Assembly: GCA_020402745.1 (NCBI GenBank)
Contig: JADBYZ010000013.1
Location: forward strand, 244,863-308,862
Origin: Phenylobacterium sp.
GTDB lineage: Bacteria; Pseudomonadota; Alphaproteobacteria; Caulobacterales; Caulobacteraceae
Direction of reading: 5' to 3'
DNA length: 64,000 nucleotides
Shown here: in pieces, positions 1 to 64,000 of the stretch
How positions within the stretch are numbered: the stretch's first letter is position 1
Layout: each line of letters begins with the position of its first letter
The notes under the pieces: model-generated
What the model was told of the DNA's origin: nothing
The model's input: only the letters and a program-made list of their open reading frames with translations
Database searches by the model: none
Program-made: the position numbers and the translations under genes

Positions 1-574
1 TCTCCTGGGCGTGGACGCCAAGGGGGATGACCGGGAGTTGGGGGCGGGGCCGCAGCTCGCCGCCAAAGCGCTCGCCCAGGAAGTCGCCCCAACCCTCAAA
101 CATGTTAGAGAGGGTGTCGCGTACGGCGGGGGAGGTGCAGATGACGGCGTCCCAGGACTGCACTGGGGCGGTCAGGGCGCTGGCGATGATCTGGCGCATG
201 GCCGGCGGCGCCAGGGTGTGGATCAGGCCGACCAGGCTGTAGCCCCGGTCGCCTGTCGCCTTGCGGCGGATCCAGGCCAGGGCGTCGAGGTCGGGCTGGC
301 CTCGGAACAGGACCCCGCCCTCCGCCGCCGCCTCGGTGGACAACACGCTGCCCCCGGCGAGCCCGCAGGGGGGATGGCCCTCCGGGAAGAGGTCCGTCGC
401 TACGTCGGCATCGGCGACGGGCAGGTTCGACAACAGGTCCACCCGGGCGTACCCGCCGTACGCCGCGAGGGCCCGGTAGAGCTGGAGGTTGGCCACGTCC
501 TTGCCGAACGGGTTCGCCTTCAGGCCGATCCGACCGGGCGGGTGGTAGATTGCGAGCCTGGACCCTGATTTCAC
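1..574 (-). CDS. glycosyltransferase, N-terminal part (runs off the window)
   Basis: This minus-strand reading frame starts at a GTG at 574, with GGAGG about 10 nt upstream and an in-frame stop further upstream. It runs through the window edge. The visible 191 residues begin VKSGSRLAIYHPPGRIG and then read NPFGKDVANLQLYRALA, with later stretches on early-termination-free sense codons. This pattern (short beta strand, glycine-rich loop, then a conserved N-terminal helix) suggests the acceptor-binding half of a GT-B family 4 glycosyltransferase. The donor-binding half lies outside the window, so the sugar and acceptor cannot be named. It lies downstream of gabD on the same strand with a gap of about 100 nt and could be co-transcribed. 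The family assignment is moderate; the reading frame itself is well supported by codon use. Confidence 0.55.
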   Translation of the reverse strand, partial: MKSGSRLAIYHPPGRIGLKANPFGKDVANLQLYRALAAYGGYARVDLLSNLPVADADVATDLFPEGHPPCGLAGGSVLSTEAAAEGGVLFRGQPDLDALAWIRRKATGDRGYSLVGLIHTLAPPAMRQIIASALTAPVQSWDAVICTSPAVRDTLSNMFEGWGDFLGERFGGELRPRPQLPVIPLGVHAQE

Positions 575-680
575 CTGAGTCTCCGCCTCCCTGATCCTGG
601 CGCACCCGCAGAATCACTGGTGATAGAGACCAGTCTCCCGGGCGTTCGGCAAGGGCGCCCTGCGCCCGGCCCGCGCCCGA

Positions 681-2183
681 TCATACCGAGAGGCAGACCA
701 TCTTGGTCTCGAGGTACTCCTCGAGGCCATACCTGGACCCCTCGCGGCCCAGGCCGGACTCCTTGACCCCGCCGAAGGGGGCGACCTCGGTGGAGATCAG
801 GCCGGTGTTCAGGCCCACCATGCCGGCCTCCAGCCCCTCGCTCATCCGCCACGACCGGGAAAGGTCGCGGGTGTAGACATAGGCCGCCAGGCCCGAGCGG
901 GTGTCGTTCGCCAAGGCCAGAACCTCGGCCTCCGTCGTGAACCGCACCAGGCCGGCGACCGGCCCGAAGGTCTCCTCGCGATTGATGAGGGCGCCCGGGG
1001 CGACGTCGGTCAGGACGGTCGGGGCGTAGAAGCTGCCCTCTCCCGGCAGGCGCTGGGCGCCGGCCAGGACCCGCGCCCCCCCAGCCAGGGCGTCGGCCAC
1101 ATGACGCTCCACCTTGTCGAGGGCTGCGGCGTTGATCAGCGGGCCCTGGTCGGTGGGACCCGCCAGGCCGTCCCCGACGCGGAGGGCCGAAACCCGGGCG
1201 GCCAGGGCGGCGGCGAAGGCGTCATAGATTCCCGCCTGTACGTAGATGCGGTTAGCGCAAACGCAGGTCTGGCCGGTATTGCGGAACTTGGAGGCGAGGA
1301 GTCCCTCCGCCGCAGCCTCCAGGTCGGCGTCGTCGAAGATGATGAAGGGGGCGTTGCCGCCCAGCTCGAGGGAGACCCGCTTGACCGTGCCCATGCAGGC
1401 CGCCGCCAGGCGCTTGCCCACGGCGGTGGAGCCGGTGAAGGTGAACTTGGCCACATCCGGTGAGGCGGTCAGCACCTCGCCGATAGGGGCCGGGGCGCCG
1501 GTCACGACATTGAATACCCCGGCGGGAACCCCGGCCTCGTCCGCCAGGACGGCCAGGGCCAGGGCGGTGAAGGGCGTCAGCTCCGAGGGCTTGAGCACGA
1601 CCGTGCAGCCGGCGGCGAGGGCCGGCGCGACCTTCCGGGTGACCATGGCGGCGGGAAAGTTCCAGGGGGTCACCGCGGCGACCACGCCGACCGCCTGCTT
1701 CAGGACCAGGAGACGCTTGTCCGCCTGATGCCCGGGGATGACGTCGCCATAGGCCCGCCGGGCCTCTTCAGCGAACCATTCGATGAAGGCCGCGGCGTAG
1801 ACGATCTCACCCTCGGCCTCCGCCAGGGGCTTGCCCTGCTCAGCGGTCAGCAGCCGGGCGAGGTCGGACTTCGCCTCCATCACCCGGTCATACCAGCGGC
1901 GAAGGATGACCGAGCGCGCCTTCGCCGTCAGGCCGCGCCAGGCGGGCAGGGCTTCCCGGGCTGCCGCCACCGCCGCAAGGGTGCCCTCGGCGCCGAGATC
2001 CGGAACCCGGCCCAGGACCTGGCCGCTGGCCGGGTTGGTCACCTCGATCGATGCCTTACAGGAGCGCTCGACGCCGCCGATCCAGGCGGCCTGGCGAAGG
2101 AGGCCTGGATCCGACAGTCCGGGAACCGATGGCCCGCCGGTCGAGGCGCCGGGCGCAGGTGCGCTGGGGCCTGGGGTCGTCAT
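681..2183 (-). CDS. gabD: NAD(P)-dependent succinate-semialdehyde dehydrogenase family protein
   Basis: A 500-residue aldehyde dehydrogenase that would oxidise succinate semialdehyde to succinate in the cytoplasm, feeding the TCA cycle. All hallmark motifs are visible: TPWNFP near residue 172, the cofactor-loop FTGSTAVGK at 249-257, the general base Glu273 in LELGGN, and the nucleophile Cys307 in NTGQTC. The C-terminal FGGVKESGLGREG stretch is typical of the GabD branch. The protein is slightly longer than E. coli GabD because of a proline/glycine/serine-rich N-terminus of about 25 residues. No good Shine-Dalgarno precedes the ATG at 2183, so the true start may lie further in. The exact aldehyde substrate is inferred from the family. 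Confidence 0.85.
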   Translation of the reverse strand: MTTPGPSAPAPGASTGGPSVPGLSDPGLLRQAAWIGGVERSCKASIEVTNPASGQVLGRVPDLGAEGTLAAVAAAREALPAWRGLTAKARSVILRRWYDRVMEAKSDLARLLTAEQGKPLAEAEGEIVYAAAFIEWFAEEARRAYGDVIPGHQADKRLLVLKQAVGVVAAVTPWNFPAAMVTRKVAPALAAGCTVVLKPSELTPFTALALAVLADEAGVPAGVFNVVTGAPAPIGEVLTASPDVAKFTFTGSTAVGKRLAAACMGTVKRVSLELGGNAPFIIFDDADLEAAAEGLLASKFRNTGQTCVCANRIYVQAGIYDAFAAALAARVSALRVGDGLAGPTDQGPLINAAALDKVERHVADALAGGARVLAGAQRLPGEGSFYAPTVLTDVAPGALINREETFGPVAGLVRFTTEAEVLALANDTRSGLAAYVYTRDLSRSWRMSEGLEAGMVGLNTGLISTEVAPFGGVKESGLGREGSRYGLEEYLETKMVCLSV

Positions 2184-2400
2184 TGACCGAGGACCGCCCC
2201 AAAGGAGGCGGCCGGCCCGACCTTCGCAAGGCCGGGGCCGCCCGCCTGCGCCGCTGGGAGGCCTTCTGGGGCGTCGGACATTGTCCCGGGAAGGGTCATG
2301 GGGGCCGTCGAAGCTGGAGTGATGGGCGCAAAGCTACAGAGGAACCCCCCACTTGGAAAGCGACCCCGCCGTTCGGCGATCGCCAGGCCCGGCGCAGAGT

Positions 2401-2414
2401 TTGCGCTGGATCAA
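2401..2414 (+). promoter_or_regulatory. FixK/FNR-type box upstream of ccoN
   Basis: TTGCGCTGGATCAA matches the FixK/FNR consensus: it fits TTG(A/C)-N6-(T/G)CAA exactly and TTGAT-N4-ATCAA with two mismatches in the left half. It ends 59 nt before the ccoN start codon, a distance that suits activation of the oxidase operon at low oxygen. In Caulobacter and rhizobia FixK is known to activate ccoNOQP. Here the link is inferred from sequence and position. Confidence 0.7.
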
Positions 2415-2473
2415 GGCCGCCCGCCCTGCGCTGCGGCATGGCTGCCTGAACGACCACTGGGGACTTGCGGGTT

Positions 2474-4120
2474 ATGACGGATACTACAGCCCAGCAGGAC
2501 TCGCCGCCTGGCGCGGTGGCCCTGCTGATCCTCTCGGCGGTGGGCGCCTTCCTGGCGCTGATAGCGACAGGGCTTTCGCCCGATCCCCTCTTCAGGCTCG
2601 AGGGCTGGATTTTCACCTTTGCGGCGCTGGCTTCGGCCGCGGCCCTGACCGTCGGCGTGGCCAACGGGCGCTACCAGGCCGATCCCGGACGGTATGAGGA
2701 CGGGGTCATCCGGGCCGGCGCCATCGCCACCGTCTTCTGGGCCATTGTCGGCATGCTGGTGGGCGTGGTCATCGCCCTGCAGCTGGCCTGGCCCCGGATC
2801 TTCTACTTCCCGGAAGCGGGATGGCTGAATTTCGGCCGCCTGCGCCCTCTCCATACCTCCGGGGTGATCTTCGCCTTCGGCGGCAACGCCCTGATCGCCA
2901 CCTCCTTCTACGTCGTCCAGCGCACCTGCAGGGCCCGGCTCGCGGGCGGCATGGCCGGCTGGTTCGTCTTCTGGGGCTACCAGCTCTTCATCGTCATGGC
3001 CGCCGTGGGCTACCTGGCCGGCATCACCGAGGGTCGGGAGTACGCCGAGCCCGAATGGTTCGTGGACCTGTGGCTGACCCTCGTTTGGGTCGTCTACCTG
3101 CTGGTCTTCCTGGGCACCCTCTGGAAGCGCAAGGAGCCCCACATCTACGTGGCCAACTGGTTCTACCTGGCCTTCATCGTGACGGTGGCCCTGCTGCACA
3201 TCGTCAACAACCTGTCCCTGCCGGTCAGCCTTCTGGGGACCAAGAGCTATTCCCTCTTCGCCGGCGTCCAGGACGCCCTGACCCAGTGGTGGTACGGCCA
3301 CAATGCGGTCGGCTTCTTCCTGACCGCCGGCTTCCTCGCCATCATGTACTACTTCGTGCCCAAGCGGGCGGAGAAGCCGGTCTATTCCTACCGCCTGTCC
3401 ATCGTCCACTTCTGGTCCCTGATCTTCATCTACATCTGGGCCGGGCCGCACCACCTGCACTACACAGCCCTGCCGCAATGGGCCCAGACCCTGGGCATGA
3501 CCTTCTCGATCATGCTGTGGATGCCGTCCTGGGGCGGCATGATCAACGGCCTGATGACCCTGTCAGGGGCCTGGGACAAGCTGCGCACCGATCCGGTCCT
3601 GAGGATGATGGCGGTGGCCGTGGGCTTCTACGGCATGTCGACCTTCGAGGGCCCGCTGATGTCCATCCGGGCGGTGAACGCCCTCAGCCACTACACCGAC
3701 TGGACCATCGGCCACGTGCACTCCGGCGCCCTCGGCTGGGTCGGCTTCATCAGCTTCGGCGCCATCTACTGCCTCGTGCCCTGGCTGTGGAAGAAGGACG
3801 GGCTCTACTCCAACGCCCTGGTTGAGTGGCACTTCTGGATCGCGACCCTGGGCCTGCTCTTCTACATCGCCGCCATGTGGGTGTCGGGGATCGGCGAGGG
3901 GCTGATGTGGCGCGAATACACACCACAGGGCTTCCTGGCGAACAGCTTCGTGGAGACCGTCTCCGCCAAGCAGGTGGCGAACATTGTCCGGGCCCTCGGC
4001 GGGGTCATGTACCTCTCCGGCGCCGTGATCATGGCCTACAACATCTACCGGACCATCCGGCAGCCGGCCCCCTCCGTCCTGCCGAAGGCCTCCGGTCCCA
4101 TCGTCGCGGCTGCGGCCTGA
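2474..4120 (+). CDS. ccoN: cbb3-type cytochrome c oxidase subunit I
   Basis: The catalytic, proton-pumping subunit of the high-affinity cbb3 oxidase in the inner membrane; it reduces oxygen to water. The protein has 548 residues and a dozen hydrophobic segments. Metal-site histidines are visible: the low-spin heme site in [12 protein letters not shown] (near 126), the CuB histidine in WYGHNAV (near 275), the paired CuB histidines in GPHHLHY (near 325), and the heme histidines in HVHSGALGW (near 413). The ATG at 2474 was chosen over a TTG at 2465 because the protein then begins MTDTTAQQ, like other CcoN proteins. It is the first gene of ccoNOQP-GHIS. It lies behind the FixK-type box, so induction by low oxygen is likely. 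Confidence 0.96.
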
Positions 4121-4133
4121 AGGGAACGGGAAC

Positions 4134-4868
4134 ATGTGGAAGAACCACTCAAAACTTGAACGTCATTCGCTGCTCCTGGTCCTCGGCATCCTCCTGGTGG
4201 TGTCGGTGGGCGGGCTCGTCGAGATCGCACCCCTCTTCTTTCTGGAGAGCACGATCGAGAAGGTGAAGGGTGTCCGGCCCTACACGCCGCTGGAACAGGC
4301 GGGCCGGGACATCTACGTGCGGGAGGGCTGCTATGTCTGCCACTCGCAGATGATCCGCCCCCTGCGCGACGAGGTCGAAAGGTACGGGCACTACAGCCTC
4401 GCGGCCGAAAGCATGTACGACCATCCCTTCCAGTGGGGCTCCAAGCGCACGGGTCCCGACCTGGCCCGGGTGGGGGGCAAGTACTCGGACGCCTGGCACG
4501 TCCAGCACCTGACCGACCCACGGGCCGTGGTGCCGGAATCGATCATGCCCCCCTACGCCTTCCTGGCCCAGAAGGACCTCAAGGTCGACGATATCGAGGC
4601 CCGCCTGAGGACCCTGACCCGGGTGGGTGTTCCGTATACGGAGACCGCCCTGAAGAATGCCCGGGCGGACCTTGCGGCCCAGGTCGATCCGACACTCTCC
4701 GGCGCCAGCCTTGCCCGCTATTACGGCGAAAAGGTCAACCGGCGCGACTTTGACGGCGATCCGGAGCGACTGACCGAGATGGACGCCCTTGTGGCCTATC
4801 TCCAGATGCTGGGTACCCTGGTCGACTTCCGCACCTACAAGGCCGACGCGGCGGAGAACCTGCGATGA
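4134..4868 (+). CDS. ccoO: cbb3-type cytochrome c oxidase subunit II (monoheme)
   Basis: A membrane-anchored monoheme cytochrome c of the cbb3 oxidase that passes electrons from CcoP to the CcoN hemes. The 244 residues contain one N-terminal transmembrane helix (about 11-36) and a periplasmic domain with the heme c motif CYVCH at residues 66-70. The usual CcoO block [11 protein letters not shown] follows, then the downstream Met ligand region SIMPPYAFL. The length matches the family. The gene follows ccoN by 13 nt with GAAGGGAACGGGAAC before the ATG. Its last codons overlap ccoQ in an ATGA junction, which indicates translational coupling. Confidence 0.96.
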
Positions 4869-5044
4869 GCGGCCTGAGCTACGAGCAGGTCGCCCGCTTC
4901 GCCCAGCAGGGAGGCACCCTCTACTTCGTGGTCATTTTCCTGGCCGGCGTTGTCTACGCCCTGTGGCCCAAGAACCGCCAGGCCTTCCGGGACATGGCCC
5001 ATCTGCCGCTGAGAGAAGACGAGGACGACCATGTCGGCTCCTGA
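4865..5044 (+). CDS. ccoQ: cbb3-type oxidase subunit CcoQ
   Basis: A 59-residue single-span membrane protein beginning [17 protein letters not shown]. It has one hydrophobic helix (about 19-35, [17 protein letters not shown]) and a charged cytoplasmic tail. The PKNRQAF sequence directly after the helix is characteristic of CcoQ/FixQ. In this family the protein stabilises the cbb3 complex. It overlaps ccoO by four nucleotides (ATGA) and runs 14 nt into ccoP in another frame, so the three genes are tightly coupled. It is short enough to be missed by automatic calling. Confidence 0.9.
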
Positions 5045-5900
5045 AACCCAGAACGACTCTGGCCCGGTTCCCACCACCGGCCATGAGTGGGACGGCATCC
5101 GCGAGCTGGACAATCCGCTCCCGCGCTGGTGGCTCTGGATCTTCTACGCCTCGGTGGTCTACGCCATCGGCTACTGGATCCTCATGCCGGCCTGGCCGGG
5201 ACTGACGGGCTACACCCGCGGCGTTCTGGGCAAGTCTGATCGCGCCGCGGTCGTCGAGCAGCTGTCGGAACTGAAGACCCAGCGAGGCCAGCAGAACGCC
5301 CGCCTGACCCAGGCCTCCCTGCAGGAGATCGAGAGCGATCCCAAGCTCCAGGCCCACGCCCTGGCCGTCGGCCAGTCCGTGTTCGGCGACAACTGCGCCA
5401 CCTGCCATGGGGTCGGCGGAATCGGAAGCAAGGGCTATGCGAACCTCCGGGATGACGTCTGGCTCTGGGGCGGGACGCTGGACGACATCCACCGCACCCT
5501 CCAGTACGGCATCCGTTCGGGCCATCCCCAGGCGCGTTTCTCGCAGATGCCCGCCTTCGGCAGGGACCAGATCCTGACCGCCGCCCAGGTGGGCGACCTG
5601 ACCGAGTTCGTGGTCGCCCTGTCAGGGCGCCCGGCGAATGCGGCGGCGGTCCAGAGGGCGGCGCCGGTCTATGCGGCCAACTGCGTCGCCTGCCACGGGC
5701 CTGAAGGCCGGGGCGATACCCTCCAGGGCGCGCCCAACCTGACGGACAAGGAATGGCTCTACGGCTCAGCGCGCCAGGACATCAAGGCGCAGATCCACGC
5801 AGGCCGGGGCGGCGTCATGCCGGCCTGGTCCGGGCGACTGGACCCGGAAACCGTCAAGGCCCTGGCCGTCTACGTCCACGCCAACGCCGCCGGACAATGA
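5031..5900 (+). CDS. ccoP: cbb3-type cytochrome c oxidase subunit III (diheme)
   Basis: The diheme cytochrome c subunit that receives electrons from soluble or membrane cytochrome c. In 289 residues it has an N-terminal FixP-like region with the usual WDGIRELDNPLPRWW block, one transmembrane helix (about 34-55), and two cytochrome c domains. The heme motifs are CATCH (122-126) and CVACH (218-222), with Met ligands in QMPAFG and VMPAWSG. The length is standard. Its start overlaps ccoQ, and it is followed 13 nt later by ccoG. Confidence 0.96.
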   Translation: MSAPETQNDSGPVPTTGHEWDGIRELDNPLPRWWLWIFYASVVYAIGYWILMPAWPGLTGYTRGVLGKSDRAAVVEQLSELKTQRGQQNARLTQASLQEIESDPKLQAHALAVGQSVFGDNCATCHGVGGIGSKGYANLRDDVWLWGGTLDDIHRTLQYGIRSGHPQARFSQMPAFGRDQILTAAQVGDLTEFVVALSGRPANAAAVQRAAPVYAANCVACHGPEGRGDTLQGAPNLTDKEWLYGSARQDIKAQIHAGRGGVMPAWSGRLDPETVKALAVYVHANAAGQ

Positions 5901-5913
5901 ATGAGCCCTCGCC

Positions 5914-7458
5914 ATGACCGTCGTCATTGACCGGACCCGCGCCGGTCAGAAGGAAGCCGGTCCCGCCTCGGCGGCGGAGAAGGCCCGCCGTCGGGGCGAC
6001 CCGGGCGGCGGCCTCTACAAGCCCCGGACGCCCATCTATCCCAAGCAGGTCCGCGGCCCCTGGCGGAACCTCAAGTGGGCCCTGATGATCGTCACCCTGG
6101 CGATCTATTACGTTACGCCCTGGATCCGCTGGGAGCGCCCGGGCGCCCTGCCCGACCAGGCGATCCTGGTCGACTTCGCCGGCCGGCGCTTCTATCTTTT
6201 CGACCTGCAGTTCTGGCCACAGGAAGTCTATTTCATCACCGGCCTCCTGGTGATGGCCGCCCTGGCCCTGTTCCTGGCCAGCGCCCTCTTTGGCCGGCTC
6301 TGGTGCGGCTATGCCTGTCCACAGACGATCTGGACCGACCTCTTCCTCCAGGTCGAGCGCCTGTTCGAGGGCGACCGCAACGCCCGCATGCGGCGGGACG
6401 CGGCGTCCTGGTCCCTCGACAAGGCCTGGCGCAAGGCCGGCAAGCACCTGGTCTGGCTGGGCATTGCCTTCGGCACCGGGGGCGCCTGGATCCTCTACTT
6501 CCATGACGCCCCGACCGTCCTGGTCCAGTTCTGGACCGGCCAGGCGCCCGCGACGGCCTATATCTTCTGCGCCCTCCTGACCTTCACCACCTATGTCTTC
6601 GCCGGGACCCTGCGCGAGCAGGTGTGCACCTACATGTGCCCCTGGCCCCGCATCCAGGGCGCCCTTATCGACCAGGACTCCCTGCAGGTCACCTACCGGA
6701 TCGACCGGGGCGAGCCGCGCGGTCCGCACAAGAAGGGCGCCTCCTGGGAGGGCCGGGGCGGATGCATCGACTGCGACCAATGCGTTGTGGTCTGCCCCAT
6801 GGGCATCGACATCCGAAACGGCGCCCAGCTGGAGTGCATCAACTGCGGCCTGTGCGCCGACGCCTGCGACGAGATGATGGACCGGATCGACCGGCCCCGG
6901 GGCCTGATCGGCTACGACACGGACAAGGCCGTGGCGGCCCGGGCGGCGGGACAGGCGGCCGTCTATCGGCTGGTCCGGCCCCGGACCCTGTACTACGCCG
7001 CCGCCCTGGTCCTGGTCTGCGGCCTCATGCTGTGGGGCCTGGCCCAGCGCCAGGCCTTCGACGTCCACGTCCTGCGTGACCGCAACCCCATCGCCGTGCG
7101 GCTGGCCGACGGATCGGTGCGCAACGGCTACACCCTGAAGATCGCCAACCGCAGCTTCGCCGACGCCGACGCCCGGATCCGGTTCATCGGGCCTTCCGGC
7201 GCCCTCCTCAAGACGCCGGCGGCGCCGGTCGCCGCTGACGGGGTCAGCGCCCGGATCGAGGCCAACACCGTCCGCGCCGTCCGGGTCTTCGTCACCCTGC
7301 CCGAGCCCGACTCCGAGCCCGGGGAAGACAGGGACGAGGGCGACGGCGAGGGCGAGAGCGAGGGCGAGAGCCTGCCCGTCGCCTTCGCCGTGACCCTGCC
7401 GGAGGGCGCCATGACCGTGAAGTCGACCTTCATTACCGATCCCGGAGCCCGTCCATGA
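5914..7458 (+). CDS. ccoG: cytochrome c oxidase accessory protein CcoG (FixG)
   Basis: A membrane iron-sulfur protein that acts in copper delivery during cbb3 assembly by reducing Cu(II). The 514 residues show several transmembrane helices in the first 260 residues, including CGYACPQTIW. From about residue 284 there is a ferredoxin-like double 4Fe-4S region (CIDCDQCVVVCP, CINCGLCADAC). A periplasmic C-terminal Ig-like domain follows. An unusual aspartate/glutamate/glycine/serine-rich insert lies at roughly 464-492 inside that C-terminal domain. The stop codon overlaps the ATG of ccoH. Confidence 0.94.
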   Translation: MTVVIDRTRAGQKEAGPASAAEKARRRGDPGGGLYKPRTPIYPKQVRGPWRNLKWALMIVTLAIYYVTPWIRWERPGALPDQAILVDFAGRRFYLFDLQFWPQEVYFITGLLVMAALALFLASALFGRLWCGYACPQTIWTDLFLQVERLFEGDRNARMRRDAASWSLDKAWRKAGKHLVWLGIAFGTGGAWILYFHDAPTVLVQFWTGQAPATAYIFCALLTFTTYVFAGTLREQVCTYMCPWPRIQGALIDQDSLQVTYRIDRGEPRGPHKKGASWEGRGGCIDCDQCVVVCPMGIDIRNGAQLECINCGLCADACDEMMDRIDRPRGLIGYDTDKAVAARAAGQAAVYRLVRPRTLYYAAALVLVCGLMLWGLAQRQAFDVHVLRDRNPIAVRLADGSVRNGYTLKIANRSFADADARIRFIGPSGALLKTPAAPVAADGVSARIEANTVRAVRVFVTLPEPDSEPGEDRDEGDGEGESEGESLPVAFAVTLPEGAMTVKSTFITDPGARP

Positions 7459-7955
7459 GCCCGTCCCCCACGCGCGCGACCTCCGCCCCCGCCGGCGGCT
7501 GGACCCTCACCGGCTGGCATGTCCTGGGCATCGTCGTCGGCTTCTTCGCCATCATCATCGCCCTGAACATCTGGTTCCTGACCCTGGCCTACCGCACCTT
7601 CCCGGGCCAGGTCTCCGAGACCCCTTATGAGGACGGCGTCGCCTTCAACAGCCGGATCGCCCGCCAGGAGGCCCAGGCCCGCCTCGGCTGGACCGCCGCC
7701 GCCGCCGCCGGGCCCGGCAGGGCGCGGGTGGAGATGCGCGACGCCTCGGGCGCCCCCCTGCGCGGCCTCGTGCTGACAGGCCGGCTTGAACGCCCCGCCA
7801 CCGAGGCGGGCCGGACCGACCTGCGCTTCTCAGAGACCGCCCCCGGCCGCTACGAGGCGACCGTTCCCGACCTCTCCGGCGCCTGGGACCTGAGCTTTGT
7901 CGCCCGGGGCGAGGGTCACGCCTTCGAGGGCTCGCGGAGGGTCACATGGCCCTGA
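7455..7955 (+). CDS. ccoH: cbb3 assembly protein FixH/CcoH
   Basis: A 166-residue single-pass inner-membrane protein required for cbb3 oxidase assembly and stability. The N-terminal cytoplasmic stretch is proline- and alanine-rich. A transmembrane helix (about 24-46, containing GWHVLGIVVGFFAIIIALN) is followed by the family feature YRTFPGQV-PYEDGVAFN. The periplasmic domain is beta-rich. It overlaps ccoG (ATGA) and ccoI by about 10 nt, which places it firmly in the assembly operon. Confidence 0.9.
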   Translation: MSPSPTRATSAPAGGWTLTGWHVLGIVVGFFAIIIALNIWFLTLAYRTFPGQVSETPYEDGVAFNSRIARQEAQARLGWTAAAAAGPGRARVEMRDASGAPLRGLVLTGRLERPATEAGRTDLRFSETAPGRYEATVPDLSGAWDLSFVARGEGHAFEGSRRVTWP

Positions 7956-10156
7956 CCGAGGGCGAGGCGCGGACCTGGGCGGGCACCCCGCCGGACGAGG
8001 GGGTCGGCGGCCCCGACCTGTCGGCCTACCTGACCGAGACCGGGCCGGGCGGACGGCGGCTCGACCTCCTGGTCAGCGGCGCCCATTGCGCGGCCTGCAT
8101 CGCCCGGATCGAGGGCGAACTGGCGGGTACCCCCGGCGTCGCTTCGGCCCGGCTCAACCTGAGCACCGGCCGCCTCGCCGTGGGCCTTGAGCCGGAGGGC
8201 GACCCCGGCCAGGTCGTGCGCGCCCTCGACCGCATCGGCTATCCCGCCACGCCCTACGACCCGGATTCGGCCCGGCAGGCCCAGGACCGGGAGGGCCGCG
8301 AACTGGCCATGGCCCTGGCCGTCGCCGGTTTCGGGGCCGGCAACGCCATGATCTTCTCGGTGCCGGTCTGGGCCGGCCTGTTCGGCCAGGAGCTGGGACC
8401 GGCGACCCGCACCTTCATGCAGTGGGCCAGCGCCGGGGTCGGCGCCCCCTGCGCCGTCTTCGCCGGAATGGTCTTCTTCCGGTCCGCCTGGAAGGCCCTG
8501 AGGGCGGGGCGGGCCAACATGGACGTGCCGATCTCGATCGGGGTGATCCTGACCCTGGTGGTCAGCTTCCAGGAAACCCTCCTGATGGGGCGGGACACCT
8601 ATTTCGACGCCGCCGTCACCCTGCTCTTCCTGTTGTTGATCGGTCGCTGGATGGACCACGCCCTGCGCCGCAGGGCCCGCAGCGCCGCCGCCGACCTCCT
8701 GGCCCTTCAGGCGCCCTCCGCCGTCCTCCTCGCCGAGGACGGGACGGAGCGCATGTCGCCCCTGCGCCTTGTCCGGCCCGGCGACCGGCTGAGGGTGCGA
8801 CCGGGCGAGCGCGTCCCCGTGGACGGGGTGGTGGAGACCGGGGAGTCCGAGATCGACAACGCCCTCCTGACCGGCGAGACGACGCCCCAGCCGGTCCATC
8901 CCGGCGTCACCTGCCGGGCGGGCGCCCTCAACCTGACGGGCCTCCTGACCCTTCGCGCCGAGGCGGCCTGCGAGGACTCGACCCTGGCGCGCATCGCCCG
9001 GCTGGTGGAGTCCGGCGCCCAGTCCCGGTCGACCTATGTCCAGCTGGCCGACAAGGCCGCGGCCATCTACGTGCCCGTGGTCCACACCGCCGCGGCCCTG
9101 ACCTGCGTCATCGCCTGGATGCTGGGGATTCCGGTGCGCGAGGCCGTCCTGCGGGCCGCGACCGTTCTGATCGTCACCTGCCCCTGCGCCCTGGGCCTCG
9201 CCGTCCCGGCGGTGCAGGTGGCCGCCGCTTCGCGCCTGTTCCGGCGGGGGGTGCTGGTCAAGTCCGGCGCCGGGCTGGAGCGGCTGGCCGAGGCGGACCA
9301 CGTCGCCTTCGACAAGACCGGTGTCCTGACCGAGGGTCGGCCCCGCCTGCTGAACGCCGACCCGGCCGACATCGCCAGGGCCGCGCCCCTGGCCCGGGCC
9401 TCGTCGCATCCCCTGGCCCGCGCCCTGGCCGAGGCGGCCGGGGAGGGTCCTGCGGCGACCGGCGCCATAGAGATCGCCGGCCAGGGGATCGAGGCGCGCG
9501 CGACAACGGGCCTCATGCGCCTGGGCCGGGCGGCCTTTGTGGGCGCGCCCCTCTCGGGAAACCAGACGGAACTCTGGTTCCGGGATGCGGACGGCGCCCT
9601 CTTCCGCTTCGCCTTCGCCGACGCCCTGAGACCTGAGGCGGTGGGTCTGGCGGCGGCCCTGGCGGGGCGGGGCCTCTCCGCCTCCATCCTGTCCGGGGAC
9701 GTGGAGGCCGCCACCCTCCGGGTCGCCGGGCGGATGGGGATCCCCGACTGGCGCGCCGGCCTGACCCCCCAGGGCAAGGTCGAGGCGCTTGACGACCTCA
9801 AGGCGGCGGGCCGCCGGGTCCTGATGGTGGGCGATGGCCTCAACGACGTGGCCGCCCTCAGTCACGCCCATGTGTCGATGGCGCCGGGCACGGCCCTGGA
9901 CGCCAGCCAGTCTGCGGCGGACCTGGTCTATCCCGCTGATCATCCCGAGCGCATCGCCGAGGCGATCGACACCGCTCGGGCGGCCCGTCGCCGGGCGATG
10001 GAGAACTTCGCCTTCGCCGCCCTCTACAATCTGGTGGCCGGCCCGGCCGCCATGCTGGGCTTCGTCAATCCCTTCGTGGCCGCCCTAGCCATGTCGGGCT
10101 CCTCCCTGGTGGTGACCCTCAACGCCCTCAGGCTGCTGAACGGAGGCGGAAGATGA
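7946..10156 (+). CDS. ccoI: copper-transporting P1B-type ATPase of the cbb3 operon
   Basis: A 736-residue heavy-metal ATPase that delivers copper for the CuB centre of the cbb3 oxidase. Visible in order: an N-terminal metal-binding domain with AHCAACIARIEGEL, eight expected membrane helices, the TGE actuator loop (LLTGETTPQP), the CPC ion site in TCPCALGLAVP, the phosphorylated Asp in FDKTGVLTEG, the SSHPLA histidine, and the hinge MVGDGLNDVAAL. These motifs place it in the FixI/CopA2 group of slow export ATPases. It overlaps both ccoH and ccoS. Confidence 0.95.
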   Translation: MALTEGEARTWAGTPPDEGVGGPDLSAYLTETGPGGRRLDLLVSGAHCAACIARIEGELAGTPGVASARLNLSTGRLAVGLEPEGDPGQVVRALDRIGYPATPYDPDSARQAQDREGRELAMALAVAGFGAGNAMIFSVPVWAGLFGQELGPATRTFMQWASAGVGAPCAVFAGMVFFRSAWKALRAGRANMDVPISIGVILTLVVSFQETLLMGRDTYFDAAVTLLFLLLIGRWMDHALRRRARSAAADLLALQAPSAVLLAEDGTERMSPLRLVRPGDRLRVRPGERVPVDGVVETGESEIDNALLTGETTPQPVHPGVTCRAGALNLTGLLTLRAEAACEDSTLARIARLVESGAQSRSTYVQLADKAAAIYVPVVHTAAALTCVIAWMLGIPVREAVLRAATVLIVTCPCALGLAVPAVQVAAASRLFRRGVLVKSGAGLERLAEADHVAFDKTGVLTEGRPRLLNADPADIARAAPLARASSHPLARALAEAAGEGPAATGAIEIAGQGIEARATTGLMRLGRAAFVGAPLSGNQTELWFRDADGALFRFAFADALRPEAVGLAAALAGRGLSASILSGDVEAATLRVAGRMGIPDWRAGLTPQGKVEALDDLKAAGRRVLMVGDGLNDVAALSHAHVSMAPGTALDASQSAADLVYPADHPERIAEAIDTARAARRRAMENFAFAALYNLVAGPAAMLGFVNPFVAALAMSGSSLVVTLNALRLLNGGGR

Positions 10157-10308
10157 GCATTATCGTCATCCTGGCGCCCTTTTCCCTGGCCCTGGCCCTG
10201 CTCGGCCTCGCCGCCTTCTGGTGGACCCTGCGCAACGACCAGTACGAGGACCCCCAGGGCGACGCCAGCCGGATCCTCATCGAGGATCCCGAGGACCGGC
10301 CTCTCTGA
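10153..10308 (+). CDS. ccoS: cbb3-type oxidase assembly protein CcoS
   Basis: A 51-residue membrane protein beginning MSIIVILAPFSLALALLG, with the family-typical WWTLRNDQYEDPQGDASRI block after the helix. CcoS is needed for correct insertion of heme and copper cofactors into CcoN. It overlaps the ccoI stop codon (ATGA) and ends the operon. Only four bases separate it from the convergent VIT-family gene. Confidence 0.9.
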   Translation: MSIIVILAPFSLALALLGLAAFWWTLRNDQYEDPQGDASRILIEDPEDRPL

Positions 10309-10312
10309 AGGG

Positions 10313-11014
10313 TCAGACGGCGGCGCCCACCAGGGCGCCGATGCCGGCGGTCAGGGCCATGGCCAGGGCGCCCCAGAAGGTGACCCGGATCGCGGCCTTG
10401 AGGGGCGGGGCCCCGCCGGCCTGGGCGCCGACGGCGCCAAGGAGGGCGAGCCCGACGAGGGAGCCGGCCGAGACCACCACCGCCAGGGAGTCGGCGGGCG
10501 TGATGGCGGCGAGGGCCAGGGGCGCCCCGGCGCCGGCGGTGAAGGTGGCCGCAGAGGTGAAGGCGGCCTGAATGGGCCTTGCCGCGGTGACCTCGGAAAT
10601 GCCCAGTTCGTCCCGGGCGTGGGCGCCCAGGGCGTCGTGCGCCATCAACTGTTCAGCAGTCTTCCGGGCGGTCTCGGCGTCGAGGCCCCGGCTGCGGTAG
10701 AGGCCCGCCAGCTCCTCCCGTTCGGCGTCCGGCTGGGTCGCCAGCTCGCCGCGCTCACGGGTCAGGTCGGCGCTCTCCGTGTCCGATTGCGAGCTGACCG
10801 AGACGTACTCACCGGCAGCCATGGACATGGCCCCGGCCACCAGTCCCGCCACCCCGGCCACCAGGACCTCAGATCGGTCCGCAGAGGCGGCGGCGACGCC
10901 GACGATCAGGCTGGCGGTGGAGACGATGCCGTCATTGGCGCCCAGCACCGCCGCCCTCAGCCACCCCACCCGGGTGACCCGATGGCGTTCATCGTGAAGC
11001 TTCAATCGGGTCAT
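10313..11014 (-). CDS. VIT1/CCC1 family iron/manganese transporter
   Basis: A 233-residue integral membrane protein of the VIT1/CCC1 family, which moves Fe2+ or Mn2+ across membranes. The start at 11014 (MTRLKLHDERHRVTRVGWLRAAVLGANDG) carries the family signature; the open frame upstream of it is non-coding in character. Further family features are the block GANDGIVSTASLIVGVAAA in helix 1, the AMSMAAGEYVSVSSQSDTE segment, and a charged cytoplasmic helical region with glutamates followed by paired C-terminal helices. It is convergent with ccoS. Whether iron or manganese is the substrate cannot be told. Confidence 0.88.
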   Translation of the reverse strand: MTRLKLHDERHRVTRVGWLRAAVLGANDGIVSTASLIVGVAAASADRSEVLVAGVAGLVAGAMSMAAGEYVSVSSQSDTESADLTRERGELATQPDAEREELAGLYRSRGLDAETARKTAEQLMAHDALGAHARDELGISEVTAARPIQAAFTSAATFTAGAGAPLALAAITPADSLAVVVSAGSLVGLALLGAVGAQAGGAPPLKAAIRVTFWGALAMALTAGIGALVGAAV

Positions 11015-11127
11015 GGGTCCCCCTGTCCAGGCAGGCAGCCTCCTCCCCGGAGACTGCGCAGGCAAGAGGGTTCTTGACGCTGCGGCGCCCAAGCGGCGTG
11101 ACGGCGCCATCAAGCCTGCGCGCAGTC

Positions 11128-11685
11128 TCAGCGCCCGAGGTCGGCGTATTCCACTGTGGCGGCCACCCCGTTCCCGGATGACAAAGGCGCGGTCGACGTC
11201 GACGGCGCCGACAGCGGCAGAAGCGCCAGTCCGGCGATGATCAAGACCGCCGCCAGAACGTCCATCGTCAGGCTGAACCGGCTGAAACGGCGGCGGCCCC
11301 AGGGAGGCGTCTGCCAGGCGTCGGTCGCGACGGTGGCCAAGGGCGCTGTGGGTCGGACCGCACCCGCCTGCGTCGGCGAGTCTATCCTGCACTCCAGCAT
11401 CCCGCCCGGACCATGAATCCGGACGCCTTCGCACCAATTGGCCTCACCTGTGAACACAAGCTCCCGCCAGGTGGCCACTCCCTCTTCCAGCCCCTCCGGG
11501 TTGGAGACCATGTCGATATCCCAGAGGCCGTCCTCGGGCGCGAGCGCGTGGCGGCGCGGGATCAGGCGCGCCGAGGCGCAGGCGGCGGCCGGGCCAAAAC
11601 AGGCCGCCAGGACGGTCAGCAGCCGCCCGCCCTCCGGAAAGGCGGCGATTCGCACCGAAGCGCTTCTGAGGGTCAGCTTCAGCAT
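11128..11685 (-). CDS. hypothetical protein with C-terminal membrane anchor
   Basis: A 185-residue protein I do not recognise. It starts MLKLTLRSASVRIAAFPEGG. It has a mixed soluble domain with LWDIDMVSNPEGLEEGVATW and a small HGPGGMLECRID motif. A proline/arginine-rich linker leads to one strong hydrophobic helix near residues 143-160 (LAAVLIIAGLALLPL) and a short tail. It could be tail-anchored. It lies 113 nt upstream of the VIT-family gene on the same strand. Codon bias is coherent, but there is no family support. Confidence 0.5.
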   Translation of the reverse strand: MLKLTLRSASVRIAAFPEGGRLLTVLAACFGPAAACASARLIPRRHALAPEDGLWDIDMVSNPEGLEEGVATWRELVFTGEANWCEGVRIHGPGGMLECRIDSPTQAGAVRPTAPLATVATDAWQTPPWGRRRFSRFSLTMDVLAAVLIIAGLALLPLSAPSTSTAPLSSGNGVAATVEYADLGR

Positions 11686-12081
11686 GATTAGGCTCCCACG
11701 GCGCCCATCGCCTGCGGCCGCCGAGGGACCGGATGGCCCGTCGGAGTGATCTGCGGTGCGGCCTCCGCTGGCGACGTCCCGATGCCGGAGAGCGCTGCAC
11801 GATCTCCGCCCCGGCTCTCCGTACCGGCAATCACGGTCTCGTTAATCGTCATGGTCAGGCCCCCGGCCGCTCATTTCGTCCAGGGCGCACCCGCCCAGGC
11901 TAGGGGGGAAGCTCTCTCGCAAGGGCGTCCCGCGCCCGTGATTTCGGGAGGCCTCGGCCGTGAAAGAAGCGTGAATAGCATCCCCATCCGGCCATCTCGC
12001 CCGAGCATCAGCATTATCCGGCCCGGATCCTGCGTCGGCCTCACCTCGGGCCTCGCCGTTTCACCGAATCAGGCCCGGGTG
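11686..12081. other. 396-bp stretch without a convincing gene
   Basis: The open frames crossing this stretch have poor composition and look like shadows. It lies between the starts or ends of minus-strand genes and should contain the promoter for the 11128-11685 gene. I see no tRNA, clear terminator or long repeat in it. Confidence 0.5.
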
Positions 12082-12573
12082 TCAGTCGCCGGCGCGGGTG
12101 AAGCCGAAGGCGGCCTGGAGGGCGGCGAGGTCCAGAAGGTCCCGGTCCCTTGGCGAATAGCCCGTCTTCAGCCGCCAGAGGATCTCGGCGGGCAGGCAGT
12201 CCACGGCCCGCCCCGCAATCACGCCCCGCCCGTCAAAGGACCCCGCCGGATAGGCCGCAGCCGGATCGTCCGGGTCCATCACCCCGCGCCCCTCCGCATC
12301 CAGGCGAAAGAGGTGCAGGTCGATGCGCCGGCCGCCACCGTCCCTGTAGACGGGGTTCCAGGCGGGCCCGCCCGCCTGCCGGACCAGGCCCAGCCCGGCC
12401 AGCAGGGCCTCCAGCGCCAGCCCGTCCTCCACCCGCGCGGCCAGGTCGAGGTCCTCGTGCGGCCGGGTCTGGCGACCGAGGACCGCATCCACCGCCCAGC
12501 CGCCGTCCACCCAGACGGGCAGCCCCTGCGCCGCGCAGGCCTCCAGGACTTCCAGGACCTCGTCCGCCGTCAT
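12082..12573 (-). CDS. small nucleotidyltransferase (lincosamide/aminoglycoside adenylyltransferase-like)
   Basis: A 163-residue protein of the nucleotidyltransferase fold. The diagnostic region is VWVDGGWAVDAVLG (20-33) followed by RPHEDLDLA (38-46), giving the GG...D-x-D metal-binding pattern of LinA/LnuA- and ANT(2'')-like adenylyltransferases. A third acidic strand, RRIDLHLF, is also present. The length is right for this family. Members transfer AMP to antibiotics, but many chromosomal homologues have unknown substrates, so resistance should not be assumed. It is divergent from the ParB-like gene at 12681. Confidence 0.75.
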   Translation of the reverse strand: MTADEVLEVLEACAAQGLPVWVDGGWAVDAVLGRQTRPHEDLDLAARVEDGLALEALLAGLGLVRQAGGPAWNPVYRDGGGRRIDLHLFRLDAEGRGVMDPDDPAAAYPAGSFDGRGVIAGRAVDCLPAEILWRLKTGYSPRDRDLLDLAALQAAFGFTRAGD

Positions 12574-12680
12574 GGCCTTTGTCTCCTCCGTCCCGGAGAG
12601 CTTTGCGCAGGCGAGGGACCCTGGGCAAGCTGGAGAGCGGTCCCCTTGTCACGGCTCCAGTCCAATGCGACGGATCTCCC

Positions 12681-13031
12681 ATGTCCTCTCCCCAGACCCA
12701 TTCCCACACCGTTCCCGGCGGCCGGGGTCACGGGTTGACCGAGAAGCTCTGGGCCGCCGCTGCGGGCCTTCCCGTCTTTCGGGTCGCCATCGCCGACATC
12801 CCTGAGTTCGACCAGGACTGCTGGTTCCGGGGTCGGGCCCCCAGCCTGAGGCAGGTGGCGGACCATGTCGCCCGGATACAGGCGGCGGACCTCGCCTATC
12901 CCATCATCTTCTCCTCAGACGGCCGCCTGATGGACGGGGGCCACCGGATCGCGCGCGCCTGGATCGAAGGGCGGACAGAGATCGACGCCGTCCGTTTCGA
13001 GGTCGATCCGGAGCCCGAGTTCGTTCGCTGA
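12681..13031 (+). CDS. small ParB/sulfiredoxin-fold-like protein
   Basis: A 116-residue protein starting at MSSPQTHSHTVPGG. The frame is open much further upstream, but that part overlaps the divergent nucleotidyltransferase and looks non-coding. The core reads RQVADHVARIQ-AADLAYPIIFSS-DGRLMDGGHRIARAW-EGRTEIDAVRFE. It resembles the ParB N-terminal/Srx fold, where a D(G)xHR box binds nucleotide. No DNA-binding domain follows, so this is a stand-alone domain of unknown role. It ends about 40 nt before the first phyH' remnant and marks the left edge of the repeat-built region. Confidence 0.65.
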   Translation: MSSPQTHSHTVPGGRGHGLTEKLWAAAAGLPVFRVAIADIPEFDQDCWFRGRAPSLRQVADHVARIQAADLAYPIIFSSDGRLMDGGHRIARAWIEGRTEIDAVRFEVDPEPEFVR

Positions 13032-13072
13032 TCCGCCGGATCGCCCCGCCACCCCCCAGCCCCCCAGCCCCC

Positions 13073-13208
13073 TCGGCGAGGCCGACGGTGTCCCCGGCGA
13101 CCTGTGGCTGATGGACTTGCGGGCTCTGCACACCGCTGCACCTAATCCGTCAGCGGCGCCGAGGCTGATGATGACGTGGCGGTTTCTGAGGGAGGGGTGA
13201 GGACGTCA
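13073..13208 (+). pseudogene. phyH' remnant A (3' end of a phytanoyl-CoA dioxygenase-like gene)
   Basis: About 130 bp that match the 3' ends at 14547, 16618 and 18915. In frame it reads GDLWLMDLRALHTAAPNPS, then APRLMMTWRFLREG and a TGA at 13198-13200. Relative to copy C it lacks 10 codons (30 nt) between two CCC triplets, and everything upstream is missing. The homology ends at the TCA six bases past the stop. It cannot encode a functional enzyme. Confidence 0.8.
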
Positions 13209-13242
13209 GCGGGCGCCCGAGGCGGGTCTTGCGTCTTGACGG

Positions 13243-13278
13243 AGATCGGCGGAAAGATCGGCGGAGAGATCAGGCGAT
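13243..13278 (+). repeat. three 12-bp tandem repeats ahead of fic1
   Basis: AGATCGGCGGAA, AGATCGGCGGAG and AGATCAGGCGAT follow one another directly, 50 nt before the fic1 start. Such short-period repeats between a gene boundary and a start codon can be binding sites for a regulator. No function is shown by the sequence itself. Confidence 0.7.
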
Positions 13279-13327
13279 ATGTGACCAACCCATTCTGATA
13301 TCTAGAGTCTCAAGGACTCAACGCGGC

Positions 13328-14542
13328 ATGAAAGATCGGCAGGAAACACGCTTCGGAGAGCCCGTCAGCCGGATCGAGCCAACCCTGCTCGACCGCGTCC
13401 CGGCGAAGGTCCTGGATGTCATGGCGGAGTTCATCGCCCGGGCGACAATCCTTGGCGACGCCCTGCATCCGCGCACCGCCCAGCAGCTGGCGTCTCTCGT
13501 GCGCGTCATGAACGCCTACTACAGCAACCTGATCGAGGGTCATGTCACCCGGCCCCGCGACATCGAGCGCGCCTTGTCCGGGGACCTGGATGTCGATGAG
13601 GGCCGGCGAAACCTGCAGATCGAAGCCGCCGCCCATGTGAGGCTGCAGGAGAGCCTCGATCAGAGTTTCGCCCAAGGGCAGCTGCCGGATCCCGTATCGC
13701 CCGACTTCCTCAGGGACTTGCACCGCCGGTTCTACGAGGGGGCCTCTGAGGAGATGTTACGCATAAAGTCCGATCACCGTTCATTCCTCATGACGCCGGG
13801 CCGGTTCCGCAACGATCCCGGAGAGGACGTCGTGGTGGGGCGCCACCAGCCTCCCTCGAGTGAACGCGTACAGGCCTTCATGCAGAGGTTTGCGGAACGA
13901 TACGCCCACACCAAACTGAGCACGTCCGGGAGAATCCTCGCCGTCGCAGCCGCCCATCACCGCTTCAATTACATTCACCCCTTCGCCGACGGGAATGGGC
14001 GGGTAAGCCGCCTCATGAGCCACGCCATGATCCAGCACGCCGGGCTCGGCGCCCATGGATTGTGGTCGGTCTCGCGTGGGCTTGCGCGGGGTCTTGAGAG
14101 CCGGGGAGAATACAAGCGGATGATGGACCACGCAGACTCACCCCGACAGGGCGACCTGGATGGTCGAGGAAACCTTTCCCTGTCTGCATTGGAGGACTTC
14201 ACCGAGTGGTTCCTGAAAGTCTGCCTGGACCAGGTGAACTTCACGTCGAGCCTGTTTGACCTGCCAAACCTGAAGCAGCGGCTAAAGCTCTATGTCGACC
14301 GGTCGGGGAGGCTCAAGCCAGAGGCCTACCTCCTCCTGGAAGAGGCTGTGCACCGGGGGGAATTCGCCCGGGGCGATGCTGACCGGATCACCCGCCTGCC
14401 CGAACGCACCGCCCGAGACGTCCTCGCACAGGTGATCGCAGAGGGACTGCTCGGTTCTGATACGCCGAAGGGTCCGGTGTCGTTGCGTTTCCCCAGTCAC
14501 ACCCTGGACCTGCTGTTCCCGCAGTTGTTCCCGGCCGCCTGA
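13328..14542 (+). CDS. Fic family protein 1
   Basis: A 404-residue Fic-domain protein, expected to transfer AMP (or another nucleotide or phosphate group) to target hydroxyls. The catalytic motif is HPFADGNGRVSR from His217. The N-terminal inhibitory helix motif SNLIEG (residues 66-71, Glu70) matches the class II (S/T)xxxE(G/N) rule, so the enzyme carries its own brake. A C-terminal helical part with a winged-helix-like end (residues 320-400) may bind DNA or the target. The ATG at 13328 was chosen because upstream in-frame residues are arginine-rich filler. It lies between phyH' remnants A and B; remnant B begins five bases after its stop. Its target is unknown. Confidence 0.88.
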   Translation: MKDRQETRFGEPVSRIEPTLLDRVPAKVLDVMAEFIARATILGDALHPRTAQQLASLVRVMNAYYSNLIEGHVTRPRDIERALSGDLDVDEGRRNLQIEAAAHVRLQESLDQSFAQGQLPDPVSPDFLRDLHRRFYEGASEEMLRIKSDHRSFLMTPGRFRNDPGEDVVVGRHQPPSSERVQAFMQRFAERYAHTKLSTSGRILAVAAAHHRFNYIHPFADGNGRVSRLMSHAMIQHAGLGAHGLWSVSRGLARGLESRGEYKRMMDHADSPRQGDLDGRGNLSLSALEDFTEWFLKVCLDQVNFTSSLFDLPNLKQRLKLYVDRSGRLKPEAYLLLEEAVHRGEFARGDADRITRLPERTARDVLAQVIAEGLLGSDTPKGPVSLRFPSHTLDLLFPQLFPAA

Positions 14543-14546
14543 CCCG

Positions 14547-14716
14547 CCCGGGGTCCAGGTCTTCACCTTTCTGTCGAGGTGGTGGAGCTGACCGGCGCCC
14601 CCCGGCGACCTCTGGCTGATGGACATGCGGGCCCTGCACACCGCCGCGCCCTATGCGTCCGCGGCGCCGAGGCTGATGATGACGTGGAGGTTTCTTCGGG
14701 AGGGATGAGGGCGTCA
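14547..14716 (+). pseudogene. phyH' remnant B with internal deletion
   Basis: Matches copy C from GGGGTCCAGG onward, but 199 bp are missing between two TCG triplets (16777 and 16976 in copy C). One C is also inserted in the run near 14600. Translation across the deletion reaches TGA within a few codons. The 3' part (LMDMRALHTAAPYAS, RLMMTWRF) is kept. The stop is at 14706-14708, with the TCA boundary at 14714-14716, where it abuts the Sel1 gene's stop codon. Confidence 0.8.
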
Positions 14717-15031
14717 GCAGCCCTTGATGCCGGCCATGAAGCAGGCGGTCGAGAGCTTCTGCGACTTGACCAAATCCTCGGGACTCATGAATTCCGCGAG
14801 GGTCTGCCTGGCCACCGCCACCTGTCCGTTGGAGCCGAGCCCGTAGCCGCGCGTCCCGGCGAGGTTGATCCACATGTCGGCGCGGACATAGTCCCGCGGC
14901 AGGCCGTGCTCTTTGGAGTAGCCGGCGCCCAGCTGGTACTGGGCCAGGCCGCTTCCCGCCTTGGCGGTTCGGCGGAACCACTTCATCTCCGTCTCGTGGT
15001 CGACCGCCGTCGCCTGACCCTCGTGGTGCAT
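14714..15031 (-). pseudogene. Sel1-repeat protein, probably truncated
   Basis: A 105-residue frame with about one and a half Sel1-like repeats: AKAGSGLAQYQLGAGYSKEHG, then DYVRADMWINLAG, the classic tetratricopeptide-like helix pattern. The open frame continues upstream of the ATG without a start signal or signal peptide. It runs into the AT-rich promoter region of fic2, so the N-terminus is probably missing. Its TGA is supplied by the TCA boundary of phyH' remnant B. Sel1 proteins are protein-interaction scaffolds; this copy is likely decaying. Confidence 0.55.
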
Positions 15032-15090
15032 GAGGAAGCTGGCGGCTCCAAAACCAACAAGTCCTCTCCATATGGAAGCCAGCTTGCCTA

Positions 15091-15109
15091 TGTGGAAGAA
15101 TCTTCTACA
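15091..15109. promoter_or_regulatory. 19-bp near-perfect palindrome upstream of fic2
   Basis: TGTGGAAGAATCTTCTACA has two 9-nt arms around a central A with one mismatch, and the outer A/T pair extends it by one base on each side. It lies 69 nt before the fic2 ATG in an AT-rich stretch. This fits an operator for a dimeric repressor. No gene for such a repressor is adjacent. Confidence 0.6.
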
Positions 15110-15178
15110 TGTGATAGACAGTTAGCGCATGGAGCCAGTTTACTCCCATACGCACTTTAGGATTCCAAAGGGACGAAC

Positions 15179-16324
15179 ATGAGCGACCGGGGCGGAAAGT
15201 ATGAAGCCCAGCTTGCAGGCTACAAGGCGTTCGTCCCCGCTCCGCTTCCGCCCGTTGACCCACCTTTCAATCATACGGGCGAGATCGCGCGGCTTCTGTC
15301 AGAGGCCGACCGGGCTTTGGCGGAACTGAAAGGCTCCACCCGCACCCTGCCGAACGCTGACCTTTTCGTCGCCATGTATGTGCGTAAGGAAGCTGTTCTC
15401 TCAAGCCAGATCGAGGGAACCCAGTCATCGCTGGACGACGTTCTGCGGGCCGAAGCCGAACTGAACTCACCCGGCGCCCCGCGAGATGTGGGCGAGGTTC
15501 TGAACTACATCGCCGCCCTGAACTACGGGCTCGCTCGCCTAAAAGAACTCCCGGTGTCTGGCAGGCTCATCAAAGAGATTCACGAGCGGCTGATGCGCGG
15601 CGTGCGCGGCGGGGAGAAAAGTCCCGGCGAGTTTCGGACGGGGCAAGTGTATATCGGCCCCATGGGGGCCTCGGTGCGGGACGCCACCTTTGTGCCCCCG
15701 CCTCCTGAACACGTCCCGACCGCTATCCATGATCTCGAACGCTTCATCCACGAGGAGCGTGATTTGCCGCCGCTGGTCAGGATTGGCCTCGCGCATGCTC
15801 AGTTCGAAACGGTCCACCCGTTCCACGACGGCAATGGCAGAACAGGGCGCCTGCTCATCACCTTCCTCCTTTGCGCGGAAGGCTTGCTCGATAAGCCCGT
15901 GCTCTACCTCTCCTACTTCCTTCGCGCCCATCGAGCGGAATACTACGAGGCCCTCCAAGCGACGCGTGATCGTGGCGACTACGAGGGTTGGATCAGGTTC
16001 TTCCTTACCGGTGTCGCCGAGGTTGCACGGCAAGCGGCCGAGGTGGCGGCCCAGATCATCGACCTCCGTGAGGGCCACCGCACGATGATCGGCGATGCCT
16101 ACGACCGGGGAAGCAAGCACGCCTTTGCCCTGCTCGATTTTCTGTTCAAGCGGCCTGTGGTCACGGCAAACGAGGTGCGCGACAGCCTGGGCATTTCGGG
16201 CGGCGGCGCGCGCAATCTCATCAACCGCTTTGTGGAGTTAGGCATCCTGATCGAGATCACCGGCTACGAGCGCAACAAGGCGTTTGAATACGCTCCTTAC
16301 ACCGCTCTCTTCGGAGACCTTTAG
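15179..16324 (+). CDS. Fic family protein 2 (SoFic-like)
   Basis: A 381-residue class II Fic protein, predicted to AMPylate target proteins. The canonical motif HPFHDGNGRTGR starts at His213. The N-terminal inhibitory motif SSQIEG lies at 75-80 (Ser75, Glu79). The flap region TFVPPPPEHV is typical of the Shewanella SoFic group. The C-terminus (about 320-375, VTANEVRDSLGISGGGARNLINRFVELGIL) is a winged helix-turn-helix, suggesting autoregulation or DNA contact. Length matches the family. AAGGGA sits seven bases before the ATG. Codon use is less GC-rich than in core genes, consistent with acquisition. It is only distantly similar to Fic protein 1, so this is not a tandem duplication. Confidence 0.92.
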   Translation: MSDRGGKYEAQLAGYKAFVPAPLPPVDPPFNHTGEIARLLSEADRALAELKGSTRTLPNADLFVAMYVRKEAVLSSQIEGTQSSLDDVLRAEAELNSPGAPRDVGEVLNYIAALNYGLARLKELPVSGRLIKEIHERLMRGVRGGEKSPGEFRTGQVYIGPMGASVRDATFVPPPPEHVPTAIHDLERFIHEERDLPPLVRIGLAHAQFETVHPFHDGNGRTGRLLITFLLCAEGLLDKPVLYLSYFLRAHRAEYYEALQATRDRGDYEGWIRFFLTGVAEVARQAAEVAAQIIDLREGHRTMIGDAYDRGSKHAFALLDFLFKRPVVTANEVRDSLGISGGGARNLINRFVELGILIEITGYERNKAFEYAPYTALFGDL

Positions 16325-16391
16325 GGCCTCGGCCAAGCAAACCCGAACCGGCCCACATAATTGGTGTTGTAGAATCGGCGGGATACGGTTC

Positions 16392-16428
16392 CCCAACGTT
16401 GAAACCAAAATTTTTCAACGATGTTGGG
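16392..16428. other. imperfect hairpin between fic2 and tRNA-Arg copy 1
   Basis: The outer arms CCCAAC/GTTGGG and inner arms GTTGAAA/TTTCAAC form a stem with a three-base bulge. It lies 70 nt after fic2 and five bases beyond the 3' end of tRNA copy 1. There is no U-tract on either strand, so it may end transcripts weakly or be a recombination scar. Confidence 0.45.
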
Positions 16429-16433
16429 AAGAA

Positions 16434-16510
16434 TGGCGCGCCCGGAACGATTCGAACGTCCGACCCTCAGATTCGTAGTCTGATGCTCTATCCAGCTGAG
16501 CTACGGGCGC
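16434..16510 (-). tRNA. tRNA-Arg(ACG), copy 1
   Basis: A 77-nt cloverleaf with encoded CCA. The acceptor stem GCGCCCG/CGGGCGC is fully paired, the anticodon loop CTACGAA gives anticodon ACG, and the T loop is GTTCGAATC. It is identical to copy 3 over the mature tRNA. Homology with copy 3 stops 28 nt upstream inside the -10 element (AACAAC in place of AACCTA on the plus strand), so this copy probably lacks its own promoter. Confidence 0.9.
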
Positions 16511-16538
16511 GCACCGCCTTGCGGCGAGGGCGCGGAAC
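16434..16538 (-). repeat. 105-bp direct repeat DR1 (tRNA-Arg plus 28 bp upstream)
   Basis: The block is shared with 18715-18819 and 20928-21032. It runs from the tRNA 3' end to GCGGAAC. In copies 1 and 2 the similarity continues for another ~580 bp through phyH'. In copy 3 it ends. The block behaves like the duplicated attachment-like unit of the array. Confidence 0.8.
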
Positions 16539-16617
16539 AACGACATCGAGGAGCCCGTCTGCCGAACCCAGGAATCTGCAAACATCTTTGTGTCGGCGGA
16601 GGTGCGCGGATAAGCAT

Positions 16618-17109
16618 GACCGAGTTCCCCAGTTGGCGGCTCAATGCGCGTTCGCAGCACCCGGCGGCGTCAGTCGGCCCCGGCTCCTCTGGAGCCTGCC
16701 CGCCATCCTCTGGCACACCGACCTTCCCCGCACGCGCGAGGCCGGCTGCCCCGGGGTCCAGGCCTTCACCTTCCTGTCGCCGGTCGGCCCGGGCGCGGGC
16801 GGAACCCTCGTCGCCGCCGGCTCGCACCGGCTGCTGAATGACAAGGGCGAGCTGAGGTCGAAGGCCGCCAAGGCCCGCCTGCGCGCCCTGCCGTCCTTCA
16901 CCCACCTGATGGACCCGGCCCACCCCGACCGCCCCATCGCCCCCGGCCCCCTGGGCGAGGCCGACGGCGTTCCCATCGAGGTGGTGGAGCTGACCGGCGC
17001 CCCCGGCGACCTCTGGCTGATGGACATCCGGGCCCTGCATACGGCTGCGCCGAATGCGTCAACTGCGCCGAGGCTGATGATGACGTGGCGGTTCCTGAGG
17101 GAGGGGTGA
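16618..17109 (+). pseudogene. phyH' copy C, 5'-truncated phytanoyl-CoA dioxygenase-like gene
   Basis: The open frame (about 164 codons) keeps the C-terminal half of a PhyH-type Fe(II)/2-oxoglutarate dioxygenase: the HTD of the HxD iron motif in ILWHTDLPR, GVQAFTFLSPVGPG, GGTLVAAGSHRLL, and the distal histidine in RALHTAAPN, ending LMMTWRFLREG. The first 80-100 residues expected for this family are absent. The frame upstream runs into the tRNA, and no start codon with a ribosome site is visible. The sequence is about 90% identical to copy D and the protein is well kept, so some selection or recent gene conversion is possible. Confidence 0.75.
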
Positions 17110-17114
17110 GGGCG

Positions 17115-17246
17115 TCAGAGCAAGGTGGCCGCCGTCATGGCCATGCAATGCGGTCGAAGCTCTTTCTCGGGACCCTTCCGAAAGCCGAGTGAGCGCATCA
17201 GGGCGCCCGTGATCTCGCCCCCCTGATCGTTCCCCGGTTGTGGGGG
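17115..17246 (-). pseudogene. 44-codon coding-like remnant downstream of phyH' copy C
   Basis: A minus-strand open segment ends with TGA at the TCA boundary, the same position where the Sel1 frame ends beside remnant B. It reads EITGALMRSLGFRKGPEKEL followed by RPHCMAMTAATLL. Part of the nucleotide sequence (GGCCATG...CGGTCGA) resembles the 3' end of the Sel1 gene at 14.74 kb. It has no start codon and is probably the tail of the gene that originally converged on phyH. Confidence 0.3.
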
Positions 17247-17266
17247 TCACGAGACCCGATGTCCAC

Positions 17267-18547
17267 TCAGGTGGGTAAAGTTGGCCGAGGGGTGGGGCGG
17301 CCGGCGTCACTCAGATCTGCGCCGCTATCATGATCACCTTCTCTCCCACCCTCCGCCAACGCTGCGCAAACGACGGCAAGGAGTCTGCCGCGCTCCTTCT
17401 CGGAAAGGTCTGCCGGATTGGGTACGTAGACAACGTTTTCGATGAGACCCTTCGCCGTTGCAGTTTGATCCGGCGCGAGCGCTCGCAGACTGGTCGCCCC
17501 TCGCGTGGCGTCGAAACCGGCGGCGCGCAGGCGATCTATGACCCCAACCGGATCGGAGGCGCGAACGGGCATGAGCCAGAACGCTGAGGTCTGAACACAG
17601 CCACCTACCTGGGCGTTCTCTGGCAAAGCATCCACGAAGGCGCGACCGATTCGGCGACGAAACTCGGGATCGGGCGACGCCGCAATTCGGCGCGCCATCA
17701 GCGAGACCAGTCGTCTCGGCGGCTGTTTCCTTATCGCCTCAAGTAGGTCCTGCCCGCCAAAGCCACGAGCCGCGCCGCCAATGACCGAGTCAGGGTCACG
17801 CCCTGAGGCGGCGATCGCCCTTATCACCCCTGCATAAACCCACGGTGTGCTCGCAAGCTTCAGAATCAAATACTTCACGGCCCGGGCGCGGAACCATCGC
17901 TCCTTGAGAAGGTCATAAGTCTCGAGCCGCTGCCGGACGCGCGCCGCCAAATCTGGATCGCGAAACACAGCGACCCCACCACCGAGGGCGGTCCTGCGCT
18001 TGATCGGTCCGAAGCTAAAGAGTGTCACATCGGCGTCTGACAAACCTTGATACCCGTTGCCTGAGAAGGCCTGGGCGGCGTCCTCGACAACGAGCACGCC
18101 ACGCTTCCTGAGTTCGGCTGCATCCCAAACTTCGCTGACGCCGCCATACAGTTGCGTCACGACACACAATCTCGCCCCGCATCGCCCTTGGGCGTTCAAC
18201 AAGGTGTCGGGCTCCGGCGCCAGGGTCGCCAGGTCGAGATCAACCGCTTCGATGGTCAGATCATGCGCCCGCACGATGTCGGCCATGTTCTGGATGTTGA
18301 TGCCGGACATCAGGACACTTGACTGCGGCGGCGGCCCCACTTCGCTCAGCAGGGCGTCGAACACTGTCCGCACGGACAGGCCGATCACCACGCGCCCGGG
18401 TGCGAAGTACTTCTCGACCACGGCTTCGGCGACCCTTGTGTCGTCCCTTGACACGGGTGCTCCCATCGCCGCCCAAAGGAGATCGCCCCAACCGATATCG
18501 AGTTTCAAGCGACTGTGCATCAGCTCTATCCAGCGCAGCAGGGACAC
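17267..18547 (-). CDS. DegT/DnrJ/EryC1/StrS-family PLP-dependent aminotransferase
   Basis: A 426-residue sugar-aminotransferase-fold protein. The conserved EDAAQAFSG block (155-163) and the Schiff-base Lys183 in FSFGPIKRRTALGGG are present, together with the NxQN-type region near 85. Family members transaminate keto-sugars for cell-surface polysaccharides or antibiotics. There are no neighbouring sugar genes here, so the pathway is unknown. The C-terminal 30 residues are charged and proline-rich and may be poorly conserved. It is the only gene between phyH' copy C and tRNA copy 2, facing right to left. Codon use is less GC-rich than the core genome. Confidence 0.82.
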   Translation of the reverse strand: MSLLRWIELMHSRLKLDIGWGDLLWAAMGAPVSRDDTRVAEAVVEKYFAPGRVVIGLSVRTVFDALLSEVGPPPQSSVLMSGINIQNMADIVRAHDLTIEAVDLDLATLAPEPDTLLNAQGRCGARLCVVTQLYGGVSEVWDAAELRKRGVLVVEDAAQAFSGNGYQGLSDADVTLFSFGPIKRRTALGGGVAVFRDPDLAARVRQRLETYDLLKERWFRARAVKYLILKLASTPWVYAGVIRAIAASGRDPDSVIGGAARGFGGQDLLEAIRKQPPRRLVSLMARRIAASPDPEFRRRIGRAFVDALPENAQVGGCVQTSAFWLMPVRASDPVGVIDRLRAAGFDATRGATSLRALAPDQTATAKGLIENVVYVPNPADLSEKERGRLLAVVCAALAEGGREGDHDSGADLSDAGRPTPRPTLPT

Positions 18548-18714
18548 TCAGCCCTGCAGACCAGCATAACGGTAAGCCCGCAACACCATGAAGTCGCGTC
18601 GATCGCTTCTTCAGATAGGCGCGCGCCCGCGCCGGGGCGCTTGGATGTGGCCGAGGAGGGTGCGCCCTGCGCAGCGGTGCAGGACCAAATTCCTTCCGCT
18701 TAGCTAGAAGAAAA

Positions 18715-18791
18715 TGGCGCGCCCGGAACGATTCGAACGTCCGACCCTCAGATTCGTAGTCTGATGCTCTATCCAGCTGAGCTAAGGGCAC
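18715..18791 (-). tRNA. tRNA-Arg(ACG), copy 2, decayed acceptor stem
   Basis: Identical to copies 1 and 3 except for two bases at the 5' end, giving GTGCCCT in place of GCGCCCG. This creates a U-G wobble at position 2-71 and a U-C mismatch at 7-66, while the 3' strand and CCA remain intact. The promoter-proximal bases are also lost, as in copy 1. Probably a non-functional duplicate. Confidence 0.75.
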
Positions 18792-18819
18792 GCACCGCCC
18801 TGCGGCGAGGGCGCGGAAC
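18715..18819 (-). repeat. 105-bp direct repeat DR2
   Basis: Second copy of the tRNA-plus-upstream block. It continues into phyH' copy D. The whole unit 18715-19397 parallels 16434-17115 with roughly 90% identity. Confidence 0.8.
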
Positions 18820-18914
18820 AACGACACCGAGGAGCCCGTTGGCCGGACCCAAGAATCTGCAAACATCTTTGTATCGGCTGGGGTCGCGCGGATAAGCATG
18901 ACCACGTCCCCCAC

Positions 18915-19391
18915 ATGGCGGCTCAATGCTCGTTCTCAGCACCCGACGGCCTCAGCCGGCCCCGGCTCCTCTGGAGCCTGCCCGCCATCCTCTGGCACAC
19001 CGACGTCCCCCGAGCGCCCCAGGCCGGCTGCCCCGGGGTCCAGGTCTTCACCTTCCTGTCGCCGGTCGGCCCGGGCGCGGGCGGAACCCTCGTCGCCGCC
19101 GGCTCGCACCGGCTGCTGAATGATGAGGGCGAGCTGAGGTCGAAGGCCATCAAGGCCCGGCTGCGCGCCCTGCCGCCCTTCGCCCGCCTGATGGACCCGG
19201 CCCACCCCGACCGCCCCGCCGCCCCCGGCCCCCTGGGCGAGGCCGATGGCGTTCCCATCGAAGTGGTGGAGCTGACCGGCGCCCCCGGCGACCTTTTGCT
19301 GATGGACATGAGGGCCCTGCACACGGCCGCGCCGAATGCGTCGGCAGCGCCGAGGCTGATGATGACGTGGCGGTTCTTGGGGGAGGGGTGA
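18915..19391 (+). pseudogene. phyH' copy D, 5'-truncated phytanoyl-CoA dioxygenase-like gene
   Basis: A 158-codon frame from ATG at 18915 (MAAQCSFSAPDG) to TGA at 19389-19391. It has the same C-terminal dioxygenase half as copy C: HTD in ILWHTDVPR, AAGSHRLLNDEG, RALHTAAPNASAAPRLMM. An N-terminal domain is missing and there is no Shine-Dalgarno at the ATG. The substitutions relative to copy C are mostly conservative, so the protein may be expressed as a fragment, but I treat it as a remnant. Confidence 0.7.
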
Positions 19392-19608
19392 GAAGATCAG
19401 GGGCGCCAGAACCGGTCCATCTATCGCCAAAGCGCCGGGAATCCGGTCAATCGCCTTCCCACCCTTCGAGCGCAAATGGATTGAGGAACTGTCGCCCCCA
19501 AAGAAACCGACGGTCCACCTCATTCAAGCCCGCTTCTTGCCCTTACCTCAGCTTCCCGGAGCCACCGGTTTCCCCATTACGAAGCCTGTGGCATTCATCG
19601 TCTGGTAG
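19390..19608 (+). other. coding-like remnant without a start codon
   Basis: In frame with the TAG at 19606, the sequence reads ...FPPFERKWIEELSPPKKP, then VHLIQARFLPLPQLPGATG, then FPITKPVAFIVW. The residue composition is protein-like. There is no ATG, GTG or TTG with a ribosome site in this frame before the phyH' stop. It may be the severed C-terminus of an inserted gene. Confidence 0.3.
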
Positions 19609-19631
19609 GTCGTGTCGGAGGCTAGCATTCC

Positions 19632-20006
19632 ATGGATCAATCCCCGCCACGAGGCGACAACCGCTACCGTACCCACCGTTCAGTGAAGTGCTATGTTGCA
19701 GAACTGATTGTGGGCACCGGTGGCGCCACATTTTATCTGAACCAATCCGCAGAGCGCGTTATCCATCTTTTCCCAGGCGGCATCGAGAAGGTCGTTTACA
19801 GGACACGCTTCTATCCTTTGCTGCCAAGTGAGATGCTCGCCGAACTCGCCAAGTCTCACCAACGGCGCGGATGTATGGTTATGGTGGGAGGGAAAGCTCT
19901 CTACCCCGACGATACCGAGCAGTCATTCGTACCATTTCCGTTTATTGAAATTACGCCTCAGAGTGAGCGTTTACGCTTCGAGGCGATCCTCCGATCACGT
20001 GAATAA
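19632..20006 (+). CDS. hypothetical protein, first gene of a two-gene unit
   Basis: A 124-residue protein starting MDQSPPRGDNRYRTHRSVK. I do not recognise a family. It has a strand-rich centre (CYVAELIVGTGGATFYLNQS, then VIHLFPGGIEKVVYRTRFYP) and a PFPFIEITP motif near the end. No membrane segment or signal peptide is visible. Base composition is lower in GC than the core. The next frame begins within a few bases of its stop, so the two are probably co-transcribed and may act together. Confidence 0.6.
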   Translation: MDQSPPRGDNRYRTHRSVKCYVAELIVGTGGATFYLNQSAERVIHLFPGGIEKVVYRTRFYPLLPSEMLAELAKSHQRRGCMVMVGGKALYPDDTEQSFVPFPFIEITPQSERLRFEAILRSRE

Positions 20007-20011
20007 CGTCC

Positions 20012-20800
20012 TTGGCTTACAAAGACCGCGTTAAGGCAGCGCATTTAGGATGGATCATGGTGCCAACCGGAAAAACCTCCCCAGAACAGCTTCTCGCTCT
20101 GCTTCAGGCTGCTATCGAAAACGCACCAGCTTTCGACTCCCAAACGCCGCTCACTGATGAAGAGGTGCGATGGCTAGGCAGGGCAGATGCTTTGATAGAC
20201 GCTTCCGGTTTGCTGAGCGCAATCGCCAGTTTTAGGTCTGCGCGCCAGAAAATAGGAATTTATAATCTATTTAGTCGAAACGATCTTCTTTTACCTCTTC
20301 ATGACGCTTTCAGCCGAGTAGAGTTGCAAGTTCCGGCGTCAATGCGGGGCTCTTTTATTGCGGGCGGAGATACATGGAACGGGTATGCGGCTCTCGTAAG
20401 GTTTATGCAGACCGAATGTGAGGACCTTTTTATTATCGACCCTTATATCAATTCAGCTCTATTCATCGAGTTGGCGCCGCATGTGAAAGCGGAGGAGGGG
20501 CTGCGCTGCCTGACGGCCAAACGTGCAGAGAACCATCATGCCTTGCTAGCTGCGTCGCAGAAATGGGCAGGAGACCCGATCTCAAAAGCTATACACGTCG
20601 CGGTGCGATACACCCTGCCTGCCAACCTTCATGACCGACTAATCATCGTCGATCGTCGAGATGTATGGCTCGTTTCACAATCTCTGAAAGATATTGCGAA
20701 ACGCGCGCCAGCATCAATCTCGCGGGCAGAGCCAGAACTTGGACAACTAAAGTTACAGCATTACGAGAGCGTGTGGGAACGAAGCGATCAGTTGGACTAG
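20012..20800 (+). CDS. PLD-superfamily-like protein of unknown function
   Basis: 262 residues from a TTG at 20012; alternatively 247 residues from ATG at 20057, which has AGGA eight bases upstream and may be the real start. The C-terminal half looks like a phospholipase-D-fold domain. It has a strand LFIIDPYINSALFIEL, a core YTLPANLHDRLIIVD in which the usual HxK is HDR, and VWLVSQSLKDIAKRAPASIS in place of the GSxN strand. This HDR-type domain occurs in many uncharacterised proteins of defence-like loci. The N-terminal half is helical with no recognised motif. One PLD half only, so a dimer is expected if it is active. Lower GC than its surroundings. Confidence 0.65.
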   Translation: MAYKDRVKAAHLGWIMVPTGKTSPEQLLALLQAAIENAPAFDSQTPLTDEEVRWLGRADALIDASGLLSAIASFRSARQKIGIYNLFSRNDLLLPLHDAFSRVELQVPASMRGSFIAGGDTWNGYAALVRFMQTECEDLFIIDPYINSALFIELAPHVKAEEGLRCLTAKRAENHHALLAASQKWAGDPISKAIHVAVRYTLPANLHDRLIIVDRRDVWLVSQSLKDIAKRAPASISRAEPELGQLKLQHYESVWERSDQLD

Positions 20801-20927
20801 GCGCTCCAGAGCTAAAGATATGAGATTTAGAAGCTTGCACCATCGCTCACGGCACGCATCGGTCAAATCCGGCGAGATCCGAGAGCGGTATCGATCACCG
20901 TGGAGTGTCGTGGCTGACGAGAAAAAA

Positions 20928-21004
20928 TGGCGCGCCCGGAACGATTCGAACGTCCGACCCTCAGATTCGTAGTCTGATGCTCTATCCAGCTGAGCTACGG
21001 GCGC
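20928..21004 (-). tRNA. tRNA-Arg(ACG), copy 3, the likely functional gene
   Basis: A 77-nt tRNA with all arms paired and encoded CCA. It is the only copy with a full promoter upstream (21030-21058) and with six Ts directly after the 3' end on the transcribed strand. It borders the core genome to the right. Confidence 0.95.
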
Positions 21005-21032
21005 GCACCGCCTTGTGGCGAGGGCGCGGAAC
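20928..21032 (-). repeat. 105-bp direct repeat DR3 (right end of the array)
   Basis: Third copy of the tRNA block. Similarity to DR1 and DR2 ends at 21032, inside the -10 element. To the right lies unique core sequence. Confidence 0.8.
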
Positions 21033-21058
21033 CTAGTCGCACGGGCGGGAAAGCGCAA
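21030..21058 (-). promoter_or_regulatory. promoter of tRNA-Arg copy 3
   Basis: On the minus strand, TTGCGC (21058-21053), a 17-nt spacer and TAGGTT (21035-21030) form a housekeeping-type promoter placing the transcript start about 19 nt before the mature tRNA. The ACTAGGTTC around the -10 also resembles the Caulobacter GCTANAWC pattern. Confidence 0.6.
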
Positions 21059-21085
21059 GCGGGGGGCGGGAGATTCCTTGCCCGG

Positions 21086-22144
21086 TCAGCTGCGGCGGTC
21101 GCGCCAGGCGGGGGGGCCTTCGCCGGGGTTGGCGTCGGGCCAGGGGGTGGCTTCGAAGACGCCCCGGGCGACCGCGCGGGCCAGGGTGTCGGCGGCCAGG
21201 GCGCCCAGGCGGGCGAGGGCGGCGTCTCCGCCCTCCAGGGGCCGGCGGGCGGTGGAGAGGGCGAAGACCACGTCGCCGTCGAAGGGGGCGTGGACGGGCC
21301 GGATGGCGCGCGCGAGGCCATCCTGGGCCATGACGGCGAGGCGTTTGGCCTGGGCCGGGGTGAGGGCGACGTCGGTGGCGACGCAGGCGATCGTCGTGTT
21401 CTGGCGGGCGCCCGCCGGGGGCGGGGCCTTGGCCGGGCCCCACTGGCCGGGGCCGGCGCGCAGGCCGTCGAGGGGCAGGCCGCCGAACTCGCCGTCGATC
21501 TCGAAGGGGGCGGCCCAGAAGGTGCGGCCGTCGGGGGCCGTGACCGAGCCCCAGCTGTTGACGCAGACCAGGGCCCCCACGGCGCCGTCCGCCGAGAGGA
21601 CGGAGGCCGATCCGGTCCCGCCCTTCAGCCCGCCCGCCGCCGCGCCGTAGCCGGCGCCTGCCGTGCCCAGGGCGAAGTCGGCGTCGGCGGCGGCGCAGGC
21701 CCGCCGGCCCAGCTCGCGATAGGGCGGATCCTCGCCCCAGGCCTTGTCGCCGCCATTGGCGAGGTCGAAGAGGATGGCCGCGGGCACGACGGGCGAGGGC
21801 GGCACGCCCGGCCGGTCGGCGAGGCGGAAGCCCCGGCCCCGGGCCCCCAGCCAGGCCACGGCGCCGTCGGCGGCGGCCAGGCCCCAGACCGAACCGCCGG
21901 ACAGGACGACGGTGTCGACGGCCTCCACCAGGTTTTCGGGCGCCAGGGCGTCGGTCTCCCGAGTGCCGGGCCCGCCGCCGCGCACGTCCACGGCGCAGAC
22001 GGCCCGGGCCTCGGGCAGGATCACCGTCACGCCGGTGCGCGCGCCGGCGTCCTCCGCCTGGCCGACGGCGAGGCCGGGAACGTCGGTGATGAGGTTGCGG
22101 GGGCCGGGCGCCGGGTTGGCGCCGCCCTTGGAGGCGGCGCTCAT
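21086..22144 (-). CDS. P1 family (DmpA/NylC-like) self-cleaving peptidase/amidase
   Basis: 352 residues of the DmpA/OAT-like N-terminal nucleophile superfamily. The protein should cleave itself between Asn249 and Thr250 in the motif RQNTTIACVATDVA, as NylC does before its threonine nucleophile. Other conserved features are NLITDVPGLAVGQ at the start, the GVTVILPE strand, VLSGGSVWGLAAADG, and the glycine-rich YGAAAGGLKGG region. Natural substrates vary (beta-peptides, D-aminopeptides, nylon oligomers) and cannot be deduced. It overlaps the following minus-strand gene's stop by an ATGA junction. Confidence 0.88.
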   Translation of the reverse strand: MSAASKGGANPAPGPRNLITDVPGLAVGQAEDAGARTGVTVILPEARAVCAVDVRGGGPGTRETDALAPENLVEAVDTVVLSGGSVWGLAAADGAVAWLGARGRGFRLADRPGVPPSPVVPAAILFDLANGGDKAWGEDPPYRELGRRACAAADADFALGTAGAGYGAAAGGLKGGTGSASVLSADGAVGALVCVNSWGSVTAPDGRTFWAAPFEIDGEFGGLPLDGLRAGPGQWGPAKAPPPAGARQNTTIACVATDVALTPAQAKRLAVMAQDGLARAIRPVHAPFDGDVVFALSTARRPLEGGDAALARLGALAADTLARAVARGVFEATPWPDANPGEGPPAWRDRRS

Positions 22145-22629
22145 TCCGCGATCAGGGTGACGCCGGGGGCGTCCTTTACCGGGCGGGCGGGGGGCGTGGT
22201 GGGGTTGGAGGGGTAGCGTCGGCCGTCGAAGGCCAGGGCGGCCTCATAGGCCGGGCCCGCGCCGCCCCCCGAAACCATGACGCCGATGTCCTTCCAGCCC
22301 TGATGCCGGGTCTCCAGGACGCGGATGGGCGGGCGGGTGACCGAGGCGCGCATCACGGTGCGATAGCCCTGGCCCGTCCGCTGGAGCACGAGCGTCACGC
22401 AGCCGCCGCTGCCGCAATAGTCGCGGCTGGTCACATGGACGACCACCTCATCCTGGCCGTCGCCGTTGAGGTCGGTTTCCGCGGCCAGGAAGGGGACATC
22501 GGTCGGCGACTGGAGGGTCTGGTTGATGTGGGCCTGGAGCGCGGCTGGCCCAGCCCCGGCGGCCTCCGAGGCCACGGCGTCGGAGGACAGCGCCCAGAAG
22601 ACAAGCGTGGCGGCGACTCTTCCCAGCAT
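22141..22629 (-). CDS. secreted hypothetical protein
   Basis: A 162-residue protein with a signal peptide (MLGRVAATLVFWALSSDAVASEA). The mature part carries a DLNGDGQDEVVVHV stretch, an FG-GAP/EF-hand-like calcium-loop pattern, followed by a YCGSGGC cysteine pair and GWKDIGVMVSGGG. Such domains are common in small periplasmic proteins of unknown role. It is translationally coupled to the P1 peptidase and may assist or accompany it. Confidence 0.72.
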   Translation of the reverse strand: MLGRVAATLVFWALSSDAVASEAAGAGPAALQAHINQTLQSPTDVPFLAAETDLNGDGQDEVVVHVTSRDYCGSGGCVTLVLQRTGQGYRTVMRASVTRPPIRVLETRHQGWKDIGVMVSGGGAGPAYEAALAFDGRRYPSNPTTPPARPVKDAPGVTLIAE

Positions 22630-22730
22630 TGAGGCCTCCTGACGGTGATGCTGACCTTCTACGCCTAAGGCGTTCCTTGTCCAAACGCGCGGGTCTATAG
22701 GTCCAAGGGTTCCCGCGTCGTGAGGCCCCC

Positions 22731-24467
22731 ATGCGCCGAATTGCCCTTCTGAAGTCCGCCCTCGTTTCCGCCGTCGTCCTGGCCCTGGCCCTGCCGGCCC
22801 TCCCGGCCCTGGCGCGGGAGGCGCCGGCGGCGGCTTCGGCCGCCCAAGTCAAGGAGACCGGCATGGTCGCCGCCGCCCATCCCCTGGCGGTGGAGGCGGG
22901 CGTCTCGGTGCTGAGGCGCGGCGGCTCGGCGATGGACGCCGCCGTGGCGGTGCAGGCGGCCCTGGGCCTGGTGGAGCCGCAGAGCTCGGGCATCGGCGGC
23001 GGCGCCTTCATCACCTACTACGATGCCAAGACCCGCAAGGTGACCGCCTACAATGGCCGCGAGACGGCCCCTTCCGGCGCCTCGCCCGACATGTTCCTGG
23101 GCCCCGACGGTAAGCCCCTGTCCTTTGTCGACGCGGTGACCAGCGGCCGGTCCACAGGCGTGCCCGGGGCCGTGGCCATGCTGCACATGGCCCAGAAGGC
23201 CCATGGGCGCCTGGCCTGGAAGGACCTCTTCACCGAGGCCGAGGCCCTGGCCGACCAGGGCTTCGCCGTCACCCCGCGCCTGGCCGCCCTGGCCGCCCGG
23301 TCCGTCGCCTGGGGGCGCCAGCCCGACGCCACAGCCTATTTCACCAAGCCCGACGGCCAGGTGATCCAGGCCGGCGACATCCTGAAGAACCCGGCCTACG
23401 CCGCCACCCTGCGCAAGATCGCCGCCGAGGGCCCCGCCGCCCTGCTGGAGGGCGAGATCGCCGAGGCCATCGTCCGCCGCACCACCGAAGGCCCCCTGCC
23501 CGGGACCCTGACCCTCGCCGATCTGAAGGCCTACAAGCCCAAGGTCTCCGAGCCGGTCTGCCGCCCCTATCGCGTCTATGTGGTCTGCGTCCCGCCGGCG
23601 CCCTCGGGCGGCCCGGCCGTGCTGATGGGCCTGGGCATCCTGGCCAACACCGACATCGCCGCCCATGGCCCGGATACGGTTGAGGGCTGGTACCTCTTCT
23701 CCCAGGCCAGCCGGCTGATGTACGCCGACCGCGACCGCTATTTCGGTGACCCGGACTTTGTCGACGTGCCGGTGCAGGGCCTTTTGGACCCCGCCTACCT
23801 CAAGGCCCGGGCGGCCCTGATCCCGCCGAAGGTCGCCGGCGCGCCGCCGCCTCCCGGCAAGCCCCGCGGGGCCGGCCTTCGCGCCCCCGACGCCACCCAG
23901 GAGCCCAGCGGCACCACCCACTTCGTCATCGTCGACGGCGACGGCAATGTCGTCTCCATGACCACCACGGTGGAGAGCCTGTTCGGCTCCGGCCGGATGG
24001 TCCACGGCTTTTTCCTGAACAACCAGCTGACCGACTTCTCCTTCTCGCCCACCGAGAAGGACGGGGTTGCCGCCGCCAACGCCGTGGCGCCCGGCAAGCA
24101 GCCGCGCTCGTCCATGGCCCCAGCCGTGGTGCTGGACCGCAAGGGCCGGTTCGTGGCCGCCGTCGGCTCGCCGGGCGGCAACGCCATCCTGGCCTACAAC
24201 CTCAAGGCCCTGGTGGGCGTGCTGGACTGGAAGCTCTCCATGCAGGAGGCCGTCGTCCTGCCCAACCTCATCGCCCGGGGCCCGCCCTACCTCTCAGAGC
24301 CCAGCAGGTTTCCCCCCGGCGTGGTCGAGGGCCTGGCGGCCCGCGGCGTGGTGCTGACGGGATCCGGCGGCGCCGAGGGCTCGGGCCTGCACGGGGTGAT
24401 GGTGACGCCCCAGGGCCTGTCCGGCGGCGCCGATCCCCGCCGCGAGGGCGTGGCGCGCAAGCCCTGA
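22731..24467 (+). CDS. ggt: gamma-glutamyltranspeptidase
   Basis: A 578-residue periplasmic Ntn-hydrolase that removes the gamma-glutamyl group from glutathione and related compounds. There is a signal peptide at 1-28 (ALPALPALA). The alpha-subunit motifs are GMVAAAHPLAVEAG and NGRETAP. The autoprocessing site with nucleophile Thr395 is in EPSGTTHFVIVDGDGN, followed by VSMTTTVESLFGSG. The PRSSMAPAVV region and GGNAI complete the active site. It ends seven bases from the convergent lysK. Confidence 0.95.
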   Translation: MRRIALLKSALVSAVVLALALPALPALAREAPAAASAAQVKETGMVAAAHPLAVEAGVSVLRRGGSAMDAAVAVQAALGLVEPQSSGIGGGAFITYYDAKTRKVTAYNGRETAPSGASPDMFLGPDGKPLSFVDAVTSGRSTGVPGAVAMLHMAQKAHGRLAWKDLFTEAEALADQGFAVTPRLAALAARSVAWGRQPDATAYFTKPDGQVIQAGDILKNPAYAATLRKIAAEGPAALLEGEIAEAIVRRTTEGPLPGTLTLADLKAYKPKVSEPVCRPYRVYVVCVPPAPSGGPAVLMGLGILANTDIAAHGPDTVEGWYLFSQASRLMYADRDRYFGDPDFVDVPVQGLLDPAYLKARAALIPPKVAGAPPPPGKPRGAGLRAPDATQEPSGTTHFVIVDGDGNVVSMTTTVESLFGSGRMVHGFFLNNQLTDFSFSPTEKDGVAAANAVAPGKQPRSSMAPAVVLDRKGRFVAAVGSPGGNAILAYNLKALVGVLDWKLSMQEAVVLPNLIARGPPYLSEPSRFPPGVVEGLAARGVVLTGSGGAEGSGLHGVMVTPQGLSGGADPRREGVARKP

Positions 24468-24474
24468 GCCTTTG

Positions 24475-26169
24475 TCAGGAGGCGAGCTCGCCCTTCAGCG
24501 CGCGCTCGATCAGGTCCACCGTCCGGTCGAGGCCGAAGATGGCCGCGAAGGAGCCGAAGCGCGGGCCCTGGCTCTGGCCCAGCAGCACCTCGTAGAGGGC
24601 GCTGAACCACAGGCGCAGCGGCTCAAAGCCCGCCGCCTTGCCCGCCTCATAGACCTCAGCCTGGATAAGCTCGGCGTCCTGGCAGCCGGCGGGCAGGGCC
24701 CTCAGCCGGGCGGCCAGGTCGGCCATGGCGGCGCGCTCGCGGTCATCCGGCGCGCGGAACCGCTTCGAGGGCTTCACGAAGTCCTCGTAGTAATGGATCG
24801 CATAGTCGGCGAGGCGGTCCAGCAGGGGCTGGCTGGCGGCGTCGGCGCCGGGCATGTAGCGGGCGATGAAGCCCCACAGGATCTCCTTGGTCGAGGCGTC
24901 GGCCGCCGACACCAGGTTCAGGAGCAGGGAGAAGGACAGGGGCGAGCCCGACGCCGGCGGCGCGCCGGTGTGGACGTGCCAGGCCGGGTTGTCGATGGCT
25001 GGCGCATTGGCCTCGGCGCTGACCCGGTTGTAGGCGTCCAGCTGCTGCAGGTACTCGTCCGTCGCCTTGGGAATGACGTCGAAATAGAGCCGCTTGGCCG
25101 ACTTGGGCGACTGGTACATGTAGTAGGCGAGGCTCTCGGGCGCGCCGTAGCGCAGCCACTCCTCCATGGTCAGGCCATTGCCCTTGGACTTGGAGATCTT
25201 CTGGTTGTTCTCGTCCATGAAGAGCTCGTAGTGGAAGGCCTCGGGGGGCTCGCCGCCGAGGATCTTCGCCACCTTGTTGGACACCCGGACCGAATCCACC
25301 AGGTCCTTGCCGGACATCTCGTAGTCGACTCCCAGGGCCACCCAGCGGGCCGCCCAGTCCGGCCGCCACTGCAGCTTCACATGACCGCCGGTGACGGGGG
25401 TCTCGGTCAGGGTCCCGTCCTCGTCCCGGAAGACGATGGTCCCGGCCCCGACATTCCGCTCCAGGGTGGGAACCTGCAGGACCCGGCCGCTCTTGGGGCT
25501 GATGGGCAGGAAGGGCGAATAGGTGGCCCGACGCTCCTCGCCCAGGGTGGGCAGCATGACCCCCTGGATGGCGTCGAAGCGCTCCAGCACCCGCCGGAGT
25601 ACGGCGTCCAGTTCGCCGGACCGGTAGGTCTCGGTGGAGGACTTGAAGTCGTAGTCGAAGCCGAAGCCGTCGAGGAAGGCGCGCAGCCGGGCGTTGTTGT
25701 GGGCGCCGAAACTCTCGTAGAGGCCGAAGGGGTCGCGGACGCGGGTCACCGGCTTGTCGCGGTCCAGCTCCAGCGCCTCGCGGTTGGGGACGTTGTCGGG
25801 GATCTTCCGGAAGCCGTCCATGTCGTCGGAGAAGACGATCAGCCGGGTGGGGATGGCGTCGCCGGTCAGGGCGCGGAAGGCGGTGCGCACCATGGTCGGC
25901 CGGGCGGCCTCGCCGAAGGTGCCCATGTGCGGCAGGCCAGAGGCGCCGTAGCCGCACTGGAAGATGACCGGGGCGTGCAGGGCGGGCAGGGCGACGACGG
26001 CCTCGTCCGGGCGGCCCTGGGCGAACAGGGCGGCGGCGAGGTCGCGGCCAGCGTCGTCGAGGCGCAGGCGCAGGATGCGGTCCAGCAGGAGGCGGGCCTG
26101 CTCGAAGGGCCAGGAGCGGGCCTCGCGGGCGGGGGTGACGAGCCGGGAGAGGTCGGTGTGGGCGGACAT
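24475..26169 (-). CDS. lysK: lysyl-tRNA synthetase, class I
   Basis: A 564-residue class I LysRS, the archaeal-type enzyme used in place of class II LysS by many alphaproteobacteria. The HIGH-like motif GASGLPHMGT is at 75-84 and the KMSKS motif KISKSKGN near 322. The start is MSAHTDLSRLVTPA. Conserved internal blocks include DDMDGFRKIPDNVP and DYEMSGKDLVDS. It attaches lysine to tRNA-Lys. It converges on ggt and is divergent from the PhnD-type gene. Confidence 0.95.
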   Translation of the reverse strand: MSAHTDLSRLVTPAREARSWPFEQARLLLDRILRLRLDDAGRDLAAALFAQGRPDEAVVALPALHAPVIFQCGYGASGLPHMGTFGEAARPTMVRTAFRALTGDAIPTRLIVFSDDMDGFRKIPDNVPNREALELDRDKPVTRVRDPFGLYESFGAHNNARLRAFLDGFGFDYDFKSSTETYRSGELDAVLRRVLERFDAIQGVMLPTLGEERRATYSPFLPISPKSGRVLQVPTLERNVGAGTIVFRDEDGTLTETPVTGGHVKLQWRPDWAARWVALGVDYEMSGKDLVDSVRVSNKVAKILGGEPPEAFHYELFMDENNQKISKSKGNGLTMEEWLRYGAPESLAYYMYQSPKSAKRLYFDVIPKATDEYLQQLDAYNRVSAEANAPAIDNPAWHVHTGAPPASGSPLSFSLLLNLVSAADASTKEILWGFIARYMPGADAASQPLLDRLADYAIHYYEDFVKPSKRFRAPDDRERAAMADLAARLRALPAGCQDAELIQAEVYEAGKAAGFEPLRLWFSALYEVLLGQSQGPRFGSFAAIFGLDRTVDLIERALKGELAS

Positions 26170-26299
26170 GAGGGGGCGTTAGCCTTCCTTGGCGGCCGCC
26201 TCAAGCCCGCACGGCGCCGGGGTCTCTTGCGGACCCCGCCGAAACCGTCATGAAGTCGGCGCACAAGTGGGGCGTTCGCCCCCGGCCCGGAGCGCCTCC

Positions 26300-27304
26300 A
26301 TGACCCCCGCCCGCCTCGCCCTCCTTCTCGCCGCCGGTCTGGCCCTCGCCGCCTGCCAGCCCAGGGCGCCCGAAGGCCCGCCGCCGGGGACGATGCGCTT
26401 CTCCATCATGTCCACCGAGAACATCCAGGCCGCCCAGGGCGCCTGGACCCCCTTCCTGGCCGACATGGAGAAGGCCACGGGCCTGAAGATCGAGCCCTAC
26501 TACGGCACCAACTACACCGCCCTCATCGAGGCCATGCGCTTCAAGCAGACCGATGTGGGCTGGTTCACCAACCAGTCGGGCCTGGAGGCCGTGCGCCGGT
26601 CCGGCGGCGAGATCTTCGCCCGCACCACCAAGCCCGAGGGGCCTGACGGCTACCAGGCCCTGATCGTTGTGAAGAAGGGATCGGGCCTGACCCTGGACCG
26701 CATCCTGGCCTGCGACCAAACGCTGAACTTCGCCATGGGCGACGCCAAGTCGACCTCGGGCACCCTGGCGCCCATGACCTGGCTGTTCGGCCCGCGCAAC
26801 ATCCGCCCGGAGACCTGCTTCAAGACCGTGCGCAGCGCCAACCACGAGGCCAACCTTTTCGCCGTGTCCATGGGCCAGCTGGATGCGGCCACCAACAACT
26901 CCCAGTCCATCGCCCGCCTGGCCGACCAGAAGACCGAGGCGGCGCAGAAGGCGGTGGCCGACATCGAGGTGGTCTGGCGCTCGCCCACCCTGCCCGAAGA
27001 CCCGATGGTCTGGCGAAAGGACCTGGACCCGGCCCTGAAGGCGAAGATCCGCGACTTCATCCTGGCCTACGGGGTCGGCGACACCGACGAGGCGCGCCGG
27101 CAGAGGGCGGTGATCCGGGCGATCCAGACCGGACCCTTCAAGCCCGCCGACGACACCCACCTCCTGCCCGTGCGCGAGATGGAGGCCACCGCCGCCATGA
27201 TCGAGGCCCGCAATCGCAAGGACCCCGCCGCAGAGGCGAAGGCGAAGGCCAGCCTCGACCAGGTCCAGGCCGAGCAGAAGGCCTTGGCGGCGAAGGCGGG
27301 GTGA
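26300..27304 (+). CDS. PhnD-type phosphate/phosphonate-binding lipoprotein
   Basis: A 334-residue substrate-binding lipoprotein. The start at 26300 gives a lipoprotein signal with lipobox LAAC ([19 protein letters not shown]). The core is of the PhnD family: [60 protein letters not shown] and NNSQSIARL. In this family it captures phosphonate, phosphite or related anions for an ABC importer. No phnC or phnE gene is nearby, so the protein is an orphan here or works with permeases elsewhere. Confidence 0.85.
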
Positions 27305-27326
27305 GACGGGCGAGGCCCGCCTGGGG

Positions 27327-27713
27327 TCAGGGCGCCGCGAGAATGGGCCCGGGATAGGCCAGGATCGTCCTGTCCGCGGTCAGGAGGGTCAGGCTCTCCA
27401 CCATGGCCTGGGCGACGAGGATCCGGTCAAATGGGTCCCTGTGCAGGGCTGGAAGCCCCTGAAGGGCGGCGGCGTGCGCGCCCGTGACCGGCAGTTCCTC
27501 GTAGCCAGCCTCCAGAAGACCGCGCCGGAAAACGCCGGAAGGCACATCGAAGTCCGGCCTTCCGAGGCCTGACTTGATCGCGATCTCCCAAATGCTCGCC
27601 GCGCTGAAGACCAGTCGGTTCGCGGGATCCTCGAGAAGCCTGCGGAGCCCCGCGCCCAGGTCGACGCCCCTCGCCGCCCTAAGGACGATGTGGGTGTCGA
27701 GGAGGAGGTTCAA
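27327..27713 (-). CDS. vapC: PIN-domain toxin VapC
   Basis: A 128-residue PIN-domain ribonuclease toxin. The four acidic active-site residues are Asp6 (LLLDTHIVL), Glu43 (SIWEIAIK), Asp96 (DPFDRILVAQA) and Asp114 (TADRTI). Its ATG overlaps the vapB stop codon, the usual order. The C-terminus is convergent with the PhnD-type gene. Likely target is tRNA or rRNA as for other VapC toxins, but that is only family knowledge. Confidence 0.9.
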   Translation of the reverse strand: MNLLLDTHIVLRAARGVDLGAGLRRLLEDPANRLVFSAASIWEIAIKSGLGRPDFDVPSGVFRRGLLEAGYEELPVTGAHAAALQGLPALHRDPFDRILVAQAMVESLTLLTADRTILAYPGPILAAP

Positions 27714-27949
27714 AGGTCACCCTCGAAGAGACCGGTGATCTCCTCGCGGCCAAGGTTGTCGAAGTCTTCCGGAAAGCGCAGGCCGGGAAGGAAGCCGATC
27801 CGCGACGTCGGACCCGAAGGCGCATCGACTGCAGTCACCTTCACCAGAGGCTTTCCAGCCCGTGCGATGACGAAGCCCTCGCCCCGGATCGCTTCCTCGA
27901 CCAGTCGGGAGAGGTGGGTCTTGGCCTCGTGCATGTTGACCGTCTTCAC
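27710..27949 (-). CDS. vapB: Phd/YefM-type antitoxin
   Basis: A 79-residue antitoxin beginning MKTVNMHEAKTHLSRLVEEA, the Phd/YefM N-terminal DNA-binding fold. The C-terminal tail ending GLFEGDL should wrap the PIN toxin. It is expected to bind the two palindromes just upstream (27963-27990) and repress its own operon together with VapC. Confidence 0.9.
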   Translation of the reverse strand: MKTVNMHEAKTHLSRLVEEAIRGEGFVIARAGKPLVKVTAVDAPSGPTSRIGFLPGLRFPEDFDNLGREEITGLFEGDL

Positions 27950-27962
27950 GTCGGCATCTCCG

Positions 27963-27990
27963 GACTTAGTCGGGTAGACTTAGTCTGGTA
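27963..27990 (-). promoter_or_regulatory. vapBC operator: two GACTTAGTC palindromes
   Basis: Two 14-bp units, GACTTAGTCGGGTA and GACTTAGTCTGGTA, stand head to tail. Each contains the perfect palindrome GACT-T-AGTC (27963-27971 and 27977-27985). They lie 14 nt before the vapB start codon and cover the region where the promoter should be. This fits conditional autorepression by antitoxin dimers. Confidence 0.7.
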
Positions 27991-28012
27991 TCCGCCGCCC
28001 TGCAACCGATCC

Positions 28013-28423
28013 CTAGTCTTCCGCCAGCATGAAGTGGCCGCGGAGGGCGGCGACGGGCTGGCTGCGGGCTTCCTGCCAGGCCTCGACGTGGACGTTGGCG
28101 ATGCGGCGGCCGACCTTGCGCAGCTCTGCGCGGGCATAGGTGGCCATGGCCCGCCCTGGGCGCAGGTATTCGATGGTCACGTCGATAGTCTTGTGGACCC
28201 TGGGGGTCGACTGGGTGACCGCCAGCTGAGCCAAGGCGGTCATCTCCAGGAAGGCGCCGATCACCCCGCCGTGCAGGGCCGGCAGCAGGGAGTTGCCGAT
28301 CAGGTGGGGCGAGAAGGGCAGGATGCCGGTCAGCTCGTCGCCGGCCAGCTCGGCGCGCATGCCCAGGAAGCGGATGTAGGGGACCCGGCCCAGGAAGGCC
28401 TGGAGCTGTTCCTCGGGGCTCAT
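28013..28423 (-). CDS. PaaI-like hotdog thioesterase
   Basis: A 136-residue single hotdog-fold thioesterase of the PaaI group. Family marks are ALHGGVIGAFLEMTALAQL (the HGG-E/T nucleotide-free catalytic strip) and TIDVTIEYLRPG. It should hydrolyse medium or aromatic acyl-CoA. It overlaps its upstream neighbour, a second thioesterase, by an ATGA junction, and the two may form a heteromer or have split substrate range. Confidence 0.82.
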   Translation of the reverse strand: MSPEEQLQAFLGRVPYIRFLGMRAELAGDELTGILPFSPHLIGNSLLPALHGGVIGAFLEMTALAQLAVTQSTPRVHKTIDVTIEYLRPGRAMATYARAELRKVGRRIANVHVEAWQEARSQPVAALRGHFMLAED

Positions 28424-28890
28424 GCGGCGCCTCCCGGGGCGGGGACGGGCGCCGGCGAGAGCATGAAGGCGGCTTGTGCGGTGGCGATGGGATCGGCGGG
28501 GTCGGCGTCCCAGGCGTGGGCCCGGACAAAGGCGATGGATCGGGTCAGGTGATAGCAGTGGGCCTCTACAGTGACCCCCGTCCGGGCGGCGGCGGGGCGC
28601 ATGTAGTCAATGCGCAGGTCGAGGGTGGCGGTGGGCCGCCGCTCTCCCGTGGTGGCGGTGATGGCCATGCCGCAGCAGTGGTCGAGCAGGGAGGTGACGA
28701 CGCCGGAGGCGATGACGCCGGTGTCGGGATCGCCCACCAGGTCCTCGCGCCAGGGCGCGTGCATGACCCCGCGGGCGTCGGCGGCCGAGACCATCTGGAA
28801 ACCGAGGGCGGCGGCCTGCGGGACCTCGGTCGCCATGGCGGCGGCGGCCTCAAGGTTGGGATTGGGCGGGTTGGGTTCGGGATCGCTCAT
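28420..28890 (-). CDS. second PaaI-like hotdog thioesterase
   Basis: 156 residues of the same hotdog family. The catalytic region is GVIASGVVTSLLDHCCGMAI with the basal RIDYMRPAAARTG strand. Its N-terminus contains the family helix QAAALGFQMVSAADARG. It is coupled downstream to the 28013-28423 gene and probably transcribed with gmhB 42 nt upstream on the same strand. Confidence 0.82.
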   Translation of the reverse strand: MSDPEPNPPNPNLEAAAAMATEVPQAAALGFQMVSAADARGVMHAPWREDLVGDPDTGVIASGVVTSLLDHCCGMAITATTGERRPTATLDLRIDYMRPAAARTGVTVEAHCYHLTRSIAFVRAHAWDADPADPIATAQAAFMLSPAPVPAPGGAA

Positions 28891-28932
28891 GCCTTCCGTT
28901 TGCAGCGAGGGAAGGAACGGGTCAATGCGCCG

Positions 28933-29451
28933 TCAGTCCCCGGCGACCTCGGCGGCGAGGAAGGCGGCGAGGTCGCCTCCGGAAAAGTGCAGGCTGCGCA
29001 CCCCCGCCCGCCGGCCGGCCTCCAGGTCGATCGCCTTGTCCCCCACCATGACCGAGCGGGCGGCGTCCACGGGCCAGTCGACCATGGCTTTCAGGAGCAT
29101 GCCGGGATTGGGCTTGCGGTCCGGCGGGTCGGGGTGGCGGTAGCGGTCCTCCAGGGCCTCGGGATGAAAGGGACAATGGTAGAAGGCGTCGATCCGCGCA
29201 CCCGCCGCAGCCAGGTCCTCGGCCATCCGCGCATGCAGGGCGTGGACGTCGTCCTCGGAGTAGTAGCCCCTCCCGACCCCCGACTGGTTGGTCACCACGA
29301 AGACCCACCAACCCCGGGCGTTGAAGCCGGCGACGGCCTGCCGGGCGCCGTCGATCCAGCGGAAGTCCTCCCAGCGGTGCACATAGCCGCGATCCTCGTT
29401 GAGGACGCCGTCGCGGTCGAGGAACAGGGCGGGCCGGAGAAGTCGGGTCAC
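28933..29451 (-). CDS. gmhB: D-glycero-D-manno-heptose 1,7-bisphosphate phosphatase-like HAD enzyme
   Basis: A 172-residue HAD-family phosphatase of the GmhB/HisB-N group. It starts at GTG 29451 (VTRLLRPALFLDRDG), giving the DxD catalytic motif FLDRDGVLNED. The cysteine/histidine zinc-loop region YHCPFHPEAL and the loops RKPNPGMLL and VMVGDKAIDLEAGRRAG complete the active site. It would make D-glycero-manno-heptose 1-phosphate for LPS inner core. No other heptose genes are in the window. It is the first of a three-gene minus-strand unit with the thioesterases. Confidence 0.82.
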   Translation of the reverse strand: MTRLLRPALFLDRDGVLNEDRGYVHRWEDFRWIDGARQAVAGFNARGWWVFVVTNQSGVGRGYYSEDDVHALHARMAEDLAAAGARIDAFYHCPFHPEALEDRYRHPDPPDRKPNPGMLLKAMVDWPVDAARSVMVGDKAIDLEAGRRAGVRSLHFSGGDLAAFLAAEVAGD

Positions 29452-29541
29452 GCGAGCCAGTCTAGCGGCCTTGCCGCCGTCTGGCGATTTCCCTTCTGCG
29501 CCGTCGCGCCTATGTTCGGGCGAACCCCAGCGGAGCCGCCA

Positions 29542-31353
29542 GTGACGCAAACGCCCCCGAGCCCCGTCCTTACGATCGAGGACCTGCGCATCGACTTCCA
29601 GACCCGGGACGGGTCCGTGCCGGCGGTGCGCGGAATCTCCCTTGAGGTCCGTCCCGGCGAGACCCTCGGCGTCGTGGGCGAGAGCGGGTCGGGAAAGAGC
29701 CAGACCTTCATGGCGGTCATGGGCCTGCTGGCGCCCAACGGTCGGGCGAGCGGCTCGGTGCGCTTCGAGGGACGCGAAATCCTCGGCGCCCCGAAGCGGG
29801 AGCTGAACCGCGTGCGCGGCGCGGGCATGGGGATGATCTTCCAGGACCCGCTGACCGCCCTGACCCCCCACCTGAAGATCGGCGACCAGCTGGGCGAGCC
29901 CCTGCGCCGCAGTCGCGGCCTGTCGGCGGCGGACGCCCGGGCCGAGGCCCTGCGCTGGCTGGAGCGGGTGCGGATTCCCGACGCGGCCCGGCGGCTGGAC
30001 CAGTATCCGCACGAGCTGTCCGGAGGCATGCGACAGCGGGTGATGATCGCCGGCGCCATGGCCTGCGCGCCCCGCCTCCTCATCGCCGACGAGCCCACCA
30101 CCGCCCTCGACGTCACCGTCCAGGCGGAGATCCTCGACCTGATGGAGGAGCTGACCCGGGAAAGCGGGACGGGGCTGGTGCTGATCACCCACGACATGGG
30201 CGTCGTGGCGCGGCTGGCAGACCGGGTCTGCGTGATGAAGGACGGCGCCTATGTGGAGGCTGGGTCCGCCGCAGAGGTCTTCGCCCGGCCCCAGACCGAC
30301 TATGCCCGGAAACTGCTTCAGGCCGCCCCGCGCCTGGACCGCGCCGATCGCGGCGGGCGGCCCGCCCCCGGCCCGGTCGCCCCTGAGGCGCCCCTGGCCG
30401 TCGAGGCCCGGGATGTGAAGGTCTGGTTCCCGGTGCGCCGGGGCCTGTTCGGACGGCGGGCGGACCTTCGGGCCGTGGACGGGGTCAGCCTGGAGATTCG
30501 GCAGGGCGAGACCCTGGGCGTGGTGGGCGAGAGCGGTTGCGGCAAGTCGACCCTGTCCCGGGCGGTCCTTAGGCTGATTCCCCGCACCGCCGGCGCGGTC
30601 ACCCTCCTGGGCCGCGACATCCCCGAAGCGGACCGCGAGGCCCTGCGGTCAGCGCGCCGCGACCTGCAGATCGTCTTTCAGGACCCCCTGGCCAGCCTCG
30701 ATCCGCGCATGCCTGTGGGCGATTCCATCGCCGAGCCCCTGGGAGTTTTCCAGCCCCATCTCGACCGCCGGGCCCGCGAGGCCCAGGTGCGCGCCATGAT
30801 GGACCGGGTCGGCCTGTCCGGGGACCTGATCAACCGCTATCCGCACGAGCTGTCCGGCGGCCAGAACCAGAGGGTCGGCATCGCCCGGGCCATGATCCTG
30901 AAGCCTCGGGTCGTGGTCTGCGACGAGGCGGTCTCGGCCCTCGACGTCTCGATCCGGGCCCAGATCATCGACCTGCTGATCGATCTTCAGGCCGAGTTCG
31001 GCATGGCCATGATGTTCATCAGCCACGACCTGGCCGTGGTGCGCGAGATCAGCCACAGGGTCATGGTGCTCTACATGGGCCGGGTGGTGGAGGAAGCCCC
31101 GGCGGACCGTATCTTCACGGAGGCCCGCCACCCCTACACCCGCACCCTGATCGCCTCGGCCCTCATCCCCGACCCCGGGGTCGAGCGCACGCGCCCGCGC
31201 ATCCGCCTGCACGGCGAGCCGCCCAGTCCGCTGGACCCGGACGCCGCTCTCCGCTTCCTGCCGGGTCGCCGCGGGGAGACCCCGCCCTATCGCCCGCAGC
31301 TTCTGGAGGCGGGTCCTGGCCACCGGGTCGCCGAATTCGACCCCCAGGCCTGA
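29542..31353 (+). CDS. peptide ABC transporter ATPase with two fused ATPase domains (YejF/GsiA type)
   Basis: A 603-residue protein made of two ABC ATPase domains. Domain 1 has Walker A GESGSGKS and the signature LSGGMRQR; domain 2 has GESGCGKS and LSGGQNQR. The first domain ends in the oligopeptide-type C-terminal region, and a second such tail (RPRIRLHGEPPSPLDP) follows domain 2. The GTG at 29542 with GGAG eight bases upstream is preferred, but the ATG at 29512 is possible. Fused ATPases of this type power Dpp/Opp/Yej-like peptide or microcin importers. No permease or binding protein is adjacent. Confidence 0.88.
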   Translation: MTQTPPSPVLTIEDLRIDFQTRDGSVPAVRGISLEVRPGETLGVVGESGSGKSQTFMAVMGLLAPNGRASGSVRFEGREILGAPKRELNRVRGAGMGMIFQDPLTALTPHLKIGDQLGEPLRRSRGLSAADARAEALRWLERVRIPDAARRLDQYPHELSGGMRQRVMIAGAMACAPRLLIADEPTTALDVTVQAEILDLMEELTRESGTGLVLITHDMGVVARLADRVCVMKDGAYVEAGSAAEVFARPQTDYARKLLQAAPRLDRADRGGRPAPGPVAPEAPLAVEARDVKVWFPVRRGLFGRRADLRAVDGVSLEIRQGETLGVVGESGCGKSTLSRAVLRLIPRTAGAVTLLGRDIPEADREALRSARRDLQIVFQDPLASLDPRMPVGDSIAEPLGVFQPHLDRRAREAQVRAMMDRVGLSGDLINRYPHELSGGQNQRVGIARAMILKPRVVVCDEAVSALDVSIRAQIIDLLIDLQAEFGMAMMFISHDLAVVREISHRVMVLYMGRVVEEAPADRIFTEARHPYTRTLIASALIPDPGVERTRPRIRLHGEPPSPLDPDAALRFLPGRRGETPPYRPQLLEAGPGHRVAEFDPQA

Positions 31354-31410
31354 GCTTTCCCTTTTCCAGCGGAGCGACTAGGGAAGTCCCCTGAAAGCCG
31401 CAGGTCCCCC

Positions 31411-32613
31411 ATGAGCCTCACCCTCGCCGATGTCCGCGCCGCCGCCGAGCGTATCGTCGGCCGGGTCGAGCGCACGCCGATGCGCAAGTCCCAGACCCTC
31501 TCCGAAATCACCGGGGCGGAGGTCTGGGTGAAGTTCGAGAACCTTCAGTTCACCGCCGCCTTCAAGGAGCGGGGGGCCCTCAACACCTTGCTGCAGCTGT
31601 CAGACAATGAGTCCCAGCGAGGCGTCATCGCCGCCTCTGCCGGCAACCACAGCCAGGGTCTCGCCTACCACGCCGCGCGCCTGGGTGTGCCGGTGACCAT
31701 CGTCATGCCGCGCTCGACCCCCTTCGTGAAGGTCCAGCAGACACGGGCGTTTGGCGCCGAGGTGGTGCAGGAGGGCGACACCTACGATGAATCCGCGGCC
31801 ATCGCGCAGAAGCTGTGCGATGAGCGCGAGCTGACCTTCGTCCACCCGTTCGATGACCTGAAGGTCATGGCCGGCCAGGGCACGGTGGCCCTGGAGATGT
31901 TCGAGGACCAGCCGGACATCGAGGTCCTGCCCGTGCCTATCGGCGGCGGCGGCCTGATCGCCGGCTGCGCCACGGTGGCCAAGTCGATCAACCCGAATTG
32001 CCGCGTGATCGGCGTCGAGCCGGCCATGTACCCCTCCTTCACGGCCCGGATGCGGGGGGTCGAGGCCTCCGCGGGCGGGGCGACCATCGCCGAGGGCATC
32101 GCGGTCAAGCGGGTCGGTGACCTGACCTATGGCATCGCACGCCCCCTGATCGACGAGGTCCTCCTGCTGGAAGAGCCCTATCTCGAACGGGCCGTGGCCC
32201 TGTTCTGCAACGTGGAGAAGACGGTCGCCGAGGGTGCCGGCGCGGCGGCCCTCGCCGCCCTCCTGGCCTATCCGGACCGGTTCCAGGGCAAGAAGGTCGG
32301 GGTGATCCTCTGCGGCGGCAACATCGACACCCGCCTTCTCGCCTCGGTCCTCACCCGCCAGCTGGTCCGGGACCAGCGCCTCGTTTCCCTTCGGATCGTC
32401 GGCGACGACCGGCCCGGCCTCCTGGCCAATGTCTCGGCCCTGATCGGCCAGATGGGCGCGAACATCATCGAGGTGGCCCACAACCGCCTGGCCCTCGACG
32501 TGCCGGCCAAGGGCGCGGAGTTCGACATCATGATCGAAACCCGCGACGCCCGGCACACCGAAGAAGTCATGGAGGCCCTCAGGGCCCGGGGCTATCCGCC
32601 CCGCGCAGTCTGA
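31411..32613 (+). CDS. ilvA: threonine ammonia-lyase with C-terminal ACT domain
   Basis: A 400-residue PLP enzyme that deaminates threonine to 2-oxobutanoate, the first step to isoleucine. The PLP Lys52 lies in FTAAFKERGALN. SAGNHSQGLAY is the phosphate-binding loop. GGGGLIAG is the glycine loop. The C-terminal RIVGDDRPGLLANVSALIG belongs to an ACT regulatory domain. A single ACT domain points to the TdcB-like architecture with ACT found in many alphaproteobacteria. It is followed 11 nt later by an FKBP gene. Confidence 0.92.
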   Translation: MSLTLADVRAAAERIVGRVERTPMRKSQTLSEITGAEVWVKFENLQFTAAFKERGALNTLLQLSDNESQRGVIAASAGNHSQGLAYHAARLGVPVTIVMPRSTPFVKVQQTRAFGAEVVQEGDTYDESAAIAQKLCDERELTFVHPFDDLKVMAGQGTVALEMFEDQPDIEVLPVPIGGGGLIAGCATVAKSINPNCRVIGVEPAMYPSFTARMRGVEASAGGATIAEGIAVKRVGDLTYGIARPLIDEVLLLEEPYLERAVALFCNVEKTVAEGAGAAALAALLAYPDRFQGKKVGVILCGGNIDTRLLASVLTRQLVRDQRLVSLRIVGDDRPGLLANVSALIGQMGANIIEVAHNRLALDVPAKGAEFDIMIETRDARHTEEVMEALRARGYPPRAV

Positions 32614-32624
32614 AGGAGACACTG

Positions 32625-33125
32625 ATGCGCTTCGTCCTCATCGCCCTGGCCGCCGGCCTGTCCCTGCTCACCGCCTGCCAGAGGGGCCCCGACCCCAAGG
32701 TCCTGGCCGCTAATGTCGAGGCGGAAAAGACCTTCCTGGCGAAGAACGCGGCCGAACCCGGGGTGAAGACCCTGCCCTCGGGCCTGCAATATGCGGTGGT
32801 TCGTTCCGGTCCCGCCGAGGGCCTCCGGCCCCTTCCGGGGGACCAGATCAAGGTGCACTACGAGGGTAAGCTCCTGTCCGGCGAGGTCTTTGACAGCTCC
32901 TACGATCGGGGTGTTCCCGCCGTCATGCCCCTGGACGGGCTGATCCCGGGCTGGGTCGAGGCCCTGCAGCTCATGCGGCCGGGGGATGAGTGGCGCATCT
33001 TCGTACCGGCGGACCTCGGATACGGCGACCAGGGCGGGGGGCCGATCCCGCCCGGCGCGACCCTGGTCTTCCGGATCGAACTGATCGACGTCCTGCCGGG
33101 TCCGCGCCACAAACAGGCGGGCTGA
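32625..33125 (+). CDS. FKBP-type peptidyl-prolyl isomerase lipoprotein
   Basis: A 166-residue periplasmic lipoprotein isomerase. The lipobox is LLTAC after MRFVLIALAAGLS. The FKBP core shows VHYEGKLLSGEVFDSSYDRG, VMPLDGLIPGWVEALQLM, and the PADLGYGD loop. AAGGAGA precedes the ATG. It probably assists folding of outer-envelope proteins. It may be co-transcribed with the threonine ammonia-lyase; the two functions are unrelated. Confidence 0.9.
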   Translation: MRFVLIALAAGLSLLTACQRGPDPKVLAANVEAEKTFLAKNAAEPGVKTLPSGLQYAVVRSGPAEGLRPLPGDQIKVHYEGKLLSGEVFDSSYDRGVPAVMPLDGLIPGWVEALQLMRPGDEWRIFVPADLGYGDQGGGPIPPGATLVFRIELIDVLPGPRHKQAG

Positions 33126-33130
33126 CGGCG

Positions 33131-34168
33131 TCAGCCCCGCCGGCGGATCACCACCCGGCGGCCGAGGAGGTCGAGGGGGTTCCAGGTCATGGCCCGGGCG
33201 ATCTCCCAGGACGTGGCCCTGCGGGTCGCCTGGGTGCGTCGGCGGGCGGCGAAGGCCGCCGGCAGGTCGGCAAGGGCGGCCCGTGCGCCGCGCAGGTTGG
33301 GCGCCAGCCGCCCCTGGGTCGCCAGCCGCAGGAAGAGGGCGGTGGTGGCGATGACGTGCAGGGGCAGGGTCAGCCAGAACAACAGGGGCGGGGTGTCCTT
33401 GATGAAGATCCGTATGCGGTTCCGGGCGCCGTGGAAGCTGGCGAAGTCCGAACCCGCCCCGCCGGTGGAGGCCGAACCCACATGGTCGACCACGGCGTCG
33501 GGGATGACCATGCAGGCGCCGCCCGCCAGCCGGATGCGGTAACCGAGGTCGACGTCCTCACAATACATGAAGAGGTCCTCGTCGAACCCGCCCAGGGCCT
33601 CGAACAGGGATCGCCGGATGAGCATGGCGCCCCCGCATGCCGAGAAGCATTCGCCTTCCGCCACCGGGCCGGGATCGGCCAGTCCATAGCCGCCGCGATA
33701 GGGAATGCCGGGCAGGCTCATCACGTCGCCCAGGCCGTCGAGGCGTCCGGGCGCGTCGGCCATGGCCTGGCGGCCGCCGAAGCACGCGACCCCGGGGTTG
33801 CGCGCAGCGCCCGCGAGCAGGCGCTCCAGCCAGTCTGGCGCCGCGAAGGCGTCGGGGTTCACCAGGGCCAGCCACTCGCCCCGGGCCTGTCGGGCGCCGA
33901 GATTGACCCCGGCGGCGAAGCCCAGGTTGGCGCCCGCCGGAACCAGGGTGATCCCGGGGACCTTGCGCATCGCCGCCTCCGGCGCGCCGTCGGTGGAAGC
34001 GTTGTCGACCAGTAGGATCTCAAGGGGTGGCAGGGTCTGGCCGGCCAGGGCCGACAGGCAGCGGGTCAGGTCCGGGCCCGACTGCCAGGCGACAACGATG
34101 ACGCTGACCGAGCCCTGGGTCGCCGTCCCGGGGTTGTCTTTCGCCGCGTCCCGCGCCATGCCTCGCAC
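33131..34168 (-). CDS. family 2 glycosyltransferase, rhamnosyltransferase-like
   Basis: A 345-residue inverting GT-A glycosyltransferase. It shows VSVIVVAWQSGPDLTRCLSAL, the DNASTDGAPE nucleotide-sugar motif, VNPDAFAAPDWLERLL, and the FMYCEDVDLGYR acceptor motif of RfbF/WbbL-like rhamnosyltransferases. A C-terminal hydrophobic pair (about 278-312) anchors it to the membrane. The divergent rfbC gene 35 nt away makes dTDP-rhamnose precursors, which supports a rhamnosyl role. The product polymer is unknown. Confidence 0.8.
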   Translation of the reverse strand: MRGMARDAAKDNPGTATQGSVSVIVVAWQSGPDLTRCLSALAGQTLPPLEILLVDNASTDGAPEAAMRKVPGITLVPAGANLGFAAGVNLGARQARGEWLALVNPDAFAAPDWLERLLAGAARNPGVACFGGRQAMADAPGRLDGLGDVMSLPGIPYRGGYGLADPGPVAEGECFSACGGAMLIRRSLFEALGGFDEDLFMYCEDVDLGYRIRLAGGACMVIPDAVVDHVGSASTGGAGSDFASFHGARNRIRIFIKDTPPLLFWLTLPLHVIATTALFLRLATQGRLAPNLRGARAALADLPAAFAARRRTQATRRATSWEIARAMTWNPLDLLGRRVVIRRRG

Positions 34169-34203
34169 CCTTCGCGGCCTCGCCGCCCGTATCCGGGAAT
34201 TCC

Positions 34204-34761
34204 ATGACGACCGTAACGCCCCTGGCCCTTCCCGAGGTCCTGCTTATCACGCCCCGCCGCCATGGCGATGCCCGCGGATGGTTCTCCGAGACCTGGAGCC
34301 GCCGGACCTTGGCGGCCGCCGGGGTCGAGGCCGATTTCGTCCAGGACAACCAGGCCTTCAGCGCCCGGACAGGAACGGTCCGCGGCCTGCACTTCCAGAC
34401 CGCGCCCCACGCCCAGGCCAAGCTGGTGCGGGTTCTGGCCGGCGCGATCCTGGACGTCGCGGTGGACGTCCGGCCGGGATCGCCGACCCGCGGCCGATGG
34501 GTCTCCGCCCAGCTCACCGCCGAAGGGGGCGAGCAGCTCTTCGTCCCGCGCGGCTTCGCCCACGGCTACTGCACCCTCTGCGATGACGTCATGCTGGCCT
34601 ACAAGGTCGACGGCGACTATGCGCCGCAGACTGAGGGCGGAGTGATCTGGAATGATCCGGACCTGGCCATCGACTGGCCGGTGTCCGATGCGGACGCTGT
34701 CCTGTCCGACAAGGATCGCCTCCTGCCCCGCCTCGCCCAGCTTCCCGATCCCGCCTTCTGA
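34204..34761 (+). CDS. rfbC: dTDP-4-dehydrorhamnose 3,5-epimerase
   Basis: A 185-residue RmlC-type cupin that epimerises dTDP-4-keto-6-deoxyglucose at C3 and C5. The motif VRGLHFQTAPHAQAKLVRVL contains the catalytic His, with Asp in LDVAVDVR. The tail FVPRGFAHGYCTL and VDGDYAPQTEGGVIWNDP are conserved. rfbA, rfbB and rfbD are absent from this window, so the other dTDP-rhamnose enzymes must lie elsewhere. It lies 16 nt ahead of the tesB gene. Confidence 0.92.
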   Translation: MTTVTPLALPEVLLITPRRHGDARGWFSETWSRRTLAAAGVEADFVQDNQAFSARTGTVRGLHFQTAPHAQAKLVRVLAGAILDVAVDVRPGSPTRGRWVSAQLTAEGGEQLFVPRGFAHGYCTLCDDVMLAYKVDGDYAPQTEGGVIWNDPDLAIDWPVSDADAVLSDKDRLLPRLAQLPDPAF

Positions 34762-34777
34762 GTTGCCGTTCCCGCCC

Positions 34778-35623
34778 ATGACCCAGACCGCCTTCGAGGA
34801 CCATGAGCTCCTCGCCCTTCTCGACCTGGAGACCCTGGACACCGACCTCTTCCGGGGCTTCAACCCGCCCTTCGAGACCCGCCGGATCTATGGCGGCCAG
34901 GTGGTGGCCCAATCTCTGGCGGCGGCCTACCGGACGATCGAGGACTGGGTCTGCCACTCCCTCCACTGCTACTTCATTCGCCCTGGAGACCCGAAGATTC
35001 CGATCCTGTTTCAGGTCGACCGGGCGCGGGACGGCGGGTCCTTCAGCGTCCGCCGGGTGGTGGCCATCCAGAACGGCAAGCAGATCTTCAACCTGGCGGC
35101 CTCCTTCCAGGTCCCTGAGACCGGCTTCGAGCACCAGCTGCCCGTGCCGGACGCCCCGCCTCCGGAGGCTCTGAAGAACGAGGAGGAGCTGCGCGCCGAG
35201 GCCGGCCTGGATCCCTCGACCCGGCGGATCTGGCCGGTGGAGCTCAAACCCTGCGAGCCGGTTCCCCATGGCTTTGTCGGCGCCCGCGAACCGGTGGACA
35301 TGTGCTGGTTCCGCACCCGCCTGCCCCTCGGGGATGATGTGGCCGTCAACCAGTGCGCCCTGGCCTATGGATCAGACATGACCCTGATGGACGCCTCCCT
35401 GCGCCCGCACGGGGTGGACTGGGACAGCGGACGACTACAGGCCGCCAGCCTGGACCACGCCATGTGGTTCCACCAGGCGACCGACTTCCACGACTGGCAC
35501 CTCTTCGTCCAGGACAGTCCGTCGGCCTCCGGCGGGCGGGGCTTCAACCGCGGCCAGATCTACGCCCGGGATGGCCGGCTGGTGGCCGAGGCCGCCCAGG
35601 AGGCCCTGATCCGCTGGCGCTGA
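34778..35623 (+). CDS. tesB: acyl-CoA thioesterase II
   Basis: A 281-residue double-hotdog thioesterase that hydrolyses medium- and long-chain acyl-CoA. The start MTQTAFEDHELLALLDLE is chosen because the frame upstream overlaps rfbC. RIYGGQVVAQSLAAAYRTI and the C-terminal ASLDHAMWFHQATDFHDWHLF are TesB hallmarks; catalytic Asp, Ser/Thr and Gln are expected in the second hotdog (around DFHDW and GGRGFNRGQIY). It lies in a run of acyl-CoA genes. Confidence 0.9.
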   Translation: MTQTAFEDHELLALLDLETLDTDLFRGFNPPFETRRIYGGQVVAQSLAAAYRTIEDWVCHSLHCYFIRPGDPKIPILFQVDRARDGGSFSVRRVVAIQNGKQIFNLAASFQVPETGFEHQLPVPDAPPPEALKNEEELRAEAGLDPSTRRIWPVELKPCEPVPHGFVGAREPVDMCWFRTRLPLGDDVAVNQCALAYGSDMTLMDASLRPHGVDWDSGRLQAASLDHAMWFHQATDFHDWHLFVQDSPSASGGRGFNRGQIYARDGRLVAEAAQEALIRWR

Positions 35624-35690
35624 CGCCGCGTCACGGTGGCCCGGCGGCGAAATCCATGACAGCTTGAGCCTCCCGATCGGGAGGGAGCCC

Positions 35691-36605
35691 ATGGACCTGA
35701 TCCTTCACCATTACGACGCCTCGCCCTTCTCGGAGAAGGTGCGGATCGTGTTCGGCATGACCGGCCAGGCCTGGTCGTCGGTGATCACTCCGAACATGAT
35801 GCCCAAGCCGGACCTGACGCCCCTGACGGGGGGCTACCGGCGCGCACCGGTCCTGCAGATCGGCGCCGACGTCTACTGTGACTCCATGGTCATCCTCGAT
35901 GAACTGCAGAGGCGCACGCCCTTGCCCGGAAACCATGGCCTGGCGGGACTGAGGGGGATTGGCCTCTGGGCGGACCGCTTGTTCTTCCAGGCGACGGTGC
36001 CGGTGATCTTCGGCGAAATGGGTCACCTGACCCCGAAGGCCTTCATCGCCGACCGCGAGAAACTGTCCGGTCGCCCCTTCGACGTGGAGGCCATGGCCCA
36101 GGCCGCCGGGCCCATGCGGGTCCAGTGGCGGGGGCACGCGGCCTGGCTTGATCAGGCCCTAGGCGAAACGCCCTTCCTCGCGGGGGACCAGCCGGGCCTG
36201 GCGGACGCCTCGGCCTGGATGAACATCTGGTGGCTCAGGGGCGCCCTGCCCGAGACCAACGCCAAGCTCACCGCCGGCCTGGAGCGGCTGGAGGCCTGGC
36301 ACGGCCGCATGGCCGCCATCGGCCATGGCGTCCGTACCGAGATCACCGGCGCCCAGGCCCTGGAGATCGCCCGGGGGGCTGAGCCGGCCCCCGCGCCGGC
36401 CCACGATCCCGACGACGCCCTCGGCCTGTCGCCCGGCGATCCGGTGGTGGTGATGGCCGATGATTATGGCCGCGACCCCATCGCCGGGACCCTGGTGGCG
36501 GCCCGGCCCGACCGCCTCATCCTGGCCCGGGAAACCCCTGACCTCGGCCGCCTGCACCTGCATTTTCCCCGGGTGGGCTACGTCGCCCTGCCCGGCAAGA
36601 GCTGA
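35691..36605 (+). CDS. glutathione S-transferase-like protein with C-terminal extension
   Basis: A 304-residue protein with a GST N-terminal thioredoxin fold (MDLILHHYDASPFSEKVR, then a cis-Pro RAPVLQIG) and an all-helical C-terminal domain. A strong ribosome site GGGAGGGA precedes the ATG at 35691. An unusual ~65-residue extension (from about 240, DDALGLSPGDPVVVMADDYG) follows the GST fold and resembles a small beta domain. Its substrate is unknown. It is followed 11 nt later by an enoyl-CoA hydratase. Confidence 0.8.
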   Translation: MDLILHHYDASPFSEKVRIVFGMTGQAWSSVITPNMMPKPDLTPLTGGYRRAPVLQIGADVYCDSMVILDELQRRTPLPGNHGLAGLRGIGLWADRLFFQATVPVIFGEMGHLTPKAFIADREKLSGRPFDVEAMAQAAGPMRVQWRGHAAWLDQALGETPFLAGDQPGLADASAWMNIWWLRGALPETNAKLTAGLERLEAWHGRMAAIGHGVRTEITGAQALEIARGAEPAPAPAHDPDDALGLSPGDPVVVMADDYGRDPIAGTLVAARPDRLILARETPDLGRLHLHFPRVGYVALPGKS

Positions 36606-36616
36606 AGGAGACCCTC

Positions 36617-37420
36617 ATGGAAGACCGCATCCAGGTCACGATCGAGAACGGCGTCGCCGACGTCCGCCTCGTCCGCACCGACAAGATGAACGCCCTCGAC
36701 GACCGCATGTTCCAGGCCCTGGTCGATACGGGCGAACGCCTGAAGACCGAGAAGGGCGTCCGGGCCATCGTCCTCTCTGGCGACGGCCGGGCCTTCTGCG
36801 CCGGCCTCGACATGGGCAATTTCGCCAAGATGGCCTCGGGTGAGCGTCGCGGCGGGGCGGGCCTGGTCACGCCCAAGCGCACCGAGGGCGGATCCAACCA
36901 CGCCCAGCACGCCGTCATGGTCTGGCGTGAACAGACGGTCCCCGTGATCGCCGCCATCCATGGCGTGGCCTTCGGTGGCGGCTTCCAGCTGGCCCTGGGC
37001 GCCGACATCCGCTTTGTCACTCCGGACGTCCGCATGGCGGTCCTGGAGATCAAGTGGGGTCTGGTGCCCGACATGGCGGGCCTGGTCCTGATGAAGCGGC
37101 TGGTGCGCGACGACGTCGCCCGGGAACTGACCTACACCGGCCGGATCTTCAACGGCGAGGAGGCCCACCGCATGGGCCTGGCCACCCGGGTCTGCGCCGA
37201 TCCCCGCGCCGAGGCCCTGGCCCTGGCCGCTGATATCGCCTCCAAGAACCCCGAGGCCATCCGGGCTGGCAAGCGGCTGCTGGACCTGGCCCCGGACGCG
37301 GACCAGCACGCCATCCTCCTCGCCGAGAGCCAGGAGCAGGGCGCCCTGATCGGCTCGCCCAACCAGGTCGAGGCGGTGAAGGCCGCGATGGAGAACCGGG
37401 CCGGCGTCTACGCCGACTGA
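36617..37420 (+). CDS. enoyl-CoA hydratase/isomerase family protein
   Basis: A 267-residue crotonase-fold enzyme. The oxyanion-hole segments are AFCAGLDMG and [19 protein letters not shown]. The usual catalytic glutamate pair is not clearly both present, so it may be an isomerase or hydrolase rather than a hydratase. AAGGAGA precedes the ATG. It ends inside the last 13 bases of the convergent queG gene. Confidence 0.82.
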
Positions 37421-38541
37421 ACCGAGGCCCACTCAGCCCGGACGCCGGGGTCAGCCTCGGCGTCGGCATGGCTGTGGGCGAGGGCGAGGACCTCGGCGCG
37501 AGGCAGGAGTCGCCCCAGCGCCCAGACGGCTGCGCCCCGCACCAGGGGTGAGGCGTCATCCAATCGCGCCCGTGCAGCGGGGATCAGGGTCGGGTCCGCC
37601 GAATTGCCAATGGCGTAGAGGACGTTCCGGACCAGGCGGTCCCGGCCCGTCCGCTTGATGGGCGAGCGGGCGAACCTCTCCCGGAAGGCGGCGTCATCGA
37701 GGGCCGCCAGCTCGCCCAGGGGCGGCTCGACCCTGTCGGCCCGCGCCGCCAGCTTCTGCTCCCGTCCCGCCTGGGCGAACTTGTTCCAGGGGCAGACGGC
37801 CAGGCAGTCGTCGCAGCCATAGATCCGGTTGCCCAGCCCGGGCCTCAGCTCAGGGTCCACCGGCCCCTTGTGCTCGATGGTCAGGTAGGAGACGCAGCGG
37901 CGGGCGTCGAGCTGGTACGGGGCGGGGAAGGCGGCCGTGGGGCAGGCGTCCAGGCAGGCCCGGCACTGACCACAATGATCCGTCTCCGCCGGATCGGCCG
38001 GCAGGTCCGCCGTGGTCAGGATCACGCCCAGGAAGAGCCAGGAGCCAAATTCGCGACTGACAAGGTTGGTATGCTTGCCCTGCCAGCCCAGGCCCGCCTG
38101 CTGGGCCAGGGGCTTCTCCATCAGGGGGGCGGTGTCGACGAAGACCTTCAGGTCCGCCCCCAGGTGAGAGGCCATCCAGCCGCCAAGCTGCTTCAGCCGG
38201 CCCTTGATGAGGTCGTGGTAGTCGTCCCCCTGGGCGTAGACCGAAATCAGGCCCCGGTCGCGCCTGGCAAGGCCTGCAAGAGGGTTCGTCTCCGGCCCGT
38301 AGTTCAGCCCCAAGACGACGGCGCTCCGGGCCTCTGGCCACAGGGCGCGGGGGTGCCCCCGCCGCTCTGCGGTGTCCGCCATCCAAGCCATTTCGCCGTG
38401 ATGTCCGGCCTCCAGGAAGGCCTGCAGCCGCCCCGTCGCACGCCAGGGCGCCTCGACCCCTGTGAAACGGCAGACGTTGAAGCCCAGCTCCGCCGCTCTG
38501 TGGCGGATCGACTCGCGAAGGTCAGAAGTCGAGGTCGTCAT
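37408..38541 (-). CDS. queG: epoxyqueuosine reductase QueG
   Basis: A 377-residue cobalamin- and iron-sulfur-dependent reductase that makes queuosine in tRNA. The start [15 protein letters not shown] at 38541 removes 13 upstream residues of filler. Conserved features: [36 protein letters not shown], and two ferredoxin clusters [16 protein letters not shown] and [16 protein letters not shown]-like C-terminal part ([13 protein letters not shown]) is usual. It overlaps the upstream GST gene by 20 nt. Confidence 0.94.
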
Positions 38542-39193
38542 AATGCGCTGCCGGGACCAGTCCCGGCCAGCGGTCGGCAAGAAGGGGACGGAAGGCCGGA
38601 CGGGACTTGAGTTTCATGTACCAGGTCTTGACCGCCGGATAGCTGTCCCAAGGCACATCGCCGAGGTAGTCGATCACCGAGAGGTAGGCGGCGGCGGCGA
38701 AATCGGCCAGGGACATGCGTCGGCCCGCCAGCCAGTCCCGCGCCGCCAGAATTGCCTCCAGGTAGGCCATGTGATGGCGCAGGGACTCCCGCCCCTGGCG
38801 CAGGGCCGCCAGGTCCGGGGCGCCGAGGCCGAGGAGCCGCTTCTCCATCTTCTCGTGCAGCAGGAAGCCGGCGACCTCCAGGTCGAACTTGCGGTCGAAC
38901 CACAGGACCAGCCGCCGGGCCTCCGCCCGTTCCTCCGGCGAGCGGCCCAGCAGGGGCGGTTCGGGGCAGGTCTCTTCCAGGTGGTCGAGGATGGTCCGGG
39001 ACTCACAGAGAACCAGGCCGTCCTCCACCATCACCGGCGTCACCCCCGAGGGGTTGAGGTCGAGGAATCCCTCCGGCTGTTCCCAGTAGCGGACGGTCTG
39101 GTCGGTGAAGGCCAGCCGCTTTTCTCCCAGCGCCAGACGGACCTGGCGTGAGGCGGGGTCTAGCGGGAAATGGTGTAGGATGCGTTCGGTCAT
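38522..39193 (-). CDS. glutathione S-transferase family protein
   Basis: A 223-residue GST. The N-terminal fold shows [27 protein letters not shown], the cis-proline [10 protein letters not shown], and the glutathione-binding [11 protein letters not shown]. The C-terminal all-helical domain has [13 protein letters not shown]. In related genomes this gene precedes queG, and here it overlaps queG. Substrate unknown. Confidence 0.85.
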
Positions 39194-39255
39194 GCCCGGC
39201 CGGCGAGACGTTCTGTGTCCCTCTCACCTAGGCCCATCAGACCTTAAGGGGCGGT

Positions 39256-40194
39256 TTACTCTGCAGTCGCGGTTTCCGCGAAAGCCCCGCCGTGGGGTTC
39301 GGCGAGGCCTCTCGGATCCGGATGAATCAGGATGTCGGCCGTGGGGAAGGCTTCGAGCACGCGGCGTTCGGCCTCGACGAGGACTCGGTGAGCGTCTTCC
39401 AGGGTCAGCAGGGGGTCCAGGTCCACATGCATCTGAATGTGCACATAGGGTCCCGAGGCTCGGGTTCGCAGCTGGTGAACGTCTGTGAGGCGCGGGTCCC
39501 GGATGACCAGGTCGACGATCCGGGCGCGTTCCGACGCCGGCAGCTCCTGGTCCATCAGCTGGACGGCGGCCTCGCGGAAGACGCTGATGGCGCCCCACAA
39601 GAGCAGGACGGCGATGACCAGGGCGGCGGCGCCGTCCAGGCCGGCCAGGCCCAGCCAGGCTGAGGCGCCAATGCCCGCCAGGGCCGCCATGTTGGAGGCC
39701 AGGTCCGAGGCGTAGTGCGCCCGGTCGCCGCTGACCGCCACGGACTGGGTGCGCTTCAGGACCCAGGTCTGGGCCGAGATCAAGACGAAGGTCATGACGG
39801 TGGAAAGCACCATCACCCCAAGGGCCCAGCCGCTGGCCTCAAGGGGCTGGGGATCCAGGAGGCTTCGGATCGCCTCCTGTCCGATCAGGGCGGCCGAGGC
39901 GAAGACCAGGCCGGCCTGCATCAGGCTGGCGAAGGCCTCGGCCTTGCCGTGCCCGAACCGGTGCTCTTCATCGGGCGGGGCGGCGGCGTAGCGGACGGCG
40001 AAGAAGGTGAGGGTCGAGGCCAGGAGGTCGAGGGCCGAGTCGGCCAGGGAGGCCAGGAGGGCCACCGAACCCGAGGCCAGCCAGGCGGCCGCCTTGGCCG
40101 TCACCAGCAGGGCTGCGACCCCCACGGACATGAGGGTGATCCCCCGCGTCAGGGCGGCGGCGCGGTCCGGCGACAGGCGGACGTCGTGAGGCAT
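39256..40194 (-). CDS. fieF: cation diffusion facilitator family transporter
   Basis: A 312-residue CDF metal exporter. The start MPHDVRLSPDRAAAL at 40194 removes an upstream stretch that overlaps the citrate synthase gene's end. The membrane part shows SLADSALDLLAS (the HD/DxxD metal site on helix 2) and GDRAHYASDLASN (helix 5 metal site). The C-terminal cytosolic domain (VHQLRTRASGPYVHIQMHVDLD) binds regulatory metal. Zinc or iron is likely; I cannot decide between them, so the gene name is a family label. Confidence 0.8.
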   Translation of the reverse strand: MPHDVRLSPDRAAALTRGITLMSVGVAALLVTAKAAAWLASGSVALLASLADSALDLLASTLTFFAVRYAAAPPDEEHRFGHGKAEAFASLMQAGLVFASAALIGQEAIRSLLDPQPLEASGWALGVMVLSTVMTFVLISAQTWVLKRTQSVAVSGDRAHYASDLASNMAALAGIGASAWLGLAGLDGAAALVIAVLLLWGAISVFREAAVQLMDQELPASERARIVDLVIRDPRLTDVHQLRTRASGPYVHIQMHVDLDPLLTLEDAHRVLVEAERRVLEAFPTADILIHPDPRGLAEPHGGAFAETATAE

Positions 40195-40232
40195 GCCCCC
40201 TTCTAGCGCCGGCCCCTGGCCCTGCCAAATCA

Positions 40233-41300
40233 TTACGGGGCCGGATCGGGGCCGACATAGACCGAGCGCGGGCGGATGAGCCGCCCGGTGGCGACCTGTT
40301 CCCAGGCGTGAGCGGTCCACCCTGCGACCCGGCCTGCGGCGAAGATGCAGGTGAAGGCTTCCGGCGGGATGCCGAGGGCCTCCAGGAGCAGGGCCGTGTA
40401 GAACTCGACATTGGTCTCGAGGGGCCGGTTGGGCTTGCGGGTGCGCAGGATCTCGAGGGCCGCCGCCTCCACCGCTTCGCCAAGGGCCAGGCGGCCTTCG
40501 TTCGCGCCCAGCCGGCGGATGGCGCCCTTCAGGGCGTCGGCGCGTGGGTCCCGGACCCGGTAGACCCGGTGCCCGAAGCCCATCAACCGGTCGCCGCGGT
40601 CAAGGGCCGCCTCCAGCCAGGGACGGGCGTTCCCCGGCGACCCGATCCCGTCCAGCATGTCGATCACCGGACCTGGGGCGCCGCCGTGCAAGGGTCCCTT
40701 CAGGGCGCTGATTCCGGCGAGGGCGGCCGACACCAGGCCCGCCCGGGTCGAGGCCGCCACCCGGGCCGCAAAGGTCGAGGCGTTGAGGCCGTGATCGATG
40801 ACGGTGACCAGGTAGGCGTCCAGGGCCGCCGCCTGGGCCGGGGTCGGCGCCTGGGCCGAGATCATCCGCAGGAGATCCGCCGCATGTCCCGCCGAGGGGT
40901 CAGGCGCCAGGGCGGGCCGTCCGGCCCGCCGCCGGAGGAGGGCGCCAATAAAGACGGCGGGCGCCGCCGTGATGCGAAGCGCCGTCGTAAGGTCCTCGCC
41001 ATCCGACAGCCGGGCCATCAGGGCCCTCAGCCCCTCCACCGGAGACAAGGCGGCCAGGGCGTCGTCGAGCCGTTCGACCTCCGACCAGACCTCTGCCCGT
41101 GCGGCGCCCAGGGCCGCCTTCAGGTCGTCAACCGGGGCGGGGGCGAGGCCCGACCACAAGCGGGCGCAGACCGCCTCGAAGTCGGCGGCGCCCACCAGGG
41201 ACTCCAGGGTCGCGCCTCTCAGGACGAGGCGTCCGGCCTCGCCGTCCACATCCGACAGCACCGTGTGTGCGGCGATCACAGATTCCAGACCGGCTTCCAT
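40233..41300 (-). CDS. citrate synthase/methylcitrate synthase family protein
   Basis: A 355-residue citrate-synthase-fold enzyme. The start MEAGLESVIAAHTV at 41300 has AAAGGA upstream. The catalytic histidines are in LHGGAPG (about 206) and GFGHRVYRVRDPR (about 243). The usual Asp of NVDF is Glu here (NVEFYTALLL, about 297), as in the CitA-like branch. It condenses acetyl- or propionyl-CoA with oxaloacetate. It is divergent from an HTH-citrate synthase fusion with which it shares a promoter region. Which physiological reaction it serves is uncertain. Confidence 0.85.
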   Translation of the reverse strand: MEAGLESVIAAHTVLSDVDGEAGRLVLRGATLESLVGAADFEAVCARLWSGLAPAPVDDLKAALGAARAEVWSEVERLDDALAALSPVEGLRALMARLSDGEDLTTALRITAAPAVFIGALLRRRAGRPALAPDPSAGHAADLLRMISAQAPTPAQAAALDAYLVTVIDHGLNASTFAARVAASTRAGLVSAALAGISALKGPLHGGAPGPVIDMLDGIGSPGNARPWLEAALDRGDRLMGFGHRVYRVRDPRADALKGAIRRLGANEGRLALGEAVEAAALEILRTRKPNRPLETNVEFYTALLLEALGIPPEAFTCIFAAGRVAGWTAHAWEQVATGRLIRPRSVYVGPDPAP

Positions 41301-41353
41301 GGCGATGTCCTTTCTGCAGCGGGCCGTGATGACCACACCCGGCGCTCCTAGCC

Positions 41354-41381
41354 TTGACTCGTCAATCTTGATCAAGATAAT
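41354..41381 (+). promoter_or_regulatory. MerR-style promoter and palindrome between the two citrate synthase genes
   Basis: The perfect 14-bp palindrome ATCTTGATCAAGAT (41365-41378) lies between TTGACT (41354-41359) and GATAAT (41376-41381), a 16-nt spacer, in the plus direction toward the HTH-fusion gene. A second inverted repeat TTGAC-TC-GTCAA overlaps the -35. This is where a MerR-like dimer would bind to control both divergent genes. Confidence 0.6.
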
Positions 41382-41411
41382 CAATATAAAATCCGGCGAG
41401 GGAGGCCCCAC

Positions 41412-42578
41412 ATGGCGGACTGGCTGACCGCTACAGCCGTACAGGACAGGCTGGGGCTCAAGGCACAGACCCTCTACGCCTATGTCAGCCGGGGGCTCCT
41501 GACGGCGCGCCCTGACCCTGGGGACTCCCGGCGCAGCCTCTACCGCGCCCGGGAGGTGGACGCCCTGGCCGAGCGCCGGAGGCGTAGCCGCCGCCCTTCC
41601 GAGGTCGCCGTGGGGGCCATGACCTGGGGCGAGCCTGTCCTGACCTCAGCCATCACCACGGTCCAGGCCGGACGCCTCTGGTACAGGGGCCGCGACGCCC
41701 TGCTCCTGGCCGAGACGGAAACTCTCGAATCGGTGGCCCGGTTGCTCCGGGGTGGCGATGGCGTGACCCTCAAGCGGTCGGATCGCCCCGAGCCCCCGTC
41801 CGCGGGGCCGCCCCTGTCCCGGGCCTTCCTGGCCCTGGCGGCCCGGGCCGCAGAGGCCCCGCCGGCCTTGGGACAACCCGCCCTGGCCCGGTCGGCCGAG
41901 GCCGCCCTCCTGCTCGACATCTTCGCCGACGCCCTCGCGGCTGAGACCGATTCCGGTGCGGTCCACCTGCGGCTCGCCAAGGCCTGGCGACTCGGACCCG
42001 GCGGCCCCGCCGCCGACCTCATCCGCCGCACCCTGGTCCTCCTGGCGGACCACGAGCTCAATCCCTCGGCCTTCGCGGCCCGGGTGGCGGCCTCCACCGG
42101 CGCGTCTCTGGCGGCCTCCGCCCTGGCGGGACTGGCCGCCCTATCGGGGCCCCGGCATGGCGGGGCGCCCGCCGCTCTGGCGCGGTTCAGGTCCGAGGCC
42201 CTTGCGCAGGGGCCGGACGCCGCCGTCGCCGCCCGGGTCGCTGAGGATCGCGGGATCCCGGGGTTCGGCCATCCGCTCTATCCTGGCGGCGACCCCCGGG
42301 CCGCCGCCCTTCTGGCCCGGTTCAACCCACCGGAGGACCTGGCCAGGCTGGCCGAACAGGTCCAGGCGACCACGGGCCTCGCCCCAAACGTGGATTTCGC
42401 CCTGGTGGCGCTCTGCGACCACCTGGGCGCACCGGAGGGCGCGGCCCTCTCTCTCTTCGCCGCCGCCCGGTGCGCCGGCTGGCTGGCCCACGCCCTCGAG
42501 CAGGTCCAGGACGGCGGCCTGATCCGTCCGCGGGCGCGTTACACCGGCGACCTTCCGGATCAGGAACCGGAAGCATAG
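41412..42578 (+). CDS. helix-turn-helix/citrate synthase fusion protein
   Basis: A 388-residue protein. The first 60 residues are a MerR-like winged helix-turn-helix (WLTATAVQDRLGLKAQTLYAYVSRGLL). The remainder is a citrate synthase domain that keeps both histidines (RHGGAPAAL near 249, GFGHPLYPGG near 286) and the aspartate (NVDFAL near 327). This architecture is known in databases as HTH citrate synthases and suggests a DNA-bound metabolic sensor of acetyl-CoA, oxaloacetate or citrate. It is divergent from the plain citrate synthase and probably regulates it. Whether it still catalyses is unknown. Confidence 0.82.
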   Translation: MADWLTATAVQDRLGLKAQTLYAYVSRGLLTARPDPGDSRRSLYRAREVDALAERRRRSRRPSEVAVGAMTWGEPVLTSAITTVQAGRLWYRGRDALLLAETETLESVARLLRGGDGVTLKRSDRPEPPSAGPPLSRAFLALAARAAEAPPALGQPALARSAEAALLLDIFADALAAETDSGAVHLRLAKAWRLGPGGPAADLIRRTLVLLADHELNPSAFAARVAASTGASLAASALAGLAALSGPRHGGAPAALARFRSEALAQGPDAAVAARVAEDRGIPGFGHPLYPGGDPRAAALLARFNPPEDLARLAEQVQATTGLAPNVDFALVALCDHLGAPEGAALSLFAAARCAGWLAHALEQVQDGGLIRPRARYTGDLPDQEPEA

Positions 42579-42733
42579 GCCTTCAGGATCGCGCAGGGCG
42601 ACATGCCGAAGGTGTCCTGAGGGGGTGCGGCTCCACCGGTCTTCGCCGCCGTCCCGACGTCGGGGGCGCGACGCCTCCACCCCCGGCTTTCGTCCGGACT
42701 CCGCTGGCCCCCCTCCCGCCCGGATCGCAGGCC

Positions 42734-43174
42734 TTAATCTAGCACGAAACGTGGCCCGGATCCGCTCGCGCCCGCCCGATCATGACGGTTATAGATCCGG
42801 CACCGCTCCAGACTGAGGCAGCCGCATCCGATGCACTCATCGAGCTTGGCGCGGGCGAGGGTCAACAGGCGGATCTTCTCGTCGATGGCTGACCGCATGG
42901 ACCGGCTGATCCGCTGCCAGTCCGAGAGCGATGGCGTGCGCCCCTGAGGCAGCTTGGAGAGCTCCGCCTCGATCTCCAGGAGGCCTAGTCCCAGCTTCTG
43001 CGCGATCAGGATGAAGGAGAGTCGCCGGATGTCGCTGCGCAGGAAGCGGCGCTGGTTTCCCCGCGTGCGAGACGGCTGGATCAGGCCCTTCTCTTCATAG
43101 AACCGGATTGCTGAAACGGCGAGGCCGGTGCGCCGCGCCAGTTCGCCGATCGGCACAAGGTCGTTTCGGTCCAT
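42734..43174 (-). CDS. soxR: redox-sensitive transcriptional activator SoxR
   Basis: A 146-residue MerR-family regulator with a [2Fe-2S] cluster. The start MDRNDLVPIGEL at 43174 has GGAGG nine bases upstream; the longer frame uses a TTG and is not preferred. It has the N-terminal helix-turn-helix and the four cluster cysteines CIGCGCLSLERC near residue 120. SoxR responds to redox-cycling compounds. The SoxR box lies directly upstream of its own gene, so here it is mainly autoregulated or acts elsewhere; no soxS is expected in this group. Confidence 0.92.
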   Translation of the reverse strand: MDRNDLVPIGELARRTGLAVSAIRFYEEKGLIQPSRTRGNQRRFLRSDIRRLSFILIAQKLGLGLLEIEAELSKLPQGRTPSLSDWQRISRSMRSAIDEKIRLLTLARAKLDECIGCGCLSLERCRIYNRHDRAGASGSGPRFVLD

Positions 43175-43203
43175 CTGCACCTCCAACTGCTGAATCTGAA
43201 CAA

Positions 43204-43221
43204 CCTCAAGTAAACTTGAGG
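43204..43221. promoter_or_regulatory. SoxR box
   Basis: CCTCAAGTAAACTTGAGG differs from the canonical E. coli site CCTCAAGTTAACTTGAGG at a single central base. It lies 30 nt upstream of soxR and downstream of the DUF2237 gene's end, so the only gene it can control on this side is soxR. The plus-strand side leads into the antisense of DUF2237. Confidence 0.9.
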
Positions 43222-43275
43222 TTGTATCCCATGAAGCGATTCTCAGCAGGCGGGCGACATCTAGGCCATCCTCGA

Positions 43276-43659
43276 TCAGGCTCCGGCGGCGTAGGCCTTC
43301 AGGACCTCGAGAGGCGCCACGGCGAGCGCCTCCTCATGGGTCGCCGCGAGGACGATCTGCGGCGCAGCGCCGGCGTCGAAAGCCTCGCGCCAGCGGGGCG
43401 CGCAAAGGCACCAACGATCCCCGGGCTTCAGCCCGGCGAAGCCATAGGCCGGGACCGGAGTCGACAGGTCGTTGCCCACGGACTTCGAGAAGGCCAGGAA
43501 GTCTGCGGTCATGATGGCGCAGACCGTGTGCATGCCGACATCTTCCGCACCGGTCTCGCAACAACCGTTCCGGTAGAAGCCGGTGACGGGGTCCAGGCCG
43601 CAGGGCTCAAGAGGGCTGCCCAGCACATTGCGGGCGTCGGGTTCGTAGCGGGTGATCAT
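43276..43659 (-). CDS. DUF2237 family protein
   Basis: A 127-residue conserved protein of unknown role. The start MITRYEPDARNVLGSPLE at 43659 has GAGG near the ATG; the longer frame adds filler. The family core is clear: EPCGLDPVTGFYRNGCCETG, EDVGMHTVCAIMT, and GLKPGDRWCLCAPRWREA. Several conserved cysteines suggest metal or redox chemistry. It is divergent from a CitE-like lyase gene. Confidence 0.85.
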   Translation of the reverse strand: MITRYEPDARNVLGSPLEPCGLDPVTGFYRNGCCETGAEDVGMHTVCAIMTADFLAFSKSVGNDLSTPVPAYGFAGLKPGDRWCLCAPRWREAFDAGAAPQIVLAATHEEALAVAPLEVLKAYAAGA

Positions 43660-43723
43660 GGCCTCATCATAGTCTAAGACCAGAGGATTCGTCGCCCCCG
43701 CAGTGAGCGCCAGGAGTCCAGGC

Positions 43724-44581
43724 ATGTCGTCCGCCCGCCCCCGTCGCAGCGCCCTTTACATGCCTGCCGGGAACCCCCGCGCCATCGCGAAGGCCCGGGA
43801 ACTGGCTTGCGACGTGGTGATCCTGGACCTCGAGGATTCCGTGGCCCCCGACGCCAAGACCGCTGCCCGGGACCTCGCGATTGCGGCCATCACCGAAGGC
43901 GGTTTCGGCCGCCGGGAGCGGGTGGTCAGGGTCAATGGCCTGGACACCCCCTGGGGGGAGGCGGACCTCGCCGCTGTGGCGGCCAGCCCCTTCCGTCCCG
44001 ACGCCGTCCTGGCGCCCAAGGTCTCTTCGCCCGCGGACGTGGAGGCCTACGCCGCGCACCTGCCCGCCGGGGTCGCCCTCTGGATCATGATCGAGACCTG
44101 CGCCAGCCTTTTCGCCCTGGACCGACTGGCCTCGGCGGGGGGGCCGCTCTCGACCCTGGTCGTGGGGTCAAACGACCTGGTCAAGGAGATGCGCTGCCGG
44201 GTCGACGCCGACCGGCGCCCCTTGCAGGCGGCCCTGTCGTTAACGGTCGCCGCCGGCCGGGCCCACGGTTTGAGCGTCCTGGACGGGGTCTGGAACGATA
44301 TCGCAGACCTCGAAGGCCTGGAGCGTCAGTGCCGGCAAGGCGTGGAATTCGGCTTCGACGGCAAGACCCTGATCCATCCGGACCAGATCGTCGTCGCCAA
44401 CCGGGCCTTCGCCCCGGAGCCCGATGAGGTGGCCTGGGCGCGGACGATCGCCGCCGCCTTTGATTCGCCCGAAAATCGCGGCAAGGGCGTTCTGCGGGTC
44501 GAGGGCCGGATGGTCGAACGCCTGCACCTGGACCAGGCCCTCCGTCTCCTGGAGATCGCCGCAGCCCTCGAGGAGGCATGA
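43724..44581 (+). CDS. HpcH/HpaI aldolase family, CitE-like lyase
   Basis: A 285-residue TIM-barrel enzyme of the citrate lyase beta/L-malyl-CoA lyase family. The start MSSARPRRSALYMPAGN at 43724 has AGGAG upstream. It shows ALYMPAGNPRAIAKA, DLEDSVAPDAK and the catalytic Arg/Glu of VVRVNGLDT, IMIETCASL, and FDGKTLIHPDQ. Without citrate lyase alpha and gamma genes it is unlikely to be true citrate lyase. (R)-citramalyl-CoA or malyl-CoA lyase activity is more probable. It overlaps the following gene by an ATGA junction. Confidence 0.85.
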   Translation: MSSARPRRSALYMPAGNPRAIAKARELACDVVILDLEDSVAPDAKTAARDLAIAAITEGGFGRRERVVRVNGLDTPWGEADLAAVAASPFRPDAVLAPKVSSPADVEAYAAHLPAGVALWIMIETCASLFALDRLASAGGPLSTLVVGSNDLVKEMRCRVDADRRPLQAALSLTVAAGRAHGLSVLDGVWNDIADLEGLERQCRQGVEFGFDGKTLIHPDQIVVANRAFAPEPDEVAWARTIAAAFDSPENRGKGVLRVEGRMVERLHLDQALRLLEIAAALEEA

Positions 44582-45222
44582 TCCGGACCCACCTCGCCGC
44601 TCTTTTGGTCCTGGCGTCCGTCGCTATCGCCTGGGCGCCGCCGGTCGCGCGCGCCCAGGACCCGGACCTGATCGGTGACCTCCTGAAGGCTGTCCCGACT
44701 CCTGAGGCCGACGAGGAAGAAGAGGCTGACGGCGGCGACCTGGACCTGCCTGAGGTCGCGGAACCGCCTTCGGCACGCTCAGGTCCGACCCCTGTCCCCG
44801 GCCAGAGGGTGGGGGTGGATGACCACAGCCGCACGCCCGAGGGCCCCCTGAATGCGGCCGAGAGGACCTATGAGGCCCGTCTCCGGGCGGGGTACGCCGC
44901 CGCCCAGGGCCGGCAGGGCGAGCTGGACGGGCGGTGGCTTGTCCGCAGCCAGGCCGGACCCCTCTACGCCTTCCAGTTCGTCGATTCCGGCGCCGGGACC
45001 CTCGACGGGGCCTGGAGCGATCCCCGCCGGCCCGGCGCTCTGACAGGTTCGGGGTACTTGAGCGCCGTCAGCAGGACGGGCGGGCGGCTCGCCATCAGCC
45101 TGGAGGCGCCGCCACGCCGCGGAACGGTCCGGCTTCAGCTGCGGCCGGAGGCGCCGGGTCAGTGGGTCGGGACCCTGACCGAGGACGGTGTCGAGGTCAC
45201 CGTGCGCATGCAGCGCGACTGA
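44578..45222 (+). CDS. secreted hypothetical protein
   Basis: A 214-residue exported protein with signal peptide [19 protein letters not shown]...ARA. An acidic linker at about 42-55 (a run of aspartate and glutamate) leads to a beta-rich domain of [20 protein letters not shown] type. I do not recognise the family. It is coupled to the CitE-like gene by ATGA but the functions look unrelated. It converges on the HIT-protein gene seven bases away. Confidence 0.65.
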
Positions 45223-45229
45223 GCCGGGT

Positions 45230-45691
45230 TCACGCCGGGCCGCGACCGGGGAAGGGCGGATAGGGCTGGGCGCCGGGCGCCAGGGCCGGCCGGGCTGCGG
45301 CCAGGGCCTTCTGAAGGACTTCCGGGGCGAGGGCCACGGCCTCGCCAAAGCCCCAGACCGGCCCGGGCCAGGCCGGGTCCCCGGCCCTCCGGCCCACCAC
45401 ATGTACGTGCAACTGGGGCGTGACATTGCCAAGGGCCCCGACGTTCAGCTTCTCCACCGCCAGGCCAAGAGCCGCCCCCAGGGCCCGGACGGCGTTTCCG
45501 GCGGCGACCACCTCCTCGACCAGGAGCCGGCGCTCGGCGACGGTCAGGTCCTCGATCTCCCGGGCGCCGGAGACCTGGGGGATCAGGATCAGCCAGGGCC
45601 AGCGGGCGTCGTCCTGCAGGCGGACATGGCAGAGGGGCAGCTCGTCCAGGGCGTGGGAGCTTGCGAGGAAGGCGGGATCGATCTCGGGCAT
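45230..45691 (-). CDS. HIT-domain nucleotide hydrolase
   Basis: A 153-residue histidine-triad protein. The motif QLHVHVVG near residue 93 gives HxHxH; the final histidine position follows it in the family pattern. The start [15 protein letters not shown] at 45691 is chosen over 11 upstream residues. HIT hydrolases split AMP-linked or dinucleotide substrates. It lies divergent from mdh. Confidence 0.8.
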
Positions 45692-45738
45692 GGGGCCAGA
45701 TTGGCCGCGCCTGGGGCCCGCCACAAGCGCTTGCAGCG

Positions 45739-45767
45739 TTGCAGGCTCCGCCGCTTACAGCTAGGGA
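45739..45767 (+). promoter_or_regulatory. Caulobacter-type housekeeping promoter upstream of mdh
   Basis: TTGCAGG (45739-45745), 14 bases, then GCTAGGGA (45760-45767) match the Caulobacter pattern TTGaCgS-N10-14-GCTANAWC with a few deviations. The start of mdh follows about 48 nt later. Confidence 0.4.
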
Positions 45768-45814
45768 CGCTCCGACGCGGGCCGACCGCGGAACCCACAC
45801 TCCGGAGACGAACC

Positions 45815-46801
45815 ATGGCTTCCAGGAAACCCATCCGCGTGGCGGTCACCGGCGCGGCCGGCAACATTGGCTACGCCCTTCTGTTCCGCATCGCCTCGGG
45901 CGCCATGTTCGGCCCCGACCAGCCGGTCATCCTCCAGCTGCTGGAGATCCCGGTGGAAGGTCCCCAGAAGGCCCTCAAGGGCGTGGCCATGGAGCTTGAG
46001 GACTGCGCCTTCCCCCTGCTGGCGGGCATGGTCCTGACCGGCGAGGCCGAGGTCGCCTTCAAGGACGCCAACTGGTGCCTGCTGGTGGGCTCCAAGCCCC
46101 GCGGCCCCGGCATGGAGCGCGCCGACCTCCTGAAGGACAACGGCAAGATCTTTATCGCCCAGGGCCAGGCCATCGACGCCGTCGCCGCCGATGACGCCCG
46201 GGTGGCGGTGGTGGGCAACCCCTGCAACACCAACGTGATGATCGCCGCCGCCCAGGCCCGCCGCCTGCCGGCCGACCGCTTCACCGCCATGGTCCGCCTG
46301 GACGAGAACCGCGCCCGGGCACAGCTGGCCCAGAAGGCCGGCGTGGCCATCGACGAGGTCACCGACCTCTACATCTATGGCAACCACTCGCCGACCATGT
46401 TCGCGGACTTCACCCACGCGAAGATCGGCGGCAAGGATGCGGCCAGCGTGATCGGCGACGAGGCCTGGCTGAAGAACGACTTCCTGCCCGCCGTCGGCAA
46501 GCGCGGCGCGGCCATTATCGAGGCCCGGGGCCTCTCCTCGGCCGCCTCGGCCGCGAACGCCCTGGTCGACCACGTCCGCGACCTGGTCACCCCCGGCAAG
46601 GTGCACTCGGTGGCGATCAGCAGCGAGGGCCGCTACGGCTTCGCCCCCGGCGTCTGGGCCGGCATGCCCGTGCGCACGACGGCGACTGGCTACGAAGTGA
46701 TAGAGTCCTTCGCCATGGACGACTTCGCCAAGTCCAAGATCGCCCTGACCAACGATGAGCTGGTTGGCGAGCGCGAGACCATCAAGGACCTCCTGGCCTG
46801 A
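45815..46801 (+). CDS. mdh: malate dehydrogenase
   Basis: A 328-residue NAD-dependent malate dehydrogenase of the cytosolic MDH1-like group. The Rossmann glycine motif is [12 protein letters not shown] near residue 12. The catalytic Arg/Asp/His set appears in [13 protein letters not shown] and [18 protein letters not shown] lies 10 nt before the ATG. It interconverts malate and oxaloacetate in the TCA cycle. It ends four bases before the convergent LytTR gene, and sucC lies 1.5 kb downstream. Confidence 0.93.
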
Positions 46802-46805
46802 GGCT

Positions 46806-47606
46806 TCAGACCCACCCTCGCCGCCGAAGCTCGGCGGCGTAGGTGCGGCTGACCGGCGCCTCCGATCCATCCTTCAATGTCAGGGTCGCCCGGCCGTCGC
46901 CCCGGCGGGCGTCGGCGATCCCGGCGCGCGCCACCCACCAGGACCGGTGCACCTGCATGCCCTCCTGGCCCTCCAGCTCGGCGACGGCGTCGGCCATGCG
47001 CAGCAGGATCAGGTCCTGGCCCGCGCTGGTGTGCACGCGCAGATAGTGGTCCTCGGCCTCCACCGCCCAGATCTCTGCGCTCCGCAGTCTCAGCGGCAGC
47101 CACTCCAGGAAGCGCGAGGGCGCCGGCGCCGGGCCGGGCTCCGCCCCGCCTTGAGCGCCCGGGTTCACCGCGACTGAGAGCAGCGACATGCCCACAGACG
47201 CCACCAGGGAGGTGCCGATGAAACCGGGCAGGGCTGAGAGCGTGATGTGCGCGCCCGGGATCAGGCCCGCCGTCAACCACACGATCACGCCGATAGGGGC
47301 GAAGATCAGGAGGCCGCCCAGGATCGCGCGGAGCCAACGGTTCAGCCCGGGCGCAAGCCGGCCCGCCACCAGATAGCCCCCCAGGCCAATGGCGCCGGTC
47401 ACCACCGCCACAGGGACCATGTAGGCGAGCCTTGCGCCAAGAGGATAGTCCGCAAGGTCGAAGGCGCCGACAAACCCGAGGAAGGCGCCGACGACGGCGG
47501 CGAGGCCCAGGGTGACGACGATCACCCGCCGCAGATCCTCCGCCGTCCACGCTTCGTGAATGGCGGACCCGGGCGACTTGCGAAGCGGCGGCGTCATCTG
47601 GCGCAT
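46806..47606 (-). CDS. membrane-anchored LytTR-family transcriptional regulator
   Basis: A 266-residue regulator with four predicted membrane helices (about 29-140) and a C-terminal LytTR DNA-binding domain (WAVEAEDHYLRVHTSAGQDLILLRMAD, then VHRSWWVARAGI). Membrane LytTR proteins often regulate a neighbouring membrane-protein gene. Here the divergent gene is the DUF2306 protein, with an 84-nt shared upstream region. The stimulus is unknown. Confidence 0.85.
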   Translation of the reverse strand: MRQMTPPLRKSPGSAIHEAWTAEDLRRVIVVTLGLAAVVGAFLGFVGAFDLADYPLGARLAYMVPVAVVTGAIGLGGYLVAGRLAPGLNRWLRAILGGLLIFAPIGVIVWLTAGLIPGAHITLSALPGFIGTSLVASVGMSLLSVAVNPGAQGGAEPGPAPAPSRFLEWLPLRLRSAEIWAVEAEDHYLRVHTSAGQDLILLRMADAVAELEGQEGMQVHRSWWVARAGIADARRGDGRATLTLKDGSEAPVSRTYAAELRRRGWV

Positions 47607-47690
47607 CCCCGTTTGAGGCCCGGCGCGGGGCCCGGCAGGTTCCGGTCAGAGCCCGGCGGCGACGTCCGCCCGGGTGACCGGAGACCCAAG

Positions 47691-48239
47691 ATGACCCTGA
47701 TGTCCCAAATTCGCACCCCCTCGCGCAAGATGGCGCTGATCCTCGCCGTGACCATCGGCCCCCTCGCTATCGCGGCGGCCGTGCTACCCCGCATCCTGGC
47801 GGACCGTGCTGCAGGCGCTGCGCCGCCGGCCTTTCGTCCGCGTGCGCCGGACCTGGACCTGCTGGCCTCGACCTCGCCGGTCATCCTGGTCCACCTGGCG
47901 TTCGGCCTGCTCGCCCTGATGGTCGGCGCCCTCCTCATGGCCGGGCGCAAGGGCGCCCGGATGCACCGGATCCTTGGCTGGGGCTGGGTCCTTGCGGTGG
48001 GGATCGTCGCGGTCACCTCCCTCTTCATCCGGGTCGTCAACCCGGGCCACTTCTCCTTCATCCACATCCTGAGCGGCTATGTGATCATCGCCCTGCCCCT
48101 GGCGGTGGCGGCGGCCCGCCGGCATGACGTGGAACGGCACCGGCGCACCATGACCGGCCTGTTCTACGGCGGCTTCGCCGTGAACCTCCTGTTCGTCCTC
48201 CTGCCGGGCCGTTTCGTGTGGAATCTCTTCCTGGGCTGA
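47691..48239 (+). CDS. DUF2306 family membrane protein
   Basis: A 182-residue protein with four predicted membrane helices (VTIGPLAIAAAVLP, VILVHLAFGLLALMVGALLM, GWGWVLAVGIVAVTSLFIRV, then a C-terminal one). Histidines flank the helices (LVHLAFG, HRILGWGW, HFSFIHILS, VERHRRTM), as in the DUF2306 family, which may bind heme. The ATG at 47691 has GGAG 11 bases upstream; 47700 is an alternative. It is divergent from the membrane LytTR regulator. Confidence 0.8.
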   Translation: MTLMSQIRTPSRKMALILAVTIGPLAIAAAVLPRILADRAAGAAPPAFRPRAPDLDLLASTSPVILVHLAFGLLALMVGALLMAGRKGARMHRILGWGWVLAVGIVAVTSLFIRVVNPGHFSFIHILSGYVIIALPLAVAAARRHDVERHRRTMTGLFYGGFAVNLLFVLLPGRFVWNLFLG

Positions 48240-48342
48240 CGCGGCGGCAGGACGGCTCGGCGGTTGCCTGATCTCCGGGGGGCGCCTATAAACCGGCCAC
48301 TCGCCAATCGGGCGAGCCAGCAGAACAGCGCTTCTGGGCCCC

Positions 48343-49542
48343 ATGAACATCCACGAACATCAAGCCAAGGCCGTCCTGTCCGAGTTCGGCGTGGCGGTCC
48401 CGCGCGGGTATCCCGCCTTTTCCGTCGACGAGGCCGTCAAGGCCGCCGAGCAGCTGGGCGGTCCGGTCTTCGTGGTGAAGTCCCAGATCCACGCCGGTGG
48501 GCGCGGCAAGGGCCGCTTCGAGGGCCTCGGGGCAGACGCCAAGGGCGGCGTCCGGGTGGTCAAGAGCGTCGATGACGTCCGCACCAACGCCCAAGAAATG
48601 CTCGGCCGGGTCCTGGTGACCCACCAGACCGGGCCGAAGGGCAAGCAGGTCAACCGCCTCTACATCGAGGAAGGCGCGGCCATCTCCAAGGAGTTCTACC
48701 TCTCCCTCCTGGTCGACCGCGAAACCAGCTGGGTCTCGGTGGTCGCCTCGACGGAGGGCGGCATGGACATTGAAACCGTCGCCCACGACACGCCGGAAAA
48801 GATCATTACCTTCGGCATCGACCCGGCGACCGGCGTCTGGCCGTTCCATGGACGCGCCCTGTCCAAGGCCCTGGGCCTCAGCGGCGACCTCGCCAAGCAG
48901 GCGGCCAAGCTTCTGGGTCAGCTCTACACGGCCTTCGTCGCCAAGGACATGGCGATGCTCGAGGTCAACCCGCTGATCGTGACCGCCGATGACCAGCTGC
49001 GGGTTCTGGACGCCAAGGTGTCCTTCGACTCCAACGCCCTCTTCCGGCATCCGGAAGTGGTGGTGCTGCGCGACGAGAGCGAAGAAGACCCGAAGGAAAT
49101 CGAAGCTTCCAAGTTCGACCTCTCCTACATCGCCCTTGACGGCGAAATCGGCTGCATGGTCAACGGCGCGGGCCTGGCCATGGCGACCATGGACATCATC
49201 AAGCTCTACGGCGCCGAGCCCGCCAACTTCCTGGACGTCGGCGGCGGCGCGGACGAAGCCAAGGTGACGGCCGCCTTCAAGATCATCATGGCCGATCCCA
49301 ATGTGAAGGGCATTCTGGTCAACATCTTCGGCGGGATCGCCCGGTGCGATATACTGGCCAACGGCGTGGTCAACGCCGTCAAGCAGGTTGGCCTGACCGT
49401 GCCCCTGGTGGTGCGCCTGGAAGGCACCAACGCCGAGTTGGGCAAGAAGATCATCAATGAGAGCGGCCTCAACGTCATTGCGGCCAACGACCTCAGCGAT
49501 GGCGCCGAGAAGATTGTGAAAGCCGTGCGGGGGCTCGCCTAA
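48343..49542 (+). CDS. sucC: succinyl-CoA synthetase beta subunit
   Basis: A 399-residue ATP-grasp subunit of the succinyl-CoA ligase that makes ATP or GTP in the TCA cycle. The N-terminal [21 protein letters not shown] is diagnostic, with the ATP-grasp [18 protein letters not shown] and the CoA-facing [14 protein letters not shown]. It is the first gene of sucC-sucD-sucA-sucB-lpd. Its stop overlaps sucD by one base (TAATG). Confidence 0.97.
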
Positions 49543-50420
49543 TGTCCATTCTGATCGGCAAAGAAACCCGGGTCATCTGTCAGGGGATCACCGGCGCCCA
49601 GGGCACCTTCCACTCCGAACAGGCCATCGCCTACGGAACCAAGATGGTCGGCGGCGTGACCCCCGGCAAAGGCGGGACCACCCATGTGGGCCTGCCCGTG
49701 TTCAATACGGTGGATGAAGCCGTGCGACGAACGGGCGCAGACGCCAGCGTGATCTATGTGCCGCCGCCCTTCGCCGCGGATTCGATCCTCGAAGCGATTG
49801 ACGCCGGAATTCCCCTGATCATCTGCATCACTGAAGGCATTCCCGTCGCCGACATGGTCAAGGTCAAGCGCGCCCTGTCGGGCTCGAAGTCCCGACTGAT
49901 CGGCCCGAACTGCCCCGGTGTGCTGACCCCCGAGGCTTGCAAGATCGGAATCATGCCCGGGAATATCTTCCGCAAGGGCTCGGTGGGTGTTGTTTCCCGT
50001 TCGGGTACCCTTACCTACGAAGCGGTGTTCCAGACCAGCCAGGTCGGCCTTGGCCAGACCACGGCCGTGGGTATTGGCGGGGACCCCGTGAAGGGCACGG
50101 AGTTCATCGACGTGCTCGACATGTTCCTGAAGGACCCCGAGACCGAGTCGATCATCATGATCGGCGAAATCGGCGGTTCGGCCGAAGAAGATGCTGCGGA
50201 ATTCATAAAGAATTCAGCGATTCGGAAGCCTATGGTCGGGTTCATCGCGGGCCGCACGGCTCCGCCCGGACGCAGGATGGGCCATGCCGGCGCCATCATC
50301 TCGGGCGGTAAGGGCGGTGCGGAGGACAAGATTGCGGCGATGGAGTCGGCGGGAATCCGCGTGGCGCCATCTCCGGCGAAGCTGGGAGAGACCCTGCTCG
50401 AGGTGCTGAACGGCGCCTGA
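49542..50420 (+). CDS. sucD: succinyl-CoA synthetase alpha subunit
   Basis: A 292-residue subunit that binds CoA and carries the phosphohistidine. CoA-binding: [16 protein letters not shown] and PPFAADSI. The phosphorylated His lies in [13 protein letters not shown] near residue 247. [19 protein letters not shown] is conserved. It overlaps sucC by one base and is followed by 85 nt before sucA. Confidence 0.97.
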
Positions 50421-50505
50421 GGGGGGCGTGATAATTCAACCTTGAGCGGTCCAGCTCGACTCTCCTCCTGAAGGCGTCGCGGGCCGCAGGCGACAGGCGA
50501 GCGAC

Positions 50506-53454
<2,949 letters not shown>

Positions 53455-53470
53455 ACCCAAGGACACGACC

Positions 53471-54667
53471 ATGGCCGACATCATGACCCCCGCCCTTGGA
53501 GAGTCCGTCTCCGAGGCCACCGTGGCGCGCTGGGCGAAGAAGCCCGGCGAGGCGGTCCGCAAGGACGAGATCCTGGTCGAGCTTGAGACCGACAAGGTCA
53601 GCCTCGAAGTGGCGGCCCCGGCGGACGGCGTCCTGGAGTCCATCTCCGCCGAGGAAGGCGCGACGGTCGAGCCCGGCGCGGTCCTGGGCCGGTTGAAGGA
53701 GGGCGCCGCAGCCCCGGCTTCCGCCCCTGCGCCCGCCGCGCCCAAGCCCGCCAAGCCCGCCCCCGCAGCCCCGGCCGCCGCCGCCGCCGCACCGGTCCTG
53801 GCCCCTTCCGCCCAGCGCATCGCCACTGAAGGCGGGCTCGATCCCGCCGCCATCCCCGGCTCCGGCAAGGGCGGGCGGGTGACCAAGGCCGACGCCATGG
53901 CCGCCCTCGAGGCGCGCGCCGCCGCCCCGCCGCCGGCCCCTGCGCCGACCGCCCCGCGCGAGGCCCACGCCCGCGAGGAGCGCGTCCGGATGTCCCGCCT
54001 GCGGCAGACCATCGCCCGCCGGCTGAAGGAGGCGCAGCAGACCGCCGCCATGCTGACGACCTTCAACGAGGTCGACATGAGCGCCGTCATGGCCCTGCGG
54101 AACACCTACAAGGACGCCTTCGAGAAGACCCACGGCGTGAAGATGGGCTTCATGGGCTTCTTCGTCCGGGCCTGCATCCACGCCCTCAAGGCCGTGCCCG
54201 AGGTCAACGCCGAGATCGACGGACAGGACCTGATCTACAAGAACCACTACGACATCGGCGTGGCCGTCGGCACCGAGCGCGGCCTTGTCGTGCCCGTGGT
54301 CCGCGATGCCGACGCCCTGTCCCTGGCGGGGATCGAGAAGGCCATCGGCGCCCTCGGCAAGAAGGCCCGGGACGGCGCCCTGGCCCTGGATGACCTGCAG
54401 GGCGGCACCTTCACCATCTCGAACGGCGGGGTCTATGGCTCGCTGATGTCGACGCCGATCCTCAATGCGCCGCAGTCGGGCATCCTGGGCATGCACAAGA
54501 TTCAGGAGCGTCCCATGGCCGTGAACGGCCAGGTGGTCATCCGCCCGATGATGTACCTGGCCCTGTCTTATGACCACCGCGTCGTCGACGGCCAGGGCGC
54601 CGTGACCTTCCTGGTCCGCGTGAAGGAAGCCATCGAGGATCCGCAGCGCCTGCTGCTCGACATCTAA
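53471..54667 (+). CDS. sucB: dihydrolipoyl succinyltransferase (E2) of 2-oxoglutarate dehydrogenase
   Basis: 398 residues. The lipoyl domain carries Lys42 in [10 protein letters not shown]. An Ala/Pro-rich hinge (about 76-110) and a peripheral-subunit-binding domain ([20 protein letters not shown]) follow. The catalytic core has the active-site pair in SYDHRVVDG near residue 369. It transfers succinyl groups to CoA. It follows sucA by 16 nt and precedes lpd by 35. Confidence 0.95.
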
Positions 54668-54702
54668 TCCGGTTCAGGCCCCGAGGCGGGCGAGGAAATC
54701 CC

Positions 54703-56100
54703 ATGTCCCAGTTCGACGTCGTCATCATCGGGGGCGGCCCCGGGGGCTACAACGCCGCCATCCGCGCCGGCCAGCTTGGCCTGAAGGCCGCCATTGTCGA
54801 GATGCGGGCCACCCTGGGCGGCACCTGCCTGAACGTCGGCTGCATGCCCTCCAAGGCCCTGCTGCACGCCTCCGAGCTCTACGAGGCCGCGAACCGGGAG
54901 TTCGAGCACCTGGGCATCGAGGTCGCCCCGCGCCTCAACCTCAAGCAGATGATGGCCCAGAAGGATGAGTCGGTGACCGCCCTGACCAAGGGCGTCGACT
55001 TCCTCATGAAGAAGAACAAGGTCGAGCGCTTCCTCGGCAAGGGTCGCCTGGCCGGCCCCGGCCGGGTCGAGGTGGAGGGAGAGGATGGCAAGGTCGTCAC
55101 CCTCGAGGCCACCAACATCGTCCTCGCCACGGGCTCGGAGCCTTCGGGCCTGCCGGGAGTGAAGGTGGACGGTGACCGCATCGTCGATTCCACCGGCGCC
55201 CTGTCCCTGGGCGAGGTCCCCAAGACCCTGGTCGTCATCGGCGCCGGCATTATCGGCCTGGAGCTGGGGTCGGTCTGGCGCCGGCTCGGCGCCGAGGTCA
55301 CCGTCATCGAGTACCTGGACCGCATCTGCCCGGGCATGGACGCCGAGCTGGCCAAGGCCTTCCAGAGGATCCTGGCCAAGCAGGGCGTGAACTTCCGCCT
55401 GGGCGCCAAGGTGACCGGCGCCAAGGCCGGCAAGGCCAAGGTCGATCTCACCGTCGAGCCCGCCGCCGGCGGCGCCGCCGAGACCCTTTCCGCCGACCGC
55501 GTCCTCCTGGCCATCGGCCGTCGGCCCTACACGGAGGGCCTCGGGCTTGGGACCGTAGGCCTGGTTCCGGACGCGCGGGGCTTCATCGAGACCGACCATT
55601 TCCGGACAGCTGCGCCGGGCGTCTGGGCCGTCGGCGACGTGATCCATGGGCCCATGCTCGCCCACAAGGCGGAGGAGGACGCCGTCGCCTGCATCGAGCT
55701 GATCGCCGGCAAGGCGGGTCACGTGGACTACAACCTGGTGCCCAGCGTGGTCTACACCACCCCCGAGGTCGCCTGGGTCGGCCGCAACGAGGAACAGCTC
55801 AAGGCCGAGGGCCGCGCCTACAAGGCCGGCAAGTTCCCCTTCGCCGCCAACAGCCGGGCCAAGATCAACCACGAGACCGACGGCCTCGTGAAGGTCCTGG
55901 CCGACGCCGTGACTGACGAGGTCCTGGGGGTGCACATCCTGGGGCCCCAGGCGGGCGAGATGATCGGCGAATACTGCGTGGCCATGGCCTTCCGCGCCGC
56001 CAGCGAGGACATCGCCCGCGTCTGCCACCCGCACCCGACGCGCTCCGAGGCCGGCCGGCAGGCCGCCATGGGCGTTGAAGGCTGGACCATGCAGGCCTGA
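54703..56100 (+). CDS. lpd: dihydrolipoyl dehydrogenase (E3)
   Basis: A 465-residue flavoenzyme that reoxidises the lipoyl group. The FAD dinucleotide motif GGGPGGYNAAIRAG starts near residue 10. The redox disulfide is Cys42/Cys47 in GGTCLNVGCMPSK. The NAD motif is VIGAGIIGLELGSVWRRLG, and the active-site His/Glu pair lies in CHPHPTRSEA near 442-450. It is the last gene of the suc operon. Confidence 0.97.
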   Translation: MSQFDVVIIGGGPGGYNAAIRAGQLGLKAAIVEMRATLGGTCLNVGCMPSKALLHASELYEAANREFEHLGIEVAPRLNLKQMMAQKDESVTALTKGVDFLMKKNKVERFLGKGRLAGPGRVEVEGEDGKVVTLEATNIVLATGSEPSGLPGVKVDGDRIVDSTGALSLGEVPKTLVVIGAGIIGLELGSVWRRLGAEVTVIEYLDRICPGMDAELAKAFQRILAKQGVNFRLGAKVTGAKAGKAKVDLTVEPAAGGAAETLSADRVLLAIGRRPYTEGLGLGTVGLVPDARGFIETDHFRTAAPGVWAVGDVIHGPMLAHKAEEDAVACIELIAGKAGHVDYNLVPSVVYTTPEVAWVGRNEEQLKAEGRAYKAGKFPFAANSRAKINHETDGLVKVLADAVTDEVLGVHILGPQAGEMIGEYCVAMAFRAASEDIARVCHPHPTRSEAGRQAAMGVEGWTMQA

Positions 56101-56119
56101 CAGGCGCCGGACGGCTTCG

Positions 56120-57034
56120 TCAAGCTCTCGGGTGAGCGCTCGCATAGGCCCGGAGCAGGGCCGCGGAATCCACCTGGGTGTAGCGCTGGGTGGTGGACAG
56201 GGAGGCGTGGCCCAGAAGCTCCTGGATCGACCTCAGGTCGGCGCCGGCGCCCAGCAGGTGGGTGGCGAAGGCGTGCCTCAGGGCGTGGGGCGTGGCGCTG
56301 GCCGGCAGGCCCAGCTGGCCCCGCATTCCCTGCACGGTCGCCTGGACATGGCGCGGCGATAACGGACCGCCCCGCCGGGCCCGGAACAGGGGCTCATCGG
56401 GCGAGAGGGCAAAGGGCAGGGCGTCCAGGTAGGCCTGCACGGCCTCAGCCACCCGGGGCAGGACCGGGACCCTCCGCATCTTTGCACCCTTGCCGGTGAT
56501 CCGCAGGGCCTCGCCCAGGGGCGCATCCCGGCGGCGCAGGGACAGGGCCTCGGAAATCCGCAGGCCACAGCCGTAGAGCAGGGTCAGGACGGCCTCGTCC
56601 CGGGCCGACTCCCAGGGGTCCAGATTTGCATCGAGCCCCGGTTCAGCGAGGAGTTCCGCCGCCTGGGCCTCTGTGACGGGCCTGGGGGCGGAGGGCCGGA
56701 CCCGCGGCCCCCGCACCAGGGCGAGGGCGGGGTTGGCGATCCCCAGCCGCCGGTCGAGGAAGCCGTGGAAGGTGCGGATCGCTGACAGGGACTGGGACAG
56801 GGAGCGCGGAGAGAGCGGCGTCTCGCCCTGGCGCAGTACGGCCAGCCAGGCCCGGATCTCTGCGGCGCTGATCCCGCCGAGGTCCTCCCCGGTCAGGGGG
56901 CCGCCCCTATGCCCCTCCAGGAAGGTCAGGTAGCGCCGGCCGATGAAGCCGTAGGCGGACAGGGTGCGGGGCGACAGGCGTCGCTCCTGCTCCAGGTGCT
57001 CCAGCCATTGGGCGAGGGCCGCACGGGCCTCCAT
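56120..57034 (-). CDS. xerC: tyrosine recombinase XerC
   Basis: A 304-residue tyrosine recombinase that resolves chromosome dimers at dif with XerD. The catalytic set is complete: Arg159 (GCGLRISEAL), Lys182 (GKGAKMR), His250 and Arg253 (TPHALRHAFATHLL), His276 (LGHASLSTTQ) and Tyr285 (RYTQV). The N-terminal SAM-like domain is usual. It overlaps the upstream DUF484 stop by one base, the conserved fsa-DUF484-xerC order. It is the only recombinase in the window but lies 35 kb from the tRNA array. Confidence 0.94.
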   Translation of the reverse strand: MEARAALAQWLEHLEQERRLSPRTLSAYGFIGRRYLTFLEGHRGGPLTGEDLGGISAAEIRAWLAVLRQGETPLSPRSLSQSLSAIRTFHGFLDRRLGIANPALALVRGPRVRPSAPRPVTEAQAAELLAEPGLDANLDPWESARDEAVLTLLYGCGLRISEALSLRRRDAPLGEALRITGKGAKMRRVPVLPRVAEAVQAYLDALPFALSPDEPLFRARRGGPLSPRHVQATVQGMRGQLGLPASATPHALRHAFATHLLGAGADLRSIQELLGHASLSTTQRYTQVDSAALLRAYASAHPRA

Positions 57035-57726
57035 CAGGCGTCTCCGCCCGGCTCCGCGTCCATGAGCCGCCGCGCCAGCCGCTCGGCGACCCGGGCCACG
57101 AAGGCGACAAGCTCCGGTCCCATGTCCGGCGTAAAGCCCTCGGGATCGCCCGACCCGAAACCGAGGAGCCCCGGCCCGGTGGGCAGTTCAAGGCGGGCCA
57201 GCGCCATGGAGCGGATGAAGGGCGCCTGGTCTCCGAACAGTCCCAGAGCGGTGGCGCGAAAGCCCAGCAGGATCTCGGCCCCGTCCTCCAGGACCTGGGC
57301 GATCCCGCCTTCCGGCAGGCGCCGCCAGCCTTGCGGCCCCGCGCCTCCCTCGAGCCCCAGGGCGCCGGCCTGGAGGCCGAAGCGGGCCCGGGCGATTTCG
57401 TCAAGGCGCAGGGCGAGGTCGGCGGCGTCCCCGGCGTCCAGCAGGTCCACCACGGCCTCGCGGGTCTGAGCCTGGGCGGCGAAGTTGGCGCGGGCGACGG
57501 CCTCGAGGCGGGACCGGGCCTCGCTCTCCGCCCGGGCGACCTCGCTGACCCGGGCCAGGGCGGCCGGGCCGAACTCGACAACACGGGCGTCCGGACGAAG
57601 AGCGAGGCCCAGGGCTTGCAGGGTTTCAGGGTCGCCGGTCAGGATGTCCGGCCGGCGGAGCAGGGCTGCGCGCACCGTCTCCGGTCCGGGCCCGTCCTGC
57701 GGCTCCGTCTCGCCCGACCCGCTCAT
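57034..57726 (-). CDS. DUF484 family protein
   Basis: A 230-residue GAF-like protein that almost always precedes xerC. The pattern VRAALLRRPDILTGDPETLQALGL with a helical coiled-coil in the middle (SEARSRLEAVARANFAAQAQTREAV) and a GAF-type domain (GLFGDQAPFIRSMALARLELP) are visible. Function unknown. Confidence 0.85.
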   Translation of the reverse strand: MSGSGETEPQDGPGPETVRAALLRRPDILTGDPETLQALGLALRPDARVVEFGPAALARVSEVARAESEARSRLEAVARANFAAQAQTREAVVDLLDAGDAADLALRLDEIARARFGLQAGALGLEGGAGPQGWRRLPEGGIAQVLEDGAEILLGFRATALGLFGDQAPFIRSMALARLELPTGPGLLGFGSGDPEGFTPDMGPELVAFVARVAERLARRLMDAEPGGDA

Positions 57727-57744
57727 CGCGCCTGTTCCCTCGGC

Positions 57745-58398
57745 TCAGAGTATCGACTGTCCCGTAGCGGCCCAGTCGCTGAGGAACTGAGAAAGCCCCC
57801 GTTCGGTTAACGGGTGCTTGAAGAGGGCGGTGAAGACCTCCGGCGGGATCGTCGCGCAGTCCGCGCCGCAGAGGGCGGCGGCCGTGACATGGGCCGGGCT
57901 CCGGATCGAGGCGGCGAGGATCTCGGTGTCGAAGTCGTAGTTGTCGTAGATGGCCCGGATCTCGCTGATCAGGTCCATGCCTTCCGCGCCGTGGTCGTCC
58001 AGCCGGCCGATGAAGGGCGAGATGTAGCTGGCGCCGGCCTTGGCCGCGAGCAGGGCCTGGGCCGCCGAGAAGCACAGGGTGACGTTGGTCTGGATTCCCT
58101 GCACCGCGAACTCGGATGTGGCGACCAGGCCCTCCCGCGTCAGCGGCACCTTGACCACCACGTTCGGGGCGATCGCAGCCAGTTTCACGCCCTCGGCCAG
58201 CATGCCCGCCGTGTCCGTGGCGGCGACCTCGGCGCTGACCGGCCCTTCGACCAGTTCGCAGATCTCGGCGATGACGTCGAACATGGGGCGGCCCGACCTG
58301 GCGATCAGGGTCGGGTTGGTGGTCACGCCGTCGACGAGGCCGGTGGCGGCGAGATCCCTGAGGATCGCCACGTCGGTGGTGTCGAGAAAGAGTTGCAT
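57745..58398 (-). CDS. fsa: fructose-6-phosphate aldolase/transaldolase-like protein
   Basis: A 217-residue transaldolase-family TIM barrel. The start [16 protein letters not shown] at 58398 removes 39 residues of upstream filler. The Schiff-base lysine is Lys83 in [12 protein letters not shown], with [14 protein letters not shown] and [16 protein letters not shown] as family marks. In alphaproteobacteria this short form is usually annotated as transaldolase and may act in the pentose phosphate pathway. Divergent from priA with 106 nt between. Confidence 0.9.
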
Positions 58399-58504
58399 CG
58401 GGCTGCGTCCGCTTTTGTTGAAGGGGTCTTGTAGGGCTCCGGAGGCCGCCCCGGAAGCCCTGAAGGCTCCCGATCCGGGACGGACCGGTCTAAGAAGAGG
58501 CGAC

Positions 58505-60667
58505 ATGGCCCGCATTGTCTCCGTCCTCCTGCCCCTGCCCCTGCCGGAAGCCTTCGACTACGAAGAGCCCGAGGGTCTTGACCTGTCGGTGGGCGATCGG
58601 GTCCTGGCGCCCCTCGGCGCCCGGTTGGCGGCCGGCGTCGTGACTGGCCTGCGGGAGGGGTCGGGCGGGAACCGGCCCCTGAAGGCGGTCGCCGAGCGGC
58701 TCCCGGGGCCGCCCCTCAGCCCCACCACGGTCGAGTTCGTCCAGTGGGCCGCCCGCTACGCCGCCGATGGACCCGGCCTGCCCCTGGCCATCGCCCTGCG
58801 GGGTGCGCGGGCGCCCCTGCCCAGGCCTGAGCGCCTGGCGGTCGCCACCGGCCGCCCGCCGGCCCGCCTGACGCTCGCCCGGACCCGGGTCCTGGAAGCC
58901 GCCGCCGCCGGGCCCTCGCCGCCGGCCGACCTGGCCCGCCGGGCGGAGGTCTCGCCCGCGGTGGTGAAGGGGCTGATCGACGACGGCGCCCTGGAGCTGC
59001 GCCTGGCGCCCAGGCCCGACGGCTTCGGCCCGCCGGACCTGGACACGCCGGCGCCGCCCCTCAACGCCAGCCAGGCCGCCGCCGCCGGCGGCCTGCGCAG
59101 CATGATCGCAGAGGGAGGCTTCCAGGCCGCCCTGCTGGACGGGGTGACAGGGTCCGGCAAGACGGAGGTCTACCTGGAGGCGGTCCGGGCCGCACTGGCC
59201 GCGGACCCTGCCGGACAGGTCCTGATTCTTCTGCCGGAGATCGCCCTCACCCAGGCCCTGATCACCCGGGTGACCGAGAGGTTCGGCGCCCCGCCCGGCG
59301 AGTGGCACTCGGGCATTGCGCCCCCCGCCCGCCGGCAGGTCTGGGACGCGGTGGCGGAGGGCCGCTGTCGGATCGTCGTCGGCGCCCGGTCCGCCCTCTT
59401 CCTGCCCTTCCGCCACCTCCGCCTGATCGTGGTCGACGAGGAGCATGACACCTCCTTCAAGCAGGAGGAGGGCTTCGTCTACCAGGCGCGGGACCTGGCC
59501 GTCGTCCGGGCCAAACTGGAGGGCGCCGCGGTCATCCTGGCCTCTGCGACGCCCTCTCTTGAAACCCTCCGGAACGCCGAGACGGGCCGCTACCGCTGGC
59601 TGCGGCTCGCGGACAGACACGGTGAAGCCCGCCTGCCAGACATCCGCCTCGTCGACCTCAGGCAGTCGCCTCCGGACCCCGGGCGCTGGATCTCGCCGCC
59701 CCTCGCCGGGGCCATGGCTGAGACCCTGGCGGCGGGCGAGCAGACCCTGCTCTTCCTGAACCGGCGAGGCTACGCCCCGCTCGTCCTGTGCCGGGCCTGC
59801 GGCCAGAAGCTGACGGCGCCGGATACCGATTCCTGGCTGGTCGAGCATCGCTACACCAACCGTCTGGTCTGCCATCTGACCGGGTTTTCCATGCCGCGCC
59901 CGGCGACCTGTCCGCACTGCGGGGCCGCCGATTCCCTGGTCTCCATCGGACCAGGTGTCGAGCGTCTCGAGGAAGAGGCCCGGGCCCTGTTCCCGGACGC
60001 GCGCATCGCGGTCTTCTCCTCTGACACCGTGCGCAGCGCCGCCGACGCCCGGTCCATGGTCGAGACCATGGCGGCCGGAGAGATCGACATCCTTGTCGCC
60101 ACCCAGGCCGCGGCCAAGGGGCATAACTTCCCGAACCTGACCCTGGTGGGCGTGGTGGACGCCGATCTGGGATTGAGGGGCGGAGACCTGAGGGCGGCGG
60201 AGCGCACCTTCCAGCTCCTGGCCCAGGCCACCGGCCGGGCGGGGCGCCGGGACCGGCCGGGCCGCGCCCTGATCCAGACCTGGGCCCCGGACCATCCGGT
60301 CATGCTGGCCCTACAGGCCCAGGACCGCGACGCCTTCGTCCGGACCGAGCTGGATGAGCGGGAACTGGCGGGCCTGCCGCCCTTCGGTCGCTTGGCGGCG
60401 GTGGTGGTGTCAGGACGCGACCCAGCGGCGCTGGAGGCCTTCGTCCGTGAGGCGGCGGCGGCGGCGCCCAACGCCGAGGGCGTGGAGGTCTATGGACCGG
60501 CCGACGCGCCGATGGCCCTTGTGCGGGGACGGCGGCGCAAGCGCTTCCTGGTGCGCGCCGACCGGCAGGTGGATCTCTCGGCCTACATGGCCGCCTGGAG
60601 GGCCCGGATGAAGTCGCGCGGCTCTATCCGGATCACCATCGACGTTGACCCCTACAGCTTCTTCTGA
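58505..60667 (+). CDS. priA: primosomal replication restart helicase PriA
   Basis: A 720-residue superfamily 2 DNA helicase that restarts stalled replication forks. It shows the PriA N-terminal domain ([25 protein letters not shown]), a winged-helix linker, Walker A in [16 protein letters not shown], and the DEEH box in [22 protein letters not shown]. The zinc-binding region keeps Cys429, Cys432, Cys456, Cys469 and Cys472, but the positions usually holding cysteines at 438, 441 and 459 are Ala, Thr and Thr. The second zinc site is therefore incomplete. GAGG precedes the ATG. Confidence 0.95.
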
Positions 60668-60668
60668 A

Positions 60669-60685
60669 GCCGGGAGAGGCCCGGC
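60669..60685. terminator. hairpin between convergent priA and terC
   Basis: GCCGGG-AGAGG-CCCGGC forms a perfect six-base-pair stem two bases past the priA stop and four bases before the terC stop codon. There is no U-tract on either side, so it may be a weak bidirectional terminator or simply a GC-rich hairpin. Confidence 0.35.
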
Positions 60686-60688
60686 AGG

Positions 60689-61459
60689 TCAGTGATCCGC
60701 CGAGCCTTCCTTCTTCGTCTTTGCATTCCGGGCAATGATGTTGAGCGCTTCGACCCCCACAGAGAAGGCCATGGCTGCATAGATGTAGCCCTTGGGAATG
60801 TGGACCCCGAAGCCATCGGCGACCAGAACCATGCCGATCATCAGCAGGAATCCGAGAGCCAGCATGACGACGCTGGGATTCTCGTTGATGAAGTTCGCCA
60901 ACGGGTCAGCAGCGACGAGCATGACGATCACAGTGATGATCACGGCTGTCACCATGATGGGAAGGTGATCCGTCATCCCGACCGCTGTCAGGATGGAGTC
61001 CACGGAAAACACCATGTCGATGAGGATGATCTGGAAGATCACCGCGCCGAAGTTGGTGGCGACCAGAGAGGTTTTATCGAGGAAGTCCGCAGGCTTGGGA
61101 TCGACGGCTCCATGGATTTCCTTGGTGGCTTTCCACAGCAGGAAGAGGCCGCCTGCAATCAGGATCAGGTCCCGCCAGGAGAAGGTCAGGTCCAACGCTC
61201 CTGCCGTAGCTCCCAGGGAGAAGACGGGATCGGTCAGATGCACCAGCCAGGCCAGGGTCGACAGCAGGGCCAGTCGCATGACCAAGGCCAGGGTGATGCC
61301 CAGCCTCCGCGCCTTCTGACGCTGCCCTTCCGGCAGCTTGTTGGAGAGGATCGAGATAAAGATGAGGTTGTCGATGCCGAGCACCACCTCCATCGCGATC
61401 AGGGTGATGAGGGCTGCCCAGGCGGCGGGGTCGGTCAGAAGAGGTAGCATCGCGTCCAT
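60689..61459 (-). CDS. TerC family integral membrane protein
   Basis: A 256-residue protein with seven predicted helices. Family signatures are present: [19 protein letters not shown] in helix 1-2 and [19 protein letters not shown] in the central pair, with the conserved aspartates used for metal binding. TerC proteins take part in metal export linked to exported enzymes or tellurite resistance. I see no yybP-ykoY-type riboswitch in the ~100 nt upstream of the ATG. Confidence 0.88.
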
Positions 61460-61974
61460 GGGGCGGAACTAAGGCATTTTTCGTCCTTTCGCCAGACTGC
61501 GAGTCCGGAAAAGCACGAACATCCTCTCAATCACTCGGCCTTGAACGCCCGGGTCTGAGGCGCCGGAAGCCCAGTGAGCGGGCGCCTTGCCGTTCTGGAA
61601 CCATCGGGATGCGTCGGCTCACACTCTCTGGATGAAAGGGTTCTCTTGAATCCACGGCGTCCGCGCGCACCCTTCTTCTTGGTTCACAATGTCAAAGATC
61701 CCGACTATGGCTCCCGCGTACTGTTTTTGCGATTTTCGTTTGGATTGTTATCAGGGGCATGTTTTGAAAAGATAAAGAAACCTGATCCATATGAGTGTGT
61801 ATATTATCGCTTTTGTTGATCGAAGCATAAATCGTGAGTTTGTTTAATTTGAATTGAGGATGAAACTCTCCTCCCTTCGGCCCTGCCCTATAGGCGGGCG
61901 CGCGCCCCGATAGACTTGAACTTCATGTCTGGGGCGGCTAAAGGGTTTCACGCAAAGCCGGAGGTGTGGGTTCG
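61460..61974. other. 515-bp stretch without a convincing gene, with an AT-rich segment
   Basis: Around 61690-61870 the sequence is much more AT-rich than the rest of the window, with runs such as TGTTTTGAAAAGATAAAGAAACC and TATATTATCGC. An 81-codon frame (61574-61819) has poor codon use and no ribosome site, so I do not call it. The stretch probably holds promoters for terC (minus) and for the CHAP gene (plus). Confidence 0.5.
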
Positions 61975-62646
61975 TTGTTCAGGCGAGGCGTCCATCTTGC
62001 TATCGCGGCCTTGGTGGCCGGGGTCGTGGCGTTCGCCCCGATTTCCAGCGCGATGGCCGACCGCTACTGGCAGTGCGCTCCCTTCGCCCGGCTTTTGTCC
62101 GGAATCCAGATTTTCGGCGATGCCCACACCTGGTGGCGTCAGGCGACAGGTCGTTACGAAACCGGTGTGGCCCCCCGCGCCGGCTCGGTGCTCTGCTTCA
62201 AGCCCACCGGCTCCATGTCTCTTGGTCATGTGGCCGTGGTCAGCCAGGTGCTCACAGACCGGGTCATTCAGATCACCCACGCCAACTGGTCGCGGATAGG
62301 CGGCGCCCGCGGTCAGGTCGAGCGCGACGTCACGGTTATCGACGTCTCGCCGGCGGGCGACTGGTCGCGGGTCAAGGTCTGGTATGATCCTGTCCGCGAT
62401 GTCGGCTCCAGCACCTATCCGACCTATGGCTTCATCTACCAGGACGCCCAGGCTGTCCGCCTCGCCGCCAGCCAGTTCAATGTCGCCCAGAACGCCGCTC
62501 TGACTGTGGCCCAAAGCGCCGCTAACCAGGTGGCGTCGACGGTGATGCCGGGGGCGACGCCCCTGTCGATCCTGGGGCAGGCCGCCGACGCCGGTGACCG
62601 GATCGCCGCCCTCATCCAGGCTGTGACCGCCCCTCCGCCGCGCTAA
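61975..62646 (+). CDS. secreted CHAP-domain protein
   Basis: About 223 residues with a signal peptide (FRRGVHLAIAALVAGVVAF...SSAMA). The CHAP amidase/peptidase core follows: catalytic Cys34 in YWQCAPFARLLSG, then APRAGSVLCFKP, His85 in LGHVAVVSQV and Asn in QITHANWS. The start is placed at the TTG at 61975, with GGAGG 10 bases upstream; a GTG at 61966 sits too close to that site. CHAP domains cut peptidoglycan or act on surface glycans. Close relatives are common in Caulobacterales; the tail (Ala/Val-rich, SQFNVAQNAALTVAQSAAN) has no known role. Confidence 0.8.
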   Translation: MFRRGVHLAIAALVAGVVAFAPISSAMADRYWQCAPFARLLSGIQIFGDAHTWWRQATGRYETGVAPRAGSVLCFKPTGSMSLGHVAVVSQVLTDRVIQITHANWSRIGGARGQVERDVTVIDVSPAGDWSRVKVWYDPVRDVGSSTYPTYGFIYQDAQAVRLAASQFNVAQNAALTVAQSAANQVASTVMPGATPLSILGQAADAGDRIAALIQAVTAPPPR

Positions 62647-62706
62647 AGCCTGCTCCTTTCAGGCGGAATGTCTGAAGGGGAAAAATAGTCTTTCAGTCCA
62701 ATAAGT

Positions 62707-62758
62707 TAGATCATGCGTCGATCCGATAACCGGTTCCTACCTATCGGAACATGATCTA
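62707..62758. repeat. 52-bp two-step palindrome (interspersed-repeat-like)
   Basis: The outer arms TAGATCATG (62707-62715) and CATGATCTA (62750-62758) and inner arms TCCGATA (62722-62728) and TATCGGA (62742-62748) enclose ACCGGTTCCTACC. The AACCGGTTCC...GGAACATGATC wording resembles a dispersed palindrome family common in alphaproteobacterial intergenic regions. It lies between the CHAP and CorA genes. Confidence 0.7.
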
Positions 62759-62790
62759 GGGTCTCCGCCTCGGCCTCCGGCGCTACACCC

Positions 62791-63759
62791 ATGCTCAACC
62801 TTCTTCTGCGAGAGACCCGCACCTTCCGGGCGGTGCACGCCCTCGACCTGCCCTCCGACTGGCAGGCGCCCGACGATGTCATCTGGATCGAACTCATCAG
62901 CCCGGAACGGCATGAGGAGGCGGCCATTGAGAGCGCCCTTCGGCTCAAGCTTCCCACATCCCGGGAAATGGCCCAGATCGAGCCATCCAGCCGGCTTTAT
63001 ATCGAGGGCGGGGCCACCTTCATGACCGCCAGCCTCCTCAGCCGCAGCGAGGAGGAGCATCCGGTCCTGACCCCGGTCACCTTCGTCCTGGTGAACGGGC
63101 GGCTCATCACCCTTCGCTACGAACCCCTCCGCGCCTTCAGCGCCTTCTCCCAGAGGCTATCGGGACCCGACTATGCCGAGGCGGCCGGCGCAGATCTCTT
63201 CCTCGACCTCCTGGACGCCGTCATTGAGCGGCTCGCCGAGGTGCTTGAGCGGGGATCGGCCCGGGTCCAGGCCTCCTCCAACGCCATCTTCGACCGTCCC
63301 CGGGGGGCCGCTTTCGAACCCCTCCTCACCAGCCTGGCGCGGACCCAGTCCCTCGCCGCCCTCGCCCGGACCAGCCTCGCCAGCCTCGCACGACTCGCCA
63401 GCTTCGCCGCCCTGGCGCCCGAAATTGCCGGCAAGCCCGCGGCCCAGGCGCACCTGATCTCGGTCCAGCAGGACATCCAGTCCCTGACCGAGCACGCCGC
63501 CGCCCAGTCGTCCCACATCTCCTTCCTGCTCGATGCGGCCCTGGGCCTGATCAACATCGAGCAGAACGTCAGCATCAAGACCTTCTCGGTCTTCACCGTC
63601 CTGCTGATGCCGCCGACCCTGATCGGATCGATCTACGGGATGAACTTCGAGGTCATGCCTGAGCTCACCTGGCCCTGGGGCTATCCCCTGGCCCTGGGCC
63701 TCATGGTGGTCAGCGGGGTGGCGCCCCTGCTCTGGTTCAGACGCAAGGGCTGGTTCTAG
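62791..63759 (+). CDS. corA: CorA family magnesium/divalent-metal transporter
   Basis: A 322-residue CorA-family channel. The long cytoplasmic domain is followed by two C-terminal helices. The signature GMN motif is in IGSIYGMNF near residue 283, after the pore helix FSVFTVLLMPPTL. The N-terminus begins MLNLLLRETRTFRAV. It could carry Mg2+, Co2+ or Ni2+; the ZntB branch (zinc) cannot be excluded. Confidence 0.9.
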   Translation: MLNLLLRETRTFRAVHALDLPSDWQAPDDVIWIELISPERHEEAAIESALRLKLPTSREMAQIEPSSRLYIEGGATFMTASLLSRSEEEHPVLTPVTFVLVNGRLITLRYEPLRAFSAFSQRLSGPDYAEAAGADLFLDLLDAVIERLAEVLERGSARVQASSNAIFDRPRGAAFEPLLTSLARTQSLAALARTSLASLARLASFAALAPEIAGKPAAQAHLISVQQDIQSLTEHAAAQSSHISFLLDAALGLINIEQNVSIKTFSVFTVLLMPPTLIGSIYGMNFEVMPELTWPWGYPLALGLMVVSGVAPLLWFRRKGWF

Positions 63760-64000
63760 GCCCTCCCTCCAGGTGAGGAACGCTCCATTGCGCCCCCAAG
63801 CGGGGGCGTCTACCGGAGGTCAGTGAGGAGTCTGCCGAGACGCCGTAGACCCCCTCCGTCGCGCTGCGCGCGCCACCTCCCCCTGGGGGCAGGGCTATCG
63901 CATATAGATTCCGCCTATAGAACGACTTGGCTGCGCAAGACTCGCTCGATCAAAAAACCGGGAACAAAACGGAATCGGTGACTGCCTCTTGGACTGCAGA
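63760..64000. repeat. GC-rich intergenic repeats downstream of corA
   Basis: A perfect hairpin CGCCCCC-AAGC-GGGGGCG (63791-63808) is followed by a run of GC-rich inverted pieces, including GACCCCCTCCGTCGCG and CCTCCCCCTGGGGG. This wording resembles dispersed extragenic elements of Caulobacterales. The last 100 bases are mixed and hold no gene I can support; they may begin the upstream region of the next gene. Confidence 0.5.

Follow-up and report, generated by a model that had tools for sequence, protein, structure and literature searches.

The window analysed here is a stretch of 64,000 nucleotides from a Phenylobacterium sp. genome (termed G000; other G numbers denote genomes compared with it). 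It contains an array of four blocks of cargo genes, bracketed by four pieces from the 3′ end of one phyH gene and by three genes for tRNA-Arg(ACG) (Table 1). This raises the question of whether such an array is the work of a mobile element with its own recombinase, of repeated duplication in place, or of recombination between strains.

Table 1. Features of the array and its flanks (positions in the window)
Feature	Position	Strand	Remarks
Nucleotidyltransferase-like gene (NTase)	12082..12573	-	PF10706, 87.9 bits; left flank of hot spot
Small gene, no Pfam family	12681..13031	+	common to G109, G075 and G076 (blastn 85-88%)
phyH′ fragment 1	13036..13201	+	internal deletions; aligned to intact phyH of G077
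fic1 (cargo)	13328..14542	+	PF02661, 57.5 bits; HPFADGNGRVSR
phyH′ fragment 2	14547..14708	+	internal deletion; starts just past fic1 stop
sel1-like fragment	14714..15031	-	PF08238, 22.6 bits, below cut-off
fic2, SoFic-like (cargo)	15179..16324	+	PADLOC SoFic, 405.8 bits
tRNA-Arg(ACG) copy 1	16434..16510	-	lacks native promoter
GNAT remnant (5′ flank and first codons)	16539..16661	+	fused to phyH′ fragment 3
phyH′ fragment 3	16661..17109	+	24-bp deletion
DegT-family aminotransferase (cargo)	17267..18547	-	PF01041, 37 bits
tRNA-Arg(ACG) copy 2	18715..18791	-	two acceptor-stem changes; lacks native promoter
Second GNAT 5′ remnant	18820..18943	+	phyH′ junction identical to that of first remnant
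phyH′ fragment 4	18943..19391	+	24-bp deletion as in fragment 3
124-aa protein (cargo)	19632..20006	+	no Pfam, NCBIfam or PADLOC family
Weakly PLD-like protein (cargo)	20051..20800	+	weak profile matches, one HxRxxxxD motif
tRNA-Arg(ACG) copy 3	20928..21004	-	native position, with promoter
Peptidase S58 gene	21086..22144	-	PF03576, 195 bits; conserved right flank, syntenic with tRNA in relatives

The existence of the array in G000 is confirmed. The phyH fragments lie at about 13.04-13.20, 14.55-14.71, 16.66-17.11 and 18.94-19.39 kb, as an earlier sequence-only reading of this DNA had described, and a third tRNA-Arg does close the array. Two details of that reading need correction: the TGA of phyH′ and the TCA that follows are five bases apart in all four copies, not six, and tRNA copies 1 and 2 do not abut phyH′, since about 125 bp of GNAT 5′ flank and first codons lie between. 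The repeat unit at 18713-19420 is 92% identical over 680 bp to the unit at 16432, which is far above chance. Rfam agrees on the three tRNA genes, all of which are on the minus strand. The lower two are intact in sequence; copy 2, with its two acceptor-stem changes, scores 51.3 bits, versus 64.8 bits for copies 1 and 3.

It could be argued that near-identical tRNA copies caused unrelated contigs to be joined during assembly. The tRNA copies have 105+ bp in common at 96-98% identity, and most of the relatives compared are MAGs. Such an artefact is nevertheless very improbable: G109 independently has the sel1′-fic2-tRNA-GNAT flank contiguous (94.4% over 2.1 kb), the GNAT′/phyH′ junctions are not part of the tRNA, and a single contig of G052 has the single-cargo form.

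Simpler forms of the locus exist in relatives. The site in G107 is empty and consists of an intact phyH, 10 bp, one tRNA and the S58 peptidase gene. G052, G077, G075 and G076 have single-cargo sites, and G007 and G106 have tandems of two tRNAs with cargo of other kinds. The NTase gene is the left neighbour of phyH in G007, G107, G052 and G077. Cargo in the phyH-tRNA gap of relatives includes restriction-modification, SoFic, GNAT+GFA and C39 exporter genes, with one or two per gap. These data support the view that one clade has a hot spot for short accessory cargo here, bounded by the phyH stop and by the 3′ end of tRNA-Arg, which is convergent with phyH. The sequence-only reading had proposed a search for an empty site and for other cargo at the same repeat ends, and both were found. 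It had also held that an identical array in all close relatives would speak against a mobile or stepwise origin; this was not seen, because an empty site exists and the relatives differ in cargo.

The assignments of the cargo made from the DNA alone held for the two Fic proteins and DegT, which are over the Pfam cut-offs. The Sel1 fragment remains below its cut-off, and the PLD-like assignment is weak; the protein has one HxRxxxxD motif and matches no Pfam family, with NCBIfam VPA1262_N at 30.8 bits (cut-off 80) and PADLOC PDC-S05 at 30.9 bits. Known defence-type genes recur at the hot spot. SoFic is present in G000, G109, G075 and G076, the fic2 homologues of the last three being 98-99% identical in amino acids and at the matching site, and G052 carries a restriction-modification set of methyltransferase, Vsr and MvaI/BcnI nuclease. 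The suggested defence role is plausible for SoFic and the restriction-modification cargo of relatives, and is unproven for the other cargo. Among 101 genomes of the genus, a fic1 homologue is found in eight (best 66%), and homologues of DegT (52% in G092) and of the PLD-like protein (35% in G100) in two each, G000 being counted for DegT. None of the best foreign matches to these three genes is on the tRNA-Arg contig of its genome, and no donor was identified among the 101 genomes. As to replicons from which the array might have come, a search of 50,697 phage records gave nothing, and one plasmid record matched in tRNA-sized pieces amounting to 3% of the query; an origin from phage or plasmid was therefore discarded.

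One proposal is that site-specific islands carrying a whole tRNA-Arg integrated successively, with a tyrosine recombinase acting in trans or since lost, to give tandem tRNA-cargo-tRNA units. Elsewhere in the genus, tRNA-Arg is a classic integrase target. A tRNA-Arg 3′ fragment of 45-57 bases is present in 31 of 101 genus genomes, and some of these fragments may be contig ends. Among 13 fragment-bearing genomes, integrase matches are no more than 300 bp away from the full tRNA in G005, G054, G058 and G092 (in G005, 27 bases separate the end of the gene from the tRNA), and they lie within 1.5 kb of the tRNA fragment in G096, G062, G115 and G056. In addition, a degraded integrase piece with one stop adjoins phyH in G106 (below cut-off at 24.7 bits), the only such remnant in the locus alleles compared. 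A PF00589 search of G000 gives two matches, neither of them in the array, in agreement with the sequence-only reading; the one on the contig of the array is at window positions 56168-56611. Among the matches listed, the ten close-clade genomes have no tRNA 3′ fragment (the usual att scar, of 45-56 nt), and at the array of G000 there are full-length copies only. Moreover, phyH′ is repeated too, which integration at a tRNA would not yield, the repeat in G109 is a flank gene and not a tRNA, and the left and right tRNA leaders of G007 are in the wrong order for the model. Successive island integration is therefore considered unlikely. From the idea of a hot spot that lost its recombinase, the hot spot, the integrase target in the genus and the G106 remnant stand; the missing att scar and the repetition of whole tRNAs weigh against the rest.

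The junctions provide more information. Breakpoints in phyH′ fragments 1, 2 and 3/4 differ, and the 3′ end is kept in each. The junctions fall within phyH, within GNAT and after fic1. They show no more than short stretches of matching bases, and the tRNA/S58 side is shared. Inspection by eye revealed no common att-like end at the cargo boundaries and no motif common to the left cargo ends beyond TGA-N5-TCAG. The GNAT′/phyH′ junction is common to both units and lies at a short GCGGC-type match; it shows a single origin, with one duplication in G000.

Might the whole array then have arisen by tandem duplication of phyH′-tRNA in place, with each copy gaining or exchanging cargo independently afterwards? 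Units 3 and 4 do not differ in their GNAT′/phyH′ junction or in their 24-bp deletion. Their phyH′ fragments group with phyH of G077, and because their monophyly is not rejected (p-AU 0.128), in-place duplication also explains this part of G000. As a general account it is quite improbable: it leaves unexplained the other breakpoints of fragments 1 and 2 and the two-lineage NTase copies of G109 (see below), and whole cargo exchange needs added homologous replacement from other strains. The segmental duplication that the earlier reading had offered is supported for the GNAT′-phyH′ unit of G000, and not for the G109 and G007 tandems, which look like lineage fusions.

G109 and G106 are draft MAGs (82% complete and 6% contamination, respectively), and the G109 locus lacks its right end. 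The two NTase copies of G109 are 97.5% identical to G052 and 98.2% to G106, and 93.2% to each other. A single clade of the two is rejected (p-AU 2.65e-05, in a test chosen after the identity matrix was seen), and the copies evidently come from different lineages. In G007, the left tRNA leader is nearest to G107 and G106 (43 of 50 bases, versus 39-40) and the right leader to G000 and G077 (49 of 50, versus 45); S58, unlike the right leader, is nearest to G106 and G107. From these few bases, the left leader looks recipient-type and the right donor-type, the reverse of tRNA-integrase insertion. Both tandems look like fused alleles of different lineages rather than in-place duplications.

The findings suggest that ordinary recombination between strains, and not a dedicated mobile element, built the array. 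In our judgement, one-sided homologous recombination and unequal crossing-over probably placed alleles of several strains end to end, with no need for a dedicated recombinase. We infer the one-sidedness, the direction and the route of DNA uptake. Foreign-strain DNA of the form phyH end-cargo-tRNA-S58 would recombine by homology at the tRNA/S58 side, and its other end would join the left neighbour without homology, at the fic1 end, a tRNA leader or the GNAT gene. The old cargo would be retained, and the tRNA or phyH 3′ end thereby repeated, with the newest, rightmost tRNA gaining the native promoter. Unequal crossing-over may then have multiplied the GNAT′-phyH′-tRNA unit, with an exchange of its cargo. 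The polarity of the junctions agrees with growth at the right-hand tRNA/S58 side, as first proposed. A promoter-like pattern is present in 42 of 47 distinct tRNA upstream regions at the loci compared, and the five that lack it are all internal copies. Among the matches listed for 101 genus genomes, at least two tRNA-Arg matches over 95 of 111 bases occur in G000, G007 and G106 only.

A bolder and rather doubtful extension is a recombinase-free cassette array. Here the phyH 3′ end and tRNA would serve as portable homology arms with which RecA alone appends or swaps alleles; the promoter-bearing tRNA at the right end would be functional and the older promoterless copies a dated record of additions. 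Gene transfer agents are unsupported as the vehicle because the HK97 capsid family PF05065 was found in one of nine clade genomes, G000 only. The ComEC family is present in all nine, and since it is found in 10 of 14 controls too, it says little on natural uptake.

Hot spots where defence genes are exchanged between strains usually show the present allele alone. In the Phenylobacterium array, older additions have kept their order and have scars on their flanks, and the empty, one- and two-cargo forms occur in relatives, which makes it possible to trace and test the steps. If the proposed origin is true, a pair of tRNA and gene end can gather defence-type cargo without a recombinase of its own. 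A caution is that cargo next to tandem copies of a tRNA is not necessarily a sign of integrase-driven islands. A literature search of limited depth found no such array in Phenylobacterium.

Genomic islands of the IME/ICE/CIME type accrete at the 3′ end of tRNA genes. The type of site is the same here, and true islands occupy this tRNA elsewhere in the genus. Unlike these islands, the array has no integrase or tRNA 3′ att scar, contains promoterless whole tRNAs and is made up of blocks 1-4 kb long. Integron gene-cassette arrays also consist of ordered, small, unrelated cargo and grow at one side. The array differs from them in that host genes form the repeats and no IntI was found in it by a generic PF00589 search, and no attC-like ends were noticed.

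Tandem duplications by transformation are treated in passages of PMC3784515. A close parallel is with the orphan immunity-gene arrays of the Vibrio cholerae T6SS, as described in sections of Kirchberger et al. (2017; PMC5361080). There, a conserved stretch serves as the anchor of successive additions, and the authors propose that the far end is joined illegitimately; strings of older 3′ pieces remain, intermediates occur in other strains, and repeats within one genome stem from different strains. The 3′ pieces and the intermediates have their likeness in Phenylobacterium, and the mode of joining and the mixed origin of the repeats may have it too. In the T6SS arrays, as those sections present them, the anchor is the effector gene and the cargo consists of immunity genes, whereas in Phenylobacterium a tRNA and the 3′ end of a metabolic gene with no relation to the cargo form the anchor, the units carry cargo unrelated to one another, and tRNA copies are repeated. 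By this analogy, the best reading is that the array may have originated in the way proposed in PMC5361080 for the Vibrio T6SS immunity arrays, with the tRNA/phyH-anchored form being new.

The window contains three tRNA-Arg(ACG) genes, all on the minus strand, and four 3′ fragments (phyH′ 1–4) of the phytanoyl-CoA dioxygenase-like gene phyH, with cargo between them, as the sequence-only reading had described. From left to right the cargo blocks are fic1; a sel1-like fragment (sel1′) plus fic2; a DegT aminotransferase gene; and a 124-aa unknown plus a weakly PLD-like gene. A 700-bp repeat with a tRNA at its start includes phyH′ 3 and 4 (92% identity over 680 bp). The GC content of fic1, fic2 and DegT (62.0–63.7%) and of the last two cargo genes (51.6–53.3%) is below that of the whole window (69.1%) and of the flanks (72.9% and 79.4%), which points to an array of foreign cargo separated by native scars. 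Where the phyH′ copies share a common end (see table), the empty site of the relative G107 carries TGAGAAGAGAAAATGG. The TCA after phyH′ 2 is the stop of sel1′; copies 1, 3 and 4 have the same TCA beside other cargo.

The tRNA, an S58 peptidase gene and a gamma-glutamyltransferase-like region are syntenic in relatives, and tRNA copy 3 is therefore the native tRNA of G000, the window genome. Intact phyH resembling that of the window (at least 90% amino acid identity to the G007 protein, used as query) is found in six of the 101 genomes searched, i.e. G007, G109, G107, G106, G052 and G077, always on the tRNA-Arg contig and left of the tRNA. Five of the six loci (L118–L122) come from MAGs of Phenylobacterium, unclassified Alphaproteobacteria or Caulobacteraceae, and L123 is a second G106 contig.

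The idea of a hot spot between the phyH stop and the convergent tRNA holds, as G107 has an empty site (NTase gene, phyH, ten bases, tRNA, S58) and relatives carry differing cargo. The gap holds a C5-methyltransferase, Vsr and an MvaI/BcnI-type nuclease in G052 (profile scan) and in G077 (judged from translated ORFs), and G075 and G076 have a phyH 3′ remnant, sel1′-fic2 and one tRNA. The order in G007 is phyH, tRNA, C39 exporter with HlyD protein, tRNA, S58; in G106 phyH is followed by an integrase remnant, genes for GAF and helix-turn-helix proteins, a left tRNA interrupted by 10 inserted bases, and then GNAT, GFA, tRNA and S58. In G109 an NTase gene and a small gene precede a hydrolase-like and a PIN-like gene (the latter a weak call, E 0.018); next come a second NTase, phyH, sel1′, fic2, tRNA and GNAT, where the contig stops. 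The left flank thus takes cargo too.

Positions of features at the hot spot and elsewhere
Location	Positions	Feature
Window	~13199-13211, 14706-14718, 17107-17119, 19389-19401	Ends of phyH′ 1 to 4: TGA, five bases, TCAG
Window	20051-20800	Weakly PLD-like gene; faint matches to the models VPA1262 N-terminal domain and, from PADLOC, PDC-S05; a single HxRxxxxD motif; 51.6% GC
Window	20928-21004	tRNA copy 3
G052, L097	6829-9886	Restriction-modification cargo, three genes; nuclease of MvaI/BcnI family
G007, L021	7850-11217	Cargo between two tRNA copies: C39-peptidase ABC exporter and HlyD protein, bacteriocin-export type
G109, L094	71-4034	Two NTase copies enclosing small, hydrolase-like and PIN-like genes
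G000, C4 (L143)	91422-92234	HK97-type capsid gene

With the PADLOC SoFic model, fic2 scores 405.8 bits and fic1 98.1 bits. The Fic and SxxxEG motifs are kept in fic2. Among G000, G109, G076 and G075 the fic2 protein is 98–99% identical and the DNA about 94%, a pattern as under purifying selection. The Fic cargo may have a defence role. The capsid gene, found only in G000 among nine clade genomes searched, probably belongs to a prophage or a phage remnant.

To the right of tRNA copies 1 and 2, ~125 bp match the start of the GNAT gene in G106 and G109, from its 5′ flank into the first codons (80–81% over 158 bp). In both units this stretch is cut at the identical point and fused to phyH, and phyH′ 3 and 4 have a 24-bp deletion in common; the junction therefore formed once and was then repeated. 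The breakpoints of phyH′ 1 and 2 differ. phyH′ 3 and 4 are 92.9% alike, phyH′ 4 and G106 93.9%, and monophyly of phyH′ 3 and 4 is not rejected (AU topology test, p-AU 0.128).

The G109 tandem mixes lineages. One of its NTase copies is 97.5% identical to a copy in G052 and the other 98.2% to one in G106, yet they are 93.2% identical to each other, and a single clade is rejected (p-AU 2.65e-05, in a test picked after the identity matrix was known). Among the loci examined, 42 of the 47 different sequences upstream of the tRNA contain TTG-N18/19-CTA(G/A), possibly a promoter. The other five belong to both internal G000 copies and the left copies of G106, G007 and G109, the last classed as internal because GNAT follows on a contig that stops before the right end of the locus.

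A tRNA-targeted hot spot that lost its recombinase, as also proposed earlier, is possible and ranks second. Other members of the genus do have true islands at this tRNA: 3′ pieces of the tRNA, 45–57 bases long and some possibly contig ends, are found in at least 31 of 101 genomes among the matches listed, and an integrase match adjoins the full tRNA in four of 13 fragment-bearing genomes and a fragment in four more. The ten close-clade genomes have no such fragment among the matches listed; their integrase search turned up a single degraded remnant at the locus, that of G106, which favours a lost recombinase, and absence in G107, G109 and G103 has limited weight because their contigs are short. 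An integrase acting inside the tRNA should leave the native leader on the right. In G007 the left leader is closest to G107 and G106 (43/50 bases; others ≤40), as is the S58 gene, and the right leader to G000 and G077 (49/50). The native-type leader thus would stand on the wrong side for such insertion, which is moderate evidence as few bases are compared.

The preferred reading is that additions were anchored on the tRNA/S58 side and the left end joined illegitimately, which fits the polarity of the units (phyH 3′ end retained, tRNA at right, S58 pieces not seen between them), the varied left junctions and the mixed lineages. Units 3 and 4 would require unequal crossing-over and allelic replacement as well. 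The same model has been put forward for Vibrio T6SS immunity arrays (PMC5361080), where the reasoning likewise draws on intermediates.
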